Source: an uncultured Alteromonadaceae bacterium
Lineage (GTDB): Bacteria; Pseudomonadota; Gammaproteobacteria; Enterobacterales; Alteromonadaceae
DNA length: 46,215 nucleotides
Assembly (NCBI GenBank): GCA_950073835.1
Contig: CATMRP010000022.1
Coordinates: 1-46,215 of the forward strand
Reading direction: 5' to 3'
The translations under genes and the position numbers were made by a program. This document shows, piece after piece, positions 1 through 46,215 of this stretch (position 1 is its first letter; the number at the start of each line of letters is the position of its first letter). Below the pieces are notes generated by a model. It was not told the DNA's origin. It was given only the letters and a program-made list of their open reading frames with translations, and searched no databases.

Positions 1-74
1 AAACCAATATGAAGCTGACATGGCTAACTTAGGAAAAGCTGCTTAACTGGGTTGTGTGAATTTGCTTGACCACG

Positions 75-332
75 TCAGGGTGCGTTCGTAAGATCCCCTT
101 GTTCACTATCTATAGAGCGGACTTTCATTTTAAGGTGATCTGAACTGTTTGCAGTAGATAAAGCATTTTCGTCAACCACACTAGTGATAAGTGAACCATC
201 CTGGGCCAACAGATCTACTTTAGGCAGATACCAGTCAATAGGAGCCGGATAGTACAATTCATGTTTGTTCAGATGAATTTGTGGTGCGTAATTGTTGGCG
301 AGACTTGTGAGTGTTTTGATATCGATTGGCAT
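75..332 (-). pseudogene. Short Vps62-like N-terminal fragment (85 aa)
   Basis: The ORF starts behind an AAGGA ribosome site (spacing about 7) and stops after 85 codons. Residues 14-39 (YAPQIHLNKHELYYP followed by a P-x-D-W-Y stretch) resemble the start of Vps62/DUF946-type proteins, which normally begin with YAP-x-(I/V)-x-L-x-x-x-E-x-Y-x-P and run for several hundred residues. Here the frame ends at a TGA and nothing downstream in the remaining 74 bases continues it, so I read it as a truncated or remodelled gene. It lies 132 bp after the haem lipoprotein gene and on the same strand, so it could be the last gene of that group. It could instead be a genuine small protein; the family assignment rests on a short match from memory. 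Confidence 0.45.
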
Positions 333-464
333 AGATCTATCCTTATATTAGGAGGGTTCGTATTGCGATAAATGACCAGTTAATCACTTTGATAGGCGAT
401 TAATTAACCGGTAGTTAATATTGTATATTGCTAAATCAATACGTTATTTATCAGTGCTGGATGG

Positions 465-1952
465 TTAATCATCAGGGTCAGCCTTACTGGGTTGCGCTAC
501 TTTGGATTTTGCCAGTTTAAAGAGAAAACTATAATCAGAGGCATACTCAGGCACTGTTTGGTGCGATGTCTTAGCGGCTGGCAACGGTGCGATGTGAGCA
601 TGAGCATGGCATTCAACGCAGCTGGTTTGCTGCACATAGGTTTCCAGTACTGTATTGGCCACCGGGAACGCCGCGGGATTTGGCCGAAATCCGGTTAATG
701 ACAAACTATCTACGGGTAACGTTTTGGCTTTATTTTCATCAACCGTAGAATCATTCCAGATAACGTTCACTAACTGATAGTTCTGATACACCGAATCCGG
801 GTTGTGCTGCCTGATTAATGCCTGTGCCATATCGTTTATATCCCTAACCGGATTCTCATTAGTATTGGGGATTGGATATTCTCGGACTACCTGGATCGGA
901 TAAGGTAAGCATTGACCTACAGGCTTGCCGGCCTCAATGTTAAGGCCAAATTGTGGCGCAGTATTCGGTTCACAGGTGGTTGTTATTTCAACGTCCTTTT
1001 TTGATTTTTCGTTCAGGCATGCACTTGGTATTACCCGCTCTGTGCAACGCTCTGAGTAAAAGTTGTAATCTCGATCGAGAATTTTTTCGCTGTGAATGTC
1101 GGCTTTGTCGGGCGCATTATCAATATGTTCGAAGGTCGACCATATCCAGCTTGGCTGCGAGACGGTTTTATGAATTATATGCATACCAACCAGCGCCACG
1201 GTATTGCTGGTGCAGTGCTCGGTATCGTCACAAAATACGCCGTTGGCCAGTTTGTACCGCTGCCATTTTGGATTGTCGGGATCAACTACCGTCAGCCAGG
1301 CCGTTTTAATCTCCATAGCCCCTACTCTGCCCCCCAGTTGGCCTTTGGGCAGGTTGATATGGATCCCCTGGCTGGCTGCATTATTTTGCTTTATCGCATT
1401 ATAAAAGCCATTTCGGTAGAAATAGTCGTATTCATCCTTGTTTACCAGTACTTCGTACCACACCAGGTTGCCACGTTTATCGGCCAGCCAGGCGTTAGGG
1501 CTGGGCGCAGCTTCTTCAATATCATCCGAATCAAATCCATCACTAAATTTAGATATTCTGCTGAGATACTTAGGATGCGCTACCTTTACCCCATTTACCA
1601 CAGCAGTAGACGCAGGGTTACTCCATGGTCCGGGATCGCTGCCATCTCCACCTAAAAATGAATGAACATTTTTATATGTCTCAAATACCTTTGGGGAGTA
1701 ATCTCCTGGTGTACCAAAGGTATTAGCCGCAGCGTTAAGATCTGCCGACCAGTTAAGTGCAATAAACTGTTGCCACGCCATACAGTTAAATGAAGCCTGA
1801 TCGCTTAGCATCGTATCATTAGGAACAACGGGTGAAACCGCCACTTTAACCAGACAATGTGGCTGCTTTACTGACTTTTCTTGTTGATTCTCATCACATG
1901 CCGCAATCAACCCACACATTATCAGTATCACTACGGGAAAAAGACGATTCAT
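465..1952 (-). CDS. Exported monohaem c-type cytochrome-like lipoprotein (495 aa)
   Basis: Residues 1-19 form a lipoprotein signal ending in LIAAC, with Cys19 as the lipidation site, so the product should be anchored on the periplasmic side. A single CVECH haem-attachment motif lies near the C-terminus (about residues 445-449), followed by a His-rich AHAHIAP stretch. The bulk (50-430) has no named domain I recognise, but short blocks (AMEIKTAWL, GMHIIHKT, QPSWIWSTFEH) recur in the gene at 3977-5176 (VELKASWL, GLHIMVKM, EPSWFWSTFEF), so the two are distant paralogues. The start lies 11 bp after the stop of the 635-aa gene, consistent with one transcript. The c-type haem is inferred from the motif; substrate and redox partner are unknown. 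Confidence 0.75.
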   Translation of the reverse strand: MNRLFPVVILIMCGLIAACDENQQEKSVKQPHCLVKVAVSPVVPNDTMLSDQASFNCMAWQQFIALNWSADLNAAANTFGTPGDYSPKVFETYKNVHSFLGGDGSDPGPWSNPASTAVVNGVKVAHPKYLSRISKFSDGFDSDDIEEAAPSPNAWLADKRGNLVWYEVLVNKDEYDYFYRNGFYNAIKQNNAASQGIHINLPKGQLGGRVGAMEIKTAWLTVVDPDNPKWQRYKLANGVFCDDTEHCTSNTVALVGMHIIHKTVSQPSWIWSTFEHIDNAPDKADIHSEKILDRDYNFYSERCTERVIPSACLNEKSKKDVEITTTCEPNTAPQFGLNIEAGKPVGQCLPYPIQVVREYPIPNTNENPVRDINDMAQALIRQHNPDSVYQNYQLVNVIWNDSTVDENKAKTLPVDSLSLTGFRPNPAAFPVANTVLETYVQQTSCVECHAHAHIAPLPAAKTSHQTVPEYASDYSFLFKLAKSKVAQPSKADPDD

Positions 1953-1963
1953 ATAATGATTCC

Positions 1964-3871
1964 TTATTGTTGGGCGATAACGGTTAACGCCGCCGGCACG
2001 GGAGATGGTGAAGTGTTCGGGTAATTGCTCACCCGAATACCGTATTGGCCTGGCGCAACGTTTTCTCCAATATCAATATCAAACACGTAAATGATAGTAC
2101 TGTAGAGTTTATGTTTTCCCGGCACCTGGTTATTGCCTGGAGTGTAGGACGTTAAATTCTCCAGTTTAATATCAGACGCAACGGTACCATCTGGATTGGT
2201 AAATTCGATTCTGGGGGCATTGCCCCCCTCAAGCGCCTCCAGAGCCATATCAGTTAACCGGCTTCCGGCTTCCACCACTGGTGGCAGCAACGGAATCGTT
2301 GCGGCACTAATTGAAGGCGTATTATTAATGGTTTTAAGCACCGAATTTTTTACCAGAGGCTGCGGCCACGGCTGTTGTTTATCAGGTGTACCGACTCCTG
2401 GGTGCTTATGTGTATCTTTTAGCGATTCCTTGATATAAGCGGTTGCAGCCAGAGCCTGATTAAAGGTTTCTGCTATCTGAGATCCCCACCAGATAGGTTT
2501 ACCGTTAATTGTAATATCACTGACGGTGTATCCTCTGTCTGCAGGCACCTCAAATACTGCATGGAGGATCTGGTCATAATTGCGGCCTGTTTCGCTAGCC
2601 GATTTACCACGAAGTATCTTAAAAAAGTCACTGGCTCTAGCCTCGGGATCTGTTTCTGTTTCTGGCAGTTTATAGTTCGAAAAATCAGGCCTTTGCATGT
2701 ATAAGGCGATTGGGTTACTCAATGAAATAGGAAATTTGAGGTTTTTAACAACCTGATTCGCCTGAAACCCAATGTTGGGATCGCTGTTACGAAATGAAGA
2801 ACCGTATTCTGAAACACAATTGTTCTCTTGCGGTGAGTAATCAGCCGGGCTTAAATCGCGAATAATCGTTGCTGCTGCCCCTAAAAATATCTCGGCTCCC
2901 ACCGTATTGGGCGGACTGGTTAGATGAGCAGCGCCGCCACTTGTCGGCGTCGCTCGATTGCCGTAATTCCATTTATTCAGCGGATTGTAGTACGGCTTAT
3001 TACGGTGATCATTAACGGTATTGCCTTGCGCATCCTTAAGGTAAAGATCCTCCAGTCGCACGTTTTCACTTACCAATTGACGGTACAACTGCAAAACTTT
3101 ACCAGGGTCAATATGCCAAAGGCTAAACCAATATTCCGGGTTTTCCGCCGTAAAATTTACGCGAATAATCTTGCCTTCTTTATTGCGAGTGACTACCCAT
3201 TCATTATATTCGTCTTTCCAGCCTCGGGGGCCTGGCGGGCCAAAGCTATTGAATGATTTCCCGGTTTTCCACTGACTTTCTGGTTGCTGCCAGTTTACGG
3301 TTGGACAAATATCCGAAGGCACCGGGAGCTTAGCGAAATTACTGGTATCATCACTATTAAACGCGGGGTAATTTATCAGTAATTGATCAAGTTCTTTTTT
3401 CAATGTGCCAGATTTATCCATGCTCACCCAGGCAATGAGTGCAGGATCATCGGGATTGAGCCTGCCATCATCAGCAAGTGGATAGAGCAAATCTGTTGAA
3501 ACTTGGTAAGGATTTTTCTGGCTGGTACTAAAATACCAGCTAACCCGGTTAGGAAAGGCAGTCCAGGTTATCGGATGAATAAGCGTACCCGTATCGCTTT
3601 GAGTGCCATATTGTTTGGGATCAAGATAGTTACTGCGCGGTGAATCCTGTTCGTTTGTCCATGGATTTCCCTTAATTGCCTGCAGGTTAAATGCATTCAT
3701 ATTGTTATTCCACAGCCGATTCAGCGCCTGCTGCTTTACCGTATCGTCAGCGAAATCCTGTATATTAGCTGGCACTTCATAGCGAAAGGGCTGAGTAGCC
3801 TCACCGAAAACTGGATGGGCAACAGTTAAGGACAGCATCGAGCTTAAAACTGCTAGTGGTTTCCTTTTCAT
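1964..3871 (-). CDS. Large exported protein of unknown family (635 aa)
   Basis: A signal peptide (about residues 1-23, ending near VFGEA) precedes a long soluble region with no membrane segment. No CxxCH is present, unlike its two neighbours, and only two cysteines are evident in the mature part. The C-terminal 120 residues (SRLTDMALEALEGGNAPRIE onward) look like a beta-rich module with a VAPGQYGIRVSNYP segment, reminiscent of an immunoglobulin-like fold. A WFSLWHIDPG block in the middle is the only part that recalls the W/H-rich blocks of the haem neighbours. It lies between the two monohaem genes, 11 bp before one and 105 bp after the other, so it probably works with them. I do not recognise the family and give no function. 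Confidence 0.65.
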   Translation of the reverse strand: MKRKPLAVLSSMLSLTVAHPVFGEATQPFRYEVPANIQDFADDTVKQQALNRLWNNNMNAFNLQAIKGNPWTNEQDSPRSNYLDPKQYGTQSDTGTLIHPITWTAFPNRVSWYFSTSQKNPYQVSTDLLYPLADDGRLNPDDPALIAWVSMDKSGTLKKELDQLLINYPAFNSDDTSNFAKLPVPSDICPTVNWQQPESQWKTGKSFNSFGPPGPRGWKDEYNEWVVTRNKEGKIIRVNFTAENPEYWFSLWHIDPGKVLQLYRQLVSENVRLEDLYLKDAQGNTVNDHRNKPYYNPLNKWNYGNRATPTSGGAAHLTSPPNTVGAEIFLGAAATIIRDLSPADYSPQENNCVSEYGSSFRNSDPNIGFQANQVVKNLKFPISLSNPIALYMQRPDFSNYKLPETETDPEARASDFFKILRGKSASETGRNYDQILHAVFEVPADRGYTVSDITINGKPIWWGSQIAETFNQALAATAYIKESLKDTHKHPGVGTPDKQQPWPQPLVKNSVLKTINNTPSISAATIPLLPPVVEAGSRLTDMALEALEGGNAPRIEFTNPDGTVASDIKLENLTSYTPGNNQVPGKHKLYSTIIYVFDIDIGENVAPGQYGIRVSNYPNTSPSPVPAALTVIAQQ

Positions 3872-3918
3872 TCTTCTCTCTCCCGGTGAATGTAAAAATA
3901 ATTGATACCTACACCACT

Positions 3919-3943
3919 GCCCTGCCAGACATTATGTCAGGGC
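3919..3943 (-). other. Intercistronic hairpin
   Basis: An imperfect palindrome (GCCCT at 3919-3923 with AGGGC at 3939-3943; inner GACAT-T-ATGTC at 3928-3938) fills the 105-bp gap between the two exported-protein genes. There is no T-run, so it is more likely a transcript-stability or partial-termination hairpin than a full terminator. Confidence 0.35.
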
Positions 3944-3976
3944 CATTGCAACCATATATGAGAATTTGGCCCGCGA

Positions 3977-5176
3977 TTATTTGGTTTGAAATACAATAGG
4001 CCACATAAAATCCAGTGGCTTAAACCCTTGCCCAAGGTATACCGTGGCACCATTGCTATCGGCTGCGTTATAGGCAGGATCCAGTGCACCGGTTGGAGAG
4101 GAGAACGGGAATGTCGTTGCAGTAGCAGGGTTATAGGCTGCGGTGCCGTGGCAACTGTGACAACTGGCGTTAAACGACGTCCAATAGGCGGGTTGAGCGG
4201 TATTCGGCTTGCCAGCAAAGTCTTCCATATCAGTGTGCCCTAAAATAACCGGCGTCACGCCGTCGGCATTATCGGTAAATCGAATTTGGGTGCCATTAGG
4301 GGCAAAGTTCTGATACTCGGGCGTATTGAGTCCGCCAGCACTAAGCAGGTTTTTAATTTCACTTTTATTCAGCGGTTTTCGCTGCGTAATGAGCGTTTCT
4401 CTTACGTGGCTGATACCCGGATTGCCATTAAACTCAAAAGTTGACCAGAACCAACTTGGCTCTTCACTGTAAAACATTTGCGCAGGGTTATCTAACTCAC
4501 GCATTTTTACCATGATGTGAAGACCTCGCCACCAGTATTTTCCTGAATCAAATTCAAAGGTTAGTGCACCATCCGGGGCCGGGCTCCCTGACGTTACCTG
4601 CAGCCAGGAAGCTTTGAGTTCAACCGTGCCAACCGGCATGTTCACAAAGTCATTACCCTCGAAAAAGGCAGCAATATCGGCTCGGGTTGTGAGGTGGTTT
4701 TTAATCAGATAGTCGTAGGAAATACGGTTTCGGGTGACCTCTTCATTCGCGCCATCGGGATTTGCTGTAGAAACATTGCCAACGTGAAGGTCTTTCTTTT
4801 CTGCTGATGGCATCATTGTGGTGCGGGGTGCAGCTGAAAAATCAAACGGTTGCCTGCTCGCAAAAGTATCCGGATCCGTAGGCCACGCCATCCATTGTGG
4901 TACGGTTTTGCCGCCGTTCATGCCTTTGTGTTTACCGCTGGCTATCTGCTGGTTCACCCTGACGAAAAACATCCAGGCGACCTTTTGTCGGTCTGCTAAA
5001 TCACCTTCAAATGCCATGTTAGCGCAATCAGCAGCGAAACTGGCATCAGATTTATTGATCCAGCCGTCTTCTGTACAGGTTAAAAAGCGCCCTTCTGCAC
5101 TTATAGCTGGTGATGAGATTGAGGAACTAACCGCCAGTAAAACAATAGCGGTGAACAGACTTTTAGGTAAAAACAT
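3977..5176 (-). CDS. Exported monohaem c-type cytochrome-like protein (399 aa)
   Basis: The chosen ATG at 5176 has GGAGG five bases upstream and gives MFLPKSLFTAIVLLAVSS, a good signal peptide cleaved near PAISA; the longer upstream frame has neither. One CHSCH haem-attachment motif is at about residues 339-343, 57 residues from the end. Blocks such as VELKASWL, GLHIMVKM and EPSWFWSTFEF match equivalents in the 495-aa lipoprotein at 465-1952, so both belong to one poorly described family of periplasmic monohaem proteins. It is the first structural gene after the CadC-type regulator, separated by 216 bp that should hold its promoter. Haem attachment is inferred from the motif; the electron donor and substrate are unknown. 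Confidence 0.75.
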   Translation of the reverse strand: MFLPKSLFTAIVLLAVSSSISSPAISAEGRFLTCTEDGWINKSDASFAADCANMAFEGDLADRQKVAWMFFVRVNQQIASGKHKGMNGGKTVPQWMAWPTDPDTFASRQPFDFSAAPRTTMMPSAEKKDLHVGNVSTANPDGANEEVTRNRISYDYLIKNHLTTRADIAAFFEGNDFVNMPVGTVELKASWLQVTSGSPAPDGALTFEFDSGKYWWRGLHIMVKMRELDNPAQMFYSEEPSWFWSTFEFNGNPGISHVRETLITQRKPLNKSEIKNLLSAGGLNTPEYQNFAPNGTQIRFTDNADGVTPVILGHTDMEDFAGKPNTAQPAYWTSFNASCHSCHGTAAYNPATATTFPFSSPTGALDPAYNAADSNGATVYLGQGFKPLDFMWPIVFQTK

Positions 5177-5341
5177 AATTCCCTCCGCAGATAATACAAC
5201 CATGCTTACGATTGAGCAGTACACCGCCATAATGGCGCTATACCTTACTGCCAGGGAACGAAGCCCTTTATTTTCCGGCGTTACAGCCAACTTAGAACGT
5301 CAGGAAATATACTCTGTTTTATATACTGTCATTGAATGCTT

Positions 5342-5387
5342 AAAAATCACACTACAATTACAAAATATTTTCATCTGTGTGGTTTTT
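5342..5387 (-). terminator. Possible terminator after the CadC-type regulator
   Basis: On the minus strand, AAAAACCACAC (5387-5377) can pair with GTGTGATTTTT (5352-5342), 11 bp with one G-T pair, ending in a run of five T. The loop is long (24 nt, A/T-rich), so efficiency is uncertain. It lies directly after the stop at 5393. Confidence 0.4.
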
Positions 5388-5392
5388 GCTTC

Positions 5393-7315
5393 TTAGTCGC
5401 TTGCGCTGTATACCAGAGAATTACTTCTCTGTAGTGAATAGCGCAATATAGATTCATCATCCAAGCCTATACGCTTCAACAATGTGTGATATCTTGGATC
5501 GTCCTTTATGGGCGTCAGTCGGGGATCTTGTCGGGTAAATACAAGACAATTTGAGCGTGCATCAATGGCCTCCTGCAAGTTCGAAAAAGCCTGGTCTGTG
5601 TCATTCAGTAAAATATAATTTATGGCCTTTTCGTAGGGGCAAACATAACCATCAAACTTTTCTGCCTGTATTAACAGGCCTTCAATCTTTTCCTGTTGCC
5701 CTGCATAACCATATACCTGAGCTAATGCCAAATACGCGTAAGGAGATTGAGGATCGAGTAGGATCCCCTGCTTTGCCAGTTTTATCGCTTCTGAATGTTC
5801 ATTTCTGAGTGAGGCAGACATACTTGCTCCGCTAAAGATCATCCCTACTTTCGGATGCAGTGTTGTTTTCTCCAGACTCCAGTGCTTCGCGGCTTCCAGT
5901 TCACCCACCATGGCCAGCAGCCAGTGCCCCCAATCCGCGATTTCGACGTTCAATGGATCGAATTTATCAGCAAGAGTGATTGAATTTATAACATTTTGCC
6001 TATCACCAATTCCGGTATAATAAATTGCCAAACCCAATTCCGTTTGCGCCATCCTTGGATTGAGCGCTTTCGCGGCAGAGAGTGTTCGTATCGCATCTTC
6101 CCAACGCCATGCGAAAGCATAGGCTAAGCCAAGGGAGGATAACGCTTCGGCGGCATCAACCTGAAGGCTAAGCGCTGCATTCACAGCATTGACGACCTCT
6201 GGTAATACCTCCACAGGCCTTTCAAAATACACCATAATATTCCGATACGCATCGGCTTTTGCTAAATAGGCTAACGCGAAGTCAGGATCAAGTCCGATGG
6301 CTTGATCAAATAAAGAAACTGCCCGTAGTAAAGCATCATGGTTTAACTTGCTCGCTTCATCCTGACCGTTTACATAAAGTTCATACGCAGCTAAATTAGC
6401 AGTTGGGAAACTTGCCAGCGCATGTTGTTCAGCCTGCCCTAGTATAAGCTTCAAAGAGTAAGTAACGGAGCGAGCAATATCTTCCTGGACGGAAAAAAAA
6501 TTAGTATTGTCGATAGCGGTTTCATAAGCTTTATTCCAAATAATTTTTTGCTTCTCTACCTCCATTAATTCAGTGGTGATACGAACTTTGTTATCCGCTG
6601 ACACATTCACAACCGCCGACAAGACTAAATTCACTTGAGGCAGGTTATCTTCCAGACTGCCATTATTCGCTTGTTGACTAAATAAGAAAGCCGACGCGGT
6701 GGGCACTACTTTTAAAGAAGAAATCCGGCTTAGTTTGCGAATAACCTCGCGGGTCATCTGATCGGCAAAGGGTTGCCAATTCCCCTCTTCCGTACTGGAA
6801 ATTTCAAAGGGCATTACCAGAATATGCGGAGCTGGTTTCTCTGTGACTTTTAAAAAGTAGAAGCCGATGCACCCAAATAGAAATAAAGTAACAGTTACAT
6901 AAACAAGGTAATTGGGCGCTCGAGATAAGAATGGAAAGCGTTTTTCAGCGTTGGGTAGCGAATGTAGCTGTTGATTAGTAGGTTTCGGATCTTTTGTTAC
7001 CGTTGATTGTTCGATTACATCGCCAACAAATTGATAGCCTCTTCCTCGTACGGTTTTGATTACTTTTTGCAGCTCACCGTCATCGCCCAGTACTTTTCGC
7101 GCTGACTTTATGTGATTACTCAGGGTTGTATCTGAAACCGTCCTGCCTTTCCATATTTGAGAAAACAGCTCATCCCTGGTGATTACGGCAGCACGATGGA
7201 TTATCAGATAAATAATCAAATCAAATACTTTCGGCTCCACGGAAATAGCTTTGCCGGCTGCCATCACTGTAAATTGCGTAGTATCAATTTGAATATTACC
7301 CAGCTGATAAATCAT
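5393..7315 (-). CDS. CadC-type membrane-bound winged-helix regulator with TPR domain (640 aa)
   Basis: Residues 1-100 form an OmpR/PhoB-type winged helix (VEPKVFDLIIYLI, TLSNHIKSARKVLGDD, VIKTVRGRGYQF), the DNA-binding domain of the CadC/ToxR group. A proline- and charge-rich linker leads to one membrane segment (about 136-155). The periplasmic part starts with a TolB-like segment (HILVMPFEIS) and continues as tetratricopeptide repeats to about residue 600. Such one-component regulators sense a periplasmic signal and bind DNA while in the membrane. It lies immediately upstream of, and on the same strand as, the monohaem/exported gene set, so the 216-bp gap 5177-5392 is its likely target. The signal is unknown. 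Confidence 0.88.
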   Translation of the reverse strand: MIYQLGNIQIDTTQFTVMAAGKAISVEPKVFDLIIYLIIHRAAVITRDELFSQIWKGRTVSDTTLSNHIKSARKVLGDDGELQKVIKTVRGRGYQFVGDVIEQSTVTKDPKPTNQQLHSLPNAEKRFPFLSRAPNYLVYVTVTLFLFGCIGFYFLKVTEKPAPHILVMPFEISSTEEGNWQPFADQMTREVIRKLSRISSLKVVPTASAFLFSQQANNGSLEDNLPQVNLVLSAVVNVSADNKVRITTELMEVEKQKIIWNKAYETAIDNTNFFSVQEDIARSVTYSLKLILGQAEQHALASFPTANLAAYELYVNGQDEASKLNHDALLRAVSLFDQAIGLDPDFALAYLAKADAYRNIMVYFERPVEVLPEVVNAVNAALSLQVDAAEALSSLGLAYAFAWRWEDAIRTLSAAKALNPRMAQTELGLAIYYTGIGDRQNVINSITLADKFDPLNVEIADWGHWLLAMVGELEAAKHWSLEKTTLHPKVGMIFSGASMSASLRNEHSEAIKLAKQGILLDPQSPYAYLALAQVYGYAGQQEKIEGLLIQAEKFDGYVCPYEKAINYILLNDTDQAFSNLQEAIDARSNCLVFTRQDPRLTPIKDDPRYHTLLKRIGLDDESILRYSLQRSNSLVYSASD

Positions 7316-7360
7316 AACGAGGTTAATTCCTTCTTTTAGCCATTATGTCGAGCCGGTATT

Positions 7361-7628
7361 TAGGGGCTGTTGATCTTTGCTGTACACTTTTGCAGCAGTC
7401 TGTGTATCATTTAGACAAGGCGACTGTTTGCAGGTCTAGTGGGCTAAATCAAAAACAGTCAACACAGTATAAATGATACACAGGCGCTGCCCGAAGGGGT
7501 CGTCATGAAAGCATTTTACTCATTGTCACAGCCCTTTGACGTAGAACAACTATGCCTTCAGGACTGCTCCGCGATTAAAATGCTTTCATATAGACCAAAA
7601 ATCGTACAGCAAAGATCAACAGCCCCTA
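7361..7628. mobile_element. MITE-like element with perfect 25-bp terminal inverted repeats
   Basis: TAGGGGCTGTTGATCTTTGC plus TGTAC (7361-7385) is exactly repeated in inverse at 7604-7628. If the outer TA is a target duplication, the repeat is 23 bp and the insertion is of Tc1/IS630 type. Inside are two more perfect inverted repeats: a 13-bp pair (7401-7413 / 7470-7482) and a 14-bp pair (7505-7518 / 7576-7589), giving a strongly folding unit. No transposase is encoded. A 42-codon frame opens at the ATG at 7505 and ends just past the right repeat (TAA at about 7631-7633), probably by chance. The size, the lack of genes and the matching ends fit a non-autonomous miniature element. Confidence 0.75.
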
Positions 7629-7649
7629 GTTAAACACCAATATTTCCGC

Positions 7650-7672
7650 ATTTAGATAATCGTTATCTAAAT
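7650..7672. promoter_or_regulatory. Perfect 10+3+10 palindrome, Fur-box-like operator
   Basis: ATTTAGATAA-TCG-TTATCTAAAT is a perfect inverted repeat 89 bp before the hydroxylase start at 7762. Its core GATAATCGTTATC is identical to the core of the site upstream of the bacterioferritin genes (26273-26285) and resembles the Fur consensus GATAATGATAATCATTATC. I infer an iron-responsive operator; another repressor with a GATAA half-site cannot be excluded. Confidence 0.55.
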
Positions 7673-7761
7673 ATTATTGAATCATGTGTTCTTCTTCATG
7701 ATGAATATTTTCTGCCAGGCATAATTTTATATCCATTTGGCTATCTATATCCGGAGTGATT

Positions 7762-8514
7762 ATGCCTACACCAATAGAAGTATTACTCGACCCTATCTCA
7801 CTGGGTCTCTTAGCAATGTATAGCGGGCTATTCTTAATAGAACATTTATTCCCTGGCAAAAATTTGCAGCGCCCCAAAGCCTGGTACCTGAAATGTACTA
7901 TAGCGTTAATTAGTTATTTTTACTTGGCCAGTTACTTGCCACTCATTTGGGACAATTATCTGGCAAGTTATCAACTCTTCGATTTAACCCAATCAAACGC
8001 TTGGCTTAGTGCTTTTACTGCCCTGTTTATTTTTGAATTATTAATCTATATATGGCACAGAGCGATGCATAAATCCAACTGGTTATGGCGGATATTCCAC
8101 CAAATGCATCACAGTGCTGAAGTCGTTGATTCGATTGGAGCGTTCTATTTTAGCCCACTCGATATGATTGGTTTTACGCTGCTCGGAAGTATGAGTTTGG
8201 TCGTTGTGGTAGGCGTATCACCAGAAGCAGCAACCTACTTCCTTTTTATCAGCCAGTTTTTAGCCGTTTTTCAACACAGTAATATTAAAACTCCCTACTG
8301 GTTAGGCTATGTGATCCAACGGCCAGAAAGTCACAGAGTTCACCATGGCAAGGGAATTCATCAATATAACTACAGCGATTTACCCATTTTTGACATTGTT
8401 TTTGGCACATTCAGAAATCCCAGAACAGATGAAATAGAAACGGGGTTCTACCAAGGGGCGTCAAACCGCGTATTAGAGATGTTGTATTTCAAAGATATCT
8501 ATACTCGAAAATAA
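7762..8514 (+). CDS. Fatty acid hydroxylase / sterol desaturase family protein (250 aa)
   Basis: This is an integral membrane di-iron oxygenase with the three conserved histidine boxes: HRAMH (about residue 100), HQMHH (about 113) and HRVHH (about 193). Four or so hydrophobic segments surround them, with an EHLFPG motif after the first. Length fits the family (240-300 aa). The ATG at 7762 has GGAG five bases upstream; the GTG two codons earlier overlaps that site and is unlikely. The substrate of bacterial members varies (sterols, carotenoids, fatty acids, ether lipids) and cannot be read from the sequence. A Fur-like palindrome upstream would fit an iron-dependent enzyme. Confidence 0.88.
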   Translation: MPTPIEVLLDPISLGLLAMYSGLFLIEHLFPGKNLQRPKAWYLKCTIALISYFYLASYLPLIWDNYLASYQLFDLTQSNAWLSAFTALFIFELLIYIWHRAMHKSNWLWRIFHQMHHSAEVVDSIGAFYFSPLDMIGFTLLGSMSLVVVVGVSPEAATYFLFISQFLAVFQHSNIKTPYWLGYVIQRPESHRVHHGKGIHQYNYSDLPIFDIVFGTFRNPRTDEIETGFYQGASNRVLEMLYFKDIYTRK

Positions 8515-8533
8515 TTATTGAATTAACTTAATC

Positions 8534-8553
8534 AGGACTCTGTTAAGAGTCCT
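8534..8553 (+). terminator. Hairpin after the hydroxylase gene
   Basis: AGGACTC-TGTTAA-GAGTCCT forms a 7-bp stem with a 6-nt loop 20 bp after the stop codon. It lacks a clear T-run, so it may be a weak terminator or an end-protecting hairpin. Confidence 0.45.
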
Positions 8554-8644
8554 GTATAATGCATAATTTATTTCAACCAATTAATTCAGATGCTTACATT
8601 TTTAATGTTGAGCTAGCCGCTTATTTCATAGCAAGCTGTTTAGG

Positions 8645-9679
8645 TTATTTAAGGGTTAACACGCCTAGTTTATAGGGTTCACCGCCATAGCCACCATTCA
8701 GTGAGGGCCCGGAGTCGCCCTGGAATACAAACTGTAAATTACACGGGTCGATGGTGAGATATTCATCGTATCCTGAGCGGATCATTTCACCGTGGCTGAT
8801 GCCATCGGCCCATTTGCCTTCAACCCAGTCTACATTGGCGTTGCCCGCAAAGGGGTTTTGTTCGGTATCGGCCAGCGGTGTCCAGGGCCCATCTAAATCT
8901 GTGGCCATCCAGGAACGGAAAAATCGCGGGCCATATGCGCCGTCTTCACTGTTAAAGGCCTCCACCAATAACAGGTACTGATCGGTGCCATCCACTTTAT
9001 ACACATTGGCTGCTTCAAATAAAAAACTATTGCCGTTACCGCGATGGTCTTCCATAACGACTTCATAACCCACAAAGTTTGGAAAATTTTCTCTGGAGGT
9101 TTTTGATTTATACAGCACGCCATCGTCTCTGGAGAAGAATAAATGGCAGTTCACATCGTCACAAATTACCCAGTAATCCAACTCAGGCTTACCTTTTTCA
9201 ATGGGTGGCCCCTCCTGTAAAAAATCTTTCCTGGGTGTCCAGCTATTAATGTCGGTAATATCGCGGGTTGTTGCATAGCCCCGCCCCCATTGCGTAAAGT
9301 TATACCACAGGTTGTGCGGGCGATAATAAAACACCTGGGGCGCAACCGTGTTTCCCACAAGCGTACCATTCATAGGTTGTTGAACAGCCTCAGCCGCGCT
9401 TTGCCAGTCGGCAAAGTGGAAGTACACCGATTTCCAGGAGCCATCGTTTATGGTGGCCCAGATATGGTATTCGTCATCGTAGTACACTACAGATGGATCC
9501 TTAATGCCGAATATTCCCTCGTTAGGCGAAACCAATGCAGTACTGGCTTGCCACTGGAATGTTGTCGGCAATGGACAGGTGTTCGCAACCTCGTTGTTAT
9601 CTGTATTCTTGGCGCCTGAACATCCTGTCAGCCACACGGATGCCAGCACCGCACCAATAACCTTGTGATTACACTTCAT
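8645..9679 (-). CDS. GH62 alpha-L-arabinofuranosidase-like lipoprotein (344 aa)
   Basis: A lipoprotein signal ends in WLTGC (Cys20). The mature part matches glycoside hydrolase family 62 along its length: an N-terminal CPLPTTFQW start, IKDPSVV with Asp61, LDYWVICDD with Asp168, LFEAANVYKV with Glu222, then RFFRSW, PFAGNANV, ISHGEMIR, DPCNLQFVFQG and a terminal LGVLTL. Asp61, Asp168 and Glu222 sit where the family's three catalytic acids are expected. GH62 enzymes remove arabinose from arabinoxylan or arabinan. There is no carbohydrate-binding module, and no transporter or other polysaccharide gene nearby, so it stands alone as a surface or periplasmic enzyme. Family assignment is firm; the substrate is inferred. 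Confidence 0.88.
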   Translation of the reverse strand: MKCNHKVIGAVLASVWLTGCSGAKNTDNNEVANTCPLPTTFQWQASTALVSPNEGIFGIKDPSVVYYDDEYHIWATINDGSWKSVYFHFADWQSAAEAVQQPMNGTLVGNTVAPQVFYYRPHNLWYNFTQWGRGYATTRDITDINSWTPRKDFLQEGPPIEKGKPELDYWVICDDVNCHLFFSRDDGVLYKSKTSRENFPNFVGYEVVMEDHRGNGNSFLFEAANVYKVDGTDQYLLLVEAFNSEDGAYGPRFFRSWMATDLDGPWTPLADTEQNPFAGNANVDWVEGKWADGISHGEMIRSGYDEYLTIDPCNLQFVFQGDSGPSLNGGYGGEPYKLGVLTLK

Positions 9680-9943
9680 CTCATTATTCCTGCTGCTTTA
9701 CCAATGATTGAAATCGCCGCGGGCGAAAACATCACTGTTAAAGATATGTAAACTTGTCAGCCATAGTATGAATATCGCTGTGAGATGAAATTATCTTATA
9801 AAGGATCCACTTTGCGTTATTTGGCAAATCACCGGAATATTGCAAAGTAACCTATAGGTTTATAAAGCAAGTTCACGACTGTGATCCTTACCTTTACTTT
9901 GAGTGTCGTTTTAAGATTGCTGATAGCTATCGTCAGTCATCAC

Positions 9944-12637
9944 TTAAAGTCGTGAGCGCGTAATATCAAGTAGCGACTTTTCAAGCGTTTGCATTTCCTC
10001 ACTGTCACATTCATAGCGCTGCATCACATTGGTTACACCCCGTAAATTGCCACTCAGCGTAAAAATTGATTGCTGTATATCTTGAGAAATCAGGCCAAAT
10101 GCGCCATATATGGAGCCCATTGCTTCCAGGCTTCCGGCACTCGTTCCCTGACCTAATTGGGCAAACAAGTCCGCATGTCGCTGGGCAATAGTATAATAAT
10201 AGGTTTTACTAAACGTATTGCGGTAAAACTCCTCACCTAAAATATTTTGACTCACTTCTTCCCATACCACAGTGCGCTCAAAATCCACTGGGTTTGGCCC
10301 TAAACACTTTGCGGCTAAATGCTCGTAAGCCACAATGAACAGACCGGTCATTGCTGAGGTCATGCTGATACTTTGTATCCGTTCTCGCATTGCTTGTTTC
10401 ATTGCATTCGCGTTGCTCTGGTCGCCGGCAAACAGTGACATGAGTTCAAAAACACCACTATTAAGCAGTGGCTCCGACATTTTCACCATTGAGGTGGCAA
10501 ATTTCTTATCTTCTTCTTCAATTATTTTAAAATCGCCGCGGTAGAGGGCGTTTATATAAACGGCGCCATCGTCTTCGGCGTTAAGTGGCCCTTTGCCTAC
10601 CCTTGCGATATAGGCAACCTGGTCAAGTGCTTCCTGCCTGCGCTTTTTAGCTTCAGTGATTTGCTGCCATACTTTGGAATGGTGCTTATCTGGCTTGATA
10701 TATAATTCTTTACCTATCTTTTCGAGGTCAGTTGCAGAATCGGCAGCTGTTATGTCGGATTGAAAAGATTGGAGTAATGCGTTGTAGCTGGCATCGCGCT
10801 GTAAATAAAGCTTTTCCAACATTTGCTTTATTGCGGGCTGCGTATTAAAAGCAATAAACAGTTCTTTATTTTCCTCGTACCATGCTTTGGAAGCCATTAA
10901 AGCTTCCTCGGGTGAAGAGAAATCTGCACTGGCAGGGACACTATGCGAAGTAAAGTAACCGGATAATAAATCGGGGATCTGTTGAGCGACGTATTGCCTG
11001 ACTTTATCCTGAGTTCGCAGATCGGTAGAAAACCAGTTTGCTAATGTCCGGGGTTCCGCCGCGTTAAGCAATGCTTTCAGGTTACCATTTTTCGCCAACG
11101 CTACGCGGGCATCAACTTCCGCAAAAATATCTTTGGTTTTTGCCTTTTCAATGGTGTTTGTTATGGTGGCTTTGCCTTCAGTCTGCTCTGCAGGCCACAC
11201 CGCATTTAGAATATAGTGTGACTGCACAGCAAACTCACTCAGAGCCTCCTCATCGCCCTTAACAGCAAGATTATTAACTGTTCGACGTTGCCATTCATCT
11301 ACCCCGTCAAGCGCCATTCCACCAATGCCAGCACTGGTATAATCAAAAACGCCTCTGTCATCGCCAAAGCCACTGGCAATCACATTTAGATCGCCTTGTC
11401 TTATTTTTAACCCCGCATCCCTGGAACAAACCCTGGCTAACTCGTACTTGTAACCTTCACGTAGTTCGTCGTCCAGCTCAAACAACGCTTTATCAAAATG
11501 ACGGTTAAACACAGAAGGTCTGAACAGATTGAGCAGCTGTACCGGCTGTAACGCTCTGCCCGATGAATTACTTTGCGTAGTCATTTCACTCAGCCAGGCT
11601 TGCAGTACAGGCATGCACCCCTTACCGCTTTTTTCGCGCAACACCGCATGGCGTCCGCTTGCCACATCCTGTTGCTGTATCCTCAGTTCTTGCAACTGTT
11701 GCGTTAACGAATTGGCAATTTCATGATTACCATCTCTTCGGGCCTCAGCAATTTTTGTTTGCAGTTCGATGATTTCGGTATTAAGGGCACTCATTTGTGC
11801 ATTTATTCTTTGCCTTTTCTTTTGCTGAAGCTGTTGCTGCCTTACCCTGGATTCTTCAGCAGGGTGCATTTTTGCGGCATTATTCTGTGCACTCTGACTA
11901 AACAAATCATTCATTTTCTGGCGGATTTGATTTACCCGTTCAGCATCGCCTGCCGCTCTGGCTTGTTGAGCTTCAAGGCGCAATGCATCCATTTTTTGCT
12001 GCACCTTTTGCTCTTTCTCTTTTCGCTTTAACTCTTTTAAACGGGCTTCTTCGATAACCTCTCTTGGCTCGGCGATACCTTGCAACATCGCTGGGAGTGT
12101 ATAACCTGAAGTCAGAATGAATGGCGCTGTTGTGTTGCCAGCCGGACCACCATAGAACACATACATCTGTGTGTTATCTTTGTTTAACGCGGCAAATAAG
12201 GTAACGACTTGTTGTCTGGGAGGATGAAACTGAAACTTGAGTAAATTAAGTGCCGCAAAATATTCTCCCTGCAGTGGATATACTTGTGGATTAGTTAACG
12301 GCATGGTTGCATCCAGTGTCGCGACATCGATAATCACCTGCCCGCTAACAGATTCACCCTCGCCAAATTGCAAAGCCAGCGCCTGTCCGTGATTAGCGCC
12401 GCGACCACGCTCCATGCTCATTGCGGCTCTCTGCTGACGTTGGTTGTCGCGTGGGCCTTTTGCCGACGTTGCAGCCGCCCCTTTTTCGAGGTTAACGGTA
12501 ATGAACTTTAGCTTGTCACGTTCCGGTAGCAGTCCAACCCAATGCTCAGGAAGCTCTGCAACAGCAGTAGTTGCGTACGCCGTTGCCGAGAGGACTGATA
12601 AAATAACAACGACTGCTGCTTTTAATAATTTTTGCAT
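9944..12637 (-). CDS. Large exported coiled-coil protein of unknown function (897 aa)
   Basis: Residues 1-27 are a signal peptide (cut near AYATT). A beta-type region of about 160 residues follows, then a strongly charged Q/R/E-rich coiled coil (about 197-335), then a long alpha-helical region to the end with few cysteines. A short hydrophobic stretch at MTSAMTGLFIVAYEHLAAK is weak for a membrane span. The Q/A-rich coiled coil suggests an elongated periplasmic protein. I do not recognise the family. Gaps of 264 and 151 bp around it suggest a single-gene transcript. Confidence 0.7.
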   Translation of the reverse strand: MQKLLKAAVVVILSVLSATAYATTAVAELPEHWVGLLPERDKLKFITVNLEKGAAATSAKGPRDNQRQQRAAMSMERGRGANHGQALALQFGEGESVSGQVIIDVATLDATMPLTNPQVYPLQGEYFAALNLLKFQFHPPRQQVVTLFAALNKDNTQMYVFYGGPAGNTTAPFILTSGYTLPAMLQGIAEPREVIEEARLKELKRKEKEQKVQQKMDALRLEAQQARAAGDAERVNQIRQKMNDLFSQSAQNNAAKMHPAEESRVRQQQLQQKKRQRINAQMSALNTEIIELQTKIAEARRDGNHEIANSLTQQLQELRIQQQDVASGRHAVLREKSGKGCMPVLQAWLSEMTTQSNSSGRALQPVQLLNLFRPSVFNRHFDKALFELDDELREGYKYELARVCSRDAGLKIRQGDLNVIASGFGDDRGVFDYTSAGIGGMALDGVDEWQRRTVNNLAVKGDEEALSEFAVQSHYILNAVWPAEQTEGKATITNTIEKAKTKDIFAEVDARVALAKNGNLKALLNAAEPRTLANWFSTDLRTQDKVRQYVAQQIPDLLSGYFTSHSVPASADFSSPEEALMASKAWYEENKELFIAFNTQPAIKQMLEKLYLQRDASYNALLQSFQSDITAADSATDLEKIGKELYIKPDKHHSKVWQQITEAKKRRQEALDQVAYIARVGKGPLNAEDDGAVYINALYRGDFKIIEEEDKKFATSMVKMSEPLLNSGVFELMSLFAGDQSNANAMKQAMRERIQSISMTSAMTGLFIVAYEHLAAKCLGPNPVDFERTVVWEEVSQNILGEEFYRNTFSKTYYYTIAQRHADLFAQLGQGTSAGSLEAMGSIYGAFGLISQDIQQSIFTLSGNLRGVTNVMQRYECDSEEMQTLEKSLLDITRSRL

Positions 12638-12788
12638 GACTCATCTATCCCTTGATAAGTTTCTGCTTATTTCTGTAATACAGCCTGAAAAAGCAGGTAT
12701 CCATATATAGTATATTCGCTCCTAGCATAGTCTATAAAGGTTAAGGTGACTAAAAAGAATGCCTTTTAAAACCCCAAAATAGCCTTAA

Positions 12789-14441
12789 CTAACGCAGGAG
12801 TTTGCGAATATAGGCTCCTATAAAAACGGTGATAAACACAATTCCCGCAACAGATTCTAATACGGTTAGTGCTGCTATATCACCGCTGGGTTCATAATCC
12901 GGCCACTTGCCAAAAAAGTTTCCGGTAAACCCCTGAACACTTAAGGCAAGCGATGCTTGCCAGCTCATATCAGGCTGGCACAGCCTGAACAATAACATAA
13001 ACAGTATAATGATCAGGGTGGAAGAAATGGCAATATTTCTGAGTCTCACGCCCCACCCAAAAACATGTCCGAACAATAATCGGGTTACTGCAAAATGAGG
13101 TTGCTTCTGACGCATAAAAAAATACGCGTCATCTTCGGCATCCAGTTGACCCGTATCACTAAACCAGTTCTTCAATGAACAATAAAGCTCTGCCGTTTTA
13201 TCATCCGTATCCTGCTCCTGTATAATAAATCGCCTCGGTTCCAGTGACAGCGGGAAATGCCGTTCTTTAACGTAAATATCGTTAATAGGCAGAAATACCA
13301 GTCGTGCTGCACTGAGTCGGTTGAGCTGTAGTTTACAGGCTTCAAGATGGTTATCCTCAATGTAGGCATTGCCATCTATGGTTGAATTTTGTAGCACCAG
13401 ATTGCCAACAATACCGTTATTGAGCAGGCGCAGATGCCGTTCTATGGAAGTACGCTGAAACGAAAGTGCAGCCAGACCGGGATTTTTAAATGTAGTGTGA
13501 GAAATGCTTAAATCTTTAACAATGGTTGCATCGGTAAGGTTAATGGTATCGATGTTACTTTGACTAATGGAACAGTTTTGTATTGTAGTGTTGTTAACGT
13601 AAACGGTATTAATGTCACACGCCTGAATCCTTAACTTACCTTGTATTGTAGTGGTGTTCGCGGTTTCAGAATCATAAAGTTCACGACCAGCATAAAATCC
13701 CTTAATCACTCCCCTGCTGGTTTCAGTTTCCTGGTCCTGATCACCGATAACTTCAATATCATTGTAAAAGGTACCACCTAGTGAAACCACACCCGAAATT
13801 GCCACTTCATTGAGCCAGATAATGTCTTCACAGCCCTGCACACCAAAGTCCAGGTACACATTAGAAGCACAAAGTCCGCGCAAAGAAACACCACCTGGCC
13901 CACTAAAATCACAGGATTCCATATGCAGGTTATGTTGGATATTTGATGATTTTAAACTGAAATGTTTACTAAATCTGCTGCTACAAAACCACAGGTTACC
14001 CGGAAAATTGCAGGCAATTAGTCTGAAATCATCAGCAAACTCACAGTCGAAAAATGCACAGTGGCTGGTCAGTGTTAACCCTTCGATATTCACCACCCCG
14101 AAAGTACACTGTCTGAATACAATTAATGGTACGTCCTGTTGCAGGAGTAACGATAACTGTTCCTGACTGAAGGTTTCCCCAATGTAATACTCAAAAGCGG
14201 GACAATCGCTGGGTTGCTCAAAACAAACTGCCGACTCTAACGCTAAACCGCGTTCTATCGTCCTTTTCGGCTTGGATGAAAACTGAGCACATAATTCTTC
14301 ACCAGCACCAAGGTGCCTTATCCCCAGTTTTTTGAGCTCCAGCCAGTATACAAAGAAAAGCGTTTTATCTTGATTAATAATAACCGAAAACCTCGAATGT
14401 TTCGGCTCGGTAAAAACACAGTGAAACGTCTTATAATTCAA
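12789..14441 (-). CDS. Beta-helix (pentapeptide-like) protein with C-terminal 2TM pore-like domain (550 aa)
   Basis: From about residue 110 to 400 the sequence runs in short repeating units rich in N, I, L, S and T (for example TIQNCSISQSNIDTINLTDA), typical of a right-handed beta-helix of the pentapeptide-repeat/polymer-forming sort. The C-terminus has two hydrophobic helices (about 470-490 and 520-546) flanking SLALSVQGFTGNFFGKWPD, placed like the pore loop of two-TM ion channels but lacking the TxGYGD filter. Its first codons overlap the last 11 bp of the upstream metallo-hydrolase gene, so the two are translationally coupled. Function is unknown; a membrane sensor or channel-like protein with a scaffold domain is an inference. 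Confidence 0.65.
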   Translation of the reverse strand: MNYKTFHCVFTEPKHSRFSVIINQDKTLFFVYWLELKKLGIRHLGAGEELCAQFSSKPKRTIERGLALESAVCFEQPSDCPAFEYYIGETFSQEQLSLLLQQDVPLIVFRQCTFGVVNIEGLTLTSHCAFFDCEFADDFRLIACNFPGNLWFCSSRFSKHFSLKSSNIQHNLHMESCDFSGPGGVSLRGLCASNVYLDFGVQGCEDIIWLNEVAISGVVSLGGTFYNDIEVIGDQDQETETSRGVIKGFYAGRELYDSETANTTTIQGKLRIQACDINTVYVNNTTIQNCSISQSNIDTINLTDATIVKDLSISHTTFKNPGLAALSFQRTSIERHLRLLNNGIVGNLVLQNSTIDGNAYIEDNHLEACKLQLNRLSAARLVFLPINDIYVKERHFPLSLEPRRFIIQEQDTDDKTAELYCSLKNWFSDTGQLDAEDDAYFFMRQKQPHFAVTRLLFGHVFGWGVRLRNIAISSTLIIILFMLLFRLCQPDMSWQASLALSVQGFTGNFFGKWPDYEPSGDIAALTVLESVAGIVFITVFIGAYIRKLLR

Positions 14442-15159
14442 TGCTCATTCCCTGCTTAGCAAAACCCATAAAATGGTCTGACACGACGTCTTCGAATAAT
14501 TGCCAGTCATCACCATAACTCATTAACAGCATCTTTCGTTTTACGTTATCCGGATATGCCATTAAGGAACTCAGGTTTGCATGCACCGGGTTTCCTTCAT
14601 GTAAGGACACATCGTGAAAGCAAAAATCGTAATCGTATTGTTTTACTATGTCCAAAATGGCAAGGGTATCTGCGGTATAGAGAATTTTCTTATTGATACA
14701 AATGCCATAGCAGGGTTTACCAGGGGTATGTGACACCTCGAAGACCTCATAATTAACGCCTGCAAAGCTAAACTGGTTGTGCTCAATAAAACGCACATCA
14801 AAAAAATCCTCCAAGGTAGCGTCACCCTCGCCAATTCTGCCCATTGAGCCTTTTAGGGTCTGGAGCCACAACTCTTCATAAATTTCGCGTTTTAAGTAAA
14901 GGGGCACTTTACGTTGTAGCCGAAACAGATATTCATAGCCCACGCGCTCTAATCCAAATACATGATCACCATGAACATGACTAATGAAAATACCGCAGAT
15001 GTTGTCAAACCCAATGCCACAGGTGTTCAAAGCGCTTTTAATGGTAAAGCCACAATCAATCAGAAAGGCCCCGGACTCTTGAACTATTGCGGCTCCTGTA
15101 TTAAACATTGTGTCGGAGTCTGAACTCCCCGTTCCCACCATTTTAAAAACAACACTCAT
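14431..15159 (-). CDS. Metallo-beta-lactamase-fold hydrolase (242 aa)
   Basis: The HVHGDH motif at residues 61-66, a later SHTPG histidine and YTADT aspartate, and a C-terminal SYGDDW segment define a metallo-beta-lactamase fold of the RNase Z/phosphodiesterase-like branch. The start at 15159 (MSVVFKMVGTGSSDSD) begins at the usual first strand of this fold and there is no signal peptide; the longer frame upstream adds an unlikely 54-residue hydrophobic extension. It should bind two metal ions (Zn or Mn/Fe) in the cytoplasm. It overlaps the beta-helix membrane-protein gene, suggesting a shared task. Candidates include cyclic nucleotide or phosphodiester hydrolysis, but the substrate cannot be read here. 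Confidence 0.82.
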   Translation of the reverse strand: MSVVFKMVGTGSSDSDTMFNTGAAIVQESGAFLIDCGFTIKSALNTCGIGFDNICGIFISHVHGDHVFGLERVGYEYLFRLQRKVPLYLKREIYEELWLQTLKGSMGRIGEGDATLEDFFDVRFIEHNQFSFAGVNYEVFEVSHTPGKPCYGICINKKILYTADTLAILDIVKQYDYDFCFHDVSLHEGNPVHANLSSLMAYPDNVKRKMLLMSYGDDWQLFEDVVSDHFMGFAKQGMSIEL

Positions 15160-15392
15160 AAACTCTGCACCTTCACTGGCAATAACAATAAAAATCTGCA
15201 CCGTAAAAATTACAAACCGCAGACCCAAGCAAAGCACAAAACTACTATATAGCAGCCTCAATTGCATAGTTATCAATGACATTTGCGTAAAATTAGGAGT
15301 TAAAATATCCTTACATATCATGAGAGGAATAGTCGTTCGGGCTCACCTTATTATTTATAAGAACATGCCAGGCAACAGGGAGGCAGCCAGCC

Positions 15393-15592
15393 ATGCAAGT
15401 TATCATTAAAGATAAATTCACCTTACTCACCGACCGGCAAGACGGCGGAAAAGTGAAATTTGGTCTTGGCTTGGGGATAGTGTTGTCAGTTGTTTTTGCC
15501 TGGCTGGCGCTGAACGACTGCAGGCCACTGTAGAAAGTAAGACATCCTCCGAATTAGAAATCAACTGGTATCAATACCTTCAGCAACAGTGA
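15393..15592 (+). pseudogene. Small single-TM ORF, apparently frameshifted
   Basis: An ATG at 15393 with GGGAGG upstream opens a 46-codon frame: a charged start, then a hydrophobic helix (GLGIVLSVVFAWLAL) and a TAG at 15531. In the -1 frame from about 15518, coding-like sequence (LQATVESKTSSELEINWYQ) goes on to a TGA at 15590-15592. Joining the frames gives a small membrane-anchored protein of about 70 residues. A one-base deletion, a sequencing error or a -1 slip would each explain it. The short 46-aa protein may also be real on its own. Confidence 0.4.
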
Positions 15593-15680
15593 CCAATAAG
15601 TAATTTAGCTAGCCGTTTCATACAAGGCCAGCTAATTGAAATAGGTCTATTAGCCAAACAATGCAACGTTGCCAGCGCAA

Positions 15681-16421
15681 TTACGTAATCGCGTTAGCGT
15701 CTTCGTAAAATCGTTTCTCCAGCAATTCATACTCTTCGTTTAATGCTTCAAACTGACCGTTTATTTTTTTATTAACAAAGGCGGCCATTAGTTTTCTGCC
15801 ACCGAGAATAATAGCCAGCGTCGCTACGCAGAATGAAATGGCCAACGATGACACCTCAAGCCCCATTCTGGCAATTACAGACAGCACCATTATCCAGGTG
15901 ATAAGGGTAATAACAATCCCTACACTGCGCAGAAACGAAGGCTGTTTCCCCAGAATCAGCAACAAACTTCTGATAGATGGATTTTTGGGTTTAACTGATG
16001 TCAGCCTGTTTGCGTAGCTTTCAATGTCAATTTGATTGTTGTGCTCTATCCCTTCGGAATCCAGAAACTCCCTGAGTCCCTGGCTAAGGTTAAAGGCGAC
16101 ACCTTTCTCCCGGGATTTTTGTATTCGAAAATCAACGAAATCTGCTGCCCTTTCGCCATAGCAGGCCATTACATCCTGGTAAATTCGGTTTTGCACCTGT
16201 TTGTCGGCATATTCACGGTACGCAAAATCGGTTGAGCCATCATTTTGTACCCAGTACACCACGGTTTCTGTTGCGATTAAGGCACCAAAGTCACTGATAA
16301 GATCATCAACCATTTTCTTTCGGAAGCTGCGCATTCTTACCGAGTTACCAATTGCGTTCCCCATAGCGGCGCCGACTGCCGCGCCTCCTGCAGCCATGGC
16401 AATACCTGTATTTCGACTCAT
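15681..16421 (-). CDS. Glycine-zipper membrane protein of unknown function (246 aa)
   Basis: The ATG at 16421 follows GAGG with a spacing of about 8 and gives MSRNTGIAM; the upstream in-frame ATG has no such site. Residues 6-28 are Gly/Ala-rich (GGAAVGAAMGNAIG), a glycine-zipper segment able to pack in a membrane. A soluble helical region (30-160) is followed by two adjacent membrane helices (about 165-210) and a charged C-terminal tail. No catalytic motif is visible and I do not recognise the family. It reads away from the possible gene remnant at 16481-16913. Confidence 0.65.
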   Translation of the reverse strand: MSRNTGIAMAAGGAAVGAAMGNAIGNSVRMRSFRKKMVDDLISDFGALIATETVVYWVQNDGSTDFAYREYADKQVQNRIYQDVMACYGERAADFVDFRIQKSREKGVAFNLSQGLREFLDSEGIEHNNQIDIESYANRLTSVKPKNPSIRSLLLILGKQPSFLRSVGIVITLITWIMVLSVIARMGLEVSSLAISFCVATLAIILGGRKLMAAFVNKKINGQFEALNEEYELLEKRFYEDANAIT

Positions 16422-16480
16422 AATAAGATCCTCATTATTTTTTAAGACAAACAGGTGATTCACTGAAGTTGTGTTCAGTT

Positions 16481-16913
16481 GTGGTGTACCGGCCTACCCC
16501 AAACAGCCCTTTTGATTCGACTATTGAGACTTATGGCTACCAACATCAGGTTGGCCACACCCTGGCTCACCTCACAGGCTAACCCCGCCTGCACTATTAC
16601 CTTAATGAGGCACCTCGCTGGAGTGTTATCGCTGCGGCGACAACAATTATCAAAGACACGACAAGGGTTTGGTATATCACTTATTTTCTGCTGCGCGCCT
16701 GCAATCGGGATTTTTATAAAATTCTCGATAGCAGCGCGGTTAAAGGCTTGATGAATGGAGTGCCTGCTTGCATAACTTACCTACCATTCGAGCTTATCAC
16801 CTGTGTCATGAGCGATAACGCGAGTGAAGTGTATAAAAGTCTCGACGCCGCTTTTTTATAACCAGCCAAACGCGCAAAGGTGGTGCTTTATAACGGCTAC
16901 TATGCGCCAACAT
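16481..16913 (+). pseudogene. Possible decayed coding frame
   Basis: One plus-strand frame reads as protein-like sequence interrupted by only two stops: NSPFDSTIETYGYQHQVGHT ... stop at 16580-16582, then 92 open codons (including YYLNEAPRWSVIAAA and NGVPACITYLPFELITC) to a stop at 16859-16861, then KVVLYNGYYAPT and a stop at 16911-16913. There is no convincing start or ribosome site. The composition looks coding-like, so it could be the remnant of an inactivated gene, but I recognise no family and chance is possible. Apart from this, the interval 16422-16960 holds nothing I can name. Confidence 0.3.
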
Positions 16914-16981
16914 AGGTCATTTGTGTGGTATTGGGTATTCTCCTATAACTTATCTCATTGTTTAATATGCAATTATTAACA

Positions 16982-16997
16982 TGGCATTGTTAATGCT
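16982..16997 (+). promoter_or_regulatory. Sigma-54-like promoter of cynS
   Basis: TGGCAT-TGTTA-ATGCT fits the RpoN pattern TGGCAC-N5-TTGCW with the essential GG and GC exactly 10 bases apart and two mismatches. Transcription would start near 17008, just before the leader hairpins. It overlaps an inverted repeat, ATTAACA-N6-TGTTAAT (16975-16994). A weak NtrC-like half-palindrome (GCGC-N7-GTGC, 16872-16886) lies upstream. The consensus is established; its use here is inferred. Confidence 0.5.
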
Positions 16998-17023
16998 TTC
17001 TGTTTAACACTAGATTGATTCAT

Positions 17024-17097
17024 AAACACGATCTATGTGTTTGAGCAAAGACGCTCATGCTGTGCCAGCTTGCTGGTAACGGCATGGGCGTTTTTTT
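17024..17097 (+). promoter_or_regulatory. ANTAR-type antiterminator/terminator leader of cynS
   Basis: Three elements follow each other. Hairpin 1 is AAACAC/GTGTTT (17024-17042) with a 7-nt loop. Hairpin 2 is TGAGC-AAAGAC-GCTCA (17042-17057), whose hexaloop has A at position 1 and G at 4, the signature of RNAs bound by ANTAR regulators such as NasR/NasT. A terminator follows: ACGCTCATGC (17051-17060) pairs with GCATGGGCGT (17082-17091) and ends in seven T. The terminator's left arm shares bases with hairpin 2, so the folds exclude each other, as in nitrate/nitrite-assimilation leaders. Hairpin 1 does not have the canonical hexaloop, which is the weak point. Confidence 0.6.
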
Positions 17098-17144
17098 GTG
17101 CCCGAAACTTAATATCGTTTAACCCAATACAGGAAGCTAACATC

Positions 17145-17594
17145 ATGATTACCGATCGTACCCAGGTTACTGCAATGATCCAGTCTGCCAAAATTACCAA
17201 GGGCATTAAATGGTCTGAAATCGCCGAAGTTGTCGGCCAGTCAAAAGAATGGAGCACAGCGGCATGTTTAGGTCAGATGGCCATGACTAAGGAGCAGGCG
17301 GAAGGCGTAGGTTCACTGCTCGGACTCAGTGATGAAGCTGTGGCCTGGCTGCAAATTGCGCCTTATAAAGGTTCTTTGCCCACTGAAGTCCCAACCGATC
17401 CGTTAATATATCGCTGGTATGAGCTGGTAAATGTTTATGGCACCACGCTTAAAGAGCTTATCCATGAAGAGTTTGGTGACGGCATCATGAGTGCTATCGA
17501 CTTCTCCATGGACTTACAGCGCGAGGAAGACCCTAAAGGCGACAGAGTTCACGTTGTGATGTCAGGTAAATTCCTGCCTTACAAAATGTATTAA
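17145..17594 (+). CDS. cynS: Cyanate hydratase (cyanase, 149 aa)
   Basis: Cyanase converts cyanate and bicarbonate to ammonia and CO2, detoxifying cyanate and supplying nitrogen. The N-terminal 75 residues form the helical DNA-binding-like domain and the C-terminal part the catalytic domain (YRWYELVNVYGTTLKELIHE, FGDGIMSAIDF, GKFLPYKMY). The three catalytic residues of the family are all present: Arg in YRWYE, Glu three positions later, and Ser in GIMSAID. Length matches the usual 147-156. The ATG at 17145 has AGGA 10 bases upstream. No cynT carbonic anhydrase or cynABD transporter is adjacent. The leader (sigma-54-like promoter and antiterminator) suggests control by nitrogen supply. Confidence 0.95.
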   Translation: MITDRTQVTAMIQSAKITKGIKWSEIAEVVGQSKEWSTAACLGQMAMTKEQAEGVGSLLGLSDEAVAWLQIAPYKGSLPTEVPTDPLIYRWYELVNVYGTTLKELIHEEFGDGIMSAIDFSMDLQREEDPKGDRVHVVMSGKFLPYKMY

Positions 17595-17624
17595 AGGTTT
17601 CATTGGCTGTTCCCGGCCGGTTTC

Positions 17625-17656
17625 GCAACCTAACACCGTTTAGGTTGCGCCTTTTT
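17625..17656 (+). terminator. Intrinsic terminator of cynS
   Basis: GCAACCTAA (17625-17633) pairs with TTAGGTTGC (17640-17648) over a 6-nt loop and is followed by GCCTTTTTATTT. Confidence 0.85.
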
Positions 17657-17792
17657 ATTTACTGTTTTGTCAATTCTAACCGAAAAACTGTTTACTCTGT
17701 CCAAACTTACAGTACAGAACCGTCGCTATCTGGTAGCATAGCGCTATTGATTTAATGGCTTTCACGCCCTGCCTCCAAATGTACCTCCAATA

Positions 17793-18995
17793 ATGACTCA
17801 ATCTTCGGTTTTTACTTCCCGCTTTGTCTGGTTTTTGTGTGGGCGAGGTATCTTTAGTGCCATTGAGTCTATTATGGCAGTGGCTTTTGCCTGGCATTTA
17901 TACGAACGTACCGGCGATCCTTTTGATTTAGCACTGGTCGGCCTGTTCCAGATTGTGCCGGTTTATCTGTTATTTCCTATTACCGGTTGGGCGGTAGATC
18001 ACATCTCCCGTAGCAAAATTTTGCTGGCTGGTGCCACCATGCAACTGCTGGTACTTAGCGGCTTTGCGCTGCTAATGATGACACCAGACTTTAACAAGTG
18101 GTTCCTGCTGGCGTTAATCAGTCTGCACGGATGCGGTAAAGCTTTTATGTCGCCAGCTTTACAGGCAACGCTGCCAAATCTGGTACCGCCACACCATTTA
18201 AATCAGGCCGTAGCCATAACCAGCACGGTGTGGAATATTGCGCTAACTGTGGGTCCCTTTGTGGCGGGTATTCTGATTGCCCTGTTAGACCGCAACATCT
18301 ACTGGTTATTGGTAGCCGCTGCTATTGCCACCCTCACCTGTTTTTATCAGATCCCAACAATGGGCGCAGCCAATACCGGCAAAGGCAAGCGGGACTTACT
18401 CGGCGGCTTGCGCTATGTCTGGCAAAATCAAATTGTACTGGGTAGCCTGAGCCTGGATTTGCTAATTGTGTTGTCAGGTAGTGTTGTAGCGCTGTTACCC
18501 GTATACGCAGCAGACATTTTAAATGTGGGGCCTGAGGGGCTCGGTTTCCTTCGTGCCATGCCTGCCGCGGGAGCGGTACTAATGGGCATCTACTTATCCC
18601 GCTTCAAAACAGAATTCGACAACACAGGCACAACCCTGTTTGTTTCGCTGGGCGTATTTGCCCTCTCTATTATTACTTTTGCGCTTTCTGAAACGCTATG
18701 GCTTGCGGCCTGTGCACTGTTTGTTTATGGGGCTTCCGACATGATAAGCGTGGTTATTCGCGGCGCTGTTGTACAGTTAAATACCCCGGATGCACTTCGC
18801 GGCCGGGTGAGTGCGGCCAATTCTATTTTTATTGCTTCGTCCAACCAGCTTGGTGATTTTCGCGCTGGCGCCGTTGCTGCGGCTGTAGGGCCGGTTGGCG
18901 CCACCTTACTTGGCGGTGCCTGTGCTATGGCTGTGGCGGCGGGTGGCGCCTTTTGGTTTAAAGATCTGCGCCGCTTAAAAAAGATCGAGAAATAA
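17793..18995 (+). CDS. MFS transporter, EntS/MFS_3-type (400 aa)
   Basis: Twelve predicted membrane helices over 400 residues, with the MFS signature between helices 2 and 3 (GWAVDHISRSKILLAG). The N-terminal half (FAWHLYERTGDPFDLALVGL; ALQATLPNLVPPHHLNQAVA) is typical of the EntS-like exporter group, which includes enterobactin and macrolide exporters. It probably exports a small molecule by proton exchange; the substrate is unknown. No siderophore or antibiotic genes are beside it. Its last 21 bp overlap the converging dgkA gene. Confidence 0.88.
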   Translation: MTQSSVFTSRFVWFLCGRGIFSAIESIMAVAFAWHLYERTGDPFDLALVGLFQIVPVYLLFPITGWAVDHISRSKILLAGATMQLLVLSGFALLMMTPDFNKWFLLALISLHGCGKAFMSPALQATLPNLVPPHHLNQAVAITSTVWNIALTVGPFVAGILIALLDRNIYWLLVAAAIATLTCFYQIPTMGAANTGKGKRDLLGGLRYVWQNQIVLGSLSLDLLIVLSGSVVALLPVYAADILNVGPEGLGFLRAMPAAGAVLMGIYLSRFKTEFDNTGTTLFVSLGVFALSIITFALSETLWLAACALFVYGASDMISVVIRGAVVQLNTPDALRGRVSAANSIFIASSNQLGDFRAGAVAAAVGPVGATLLGGACAMAVAAGGAFWFKDLRRLKKIEK

Positions 18996-19355
18996 CGGAT
19001 ATAAAATAGAGGCCCAGCAAAACAAAGCCAGCATGATTGCCACAAATACTGCGGCCGAGCCAATATCTTTGGCCTTACCGCTAAGCTCATGAATTTCCGG
19101 GCCTATTCTATCCACGGCGGCTTCTATAGCACTGTTAAGCAGTTCCACAATAATAATTAACAGCAAGCTGCTAACCAGTAGCACGCGCTCTACCGCCGTC
19201 ACATCGAGCCACAAGCTTAACGCTATACCAAATACCAACAACGCCAGTTCCTGACGAACCGCGGGTTCACTCAAAAATGCGGCTTTCAGCCCTTTGAGTG
19301 AATACCAGGTTGCATAATATAACCGTTTAATGCCGGTAACTTTGGTGACAAACAT
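18975..19355 (-). CDS. dgkA: Diacylglycerol kinase (126 aa)
   Basis: This small trimeric inner-membrane enzyme phosphorylates diacylglycerol to phosphatidic acid, recycling lipid left from osmoregulated glucan and LPS modification. The family signature ELLNSAIEAAVDR and the KDIGSAAVF motif are present, with three membrane helices. The ATG at 19355 has GGAG five bases upstream and gives the usual length; the longer frame starting at 19406 is less likely. It converges on the MFS gene with a 21-bp coding overlap and no terminator between them. Confidence 0.93.
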   Translation of the reverse strand: MFVTKVTGIKRLYYATWYSLKGLKAAFLSEPAVRQELALLVFGIALSLWLDVTAVERVLLVSSLLLIIIVELLNSAIEAAVDRIGPEIHELSGKAKDIGSAAVFVAIMLALFCWASILYPLFLDLF

Positions 19356-19507
19356 TACTGCTCCATAACTGCTCTTTGCATTACTCCGCGCATATTTATA
19401 CCACAATCTCAGGCTACCGCTATGAATGTGTGGTGTATAGATTGCAGGATAACTGGTTGGGTCATTTTCTATAGTGTAGCGTATAGCGATTAAGGAAATC
19501 TTAAGTC

Positions 19508-20638
19508 ATGGAATTTATTGATGTTTTGACAACAAAGCAAAGCATGGTCGCCGGCGGCTGTCTTGCTATTATCGTGATTTTATATATCGCAAAACGCCTT
19601 TTTCTGGTGCGTTTACGCGCGCAGATGCAGCAACAGGATAGTGAACACAATCATTTTTATCAGGTACTCATCCTTGCCCTTAATGCACCTCTTAACCTGA
19701 CAATATTTACCATTTTATTGTGGCTGACTCGTTACGGAGTCACTATCACCGGCGCGTTGCCAAAAGAAGATACTGAAATTCTGGGCCATGTCATCAAGGC
19801 CATGGTCATCATCACACTTATCTTGTTTATAGAGCGTTGGGTCACCTACGCCATAAAAGTCTATGCTGCACGCTCACCACTATTAAATAATACTCGCAGC
19901 ATTGCTAGCGGCGCTATCAGAGCTCTGCTTATTGGCTTGTGTATATTGCTGGTGCTGGGGTCACTGGGCATTTCGGTAACCCCGTTAATTGCTTCACTGG
20001 GGATCACTTCCCTGGCGGTTGCGCTAGCTTTACAGCCAACCCTGGAAAACTTTTTCTCGGGCGTACAAATTCTTATCGACAAACCTTTCCGCATCGGTGA
20101 CTTCATCGAACTGGAAAGTGGTGAGCAAGGCTTTGTAGATAAAATTGGCTGGCGGTCTACCTGGATAAAAATGCTCCCAAACAATATTGTTATCGTGCCC
20201 AACAGCAAGGTATCGCAGTCAAAAATCATCAATTACTACTATCCCGAAAAGGAGCTGTCGGTGCCGGTAGAAGTTGGCGTGCATTATAATTCTGATTTGG
20301 ATTTTGTTGAAAAAGTCACTCTGGAGGTGGCTAATCAGATACTGCTCGAACACGAATGGGGAGTTGAGTCTTACGATCCCTTTGTGGTGTACCACACCTT
20401 TGATAATTCCAGCATTAATTTTACCGTAATGCTAAGAACCAAAGAGTATTTTAATCGGTTCTTTGTAAAATCGACTTTTATCAAAGCACTACACAAGCGA
20501 TTTAATGAAGAGAATATTGTTATTCCGTTCCCAATTACTGCGCTCAATTTGCAGCAGGAAGGCGCGGAATCGGTAATGGCCGGCCGCTACGCAGAACAAC
20601 TCGAAGCCGGTCAATCGGCGGATACAGAAACCAAATGA
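19508..20638 (+). CDS. MscS-family mechanosensitive channel (376 aa)
   Basis: Four hydrophobic N-terminal segments lead into the conserved MscS pore helix and beta domain: LGSLGISVTPLIASLGITSL, LQPTLENFFSGVQILIDKPF and FIELESGEQGFVDKIGWRST with VPNSKVS. A cytosolic alpha/beta region with FDNSSINFTVMLRTKEY ends the protein. Such channels release solutes on hypo-osmotic shock. It is longer than the minimal MscS (about 286 aa) by extra N-terminal helices, as in YnaI/YbdG-type channels. It is transcribed alone; a hairpin follows it. Confidence 0.9.
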   Translation: MEFIDVLTTKQSMVAGGCLAIIVILYIAKRLFLVRLRAQMQQQDSEHNHFYQVLILALNAPLNLTIFTILLWLTRYGVTITGALPKEDTEILGHVIKAMVIITLILFIERWVTYAIKVYAARSPLLNNTRSIASGAIRALLIGLCILLVLGSLGISVTPLIASLGITSLAVALALQPTLENFFSGVQILIDKPFRIGDFIELESGEQGFVDKIGWRSTWIKMLPNNIVIVPNSKVSQSKIINYYYPEKELSVPVEVGVHYNSDLDFVEKVTLEVANQILLEHEWGVESYDPFVVYHTFDNSSINFTVMLRTKEYFNRFFVKSTFIKALHKRFNEENIVIPFPITALNLQQEGAESVMAGRYAEQLEAGQSADTETK

Positions 20639-20645
20639 TTAACGG

Positions 20646-20670
20646 GCGCACAGTACAACCGGCTGTGCGC
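20646..20670. terminator. Convergent hairpin between mscS-like gene and uspA-like gene
   Basis: GCGCACAG-N9-CTGTGCGC is a perfect 8-bp stem midway between two converging stop codons. Neither side has a clear T-run, so termination may be partial. Confidence 0.45.
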
Positions 20671-20685
20671 ACCGCGTTTATGCAG

Positions 20686-21111
20686 CTATACCTTAACGGC
20701 CAGCAAATCACACTCAATGCCGTGCAACACTGAATTGGCTGTAGAGCCTAGCAATAACTGCACGCCACTTTGACCGTGAGTACCCATCACAATAAGATCA
20801 GAACTCAGCTTCTTCGCCATCTCATGGATCTCCTCAGCAGCAGAACCAATTGCTACGTGCAGATGAGTTCTTGGGATACCGTGTCCGTCGGCAATGCCCT
20901 GTAATTTCTTAAGGGCCTGTTCACGCACCTCTTCTGAAAAATCCCGCTCTAAAAACAAGCCATAGGGCTCAAAATTAGTTTGCGGATAGGCAACGTAAAT
21001 CAGATTTATTTTGCCCGCTGAACCAGCCAGCTCCAGGGCTTTTCCCACCACTTTACTGTGCTCATTGGCAAACACATCAATTGCAACTAAAACGCTGTTA
21101 TAACCACTCAT
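20686..21111 (-). CDS. Universal stress protein, UspA type (141 aa)
   Basis: A single UspA domain of typical length (about 140 aa): first strand YNSVLVAIDVF, then IVMGTHGQSGVQLLLGSTAN, which contains the G-x2-G-x9-G-(S/T) nucleotide-binding signature, and a final CDLLAVKV strand. Members of this group protect cells in stasis and oxygen limitation, often as dimers. A perfect FNR box lies 62 bp upstream, with a -10-like TACACT at the spacing expected for a class II activated promoter, so anaerobic induction is likely. Confidence 0.92.
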   Translation of the reverse strand: MSGYNSVLVAIDVFANEHSKVVGKALELAGSAGKINLIYVAYPQTNFEPYGLFLERDFSEEVREQALKKLQGIADGHGIPRTHLHVAIGSAAEEIHEMAKKLSSDLIVMGTHGQSGVQLLLGSTANSVLHGIECDLLAVKV

Positions 21112-21146
21112 TGTCAGCCTCCTTATTTGGCTGTTCTGTTTACCTT

Positions 21147-21187
21147 AGTGTAGTACATCTGTGTGATGACTATTTGATGTTTATCAA
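21147..21187 (-). promoter_or_regulatory. FNR-dependent class II promoter of the uspA-like gene
   Basis: TTGAT-GTTT-ATCAA at 21174-21187 is a perfect match to the FNR consensus. On the minus strand a TACACT -10 element (21152-21147) has its centre 31 bp from the box centre, placing the box near -41.5. An fnr gene is present at 35111. Confidence 0.75.
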
Positions 21188-21226
21188 TATTTTAACTGTT
21201 CGGTAAAATCGTTTCATACACCAGCG

Positions 21227-22858
21227 CTAAACCGACTGGGTTTCATGATTCACTTCAGCCAGGGTATTCGCCGGTTTAAAGGTCGAGGCACAAGCCTCCT
21301 TTAAGTGTAACTGATAGGCCTTAGGCGCATCGTCTTCATCGATAAAGCTCCCCGGATGAATTAGCGGAAAGATTTCGTCGTAACGTAATACGGTGTGCTG
21401 ATCAACCCGGCGGAAAATGTGCGTACGATTCAAGTCTTCAGTACTACTATGACCAGTAGAGGATAAAATATCCACCATGGCAAGGATGGTTTTCTTATGG
21501 AACATGGCTACCCGGCTACTTTTGTGATCTACATCCAGCCCTTTATATAAATTTGGATCCTGAGTCGCGACGCCGGTCGGGCAGGTATTAGTATTACACG
21601 ACAATGATTGCACACAGCCAATGGCAAACATCATTCCCCGGGCACTGTTGCATAAATCAGCGCCTAAGGAGAGGTTTTTGACAATCTGAAAAGCGGTAAT
21701 AATTTTACCTGAGGCAATGATTTTTATTCGCTCTCTTAGGTCGAATCCCACCAGGGCATCATCCACAAATGCCAATGCTTCTCTGAGCGGAAAACCAATG
21801 GAATTAGAATATTCCAGCGGTGCCGCACCGGTGCCGCCTTCCCCACCATCCACGGTTATAAAATCCGGTGTGATGCCAGTTTGCTTCATGGCTTTACAAA
21901 TGGCCAGAAACTCACTTTTTCGCCCCAATGCCAGTTTAAAGCCGATGGGCTTGCCACCGGATAGCTCACGCAACTTCTGAATAAACTCAAGCATTTCAAG
22001 CGGTGTGTTAAAGGCATTATGGGTAGGCGGTGAAATAACATCTTCGCCAGCAGTTACGCCACGGATGTCCGCAATCTCCTGACTGTTTTTATGGGCCGGC
22101 AAAATGCCCCCATGGCCAGGCTTAGCACCTTGTGAAAGTTTAATTTCTATCATTTTTACTGCTGGCAGTCTGGCTTTTTCCTCAAATTGTAATTCGTTAA
22201 AACGGCCATCCTTAGTTCGACAGCCAAAATAGCCTGTACCTATCTGCCATACAATGTCGCCGCCATTTTCAAGATGGTAAGGGGTAAGCCCGCCCTCGCC
22301 GGTGTTCTGGTAAAAACCACCCAGTGCAGCGCCTTTATTTAACGCCAGCACGGCGTTTTTACTGAGAGCGCCAAAGCTCATGGCTGAGATATTAAGAATA
22401 CTGGCTGCATAGGGCTGTTTACATTCCGGACCGCCAATAACAACCCGGGGATCATCATCGAGATCGTCAACGCTTAAAGCTGACAAGGAATGACCAATCC
22501 ATTCATAACCCGATTTGTAGGTGTCAATTTGAGTTCCGAATGGCACACTGTCCATACTGCCTTTGGCACGCTGGTACACAATTGAGCGAAACATCCGGCT
22601 AATTGGCCGGCCACTGGTTTCGGTTTCCAGCAGGTATTGCTGAAAAAACGGCCGGAAATCTTCGATTATCCAGCGCATACGGCCAATCAGGGGAAAGTTA
22701 ACTAACAAGGAATGTTTGTGCTGCCGAGCATCGTAAATTGCCACACCCAGCAGGCCACCGCTGAGCACTACTAACCACCACAGCACCGGCAACCACAGGC
22801 TTAACACAATACTGATAACCAACGCCGCAATCAGGTAGGTAAAAATTAACTGTCGCAC
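21227..22858 (-). CDS. Membrane-anchored glutamate-synthase-like FMN/Fe-S protein (543 aa)
   Basis: Two N-terminal hydrophobic helices (about 4-45) precede a GltB-type FMN/glutamate synthase domain: ISAMSFGALSKNAVLALNKG, GTGYFGCRTKDGRF, KLSQGAKPGHGGILP, FITVDGGEGGTGAAP and CNTNTCPTGVAT, whose cysteines match those holding the Fe-S cluster of glutamate synthase. The glutaminase domain is missing, so it is not a full glutamate synthase; the family is annotated as FMN-binding glutamate synthase-related, with no agreed substrate. It begins 13 bp after the stop of the CDF transporter, suggesting co-transcription. Confidence 0.88.
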   Translation of the reverse strand: MRQLIFTYLIAALVISIVLSLWLPVLWWLVVLSGGLLGVAIYDARQHKHSLLVNFPLIGRMRWIIEDFRPFFQQYLLETETSGRPISRMFRSIVYQRAKGSMDSVPFGTQIDTYKSGYEWIGHSLSALSVDDLDDDPRVVIGGPECKQPYAASILNISAMSFGALSKNAVLALNKGAALGGFYQNTGEGGLTPYHLENGGDIVWQIGTGYFGCRTKDGRFNELQFEEKARLPAVKMIEIKLSQGAKPGHGGILPAHKNSQEIADIRGVTAGEDVISPPTHNAFNTPLEMLEFIQKLRELSGGKPIGFKLALGRKSEFLAICKAMKQTGITPDFITVDGGEGGTGAAPLEYSNSIGFPLREALAFVDDALVGFDLRERIKIIASGKIITAFQIVKNLSLGADLCNSARGMMFAIGCVQSLSCNTNTCPTGVATQDPNLYKGLDVDHKSSRVAMFHKKTILAMVDILSSTGHSSTEDLNRTHIFRRVDQHTVLRYDEIFPLIHPGSFIDEDDAPKAYQLHLKEACASTFKPANTLAEVNHETQSV

Positions 22859-22871
22859 ATCAACTCCTTGA

Positions 22872-23759
22872 TTATATTGATTTGGCAGGTTCTATATGAA
22901 TGATAACATCATACAGATCAAACTCCTCTTTGAGGCGGTCTTCGAACGCATGAGACAGCGCATGCGCCGCAGTGAGCGAGAGATGTGGATCTATTTGTAC
23001 AGTGAGGTCACAGATCACCTGTTCGCCCATCGCCCGACTGCGAATAGCAGTCACTTGCTCAATAGGTTTAAACTCACTGACAATTGCCTCAAGCTGAGCC
23101 GGCGTAAACAACTCGTCGGTTACATCGGCGTCTACGAGTACCGGTAAAGCCTGCTGAAAAAGCTCCCAGGCCAGCTTGCCAACAAACACCGCCACCAGTA
23201 AACAAAATAAGGTATCCAGCCAGTAATAGCCTAGTGCAGCGAGTTGCCAGCCAACCAGCACGGCAATAGAGGTCAGTACGTCGCTGAAAGTATGCCTGGC
23301 ATCTGCTGCAAGCAGCTTTGAGCGTAGCTTCTTAGCCTGTGCACCTTCCCACTGACTGAGGGTAAAATTAACGACTATGGCCAGAATGAGAATGGCCAGT
23401 CCGGTATAACTCTGCTGCACCACCTGACCGTGATTTTCGATAGCATAGGCCACTAGTTCGAAAGCCACGACGCTTAGCAGCACGGCTAAAATAAAGATAG
23501 CCAGGTATTCAAATTTCTGATGTCCGTAGGGATGAGAATGATCCGGTGGCTTATGACTAATCCGCATGGCCACAATCGCGATAATGTTATTAGTTAAATC
23601 GGTAAGTGAATGTAAGGCATCGGCCAGGATCACCGACGACTGCGTGACAAAACCGATAATCAGCTTTATCAGGCACAGTAGCAGGTTTACCACCCCTTCA
23701 ATAACGAGTACGCGGGTGATTGCACGGTTTTTTGACGTCTCCTTACTCATTCTGGACAA
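22872..23759 (-). CDS. Cation diffusion facilitator family metal transporter (295 aa)
   Basis: Six membrane helices with the CDF metal sites in helices 2 and 5, DALHSLTD and DARHTFSD (HxxxD pairs), and a histidine-containing loop (HKPPDHSHPYGHQKFEYLA) typical of the family. A cytoplasmic C-terminal domain (about 210-295) follows. The HxxxD pattern together with the HSHPYGH loop suggests export of a divalent metal such as Fe, Mn, Zn or Co, but not which. It lies directly upstream of the GltB-like gene in one transcript. Confidence 0.9.
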   Translation of the reverse strand: MSRMSKETSKNRAITRVLVIEGVVNLLLCLIKLIIGFVTQSSVILADALHSLTDLTNNIIAIVAMRISHKPPDHSHPYGHQKFEYLAIFILAVLLSVVAFELVAYAIENHGQVVQQSYTGLAILILAIVVNFTLSQWEGAQAKKLRSKLLAADARHTFSDVLTSIAVLVGWQLAALGYYWLDTLFCLLVAVFVGKLAWELFQQALPVLVDADVTDELFTPAQLEAIVSEFKPIEQVTAIRSRAMGEQVICDLTVQIDPHLSLTAAHALSHAFEDRLKEEFDLYDVIIHIEPAKSI

Positions 23760-24000
23760 TTCCCCTCACGCTACTTCGTCAAGTAAGTTTACAGCACAAA
23801 TCACACAGCTAAACGCAGGTAAAGCACAATAATTGATCAATAATACGTCAATTATTTGACTTTTGTAGCATTGCGTGCTCAATTAATCACCTGTAACATT
23901 CGGCTTGAAATCGGTAAGTTTACGATTCTTAACATCATAATAATCCATAAATATAAATTCTGGCATTAAATCAGTCAGATAAAATAATAAGTGCGCGAAA

Positions 24001-24471
24001 ATGGAAAAATTAGAAACCGTAAAACGATTAGTTCGTCAGAACAATTACAGAGACAACGACATAACCTATAAACAATGCCAGGAGCTCGGCGTTACTGTTA
24101 ATCGTGTTGGTCTGGAGATATTCGCCCGTAAATTGCGAGCGATGGACAGAGCAGACGAAATCAATGCGCACAAAGAGCAATCCATGGCCGCTCAGGCAGA
24201 ACAAAACAGTCTGCCTGCCACTAGTTTGTCTTTTGAGAAATCCTCCTATATTCCTGGTGCTTTTGAGCAGAATGACTCATCGTCTACTCAGTACTCTAAC
24301 GTTACGCCGTTAAGTAAGGCCGAAGTTCATCGCAAACCTTTGCCGAACGATCCTACCGAACGTAAACGGGAGATTACCTTTGAATTGGGTACAATTAAGG
24401 TGCGTGAATACGAATTGCTACAGGAACTAAACATACTGGAACACAGCGAGAGACTGGCAGAGGCTCACTAA
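24001..24471 (+). CDS. Hypothetical small cytoplasmic protein (156 aa)
   Basis: Residues 1-55 are helical and charged (VKRLVRQNNYRDNDITYKQC), resembling a small helix-turn-helix-like segment. The middle (60-115) is Ser/Gln-rich and probably disordered, and the last 40 residues form a helix (ERKREITFELGTIKVREYEL). No signal or membrane segment. The start is clear but no strong ribosome site is seen (only GTGCGCGAAA). I do not recognise the family. Confidence 0.6.
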   Translation: MEKLETVKRLVRQNNYRDNDITYKQCQELGVTVNRVGLEIFARKLRAMDRADEINAHKEQSMAAQAEQNSLPATSLSFEKSSYIPGAFEQNDSSSTQYSNVTPLSKAEVHRKPLPNDPTERKREITFELGTIKVREYELLQELNILEHSERLAEAH

Positions 24472-24521
24472 AGCTGAATTTAGGTCTCCTTATCGAAGCC
24501 TTATCACCACTACTGTAGTTC

Positions 24522-24578
24522 GTTACACCGGTTAGTCACCAAAGAGTGTTCCTATGGCAACTAAGACATTGGTGTAAC
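24522..24578 (+). other. Nested inverted repeat upstream of the antiporter gene
   Basis: GTTACACC (24522-24529) pairs exactly with GGTGTAAC (24571-24578); inside, TTAGT (24532-24536) pairs with ACTAA (24560-24564). A fold of this sort could be an RNA leader or a protein site. It has no T-run and ends 95 bp before the gene. Confidence 0.3.
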
Positions 24579-24672
24579 AGCCAGGAATTCGCTGTATTTT
24601 TGCCTAAGTAACTTTGCCACGCATTGAACTATCGTGATATTTTGTAGGAAATCAGTCATTCGATAGCTTTTA

Positions 24673-26235
24673 ATGGAATATATATTTTTACTCTTCGCTT
24701 TTGTATGTGGCCTGGGCGTAAAACTTATCGGCATCCCCCCTCTGGTTGGCTATCTGGTTGCCGGATTTTTGCTTAACGTATTTGGCTTTTCAGCCACGCC
24801 TGCCATTACTACATTCGCCAATCTGGGCATAACCATCATGCTCTTTACTATTGGCCTTAAACTGAATTTAAAAGATTTATCCAAACGGGAAGTATGGGCC
24901 GGGAGCATTGCGCATACTGTACTTTGGGTAGTTGTGATCACCGCTTTTCTGATAGGAGCCGGTGCTGTTCTAAGTGCATTAACGGGCCAGGTGGACTGGC
25001 AGTCTGCAGCTTTGATTGCTTTTGCCCTGTCGTTTAGCAGTACGGTATGCGTTGTTAAAGTCCTTGAAGAAGCCGGTGAATCAAAAACCCGCCATGGTAA
25101 GCTGGCTATTGGTGTGCTGGTTATGCAGGATATCTTTGCCGTGGTTTTTCTGGTTGTCGCCACCGGTAAAATTCCCAGTTTGTGGGCGCCGCTACTGTTG
25201 CTCATAATTCCATTAATGCCTGTTTTAAAGCGTGTACTTAATCAGTCCGGGCACGGTGAGTTACTGCCTCTCACCGGGTTTATATTTGCCCTGGGCGGGT
25301 ATCATTTATTTGAGCTGGTGAATATCAAAGGCGACCTTGGAGCGCTAATCTTTGGGTTATTATTTGCTCCTCACCCGAAAGCCGCAGAAATGGCAAAGTC
25401 GCTGTTGGCGTTTAAAGATCTTTTCCTGATTGGTTTTTTCTTGTCCATCGGACTTACCGCACTGCCGGATATCAACATGCTAATGATGTCGGGCCTGCTG
25501 GTGCTTATTATACCTATCAAATTTATGCTGTTCTTCTGGCTGTTTACCCGCCTGCAACTGCGCGGCCGCACCGCCTACCTCGGCGGCCTGGTGCTGTCTA
25601 ACTACAGTGAATTTGGCCTTATTGTGGGGGCGTTGGCCGTAAGCCTTGGCATGCTGGATGAAAAATGGCTGGTAGTGCTGGCAGTCACCACTTCAATTTC
25701 GTTTATTTTTACCAGTATTGTGTACCGTTACTCACACAGTATCTACCAACGTATAAAAGAGCCGGTGAAAAAGCTGGAGAGCCCGGTTCGGCTCAAAGAA
25801 GATATTTACCCCGAGATTACCCGCGCCAAGATTCTGGTAGTTGGTCTGGGTCGGGTTGGTATTGGTGCTTTTTCCTCGTTAAATAAAATCGCTGATTCCC
25901 GCGTATGGGGAATGGATGCTGACCGCGCAAAAATACAACGCATGCGCAGAGACGGCATGAATGTAATTAATGGTGACGGAGAAGACGTTGACCTATGGGA
26001 AAATCTGAATATCCGCCATGTGCAGCTGGTGTTACTGGCCCTGCCGTCTATTGAGGATGCCATCAACATTACCAAACAGCTTAAAAATGCGGGTTACACC
26101 GGCAAAATAGCCGCCATTGCCCGGTATGAAGATGAGGTATCTGCGCTGGCCGATAACGGCGTGGACAAGGTGTTTAACTTCTTTACCGAGGCCGGACTGG
26201 GTTTTGCTGAGGAGAGCTTGTCTTTAGTCGAGTAA
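24673..26235 (+). CDS. KefB/YbaL-type cation:proton antiporter with TrkA-N domain (520 aa)
   Basis: About 12 membrane helices in the first 360 residues form a Na+/H+ exchanger (CPA2) domain with PPLVGYLVAGFLLN at its start and LSFSSTVCVVKVLEE in the core. Residues about 385-500 are a Rossmann TrkA-N/RCK domain beginning KILVVGLGRVGIGAF. Length and order match KefB-like antiporters that carry K+ out in exchange for H+; members differ in gating ligand (glutathione, NAD or none), which the sequence does not settle. No KefF/G ancillary gene is adjacent. Confidence 0.85.
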   Translation: MEYIFLLFAFVCGLGVKLIGIPPLVGYLVAGFLLNVFGFSATPAITTFANLGITIMLFTIGLKLNLKDLSKREVWAGSIAHTVLWVVVITAFLIGAGAVLSALTGQVDWQSAALIAFALSFSSTVCVVKVLEEAGESKTRHGKLAIGVLVMQDIFAVVFLVVATGKIPSLWAPLLLLIIPLMPVLKRVLNQSGHGELLPLTGFIFALGGYHLFELVNIKGDLGALIFGLLFAPHPKAAEMAKSLLAFKDLFLIGFFLSIGLTALPDINMLMMSGLLVLIIPIKFMLFFWLFTRLQLRGRTAYLGGLVLSNYSEFGLIVGALAVSLGMLDEKWLVVLAVTTSISFIFTSIVYRYSHSIYQRIKEPVKKLESPVRLKEDIYPEITRAKILVVGLGRVGIGAFSSLNKIADSRVWGMDADRAKIQRMRRDGMNVINGDGEDVDLWENLNIRHVQLVLLALPSIEDAINITKQLKNAGYTGKIAAIARYEDEVSALADNGVDKVFNFFTEAGLGFAEESLSLVE

Positions 26236-26272
26236 TCAGCGTGTTATACCAAATGCTAACAAAGGACAAACC

Positions 26273-26289
26273 GATAATCGTTATCATTT
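26273..26289. promoter_or_regulatory. Fur-like operator upstream of the bacterioferritin pair
   Basis: GATAATCGTTATCATTT matches a large part of the 19-bp Fur consensus and has a perfect GATAA-TCG-TTATC palindrome. It lies 86 bp before the first bfr start. The same 13-bp core occurs in the palindrome at 7650-7672. Confidence 0.6.
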
Positions 26290-26374
26290 GTATGTAACTG
26301 TTTTTTAAAGAAAAACTTGATAAGTCGTACAATTCCACCTACACTTTAGCCATCAAACGTTCAGGAATCAGATT

Positions 26375-26851
26375 ATGCAAGGCGATAAATCGGTAATTGC
26401 CATACTAAATGAAGTGTTAACCAGTGAGTTGACTTCGATCAATCAATACTTCCTTCATGCCCGTATGTTTAAAAACTGGGGCCTGGAAGAGCTTAACGAG
26501 AAAGACTATAAAAAGTCGATTAAAGACATGAAACAAGCCGATGAACTCATCGAGCGCATTTTGTTTCTGGAAGGTCTGCCTAATCTACAGGCGCTGGGTA
26601 AGCTGTATATCGGTGAGCACACCGAAGAAATGCTTCAGTGCGATAAGAAATTTCAGGAAGAGCAACTTCCCCTGCTCCGCAAGGCAATTGCCCTGTGTGA
26701 GGAAAAACAGGATTATGTGAGTCGCGATATTTTGGAATCGTTGCTCGAATATGAAGAAGAACACTTAGACTGGATCGAAACCCAGGAATACCAGATTGAA
26801 AACATGGGTATCGAGAACTATCTGCAAGCGCAAGTAATGGGAGACGACTAA
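26375..26851 (+). CDS. bfr: Bacterioferritin, haem-binding type subunit (158 aa)
   Basis: The four-helix ferritin fold aligns along its length with E. coli Bfr ([58 protein letters not shown]). By that alignment the haem ligand Met52 is kept, while several ferroxidase ligands are changed: Glu51 is Asp, His54 is Gln and Glu94 is Gln; Glu18, Glu127 and His130 remain. It is therefore likely the haem-carrying, poorly oxidising subunit of a mixed shell. It stops exactly where the next bfr gene starts, so both are made together. A Fur-like site lies upstream. Confidence 0.93.
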
Positions 26852-27318
26852 TGCAGGGTAATCAAAAAGTCCTTGACGGCCTCAACGAACTGCTCTCATA
26901 CGAGCTAGCGGCGATGGATCAGTATTTCATTCATGCACAGATGTACCTCGATTGGGGCTTCAATAAATTGTATGAACGCATCAATCATGAGTTTGACGAT
27001 GAGAAAGGTCATGCCACCAAACTTATTGATCGTATGCTGATGCTTGAGTATGCGCCGGATATGACTCAGCGTACCGGCTTTAAAGTGGGTAAAGACGTAC
27101 CAGAAATGCTCGAAAGCGATTTACGTGTAGAGTATGAAGTTGGTGCTAAATTGAAAGAAGTAATCGCTGTGTGCGAAGAAGCTCAGGATTACGTTACGCG
27201 TGACTTTTTAGTGGAGCTGCTCGACGACACCGAGGTAGACCACGCGCACTGGCTGGAACAGCAGCTTAAGCTGATTAAAATCCTCGGCTTACCTAATTAC
27301 CTGCAGTCTCAGATGTAA
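26851..27318 (+). CDS. bfr: Bacterioferritin, ferroxidase type subunit (155 aa)
   Basis: Aligned with E. coli Bfr, this subunit keeps all ferroxidase ligands (Glu18, Glu51, His54, Glu94, Glu127, His130) and Tyr25, but Lys replaces the haem ligand Met52. It thus complements the subunit encoded just upstream, as in the two-subunit bacterioferritins of some Pseudomonas, Neisseria and Magnetospirillum: one oxidises Fe(II), the other binds haem for iron release. Its ATG overlaps the upstream stop by one base. A terminator follows at 27346. Confidence 0.94.
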   Translation: MQGNQKVLDGLNELLSYELAAMDQYFIHAQMYLDWGFNKLYERINHEFDDEKGHATKLIDRMLMLEYAPDMTQRTGFKVGKDVPEMLESDLRVEYEVGAKLKEVIAVCEEAQDYVTRDFLVELLDDTEVDHAHWLEQQLKLIKILGLPNYLQSQM

Positions 27319-27319
27319 G

Positions 27320-27796
27320 CTACATCTGTGTAGTAAAAAATACCCAAACCGGCTCCGGCCGGTTTTTTATTGTGATCACCATTTGCCATTGCATGGTGGG
27401 TTCTGAGCAAGCTCCCAGCATAAACCAACCGCGCCATTGCCGACTACCCTCAGCCTTAAGTGGTACCGGAATTTTACCCATAAACATATTCACGCCTTCA
27501 ATGTAAGCTGAGTCTATTTGTAGCCCCTCAGGCAATGTCACAGTGAGTGGGATTTGTTCTTCGATTGTCGGCAAACGATCCATCATTACCATCAGTGTAC
27601 CTTCTGGTAGTTCAATTTCACAAGAATTACCAGCCAGCCAACATGACGTTTTATTATCAGGCTTATAGTTATTATTCTCGCTAAGAATATTCACCATTCC
27701 GACCACTACCGCAGTTAGCAGAATTACCGCAAAAACAATGACATGTTTAACCCTATGCAATCGCTCAAATGTTAATTTTTTGATCATTAATATCAC
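27320..27796 (-). CDS. Hypothetical membrane-anchored periplasmic protein (158 aa)
   Basis: A basic start and one membrane helix (about 18-38) are followed by a periplasmic domain of about 115 residues with three cysteines (two in SCWLAGNSCEIEL, one in LGACSEP) that could form a disulphide. Beta-strand patterning (LPLTVTLPEGLQIDSAY-like) suggests a small beta sandwich. It lies opposite the ccoN operon across a shared 219-bp region and may belong to cbb3 biology, but I do not recognise the family. Its last 15 codons contain the plus-strand bfr terminator. The second Met (residue 4) is an equally possible start. Confidence 0.6.
   Translation of the reverse strand: MILMIKKLTFERLHRVKHVIVFAVILLTAVVVGMVNILSENNNYKPDNKTSCWLAGNSCEIELPEGTLMVMMDRLPTIEEQIPLTVTLPEGLQIDSAYIEGVNMFMGKIPVPLKAEGSRQWRGWFMLGACSEPTMQWQMVITIKNRPEPVWVFFTTQM
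27346..27370 (+). terminator. Intrinsic terminator of the bfr pair
   Basis: AAACCGG-CTCCGG-CCGGTTT followed by TTTATT, 28 bp after the second bfr stop. It sits within the 3' end of the converging gene, which still reads through it as coding sequence. Confidence 0.85.
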
Positions 27797-27823
27797 TATT
27801 TTGTAAATGTCAGTTTTTCTTTA

Positions 27824-27837
27824 TTGACTAGGATCAA
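27824..27837 (+). promoter_or_regulatory. FNR-like box upstream of ccoN
   Basis: TTGAC-TAGG-ATCAA differs from the FNR consensus TTGAT-N4-ATCAA at one base. It is 179 bp before the ccoN start; a TATTAT (27863-27868) further down could be the -10. FNR control of cbb3 oxidase is well established in related bacteria, and fnr is encoded a few genes downstream. Confidence 0.65.
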
Positions 27838-28015
27838 GCGCTCCTAGTTTATGGTATCTTTTTATTATTAAAAACTTTATTATCCGCGGTACCAACTGGC
27901 CTGTAGACAATAAATCACAAACTATAGGCTTCAGGGGATGTCCGCAACCTCACCTGAAATACGTTAGTATCACGGTTGGAAACCCTTTTTTAAAAGAAGT
28001 GGAAGATTCATTACA

Positions 28016-29443
28016 ATGAGTGAAATAAGCCAAGCACAGCCAGATTACAACTATAAAGTTGTACGGCAATTTACCATTATGACCGTTATTTGGGGTATTG
28101 TGGGAATGAGCCTTGGGGTATTTATTGCAGCGCAATTATTTGCCCCGGCCCTGAACTTCGACATTCCATGGTTAACCTATTCTCGCCTACGTCCTTTGCA
28201 CACCAACGCCGTAATTTTTGCTTTCGGTGGTTGTGCATTGTTCGCAACCTCCTACTACATCGTTCAGCGTACATCTCAGGTTCGCTTGTTCAGCGATAAA
28301 CTCGCCGCCTTTACTTTCTGGGGTTGGCAGGCCGTTATCGTTGCCGCAGTGCTGACCCTGCCTTTCGGTTATACAACCAGTAAAGAATACGCAGAGCTGG
28401 AATGGCCAATCGATATCCTGATTGCCCTGGTGTGGGTTGCTTACATCATTAACTTCTTCGGAACCCTTGCTATTCGTAAGGTATCGCACATTTATGTAGC
28501 GAACTGGTTCCTGGGTGCCTTTATGTTGACGGTTGCGGTGTTACATATTGGTAATAGTATGGCGCTTCCTGTTTCATTCATGAAATCGTATTCAATGTAT
28601 GCTGGTGCCGTAGATGCCATGATGCAATGGTGGTACGGTCACAACGCGGTAGGCTTCTTCCTGACTGCGGGCTTCTTAGGCATGATGTACTACTTCGTAC
28701 CTAAGCAGGCCGGACGTCCGGTTTACTCGTACCGTCTGTCAGTGGTTCACTTCTGGGCGCTGATTTCACTGTACATCTGGGCGGGTCCTCACCACTTACA
28801 TTACACTGCCCTGCCTGACTGGACTCAGTCTTTAGGTATGGTTATGTCTGTGATCCTGTTCGTACCGTCCTGGGGTGGTATGATCAACGGTATCATGACG
28901 CTGTCTGGCGCATGGCACAAACTGCGCACCGACCCTGTTCTGCGTTTCCTGATTGTTTCTCTGTCTTTCTACGGTATGTCTACCTTTGAAGGCCCGATGA
29001 TGGCAATCAAAACAGTAAATGCGTTATCACACTACACTGACTGGACCGTAGGTCACGTACACTCTGGTGCACTGGGTTGGGTTGCCATGGTATCCATTGG
29101 TTCAATTTACCACCTGATCCCGCACCTGTTCGGTCAAAAAGCAATGTACTCAACCAAACTGGTTAACGTTCACTTCTGGTTCGCTACCATTGGTGTGGTG
29201 CTGTACATCGTAGCAATGTGGATGTCTGGTGTTCTGCAAGGTCTGATGTGGCGTGCAGTTAACGCAGACGGTACCCTGACTTACAGCTTTGTTGAGTCTC
29301 TGGAAGCGTCTAAACCCTTCTATGTTGTGCGCTTCGTGGGTGGCTGCTTCGTTGTTGCCGGTATGTTAATCATGGCTTACAACACTTACAGAACAGTAAG
29401 TGCACCGAAAGGTAGCCTGGTTCCAGAACCAGCCGCAGCATAA
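28016..29443 (+). CDS. ccoN: Cytochrome c oxidase cbb3-type subunit I (475 aa)
   Basis: Catalytic subunit of the high-affinity cbb3 terminal oxidase, reducing O2 to water at low oxygen and pumping protons. Twelve membrane helices. Expected histidines are visible: the low-spin haem ligand at His62 ([10 protein letters not shown]), the Cu-B region [10 protein letters not shown] and [13 protein letters not shown], and the paired haem ligands in [11 protein letters not shown]. Length matches the family (about 475 aa). It starts the ccoNOQP operon; ccoO follows after 12 bp. A ribosome site GAAGTGGAAG lies before the ATG, and an FNR-like box further upstream. Confidence 0.97.
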
Positions 29444-29455
29444 GGAGTAGTAGCA

Positions 29456-30061
29456 ATGCGTAATCCACATGAATTAGTCGAAAAGAACGTTGGTCTGTTA
29501 ACCGTTCTTATCTTAGTTGCAATCAGCTTGGGTGCTCTGGTTCAGATCACGCCGCTGATGTTCCAACAGCAGGTAATGGAACCGGTGAAAGGCCTTAAGC
29601 CTTACACGGCCCTGCAATTAGAAGGTCGTGATATCTACATCCGTGAAGGTTGTGTAGGTTGTCACAGCCAGATGATTCGCCCATTCCGTGCTGAAACCGA
29701 ACGTTATGGTCACTATTCAGTGGCTGGTGAGTCAGTATGGGAGCACCCGTTCCTGTGGGGCTCCAAGCGTACTGGTCCTGATCTGGCCCGTGTTGGTGGC
29801 CGTTACAGTGATGAGTGGCACCGCGTTCATTTGATTAACCCTCGTGATGTTGTACCTGAGTCAAACATGCCAGGCTTCCCGTGGTTAGCAGAAAACACGC
29901 TGACCGGTGAAGACACCGCTAAGAAGATGGAAGTATTCCAGACGCTGGGCGTGCCTTACACAGAGGAAGACATCGCAGGTGCACAGGCGGCAGTAAAAGG
30001 CAAAACCGAAATGGAAGCCCTTATTGCTTATCTACAATCCCTTGGCACATACCTGAAATAG
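29456..30061 (+). CDS. ccoO: Cytochrome c oxidase cbb3-type subunit II (201 aa)
   Basis: Monohaem membrane cytochrome that passes electrons from CcoP to CcoN. One N-terminal membrane helix (about 13-33) anchors a periplasmic domain with the haem motif [12 protein letters not shown] (Cys66, Cys69, His70) and a likely Met ligand in [10 protein letters not shown]. Length is typical. GGAG lies 7-8 bases before the ATG, and ccoQ starts one base after the stop. Confidence 0.97.
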
Positions 30062-30062
30062 T

Positions 30063-30224
30063 ATGGACCAGGGTACTGTAGGCAGCATTTTTACTGTCAT
30101 CGTCTTCGTCATATTTATGGGCATTGTGTGGTGGGCATTTAGCGGTCGAAACAAGAAAAAGTTCGACGAGGCCGCTAACCTCCCCTTTGCCGACGAAGAC
30201 CAAGAAGAATCAAAGAAAGAATAG
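30063..30224 (+). CDS. ccoQ: Cytochrome c oxidase cbb3-type subunit CcoQ (53 aa)
   Basis: A 53-codon gene lies exactly between ccoO and ccoP. It encodes one membrane helix (SIFTVIVFVIFMGIVWWAF) followed by a charged tail beginning SGRNKKKFDEAANLPF, the conserved CcoQ pattern, ending with a highly acidic/lysine tail. CcoQ stabilises the assembled oxidase. It is too short for common ORF cut-offs and would be missed by length filters. Confidence 0.93.
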   Translation: MDQGTVGSIFTVIVFVIFMGIVWWAFSGRNKKKFDEAANLPFADEDQEESKKE

Positions 30225-30239
30225 CGGGAGTTAACACTC

Positions 30240-31196
30240 ATGAGCATGTTTTGGACAATTTGGATCTCTGTGATCACACTGGGAACCATAGTCGGAAGTT
30301 ACTTGCTGTTACGTTGGAACCTGACCAACTACACCGGCCATCCGGAAGGCGAGTCAATGGGACACGAGTTTGACGGGATTGTTGAAATCAACAATCCGCT
30401 GCCAAGATGGTGGACCATTCTGTTTTACATCACAATCGTATGGAGTTTCTTTTACTTAGCTCTGTATCCTGGTTTAGGTTCCTGGGAAGGATTCTGGGGC
30501 TGGAAGAGCTCTAACCAGAATGTACAGTCTTTAGAAGAATCAGCTCAGGCACGTATTGAAGCGAAAGAAGAAGGTTATCTGGTTCAGTATGACCGTGAAT
30601 TAGACTTTGCAGCTGAAAAATTTGACCCAATCTTCGAAGCGTACGCTCAGGTACCGGTAGAAGAACTGGTTAAAAACGAAGAAGCGGTTAAAGTGGGTCA
30701 GCGTCTGTTTATGCAGAACTGTTCACAATGTCACGGTTCAGATGCCCGCGGTAACATGGGCTTCCCTAACCTGACTGACGATGACTGGCTGTATGGCGGT
30801 TCGGGTGCCAAGATCAAAGAAACCCTGACTAACGGTCGTATTGCAGCCATGCCTGCATGGATCGACGCTATGGGTGAGCAAGGCATTAAAGAAACTGTTG
30901 CTTACGTGCTGAGCCTGAGTGGTCGTGAAATGGAAGAAAATCACGATGTACTGGCCGAAGCTGGTAAAGCCCGCTTCATGGCATGTGCAGCCTGTCACGG
31001 TATGGACGGTAAAGGTAACCAAATGCTTGGCGCGCCTAACCTGACAGATAACATCTGGCTGTACGGTGGCTCTGAGCGTGCTATCACCGAAACTCTGACC
31101 TACGGTCGTAACGGTGTTATGCCTTCGTTCAAGAAAACACTGGGTGACAACAAGATCCACGTAGTAGCTACTTACGTGTACAGCTTGTCTAACTAA
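30240..31196 (+). CDS. ccoP: Cytochrome c oxidase cbb3-type subunit III, dihaem (318 aa)
   Basis: CcoP accepts electrons from soluble cytochrome c or the bc1 complex. There are two N-terminal membrane helices (about 5-25 and 55-75), with the FixP-type HEFDGIVEINNPLPRWW segment between them. Two c-type haem domains follow, CSQCHGSDARGN and CAACHGMDGKGN, each with the downstream Met-containing motif (AAMPAW; VMPSF). Length fits the gammaproteobacterial form. GGGAG precedes the ATG; a second ATG two codons on is possible. A terminator ends the operon. Confidence 0.97.
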   Translation: MSMFWTIWISVITLGTIVGSYLLLRWNLTNYTGHPEGESMGHEFDGIVEINNPLPRWWTILFYITIVWSFFYLALYPGLGSWEGFWGWKSSNQNVQSLEESAQARIEAKEEGYLVQYDRELDFAAEKFDPIFEAYAQVPVEELVKNEEAVKVGQRLFMQNCSQCHGSDARGNMGFPNLTDDDWLYGGSGAKIKETLTNGRIAAMPAWIDAMGEQGIKETVAYVLSLSGREMEENHDVLAEAGKARFMACAACHGMDGKGNQMLGAPNLTDNIWLYGGSERAITETLTYGRNGVMPSFKKTLGDNKIHVVATYVYSLSN

Positions 31197-31216
31197 GATT
31201 TTAAAATATAATGCAA

Positions 31217-31246
31217 AAGCCTCGTTTTTTACGGGGCTTTTTTATT
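31217..31246 (+). terminator. Terminator of the ccoNOQP operon
   Basis: AAAAGCCTCG-TTTTTTA-CGGGGCTTTT with one G-T pair, followed by further T. It separates the structural genes from the assembly genes, which restart 95 bp later. Confidence 0.85.
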
Positions 31247-31340
31247 CACCACTAGCGTAATATCAATTCGCATAAAGCCCTGATCAGGTGTTATCCGAAT
31301 TCGTATTAATCGTTCCATAAAGTTCATCGGGAATGCAGTA

Positions 31341-31832
31341 ATGGAAAAAACCGATACCAAACCCTGGTATAAATACTTCTGGCCGTGGTTTCTAATCGCC
31401 GTGCCGGTTTCATCATTTGTTATGGCCTATTTCTTAGTAAATTTTGCCGCCAACACCGAAGATTCATTGGTAGTTGACGATTATTACAAAGAAGGTAAAG
31501 CCATTAACGCCAGCATGGCAAAGGTAGAAGAAGCCCGCCGGTTACGGATCATGACCGATTTAACGGTTAATGAAGGCCAGATTGCGCTGGAATTTCATAG
31601 CGGTATTCCCAGCACCGGTAACGCCCTTAAGCTCAACTTTTATCACGTCACACTGCAGGAAAAAGACTTCTCGCTGCTGTTAACCCGCGATGCAAAAGGG
31701 ATTTATCGTGGCTTTACCGAGCAGGACACCAACGGTAAATGGCGCGTATCTCTAACGCCTATCGATGACAGCTGGAAAGTACAGCAGGAAGTCTCTCTGC
31801 CTCGTAAAGATAAGATTCGATTCGTTCCCTAA
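31341..31832 (+). CDS. fixH: FixH-family cbb3 oxidase assembly protein (163 aa)
   Basis: One N-terminal membrane helix ([20 protein letters not shown]) is followed by [13 protein letters not shown], the hallmark of FixH/CcoH, then a periplasmic beta domain. In the family it aids assembly of the cbb3 complex with the copper P-type ATPase. Its stop overlaps the ATG of ccoI by one base (ccoI starts at 31832), so translation is coupled. Confidence 0.92.
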
Positions 31833-34210
31833 TGAACATTACCGCCATCGAATGCTACCACTGCGGGTTACCGGCAGAAGCAGACAGCCCCTATCATGCC
31901 ACTATACTCGGTAAAAACCGGGTTATGTGCTGTCCCGGTTGTCAGGCGGTAGCCGAAGCCATCGTCGACAATGGTCTGGAAGATTATTATCAGTTTCGCA
32001 CCGAACCGGCTGCCCGGGGTGATACTGAATTTCAGGCCACGCTGGGAAAACTGGCGATGTATGACGACCCTGCCCTGCAGGAAGACTTCGTTATTGATGA
32101 AGGAAATAACAAGCAAATTCAGCTCACGGTAGAGGGGATCACCTGCGCGGCCTGCGGCTGGCTGATAGAAAAGCAACTGGCCAGAGTAAACGGCATCAAT
32201 CAGGTTTCCGTGAATGTGTCGGAGCGCCGGGCTGCAGTGACCTGGTCTGACGAAATGATTCATCTGAGCGGTATCTTAAAAGCGCTTAAGAAAATAGGCT
32301 ATGCGGCACTGCCTTTTCAGCCTGATCAACACGAAGCCTCTTATCAGAACGAGCAAAAGCAGTTTCTAAAAAAACTGGGGCTCGCCGGGCTGATGACCAT
32401 GCAGGTCATGATGTTAATGACCGGCCTGTACTTTGATTTGTTTGGTGCTATCGAAGCCGAAACCCGCCAGTATTTTTACTGGGTTGCACTGGTACTCACT
32501 ACGCCGGTGGTTTTTTATTCCGGCAGTACTTTTTACCTGGGGGCAATAAAAGCCATCAGTGCCCGTACAGTTAATATGGATGTGCCGGTGACTATCGCCG
32601 TTTTCGGTACCTATATTGCGGGGATCAAATCTACGTTGCTGGAAACCGGTGACGTGTATTTTGAATCCATCTGCATGTTTATCTTTTTGCTGCTGCTAAG
32701 CCGCTACCTGGAGCACCGCTCCCGTCATCGGGCAACGCAGATATCTGCCAATATGATGCAGTACATCCCGGTTACCGCTCACCGGCTGAGCGATGATGGC
32801 AAAGTTGAACCCTGCCTGGCAAAACACCTTGCCGTGGGCGATAAGGTACTGGTGAAAGCGGGTGAAACCATTCCGGTCGACGGCCGCATTATCGAAGGCG
32901 CTTCAGCCATTGATGAGTCCATGCTCACCGGGGAGTTTGAGCCGGTCCTGAAAGAAACTGGCGCGGCGGTATTTGGTGGTACGGTGAATCAACAAAATAC
33001 CCTCACCATAGAAGTGCATCAGCAACTCAAATATGCACTGGTAAATCAGATTATACGCCTGCAATCCACCGCCATGGCCAACAAGCCCAAAGCGGCGCAA
33101 ATGGCAGATTCGTTTTCCCGTTATTTTGTTGTGGCGGTATTAGCGATTAGTGCCCTCACCTTTGCTTACTGGACTGTACAGGGTAACAACGAGGCATTCT
33201 GGATAGCAATTGCGGTACTGGTAGCTACCTGCCCCTGCGCGTTGGGCCTGGCTACGCCATCGGCGCTTACCTGTGCCATGGCCAGACTCAACAAACAGGG
33301 AATATTGCTCAAGCGCGCTGATGCACTGGAGCAAATCACCGGTATCGATACCATTGCCCTGGATAAAACCGGTACCCTCACCGAAGGTAAATTCGGCATT
33401 GCCGATCGCTGGTTTGCGGATCCAACGCAGGCGGAGTATCACTTTAATGTAACGGCAAGCCTTGAGGCTCGTTCTGAACACCCTATCAGTCAGGCATTTT
33501 CTGCCAGCGAGTCATTTGCGGTGAGTGAATTTGAAGTCACTGCCGGCGGCGGTATTCGTGGCTCGGTAGAGGGTAAACAATACCTGCTCGGCTCAGCCAC
33601 GTTTACCCAGGCAGACCCGTCTGCTGTACCGGTAAGCGCCAATGTGTACCTGGTTTGCAATGGCGAGTGCCTGGCGGCCTATGAAGTTACCGACAGTCTT
33701 AAGAGCGATACGGCTGAAACCCTCGCTGGGTTAGACAGCTTTCAGTTGGTGCTATTAAGTGGAGATACCCAGCAGAATGTTGATAAGCTGGCCGCTAAGC
33801 TGCCCCTGGCAGTGGCCACCGGTGAATTAACTCCACAACAAAAATATCAGGCGGTGCAAAAACTGCAGGCTCAGGGACATAAAGTCATGATGCTGGGTGA
33901 TGGTATTAACGATGCGCCGGTACTGGCCAGTGCGGATGTTTCGGTTGCGGTGGGTAATGCCACTGATATTGCCCGCAATGCGGCGGACGTTGTGTTGTTG
34001 AGCGAGTCACTCAGCACCGTACCAGCACTGGTGGATATTGCCGCAAAAACCCGCCGCAAAATCCGCCAGAATATTTTCTGGGCGCTGGGCTACAACCTGC
34101 TTATTTTACCTTTTGCAGTTTCCGGCCTGCTGTTGCCGTGGATGGCCGTGATCGGTATGTCATTAAGTAGTATCATAGTGGTCTCAAACTCGACCCGATT
34201 ATTAAAGTAA
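31832..34210 (+). CDS. ccoI: Copper-transporting P-type ATPase for cbb3 biogenesis (792 aa)
   Basis: CcoI/FixI exports copper for maturation of the Cu-B centre of cbb3 oxidase. An N-terminal Cys-rich metal-binding segment (CYHCGLP at about 8, CCPGC at about 33-37) precedes a heavy-metal-associated domain (GITCAACGW). Then come the P-type ATPase core, with the CPC ion motif ([19 protein letters not shown]), the DKTGT phosphorylation site, the SEHPIS motif and GDGINDAP. About eight membrane helices. It overlaps fixH upstream and ccoS follows after 9 bp. Confidence 0.96.
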
Positions 34211-34219
34211 GGCGGTATT

Positions 34220-34423
34220 GTGAGTATTATTTATGTGCTGATCCCGTTGGCTATTATTCTGGTCGCGGTGGCGCTGGGGATTTTCTTCTGGGCGGTAAAA
34301 TCCGATCAGTTTCAGGATCTTGAGCGCCAGGGCTACAGCATCCTGTTCGACGACGACTTACCCGAAGAAGAACGTCACCAACAAGCCAAAACCCAGGATA
34401 AAGCTAACAACGATAATGAGTGA
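34220..34423 (+). CDS. ccoS: cbb3-type cytochrome oxidase assembly protein CcoS (67 aa)
   Basis: A small protein with one membrane helix (IYVLIPLAIILVAVALGIFFW) and the conserved GQFxDLE-like segment (SDQFQDLERQGYSILFDDD). It is needed for cofactor insertion into cbb3 oxidase in other bacteria. Probably uses GTG (34220) as start, with an AAGGCGG site before it. Its end overlaps the next gene by 8 bp (ATGAGTGA). Confidence 0.93.
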   Translation: MSIIYVLIPLAIILVAVALGIFFWAVKSDQFQDLERQGYSILFDDDLPEEERHQQAKTQDKANNDNE

Positions 34424-35084
34424 TTACAGCTTTATTTCGGCCTTTGTCGTAGGCCTTGCCGGCTCGTTGCATTGCGTAGGCATGTGCGGAGGGATAGCCG
34501 GAGCCTTGCGAGCAGCAGTACCCGGCGGTCAGCCCCCCCTGCCCTATATTGTCAGTTATAACCTTGGGCGCATAACCAGTTATGCCATTGCTGGCGCCGT
34601 GACCGGTGTACTTGGTCAGGTGGCCCGCGCCTCAGTAAGCCATGGCCTGATGATTTTTCAGTTACTCAGCGCCGTGATGCTGATTGCCATGGGGTTATAT
34701 CTGGCTCAGTGGTGGCGTGGTCTTGCTCACCTGGAAAAACTGGGGAACGGGCTTTGGCAACGCATTCGTCCGTGGTCGAAACGTTTTATACCGTTCAGGT
34801 CACCTTTATCGGCGTTTCCTTATGGTTTTATCTGGGGCTGGTTACCCTGTGGACTGGTTTATTCAACCCTTACCTGGGCACTAGTCAGTGGTGATGGCTT
34901 GTATGGCGCTGCAACAATGGCTGCCTTTGGACTGGGTACTTTACCCGCGTTGATTGCCGTGAGCCTGGGGGCTGGCTGGTTGTTAACGCTCCTGCAACAC
35001 CCAAAGTCTAAGTCATTAGTCGCATGTTGCCTGATAATATATGCGATTTTCTTGATTTACCGCACCCTAACCGGTAATAATTAA
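34416..35084 (+). CDS. TauE/SafE-like (UreH-domain) membrane protein (222 aa)
   Basis: Six membrane helices with the GSLHCVGMCGGIAGAL motif after the first, characteristic of the sulfite exporter TauE/SafE-UreH family members encoded beside ccoS and fnr in many gammaproteobacteria. The Met/Cys motif could bind copper, and a copper role in oxidase assembly is plausible but not shown. The ATG at 34416 overlaps the ccoS stop by 8 bp; the longer frame from 34320 lies inside ccoS and is not used. Confidence 0.88.
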   Translation: MSDYSFISAFVVGLAGSLHCVGMCGGIAGALRAAVPGGQPPLPYIVSYNLGRITSYAIAGAVTGVLGQVARASVSHGLMIFQLLSAVMLIAMGLYLAQWWRGLAHLEKLGNGLWQRIRPWSKRFIPFRSPLSAFPYGFIWGWLPCGLVYSTLTWALVSGDGLYGAATMAAFGLGTLPALIAVSLGAGWLLTLLQHPKSKSLVACCLIIYAIFLIYRTLTGNN

Positions 35085-35110
35085 ACGACGCCCACACGGA
35101 GACGTAATCT

Positions 35111-35848
35111 ATGTCAAAAGGCTCAGAATTTTCGATTCATTGTCAAAGCTGTAGTTTCAGCCATTTGTGCCTGCCGGTTTCGTTAAATAAAACCGAACTC
35201 GATTCGCTGGATGATATCATCGAGCGTAAAAAGCCGCTTCACAAGCACGATAAACTGGTTAAAGCCGGTGATAAATTTAACTCGCTTTACGCAGTGCGTG
35301 CTGGTTCATTTAAATCTTTTGTAAGTAGTAAAGACGGCGAAGAGCAAATCATTGGCTTTCATTTTCCCGGTGATATTATCGGCTTTGATGCGCTGCGCGA
35401 AAATGCTCACCAGAGCTACACCCAGGCGCTCGAAACCGCTATGGTTTGTGAGTTACCTTATGAAACGCTGGATAAAATGGCGGTTCAGTTCCCTAAACTG
35501 CGTCACCAGATCATGAGCTTTATGAGTGCCGAAATTAAGCAGGATCACGATCTGATGATGTTGCTTAACAAGCGTACTGCCGAAGAACGCCTGATATATT
35601 TTCTTGCGCATCTGTCCAAACGCTTTGAAGACCGTGGCTTTTCGCCGCGTCAGTATAACCTGAGTATGACCCGTAATGAGATTGGTAATTACTTGGGCCT
35701 GACCGTAGAAACCATCTCGCGTCTGTTAACTCGCTTCCAGAAGGAAGGCATTATCAAGGTTGATGGCAAACTTATCACTATCCTCGATTTTGAAGCGATG
35801 GATAATAAACTGCATAGCATGGATATTCCTTCCACCACTATTAGTTAG
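35111..35848 (+). CDS. fnr: FNR/EtrA oxygen-responsive transcription regulator (245 aa)
   Basis: Global regulator of anaerobic gene expression. The four cluster cysteines match FNR (C11, C14, C20 in [10 protein letters not shown], and C113), so it should carry an oxygen-labile [4Fe-4S]. A cyclic-nucleotide-type beta barrel (about 40-140), dimer helix and C-terminal helix-turn-helix ([12 protein letters not shown] with E-xx-SR) follow. It binds TTGAT-N4-ATCAA; matching sites lie before uspA (21174) and ccoN (27824). It sits 27 bp after the TauE-like gene in the assembly cluster. Confidence 0.96.
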
Positions 35849-35888
35849 TCCGTTAAAAAGCTGTTTTTCTCTGGTTTTGTAGCATTAC

Positions 35889-35902
35889 TTGATCCCAGAC
35901 AA
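35889..35902 (+). promoter_or_regulatory. Weak FNR-like site upstream of uspE
   Basis: TTGAT-CCCA-GACAA has a perfect left half and a degraded right half. It lies 69 bp before the uspE start. Plausible given the fnr neighbour, but two mismatches make it a candidate only. Confidence 0.3.
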
Positions 35903-35970
35903 GTCTGAAACTGGAGAAACAGCTGTTCACGTCGTACACTCATAATGAATACTTCCCAGGGAGAGTCGTT

Positions 35971-36888
35971 ATGATTGAGTACAGCAATATTCTGGCCGTG
36001 GTAGAACCTGAAAGGGAAAACCAGCCCGCTATCTCCAGAGCCATCGAACTGGCCGAAAAAACCGGCGCGTCTATTACCGCCCTGATGACCATCTACGATT
36101 TCTCATACGAAATGACCACCATGCTATCCGGTGAAGAGCGTGAGGCCATGCGTCAGGCCGTTGTGAACGAGAGAACAGCCTGGCTTAAGGAACAACTGGC
36201 AGAGTACGGCCAGCCCATAGAGGCTGTCGTGGAATGGAATAACCGCCCTTACGAAGCCATTATTAAATACGCTCTTGCCAGCAGCGCCGACATTGTGGTG
36301 AAAGCGACCCGCTCTCACGATGATTTACGCTCAGTGATCTTTACCCCTACCGACTGGCACCTTGTACGTAAGTGCCCTGCACCGGTACTGCTGGTTAAAG
36401 AGCACGACTGGCCCCAGGATGGCAAAATTGTAGCGGCGGTTAACGTGGGAACGGAAGACCGTGAACATGCCCAGCTCAATGATCGCCTAACGAATATTGC
36501 ACTCGACTACGCCAAATTGCTGAGTGGTCATGTCCATCTGGCCAACTGCTACCCTGGCACACCGCTCAACATTGCTATTGAGGTGCCTGAGTTTGATCCG
36601 GAATCTTATAATGCTTCGGTGAAAATCCATCACCTTGAAGAAATGGAAAAACACAGTAATCAGTACAATATCCCGCTGGATAGCTGCCATGTGAGAGAAG
36701 GATTACCCGAAAAAGTCATCCCGCAGGTTGCCAAAGAGCTGGATGCCGAGCTGGTAATCATCGGTACCGTGGGCCGTGTAGGCATTTCAGCAGCACTCAT
36801 TGGCAATACCGCCGAACATGTTATCGATGAACTCAACTGTGATGTGCTGGCCATTAAACCCGAGGGCTTTGAAAGCCCTGTTAGCTAA
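35971..36888 (+). CDS. uspE: Universal stress protein UspE, tandem-domain (305 aa)
   Basis: Two UspA domains in tandem (about 1-150 and 155-300), the length and layout of UspE. The first starts YSNILAVVEPE; the second ends with VIIGTVGRVGISAALIGNTA, near the nucleotide-binding signature. Gene order fnr-uspE-ttcA matches that of many gammaproteobacteria. UspE has been linked to stress survival and cell aggregation. A possible weak FNR site lies upstream. Confidence 0.93.
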   Translation: MIEYSNILAVVEPERENQPAISRAIELAEKTGASITALMTIYDFSYEMTTMLSGEEREAMRQAVVNERTAWLKEQLAEYGQPIEAVVEWNNRPYEAIIKYALASSADIVVKATRSHDDLRSVIFTPTDWHLVRKCPAPVLLVKEHDWPQDGKIVAAVNVGTEDREHAQLNDRLTNIALDYAKLLSGHVHLANCYPGTPLNIAIEVPEFDPESYNASVKIHHLEEMEKHSNQYNIPLDSCHVREGLPEKVIPQVAKELDAELVIIGTVGRVGISAALIGNTAEHVIDELNCDVLAIKPEGFESPVS

Positions 36889-36970
36889 TGCAGGCTGCCG
36901 TGGCAGGATTTAGTTACTGCCACGGGTTATCACTGGATTATTCAGGGATGCAGCCTACCCTGGCTTCACG

Positions 36971-36976
36971 TATAAT
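36971..36976 (+). promoter_or_regulatory. -10 element before ttcA
   Basis: A perfect TATAAT 32 bp before the ttcA start. No strong -35 is visible at the 17-bp spacing. Confidence 0.5.
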
Positions 36977-37008
36977 GGCGCCCATTGCAACATGGGTCTT
37001 TCTTTATC

Positions 37009-37935
37009 ATGAGTTTACACATCAACAGTGCCGCGCCGGCAACGCAAACCAAGCAAAAATACAGCTTCAATAAGCTACAAAAACGCATACGCCGTAATGT
37101 CGGCAAAGCCATAGACGATTTTGGCATGATTGAAGATGGCGACAAGGTAATGGTGTGCTTATCCGGCGGTAAAGACAGCTACACCATGCTGGATGTGCTG
37201 ATGTATCTGCAGCGTATTGCACCGATCAGCTTTGACATAGTGGCGGTTAACCTCGACCAGAAACAGCCCGGTTTTCCAGAGCATATCTTGCCAGAATATC
37301 TGCAAAGCCTGGGCGTGGATTTCCGTATTGTTGAGGAAGACACTTACTCCATCGTGAAAGATAAGATCCCCGAGGGAAAAACCACCTGCTCGTTATGCTC
37401 ACGGTTACGCCGCGGCATTTTGTACCGCACGGCTACAGAGCTGGGCGCCACTAAGATCGCCCTTGGCCATCACCGCGACGATATGCTTGAGACCCTGTTT
37501 CTTAACATGTTCCATGGCGGCAAATTAAAATCTATGCCACCTAAACTGGTCAGCGATGACGGCAAACATGTGGTGATCCGCCCGTTAGCCTACTGTACCG
37601 AGCGGGATATTGAAAAATACGCCACTGCGGTTGAATTTCCCATCATTCCCTGTAACTTATGTGGTTCACAGGAGAATTTGCAGCGACAGAACATCAAAAT
37701 GATGTTGCAGGACTGGAACAAACGGTTCCCGGGCCGCATCGAATCAATGTTCAGGGCGATGCAAAATGTTACCCCTTCGCATTTGGTTGATAAAAATCTT
37801 CATGACTTCAAAGCCATAAAAGCAACAGGTGAAGCACAACCAGAGGGTGACATCGCATTCGATGCCCCCGAGTTTGAACCCGAGAGCCGCCCTGACACTG
37901 CAGACTCCATCAATATCGTAAACTTGACGGAATAA
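37009..37935 (+). CDS. ttcA: tRNA 2-thiocytidine(32) synthetase TtcA (308 aa)
   Basis: TtcA makes 2-thiocytidine at position 32 of several tRNAs using ATP and an Fe-S cluster. The PP-loop ATP site SGGKDS is at residues 52-57, the cluster cysteines are CSLC (127-130) and CNLC (215-218). The rest matches the family ([25 protein letters not shown]). The ATG at 37009 ([10 protein letters not shown]) is chosen because the family starts near there; the longer 36985 frame adds eight unlikely residues and overlaps the promoter region. rssA starts 7 bp after the stop. Confidence 0.95.
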
Positions 37936-37942
37936 GGTTGCT

Positions 37943-38920
37943 ATGAAAATAGGCATCGCCCTGGGCTCAGGTGCAGCCCGTGGATGGGCTCACATTGGCG
38001 TCATCCAGGCACTGGAAAAACTTGGCGTTAAAATCGACGTGGTTGCAGGCTGTTCCATTGGCGCTTATGTAGGTGCAGCCTACGCCAGCGGTCGACTCGA
38101 AGAATTAAAAGCCTGGGCGTCCTCGTTAACCGAATGGCAAACCCTGAGTTTAATGGGGATCGGTATTCGCCGTGGCGGCCTGGCGAGCGGTCAGAAGGTC
38201 TTTGACAAGCTGTCAGCTGACTTTTGCGCCGCTACATTTGAAGCAATGGATAAACCCTTCGCCTGTGTTGCCACCGACCTGTATTCAGGTCGTGAAGTGG
38301 TTTTTAATAAGGGAGAAGTGGGCAATTCAGTCCAGGCATCCTGTGCCATTCCGGCGTTATTTTCGCCCATTGCCTACCATGACAGATGGCTGGTAGACGG
38401 CGCCGTTGTCAACCCGGTCCCGGTAAACCTGTGCCGCCAGTTAGGCGCTGATTTTGTGATAGCGGTTAACCTGAATGCCGACTTCAGACCATTGCAGATA
38501 GCCCGGGAAACCGCCAAGCATGAAGAAACTCAGGAAAAAAACGAGCATTTCTTCAAGAAAAGTCAGGATGTCGTACGTCAGTGGTTCTCACCGGAACCAA
38601 AGGATAACAGTAAACAGGCACCGGGCATATTAAGTGTAATGAGCAGCTCACTGGAAATTCTGCAGGCCCGCGTAACCCGCTCCCGCCTGGCCGGAGAGCC
38701 GCCGGATATCTTAATCGAGCCAACGTTAACTGATGTCGGCCTGATGGAATTTCATCGCTGTGCTGAGCTTTGCGAAACCGGTGAGCAGGTGGTAAAACGC
38801 CTGGCCGAACAAATTCGTTATCAACTGGTGTTAGATGAAGTGTTACCGCCCTCACAAGTAGACCCTGAGGCGTTGGAAGCGCCCAAAGCGCCGGACGAAG
38901 CAAACGAAGAAATCACGTGA
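37943..38920 (+). CDS. rssA: Patatin-like phospholipase RssA-type (325 aa)
   Basis: A patatin fold with the oxyanion motif GSGAARGWAHIG at residues 8-19, the nucleophile elbow GCSIG and the DGA catalytic aspartate in WLVDGAVV. It likely hydrolyses phospholipid or other acyl esters in the cytoplasm or at the inner face of the membrane. The C-terminal extension is acidic (PEALEAPKAPDEANEE) and probably disordered. It follows ttcA after 7 bp. A strong terminator follows. Confidence 0.92.
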   Translation: MKIGIALGSGAARGWAHIGVIQALEKLGVKIDVVAGCSIGAYVGAAYASGRLEELKAWASSLTEWQTLSLMGIGIRRGGLASGQKVFDKLSADFCAATFEAMDKPFACVATDLYSGREVVFNKGEVGNSVQASCAIPALFSPIAYHDRWLVDGAVVNPVPVNLCRQLGADFVIAVNLNADFRPLQIARETAKHEETQEKNEHFFKKSQDVVRQWFSPEPKDNSKQAPGILSVMSSSLEILQARVTRSRLAGEPPDILIEPTLTDVGLMEFHRCAELCETGEQVVKRLAEQIRYQLVLDEVLPPSQVDPEALEAPKAPDEANEEIT

Positions 38921-38926
38921 TCACAA

Positions 38927-38953
38927 AAAAAGGGGCTAAATAAGCCCCTTTTC
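38927..38953. terminator. Bidirectional terminator between rssA and the DUF2987 gene
   Basis: AGGGGCT (38931-38937) pairs with AGCCCCT (38943-38949) over a 5-nt loop; A-run before and T-run after serve both converging genes. Confidence 0.88.
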
Positions 38954-38972
38954 ATTATCGTATACCGCTTAA

Positions 38973-39608
38973 CTAGCTTTTTGCCAGTGCAGTAATGCGT
39001 AACGGTTCAACGGGAAGTTTTAATGGCTTACCCTGCTCTAACCATTCATTATCCAGCATTAACATCCCATTAGTAATGTTCGGTGCGCCCGGTACCTGTG
39101 CGTCGAGCTCATTGTCACTAAAGCGAAATGTCAGCCCTTTCACTGAAGGCATCATAAACGACAGGAATCCGCCCATCTCGTTAAAGAACGCTTCATATTG
39201 TTGTTTGATGTAAGCGAGGTCCTCGGCCGTGTATTCGGTCTTTACATAATCAGCGGTGGTTTCAATTTGCACCGACATATCACATAGATTAGCAGCTTCG
39301 CCAAGATCTATTACAACGGCTGCATCGGCTAACTTAAGGGCCCGCTCTTTAGGCACTAAAAAGCGCTGTTCTGGCGTAACCGTTAAGGGAATATCCTGCT
39401 TCTGGGTAACAATGGTGGCCTGATTAATGGGGCATAAGTGACTGGTGCCTACTCTTATAAAGCCAAAGGCAAACTGCAATGCAGAGGTATTTTCGTCGCC
39501 TATTTTATTAATGTGGCTGTAAAAGCGTTTATATTCCACTTCAATTTGCTCGGCGCTGGCACTCAAGGCAGAAGCAAGCAGGCTTAGTGCTACTAAGGTA
39601 CGTTTCAT
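38973..39608 (-). CDS. DUF2987 family exported protein (211 aa)
   Basis: A signal peptide (residues 1-19, ALSASAEQ) precedes a soluble domain with YKRFYSHINKI and CPINQATIVTQKQDIPL, matching the DUF2987 family known mainly from Alteromonadales and Vibrionales. Two cysteines may form a disulphide. Function unknown. Its start overlaps the stop of the bax-like gene by 4 bp (ATGA), so it is co-translated. Confidence 0.8.
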   Translation of the reverse strand: MKRTLVALSLLASALSASAEQIEVEYKRFYSHINKIGDENTSALQFAFGFIRVGTSHLCPINQATIVTQKQDIPLTVTPEQRFLVPKERALKLADAAVVIDLGEAANLCDMSVQIETTADYVKTEYTAEDLAYIKQQYEAFFNEMGGFLSFMMPSVKGLTFRFSDNELDAQVPGAPNITNGMLMLDNEWLEQGKPLKLPVEPLRITALAKS

Positions 39609-40396
39609 TCGGTGATAAACCCTTTGTTGTATCGGATCATATTCTGAAGTTCATTAACATAGGCGGCACCACGTTCAGAATAGTTCATTAACCCTTCTGC
39701 CAGTGCCAGGCCCGTTACCGGTAATTGTGCCCGACGTAAGGAGGCTCTGATATGACGTAGCTCACGATAAGCGTCATGACGGTTAATATTTCGCATATAG
39801 GTGTAGGTAGCGCGCGACAAATTTTCAAATTTTGCCACTTCATGACTGGCACCACTGCTACGCCGTGCCGGTACAAAGCCGCAGCCCTTTTTATAACACC
39901 ATAAACCAAAGAAATTATACCCCTGCTGAGCGAAGCGAGAAGTTCCCCAGGCCGACTCGTTTGCGGCCTGCATCAAAACCAGCTCAACGGGTAAAATATC
40001 CACTTTATTGAGCAATTTAGGGATCTGCGCGTCGGCTGGTAAATCCTGACCAACGCGATATTCACCCGCCAGCCATTCCAGCCGTTCATCGTCGTCTTCT
40101 GTCAGGCTGTTGCCAGCCGCGAGCTGACGCTGTAACGTTTGCAGGTAGTGCCGCAAACTCAGTAAGTAATCATTTTGTTTTTCCACCTCAGGTTTTAAGT
40201 AGGCAAAAAATGCCTTTTTCTTTTCCGTGGTGTCTTCTATTGCTTTAAAATCCGGGACCGGCTGCTCAGCTTGCTCGGTTTCCGGTACATCCAGAATATC
40301 GGGTTCACTGGTACCGGTCATCCACGCAAGCACCACAATCAGTGCCATAATGGCTATTGCGATAAGGATGATCTTACTGGTTTCCCGTTTATGCAT
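39605..40396 (-). CDS. bax: Bax-like glucosaminidase family protein (263 aa)
   Basis: One N-terminal membrane helix (about 10-26) anchors a periplasmic glucosaminidase-type domain. The motif ANESAWGTSRFAQQGYNFFG, with its catalytic-type Glu, and the CYKKGCGFVPARR stretch match E. coli Bax and related endo-beta-N-acetylglucosaminidases that cut peptidoglycan. The ATG at 40396 overlaps the upstream stop (GATGCATAA); the longer frame inside the upstream gene is not used. Confidence 0.88.
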   Translation of the reverse strand: MHKRETSKIILIAIAIMALIVVLAWMTGTSEPDILDVPETEQAEQPVPDFKAIEDTTEKKKAFFAYLKPEVEKQNDYLLSLRHYLQTLQRQLAAGNSLTEDDDERLEWLAGEYRVGQDLPADAQIPKLLNKVDILPVELVLMQAANESAWGTSRFAQQGYNFFGLWCYKKGCGFVPARRSSGASHEVAKFENLSRATYTYMRNINRHDAYRELRHIRASLRRAQLPVTGLALAEGLMNYSERGAAYVNELQNMIRYNKGFITE

Positions 40397-41138
40397 CGAG
40401 TATCGAATCCTCTTTGGTGGGGTGTATTTGTTGAGGCGCATCATCAAGGCCAAACAAATCGGCATATAAACGCCCCATTACCAGCGAATAAACCGGGCCT
40501 ACCCACAAAATAGCCAGCCCCATGGTAAACAGAACCAACACAAACATCATGATAAAGGCGAGTAACAACAGCGTGAAGGGCAGCAAATAGCGGTTTGTCA
40601 CCCGCGCTGACAGAATGATTGACTGCAACAGCCCGAGACGTTTTTCAACCAGCAGCACTACACTAAACTGGGTGACCAGGTAAACATATAATCCCGGCAG
40701 GATAAGCAGGTTAAGGCCAACCTGCATGACCAGGCTGATCAGTAAATTGGCAGTGACCAGCACCAGAATATATGGGAAATACTGAAATAGTTCATTGATA
40801 CTGGTTACCTTGTGACTAACCAGTTTTACGCCAAGCATACGAAAGCCAACAATCATCGGCGTCATTAGCACCAGCATGGCGATGTCGAGCAGACCAGCAT
40901 TACCCGACTGCATACTTTCCATCGATGTCATGTCCAGCGCCAACAGGTTTATCATTATTACCATGGCACCAAGACCGATTGCCATCAGCAGGCCAGTGGC
41001 TTTTAACAACAAACCCAGATGCTGCTTATACAGGCTTTGCGCCTCGGCAAACAGTTGGCGGATATTAAACTGATATTCGCCGGCCAGAGCACGTTCCAGA
41101 GGGGAACGGTTAGCAGGCGGTTGATTATTGTCGGTCAA
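40389..41138 (-). CDS. Multi-pass inner-membrane protein of unknown function (249 aa)
   Basis: Five to six membrane helices between residues 40 and 225, with a hydrophilic N-terminus and a short acidic tail. The pattern LNLLILPGLYVYLVTQFSV and LLVEKRLGLLQSIILSARVT resembles the YciC/DUF975-type membrane proteins with proline-containing helices. No catalytic residues stand out. It overlaps the bax-like gene by 8 bp, giving a three-gene transcript with the DUF2987 gene. Confidence 0.7.
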   Translation of the reverse strand: MTDNNQPPANRSPLERALAGEYQFNIRQLFAEAQSLYKQHLGLLLKATGLLMAIGLGAMVIMINLLALDMTSMESMQSGNAGLLDIAMLVLMTPMIVGFRMLGVKLVSHKVTSINELFQYFPYILVLVTANLLISLVMQVGLNLLILPGLYVYLVTQFSVVLLVEKRLGLLQSIILSARVTNRYLLPFTLLLLAFIMMFVLVLFTMGLAILWVGPVYSLVMGRLYADLFGLDDAPQQIHPTKEDSILDA

Positions 41139-41214
41139 AATGTCGTCTCATCGGATAATCCCGGCGGGGAGTATATCATTGCCATCAGGCTGGCCCAAAC
41201 TACAAACCACCGAC

Positions 41215-41841
41215 TCAGAGTGTTACCAATCGAATTGCCAGCGCCACTAACACCACACCCATTAAGCGGTCGAGCCAGTAACCTTTATCGCCAATCAGTT
41301 TAGCCACTCTTGAGGTGCTTAACAGATAAGATAAAAAGCAAAACCAGGCACCAGTTGCGACCGCCAGATAAATGCCGTACACCGCCTTTACGGCAAAGGG
41401 GGTTTCAATATCAATGATGGCGGTAAACAATGATAAGAAGAACAAAGTCGCCTTTGGGTTCAGGCCATTGGTAAGAAACCCGCTTACCAGCGCCTTTTTC
41501 GGGCTGATAGCGGCGGTTTGCCCTGTGGTAGAGACAGTTGCGGCAGAATCCGACGGGCCAGCGCGCAGTGCTCCCCAGGCAAGATAAAGTAAATACGCCG
41601 CCGACAAATAGCTAATGGCCGCGTATAGCCATGGAGTGGTTTGAATGACGACGCTCAGGCCGATTAATGAATACGCTACATGCAGCAATATCCCTAATCC
41701 AACGCCCACACTGGTATACATGGCAATGCGCCGGCCATAACTGATACTGTTTCGAACAACAATTGCAAAATCAGGCCCGGGGCTCGCGACCGCTACCAAA
41801 TGCACCAACGCAATGGTGATAAACTCACTCAGATAATCCAT
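41215..41841 (-). CDS. LysE/RhtB family amino acid exporter (208 aa)
   Basis: Six membrane helices and the family's N-terminal pattern VAVASPGPDFAIVVRNSISYG, with GFLTNGLNPKATLFF in the middle. Length is typical (about 205). Members export amino acids such as threonine, homoserine or lysine; the substrate cannot be told. It follows cobB with a gap of 14 bp, so the sseA-cobB-rhtB genes are likely one transcript. Confidence 0.92.
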   Translation of the reverse strand: MDYLSEFITIALVHLVAVASPGPDFAIVVRNSISYGRRIAMYTSVGVGLGILLHVAYSLIGLSVVIQTTPWLYAAISYLSAAYLLYLAWGALRAGPSDSAATVSTTGQTAAISPKKALVSGFLTNGLNPKATLFFLSLFTAIIDIETPFAVKAVYGIYLAVATGAWFCFLSYLLSTSRVAKLIGDKGYWLDRLMGVVLVALAIRLVTL

Positions 41842-41855
41842 ACGTAACGCTTCGC

Positions 41856-42578
41856 TTAGCAGTAATCCTGGATAAACCGGGCAACAAATTCTGGCAGGGT
41901 TTGTCCCGCCTGCCCGACAATTTTTTCTTCAAACAGCGTGTTTTGCTGACTCGGTTCGAGGTTAATTTCGATAGTCCGGGCACCACTGTCGGCTGCCATC
42001 GCCACAAAATTAGCCGCCGGATACACCTGACCGGATGTGCCAACGGCAATAAACACATCGGCCTGGGCCAGTGCCATAATGATGTCGTCCATATGCATGG
42101 GCACTTCACCAAACCACACAATATCCGGGCGCATTTGCTCGCCTGGCAGGCAACAACGACACTCAGTTGTGTCATCGAAATCATCGGGCCAGGGAATTGC
42201 ACGGCCGGTATTGGTGCACCGAGCTGAGAGTAACTTGCCGTGCATGTGCAGGACGCGCTTATTGCCAGCGCGTTCATGCAAGTCGTCGACATTCTGGGTT
42301 ACCAGCAAAAACTGTTCGCCCAACGCCTGCTCTAATTCGGCCAACGCTTTGTGCGCCGGATTTGGCTGTACATCGGGTTGCTGTAACTGGGCCCGGCGTT
42401 CATTGTAAAAACGATAAACCAGCGCGGGGTTGGCCGCAAAGCCCTCTGGCGTGGCAACATCTTCTACCCGGTGGTTTTCCCACAATCCATTGTTATCGCG
42501 AAAAGTTTTAAGGCCTGACTCAGCTGATACACCAGCTCCGGTTAATACGACGACCCGGGGTTTATACGTATTAGTCAT
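41856..42578 (-). CDS. cobB: NAD-dependent protein deacylase, sirtuin (240 aa)
   Basis: NAD-dependent lysine deacylase. The motifs are in order: [15 protein letters not shown] (14-28), [11 protein letters not shown] (95-105), HMHG with catalytic His (about 113), Zn-binding-type cysteines at 121 and 140-143, and [10 protein letters not shown]. The Tyr58-x-x-Arg61 pair in YNERR is the class III signature for succinyl/malonyl groups, so both deacetylation and desuccinylation are expected, as in E. coli CobB. The ATG at 42578 overlaps the sseA stop by 8 bp (ATGACTAA). Confidence 0.94.
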
Positions 42579-43428
42579 GGCTAACCTCAACCGGTAATGA
42601 TGGATCACCTCCCCATTCAGACCAGGAGCCGTCATATACAGTGACCTGTTCTGCGCCGGCCTCCAGCGCTGCCAATCCGATAACGCAGGCGGTTACCCCT
42701 GAACCACAGGAACAAATAACCGGTTTGGATAAATCGATATCCTGTTCAGCAAAATAGTCTTTTAAAGCCGCGGGGGATTTAAGGGTTGTACCGTTATCCA
42801 GTAATTCAGTAAAAGGGACATTAACTGCCCCGGGCATATGACCACTACGTAATCCGGCGCGGGGTTCCGGAGCGCTGCCCTCAAAGCGCGGGCGGCTTCT
42901 GGCATCCCAGATAGTGACTGACGGCGCTTCGATTGCAGCAAGAACGTTCTCGGTGTTACAGAACCATGCCTCACCGGCAGTACCGGTAAAATCCTGGGGG
43001 TCAGGTTCGCCGGGTTGGCTGACCACGTCATGTCCAGCGGCTTTCCAGGCCGGTAGACCACCATTTAACACTGCGGCATTGCTGTGGCCCATCGCAGTTA
43101 GCATCCACCACACCCGGGGCGCGCAAAACATGCCCGAGTTATCGTAGATCAGCACCGGCTTGTCTGTGGTGATACCGAGTTTGCCAAACAATGCGCTAAG
43201 CGAGGCCGGGTCTGGTAAGGTATGCGGGAGTGACGAGGCATGGTCGCTGCCCTCACCGTCTAAATCGAATTTAATGGCACCAGGTATATATCCATCGGCC
43301 GGATCATCCGCCTGGCCTGACACCGGATTAGTCATGGAAGCAAACAACACAACGTAGTCAGTTAAGTTGCTTGCGCTAATATCGTTTACCGAAATAAGTC
43401 GCGGCAATGCTATCTCCCCAAGGTGCAA
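42571..43428 (-). CDS. sseA: 3-mercaptopyruvate sulfurtransferase (285 aa)
   Basis: Two rhodanese domains (about 10-150 and 160-280). The active-site loop CGSGVTAC begins at Cys241; CGSG-(V/I)-T is the form of 3-mercaptopyruvate sulfurtransferases, distinct from the thiosulfate type CRxGx. The conserved [16 protein letters not shown] segment is present. It transfers sulfur from mercaptopyruvate to thiol acceptors. Length matches SseA (281 aa). It overlaps cobB downstream. Confidence 0.94.
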
Positions 43429-43522
43429 CTAATAATGACTGCATCACCCCGCGTAAACAGCACTAGGGTGACATAACATATTGCTTGGGATGATTATGCC
43501 AAAATTCCGCCGATATTTTAAA

Positions 43523-44386
43523 TTATTTACTTAATAACAGCAGGATATGGGACTGTGCCCGATGATAAGGCACTTCAGGGTAAAAGCTGAGTCGTTCTAC
43601 GATCACAGGAAAATCAGCTGCCTGTTCATTATGCCGGGCAATAAAATCCGTAGTAATGAAGTTAACAGCCGCTTCCAGCACCTTCTCACCACCGGTGATT
43701 TTGAGGCTTGCGTAACGCCCGGCCGGGATAGTATCGAAACGCATATCATCTGCCAGTACTACTTGTTTAGCAGGCCTTTCGCAGGCCAGGTCAAAACAAA
43801 ATGCTGCTGGTGCAACGGTAGTCGGATCATTATGTAAAAAGTTAAACGTACGATATTGGTCTGGCGGCAGCTTGTGTTCCCGGCGCCAGCCAATAAAACG
43901 CTGAATACTGCCATTCAAACGGGCTGGATGACCGGTATGACGAAATGCGCATACCTTTAATTCAGGCAAAGAAACTACATTGATTTGCGCGTTAAAATCG
44001 ACTTGTGAAGTTGCTGACATAGTACTGTTTTCCTCATTCCATTGATGTAAGTAAGACTGCAACGGTGGCGTTATAGTGACTTGTTGCGCTTTAAACTGAG
44101 TTGGCGTGTAGCCGGTTACGCGTTTAAACGCCCGGCTGAAACTATCCGGCGACTCATAGCCAGAGTCAAAAGCAACATCGGTAACCGGTAACCAGGTTCG
44201 GTAAGACAGCAGAAAGTAGCCGCGCTGAAGGCGGATAAGTTCGTTTAACTTCCCCGGGCCCAGCCCAAATTTTTGCTGGCACAAACGTTGAAAATGGCAC
44301 GGGCTATAACCGGCTATTCTGGCCAGTTGAGTAAGCGAAATACTCCGATCATGATGGGTTTGAAGATAATCCAATACCTGTTGCAC
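43523..44386 (-). CDS. AraC-family regulator with GyrI-like effector domain (287 aa)
   Basis: Residues 1-100 hold the double helix-turn-helix of AraC (SLTQLARIAGYSPCHFQRLC and VTDVAFDSGYESPDSFSRAF with GYTPTQFK). About 130-285 is a GyrI/Rob-like small-molecule domain. Such proteins sense hydrophobic compounds or antibiotics and often control nearby exporters. A perfect 9+3+9 palindrome lies 27 bp upstream, probably its operator. No exporter is directly adjacent. Confidence 0.9.
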   Translation of the reverse strand: MQQVLDYLQTHHDRSISLTQLARIAGYSPCHFQRLCQQKFGLGPGKLNELIRLQRGYFLLSYRTWLPVTDVAFDSGYESPDSFSRAFKRVTGYTPTQFKAQQVTITPPLQSYLHQWNEENSTMSATSQVDFNAQINVVSLPELKVCAFRHTGHPARLNGSIQRFIGWRREHKLPPDQYRTFNFLHNDPTTVAPAAFCFDLACERPAKQVVLADDMRFDTIPAGRYASLKITGGEKVLEAAVNFITTDFIARHNEQAADFPVIVERLSFYPEVPYHRAQSHILLLLSK

Positions 44387-44412
44387 AGCTGCGTACCTGT
44401 TTTAATTAACTG

Positions 44413-44433
44413 TTGATAGGGCTACCCTATCAA
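44413..44433. promoter_or_regulatory. Palindromic operator upstream of the AraC/GyrI-like gene
   Basis: TTGATAGGG-CTA-CCCTATCAA is a perfect inverted repeat, 27 bp before the gene. Its place suggests autoregulation. AraC proteins more often use direct repeats, so another regulator may bind here. Confidence 0.55.
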
Positions 44434-44474
44434 AGCTCAGAGTGCCCTGCCCGACAGAAATTGCGATAGCGAGC

Positions 44475-45290
44475 TTAAAGCATTCTGATTTCCCGCTGCG
44501 GGAACGGAATATCCACATCCGCTTGCTGTAACGCTGCAAAAATGGCGGCATTTAACGCATAACGAATTTCAAAATGACGATTAGGATCGGCCCACACTCT
44601 AACGCCAAAGTTAATGCTACTGTCACCAAAACTATCTACGCCGATGGCCGGCGCTTTCTCCTCCGACAAACCATCTACAGTATTAACCGCTTCGGCAATT
44701 ACGCGGGTAACGCCTTCGATATCACTGGCATATGCCACGCCAATCTCCAGCTCTATGAGCATTTGGGCAGCTGAGTTATGCAGGATCTCCCCGACTATTA
44801 ATTTGTTGGGGATCTGGATGGAAACGTTATCTTCGTTGATCAGGATAGTGTAAGGCAGCATCACCTTATCCACTACACCGGCCACACCACACACCTGGAT
44901 GGTGTCGCCAACCACAAATGGGCGGGTAATAATGATGGTAAAGCCTGCCGCATAGTTAGCCAGCATCCCCTGAATAGCCAGGCCAGCACCTAAGCCCACC
45001 GCACCAACAGCCGCAATGAGCGGTGTTACACTGATGCCTATATTGCCCAGCGCGATTATAATCACCAGGCCCAGAACAATCAGCTTACTCGCACCACCGG
45101 TAAAGCGGCTCAGCGTAATATCAATATTACGCCCCACCATCATGTTCTCAACGACATTGCCAATTTTGGCGGCTATCCACCAACCAACCAGCAATATAAC
45201 CAGCGCACCGGCTATCTGAAAACTGTAAGTAACGGCAAATTCAAGGAGGGTATCGTAAAGGGCCTGAGCTTGTTGTAATTCTTCTTGCAT
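44475..45290 (-). CDS. mscS: Small-conductance MscS-type mechanosensitive channel (271 aa)
   Basis: Minimal MscS layout: three N-terminal membrane helices with the pore helix (ALGNIGISVTPLIAAVGAVG, GLAIQGMLANYAAG), then the beta domain (FVVGDTIQVCGVAGVVDKVM, IQIPNKLIVGEIL) and the C-terminal cage ending IPFPQREI. Length matches the 286-aa E. coli MscS closely. The start at 45290 (MQEELQQAQAL) lies where the family begins, but an upstream ATG at 45356 is in frame and neither has a strong ribosome site. It relieves pressure on osmotic downshock. Confidence 0.93.
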   Translation of the reverse strand: MQEELQQAQALYDTLLEFAVTYSFQIAGALVILLVGWWIAAKIGNVVENMMVGRNIDITLSRFTGGASKLIVLGLVIIIALGNIGISVTPLIAAVGAVGLGAGLAIQGMLANYAAGFTIIITRPFVVGDTIQVCGVAGVVDKVMLPYTILINEDNVSIQIPNKLIVGEILHNSAAQMLIELEIGVAYASDIEGVTRVIAEAVNTVDGLSEEKAPAIGVDSFGDSSINFGVRVWADPNRHFEIRYALNAAIFAALQQADVDIPFPQREIRML

Positions 45291-45356
45291 GGGAGCAGAT
45301 TCAGCAGAGTTAGTATAATTCAGAGCATAAACAACAATCTGGCGCTTAACAAGCAT

Positions 45357-45703
45357 CCGCGCAACGGCTCATTTTTCAATACAATAATGCATAAGCAGGC
45401 TCGTGCAATTGCTCTGATCAGTTGAAATCAGTAACGCCCCATTCCTGCCGAATAACACTACTTTGGGGCAGATTTGAACGATTTCGGTGCATATTGTCGA
45501 CTCAATTTGTTTAACTCTTTCATTTCTATCACTTCTTTGAGTTCAAAATACTGGTCTTTAGTTTGCAAGTTATTACGTTGTAATAAAATTCAGCAAGCAC
45601 TTTGTAATACTATAAGAGCAGCTATACTGTAATTAAGAAATGTAACTATTTTCAATAGCTGCTACGCGCCAAGCGAATGGACTGATGACCACAAGGACCA
45701 GGC
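45357..45703. other. Intergenic region between mscS and the chemotaxis gene
   Basis: About 350 bp, A/T-rich, no open frame with a believable start. A TATACT (45623-45628) could be the -10 of the chemotaxis gene, but no sigma-28 pattern is evident. I see no repeat or RNA gene. Confidence 0.4.
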
Positions 45704-46215
45704 ATGAAAACACTGATCGAATCACCGGCGTTAGTGCTAATCAAAGCATTTGGTTTAAAGCAGGCGGCCTTTTTAATCGTGTTCTGTAACCTTGCCGGGT
45801 ATGGGTACATCGCTCTGACACCCGCGGCAAGTTTGCCGGTGACACTGGTTTGCGGGCTACTGATGACCTGGTTGGTTGCTTCTATGCTAACTTGTTTACT
45901 GGATGAATTGTTTATCATTGATGCCCTGCTGGCCGACGCCAGTAAAAGCCATAATGAATTTGACCTGATCACCAAAGCACCACGCATCCTGACCAATCAC
46001 ATGAAATCGGTATTTGATTTAACCAAGGAAATTTCACGCGAGCGGGACAAACTGGAAGAATACTTCTCTGAAATGAAGTATTCCTCATTACAAATGATTG
46101 ATTCGGCCAATAAAGTATCGGTAAATGCCACCGAGCAGTCGGCCGCTACCGAATCTACCGCGGCTGCAGTCAATGAGCTCACGGTATCGCTGGGAGAGAT
46201 TGTAGAAAAATTCAC
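45704..46215 (+). CDS. Methyl-accepting chemotaxis protein, 5' part (cut by the window edge)
   Basis: An open frame of 170 codons runs off the right end. AAGGA six bases before the ATG supports the start. The N-terminus has two hydrophobic segments (about 17-37 and 44-62) with only a very short loop between them, so this receptor lacks a large periplasmic sensor domain. A helical linker (SKSHNEFDLITKAPRIL...) leads into the signalling coiled coil, with ATEQSAATESTAAAVNELTV typical of methyl-accepting chemotaxis proteins. The signalling tip lies beyond the window. Confidence 0.88.
   Translation, partial: MKTLIESPALVLIKAFGLKQAAFLIVFCNLAGYGYIALTPAASLPVTLVCGLLMTWLVASMLTCLLDELFIIDALLADASKSHNEFDLITKAPRILTNHMKSVFDLTKEISRERDKLEEYFSEMKYSSLQMIDSANKVSVNATEQSAATESTAAAVNELTVSLGEIVEKF

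Follow-up and report, generated by a model that had tools for sequence, protein, structure and literature searches.

A putative NasR-type antitermination leader behind a sigma-54-like promoter precedes the cyanase gene cynS in an Alteromonadaceae bacterium

The window, that is the whole stretch of 46,215 nucleotides analysed here, comes from an uncultured Alteromonadaceae bacterium and contains a cynS gene encoding cyanase, preceded by the promoter and leader features collected in Table 1. The closest named relatives of this cynS are those of Alteromonas species (89-91% identity) and, by inference from these matches, Alteromonas was used as the genus for the comparisons reported below. The nearest long gene upstream of cynS (15681-16463) lies on the opposite strand. 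No recognised gene of the same strand was found before the leader terminator, the list of open reading frames giving only a putative 90-aa frame at 16479-16751, so that this terminator probably does not close another gene and most likely sits within the cynS leader. A terminator-like hairpin following cynS suggests a one-gene transcript. Further along the window, between 28016 and 35848, the translations resemble by eye a cbb3 oxidase / copper ATPase / FNR-type regulator cluster.

Table 1. Features of the cynS locus, in coordinates of the window.
Feature	Position	Strand	Basis
Weak NtrC-like dyad GCGCAAAGGTGGTGC, 8/10 positions of GCACC-N5-GGTGC	16872..16886	+	4% of 300 shuffles as good
Sigma-54-like -24/-12 element: TGGCAT (16982-16987), N5, ATGCT (16993-16997)	16982..16997	+	sequence; GG-N10-GC in relatives
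P1 hairpin AAACAC-GATCTAT-GTGTTT, non-canonical 7-nt loop, abuts P2	17024..17042	+	sequence, stem variation
P2 antiterminator hairpin: TGAGC (17042-17046), hexaloop AAAGAC (17047-17052), GCTCA (17053-17057)	17042..17057	+	terminator/hexaloop scan, R1 match, covariation
Intrinsic terminator, mutually exclusive with P2: 5' arm GCTCATGC (17053-17060), 3' arm GCATGGGC (17082-17089), T7 (17091-17097)	17047..17097	+	fold, terminator scan, covariation
Putative ribosome-binding site AGGAAG	17131..17136	+	sequence
cynS, cyanase, 149 aa	17145..17594	+	NCBIfam TIGR00673 174.8 bits (cut-off 113.3), NF002773 223.2 bits
Terminator-like hairpin 3' of cynS, GCAACCTAA/TTAGGTTGC then T5	17625..17656	+	by eye

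The original prediction, made from the letters of this DNA, had described a sigma-54-like element with GG and GC 10 bases apart, an AAAGAC hexaloop hairpin whose right arm is shared with a terminator ending in T7, and a first hairpin with a 7-nt loop, and all three were read in the sequence at the positions of Table 1. The hexaloop of the hairpin called here P2 has A at its first and G at its fourth position (A1/G4) and is closed by a C:G pair (17046/17053), the pair preferred by NasR. Its 3' arm doubles as the 5' arm of the terminator, and the two structures exclude each other as they do in ANTAR-responsive leaders. Folding of the region 16999-17097 gave a z-score of -7.7, none of 200 shuffled sequences being equally stable, a value mostly due to the terminator. 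In the unbound RNA the terminator is strongly favoured (-39.9 kcal/mol versus -27.7 kcal/mol when P2 is forced), and NasR binding would therefore have to act during transcription. A covariance-model check proposed with the original prediction failed with Rfam, in which no family reached threshold and three weak matches fell around cynS, and succeeded with the model of nitrate leaders described below. One of the weak Rfam matches, MicC, lies over the leader but scores 19.7 bits where the cut-off is 90, and was rejected.

The GG (16983-4) and GC (16995-6) dinucleotides of the sigma-54-like element belong to a GG-N10-GC motif with a TGGCAY core, and this motif is present in all 12 standalone cynS leaders compared. 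Transcription from sigma-54 promoters usually starts about 12 bases after the GC of the -12 element, and this spacing predicts a start near 17008. NtrC, one of the ntr products whose presence the original prediction had asked about, is encoded in the genome (758.8 bits). The upstream dyad, scored against the NtrC consensus, is at most suggestive of an NtrC site and belongs to one of 13 promoters tested; dyads at these 13 promoters were too weak to be retained as a group, the best at each promoter matching 5-9 of 10 positions with shuffle P values of 0.02-1.0.

NasR/NasT-type ANTAR proteins bind paired hexaloop hairpins and block termination in nitrate-assimilation leaders, and nasF of Klebsiella has a sigma-54 promoter. 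A search of the genome (4.9 Mb, 301 contigs) for such a protein, as had been suggested, gave a single ANTAR match, a NasR-like protein of 427 aa (L002:9402-10685) that carries the NIT (Pfam, 184.6 bits) and ANTAR (65.6 bits) domains together and aligns with the structure of Klebsiella oxytoca NasR (4akk) at an E-value of 9.5e-38. Of the two predicted types of regulator, NasR and NasT, the protein is thus of the former; a genome search for a NasS-like sensor (PF09084) returned one weak match of 22.1 bits. The nasR gene adjoins the nitrate assimilation operon, being divergent from a row encoding an FNT-type nitrite transporter, a PP2C/kinase fusion, nirB, nirD and nasA. The FNT-transporter gene of this row has a leader with the layout of the cynS leader, comprising a sigma-54-like TTGGCAT..TTGT, a hairpin CGGAT-AAAGGC-GTCCG and a terminator sharing the 3' arm of this hairpin. 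A second leader precedes nirB inside the FNT-kinase-nirB cluster (L002:13870-14040), with the sigma-54-like element TTGGCACTTAACTTGTA and an attenuator whose AACGAA hexaloop is carried by a stem of only 3 bp.

This arrangement was scanned for in the form of strong terminators whose 5' arm overlaps a hairpin with an A1/G4 hexaloop and a stem of 4 bp or more. In 22 sources (the window, L002 and L144-L163), 14 of 93 terminators qualified, all of them leaders of FNT transporter (10), cynS (2) or nirB (2) genes, and the remaining 79 terminators include no such leader. Among 140 further loci (L004-L143), many of which overlap the first 22 sources, 20 of 158 terminators qualified, repeats of the same leaders included; the matches in L018 and L057 look like chance and were discarded. 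A covariance model, R1, was then trained on 15 FNT/nirB leaders and on zero cynS leaders, its training set omitting the two cynS leaders then known, the near-duplicate FNT leader of G063, the Acinetobacter leaders, the FNT leader of G160 (whose P2 has only 3 bp) and the nirB leader of the present genome, which was not yet known. When the 4.9-Mb genome was searched with R1 (150 of 1178 first-look candidates scored, E-values being rough because of a short calibration), three loci were found at E<=0.2, namely the FNT leader (a training member), the cynS leader (32.5 bits, E 0.011) and the nirB leader (E 0.108). Five matches were obtained at E<=10, including the other strand of the FNT leader and one on C99 (E 2.75) that lies opposite a 296-aa open reading frame and was taken as chance. 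R1 recovers 10 of the 11 standalone cynS leaders of the genus at E<=0.1, that of G198 being the exception, and it misses the standalone cynS leader of G053.

Of 59 genomes sampled in the genus, 40 carry cynS, which is operonic in 29 and standalone in 11. All operonic copies follow the kinase gene and start 2700-3062 bases after an R1 match on the same contig and strand; cotranscription of these FNT-kinase-cynS operons is assumed from gene order, and none of the 29 copies has, according to the scan, a hexaloop/terminator leader of its own immediately upstream. A private hexaloop/terminator leader lies directly upstream of every one of the 11 standalone copies, with the hexaloop AAAGRC in each. 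Counted over related genomes, and thus not independently, an ANTAR protein is encoded by all 40 genus genomes with cynS versus 6 of the 19 without, by 45 of the 47 (out of 59) with an R1 match at E<=0.1 (exceptions G223 and G242) and, in a sample of 196 genomes of the family, by 28 of the 29 matched by R1 at E<=0.05 versus 95 overall, by 18 of 19 R1 genomes when the ten that supplied or seemingly match training sequences are set aside, and by 36 of the 37 that carry cynS. An FNT and/or kinase gene was found near cynS, on the same strand, at 27 of the 30 cynS loci retrieved from the family sample. The exceptions are the present genome and two genomes from outside the genus with standalone cynS, G053, which has a terminator leader with the hexaloop ATCGAG, and G065, which has no hexaloop/terminator leader. 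In other genera, rows in which cynS stands first, upstream of FNT (L102, L104, L112 and L113), gave no match in the hexaloop scan; by eye, the GG-N10-GC promoter motif seems to be kept and the attenuator to be absent before cynS. Two separate matches make up cynS in G215 (L233), and in G235 the ANTAR match falls within a short open frame of 65 aa; broken genes or assembly errors may explain both.

Cyanase converts cyanate to ammonium and CO2. Taken together, these results lead us to propose, with a probability of about 0.82, that cynS is controlled by NasR-type antitermination on a sigma-54 promoter and is co-regulated with the nitrate/nitrite genes. The layout, its conservation, the covariation presented below, the presence of the regulator and the co-occurrence are read directly in the sequences, and from them we infer promoter use, NasR binding, the nitrate/nitrite signal and read-through. 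Under nitrogen limitation the sigma-54 promoter, probably together with NtrC, would drive transcription of cynS and, when nitrate and nitrite are absent, polymerase would by default stop at the terminator after a leader of about 80-90 nt. When the NIT domain of NasR takes nitrate or nitrite, the ANTAR domain would bind the AAAGAC hexaloop of P2, which, held by NasR, would sequester the 5' arm of the terminator and allow polymerase to proceed into cynS. In this manner cyanase would come under joint control with the uptake of nitrite and the reduction of nitrate and nitrite, through the FNT-kinase and nirB leaders. The original assignment of cynS to the nitrate/nitrogen regulon gains support from NasR, NtrC and the recovery of the leader by R1, with control at the RNA level as its probable means. 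According to the available part of PMC6627978, nitrate/nitrite transporters may also import cyanate in another bacterium, in which case joint control would be sensible. Against this model stand the first hairpin without a hexaloop and the loss of NasR residue R340 in the clade (both considered below), the strong preference of the unbound RNA for the terminator, the apparent lack of an attenuator in the cynS-first rows of other genera and the failure of R1 on G198 and G053; moreover, cynS may merely travel with nitrate assimilation.

The original prediction spoke of paired hexaloops, and this part did not hold, as the portion of this cynS leader upstream of P2 contains no A1/G4 hexaloop closed by 3 bp or more. 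An alternative P1 with an 11-nt loop, given by the unconstrained minimum-energy fold, was rejected because its longer pairing is absent in close relatives, which keep the 6-bp/7-nt form. The cynS leader thus falls outside the two-hairpin definition of ANTAR leaders (as given in the accessible parts of PMC3369931 and PMC7496416), and the proposed switch is better described as a variant of the NasR/nasF mode. It is unlikely that the leader nevertheless works as a canonical two-hairpin element, with P1 also bound by the ANTAR dimer despite its loop. The P1 stem that abuts P2 in 9 of 12 leaders does covary, all six pairs being standard and five of six varying, in a register set by hand and over four distinct stems, since six of the nine are identical (G198 and G235, with no recognisable P1, and G053, where P1 is placed differently, are left out). 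Clear extra A1/G4 hexaloops are moreover carried by the Acinetobacter FNT leaders and by one (G149) of 14 FNT/nirB leaders of the clade, which has two before P2; of the other leaders in this set, seven have no A1/G4 hexaloop of at least 3 bp before P2 and six have weak ones only, with stems of 3-5 bp that contain no more than one G-C pair and that in some cases overlap P2. Against such a role of P1, its loops in the standalone cynS leaders are of 7 or 4 nt (GATCTAT, GGTCTAT and AACTTAC; TGTT and AGCG at full pairing) and share no A1/G4 hexaloop, and its linker to P2 is of 0 nt, compared with 5-12 nt in the eut leaders of Enterococcus faecalis, where a linker of 3 nt impaired induction (PMC3369931, available part). 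The NasR of K. oxytoca has an affinity about 12-fold lower for P2 on its own (~12 versus 1 uM; PMC7496416). In the G149 FNT leader (L148), some 80-100 nt separate the extra hexaloop hairpins (AATGAC and ATCGAT) from the terminator hairpin downstream of them, and a GG-N10-GC element was seen by eye further upstream. The Acinetobacter loci L021, L031 and L034 show an apparently canonical P1 (ATGGC-AATGGC/AACGAC/AATGAC-GCCAT) together with P2 in an FNT-kinase leader divergent from cynS, with little space for a leader on the cynS side.

The predicted nitrate-pocket pair E175/R176, numbered as in PMC7496416 and placed on the protein of this genome by manual count, is kept (AGQERA in the alignment with 4akk). 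R340, described in PMC7496416 as near-universal and essential for RNA binding and placed by the 4akk alignment, is replaced by Q; among 15 NasR sequences of the clade (G098 left out), 12 carry Q at this position, two H and one L. With D at the position of E191 and Q at that of R340, the protein does not retain the published autoinhibitory pair. That difference, and the possible sharing of nitrate/nitrite carriers by cyanate in other bacteria (PMC6627978, in part), would suit the same leader being induced through the NIT domain by cyanate, or by cyanate too, and not by nitrate/nitrite alone. We nevertheless consider this quite improbable, as the same NasR serves nirB/nasA, for which nitrate or nitrite is the sensible signal.

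In alignment A3, which holds 10 of the 12 standalone cynS leaders (G198 and G053 left out), 98% of the P2 cells are paired versus 22-56% when the arms are slid, three of the five pairs have changed on both sides (a number reached by 6 of 500 shuffles) and the covariation score is reached by none of 500 shuffles. Additional pair types are no more numerous than in shuffled alignments, 374 of 500 of which have at least as many. The hairpin pairs, whose conservation in relatives had been proposed as a check, are thus kept with compensatory changes. Because the 5' arm of P2 lies outside the terminator, covariation between the two arms of this hairpin speaks for P2 itself. Pairing, with covariation at some positions, is likewise seen between the 3' arm of P2 and the other side of the terminator, and such a dual pattern is the one to be expected of an either/or switch. 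These data, and the AAAGRC hexaloop of all 11 genus leaders, make it very unlikely that a sigma-54 promoter is simply followed by a fixed terminator, giving a short RNA or constant attenuation independently of ANTAR control, even though no other fold comes near the terminator in stability and sigma-54 control of cyanate lyase has been predicted elsewhere (PMC12316311, as far as its available text goes). Ribosome-mediated attenuation through the leader peptide frame MCLSKDAHAVPACW, some form of which extends over P2 and the arm of the terminator in six of nine close leaders, is hardly credible given that the frame is missing in G209, G205 and G232, that its C-terminal end is variable and that no clear ribosome-binding site was seen before it.

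The preferred reading, NasR-type antitermination through P2, invites a broader one, which we advance tentatively and as the less probable side of the wager: Alteromonas and its kin would have added cyanate breakdown to the nitrate regulon through a divergent NasR-RNA recognition, with one canonical hexaloop P2, an abutting second hairpin of free loop in the cynS leaders, a NasR devoid of the near-universal R340, and a private leader in each searched genus genome with cynS outside the operon. That the departure of P1 and the loss of R340 belong together is a guess. If NasR does control cynS, cyanase would answer to an RNA-binding protein that senses nitrate and not to a cyanate-dependent activator, cyanate and nitrate use would be linked in a marine genus, and nitrate or nitrite, not cyanate alone, is predicted to turn on cyanase. 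These leaders and regulators would also form a natural set in which to ask if ANTAR proteins follow the two-hexaloop rule in general.

ANTAR leaders, NasR and, as a prediction, sigma-54 control of cyanase (PMC12316311, available text) are already known. The apparent novelty lies in cyanase as the target of an ANTAR leader, with an atypical first hairpin; in agreement with the original prediction, searches of the open-licence PMC literature yielded no paper describing such a leader for cyanase. The cynFABDS operon of Pseudomonas pseudoalcaligenes likewise has a predicted sigma-54 promoter and is repressed by ammonium but, unlike the system proposed here, it needs CynF, is induced by cyanate and gives only basal cyanase on nitrate, and the available part of PMC6627978 mentions no RNA leader. 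The EutV-responsive eut leaders of E. faecalis share the A1/G4 hexaloop hairpin at the 5' base of the terminator and differ in responding to ethanolamine through a two-component REC-ANTAR regulator and in having two canonical hexaloops with a linker of 5-12 nt (PMC3369931). The NasST/NasT leaders of Paracoccus and Bradyrhizobium also act by antitermination of nitrate assimilation/respiration genes, with NasS as a separate sensor (accessible parts of PMC5424462 and PMC6759348), whereas sensor and ANTAR domain are here in one protein. The closest likeness is to K. oxytoca NasR/nasF, with its NIT-ANTAR regulator and its A1/G4 hexaloop hairpin closed by C:G and overlapping the terminator (PMC7496416, in part), from which the present case departs in its cyanase target, in a P1 that abuts P2 with no A1/G4 hexaloop, and in the R340 to Q change of NasR.
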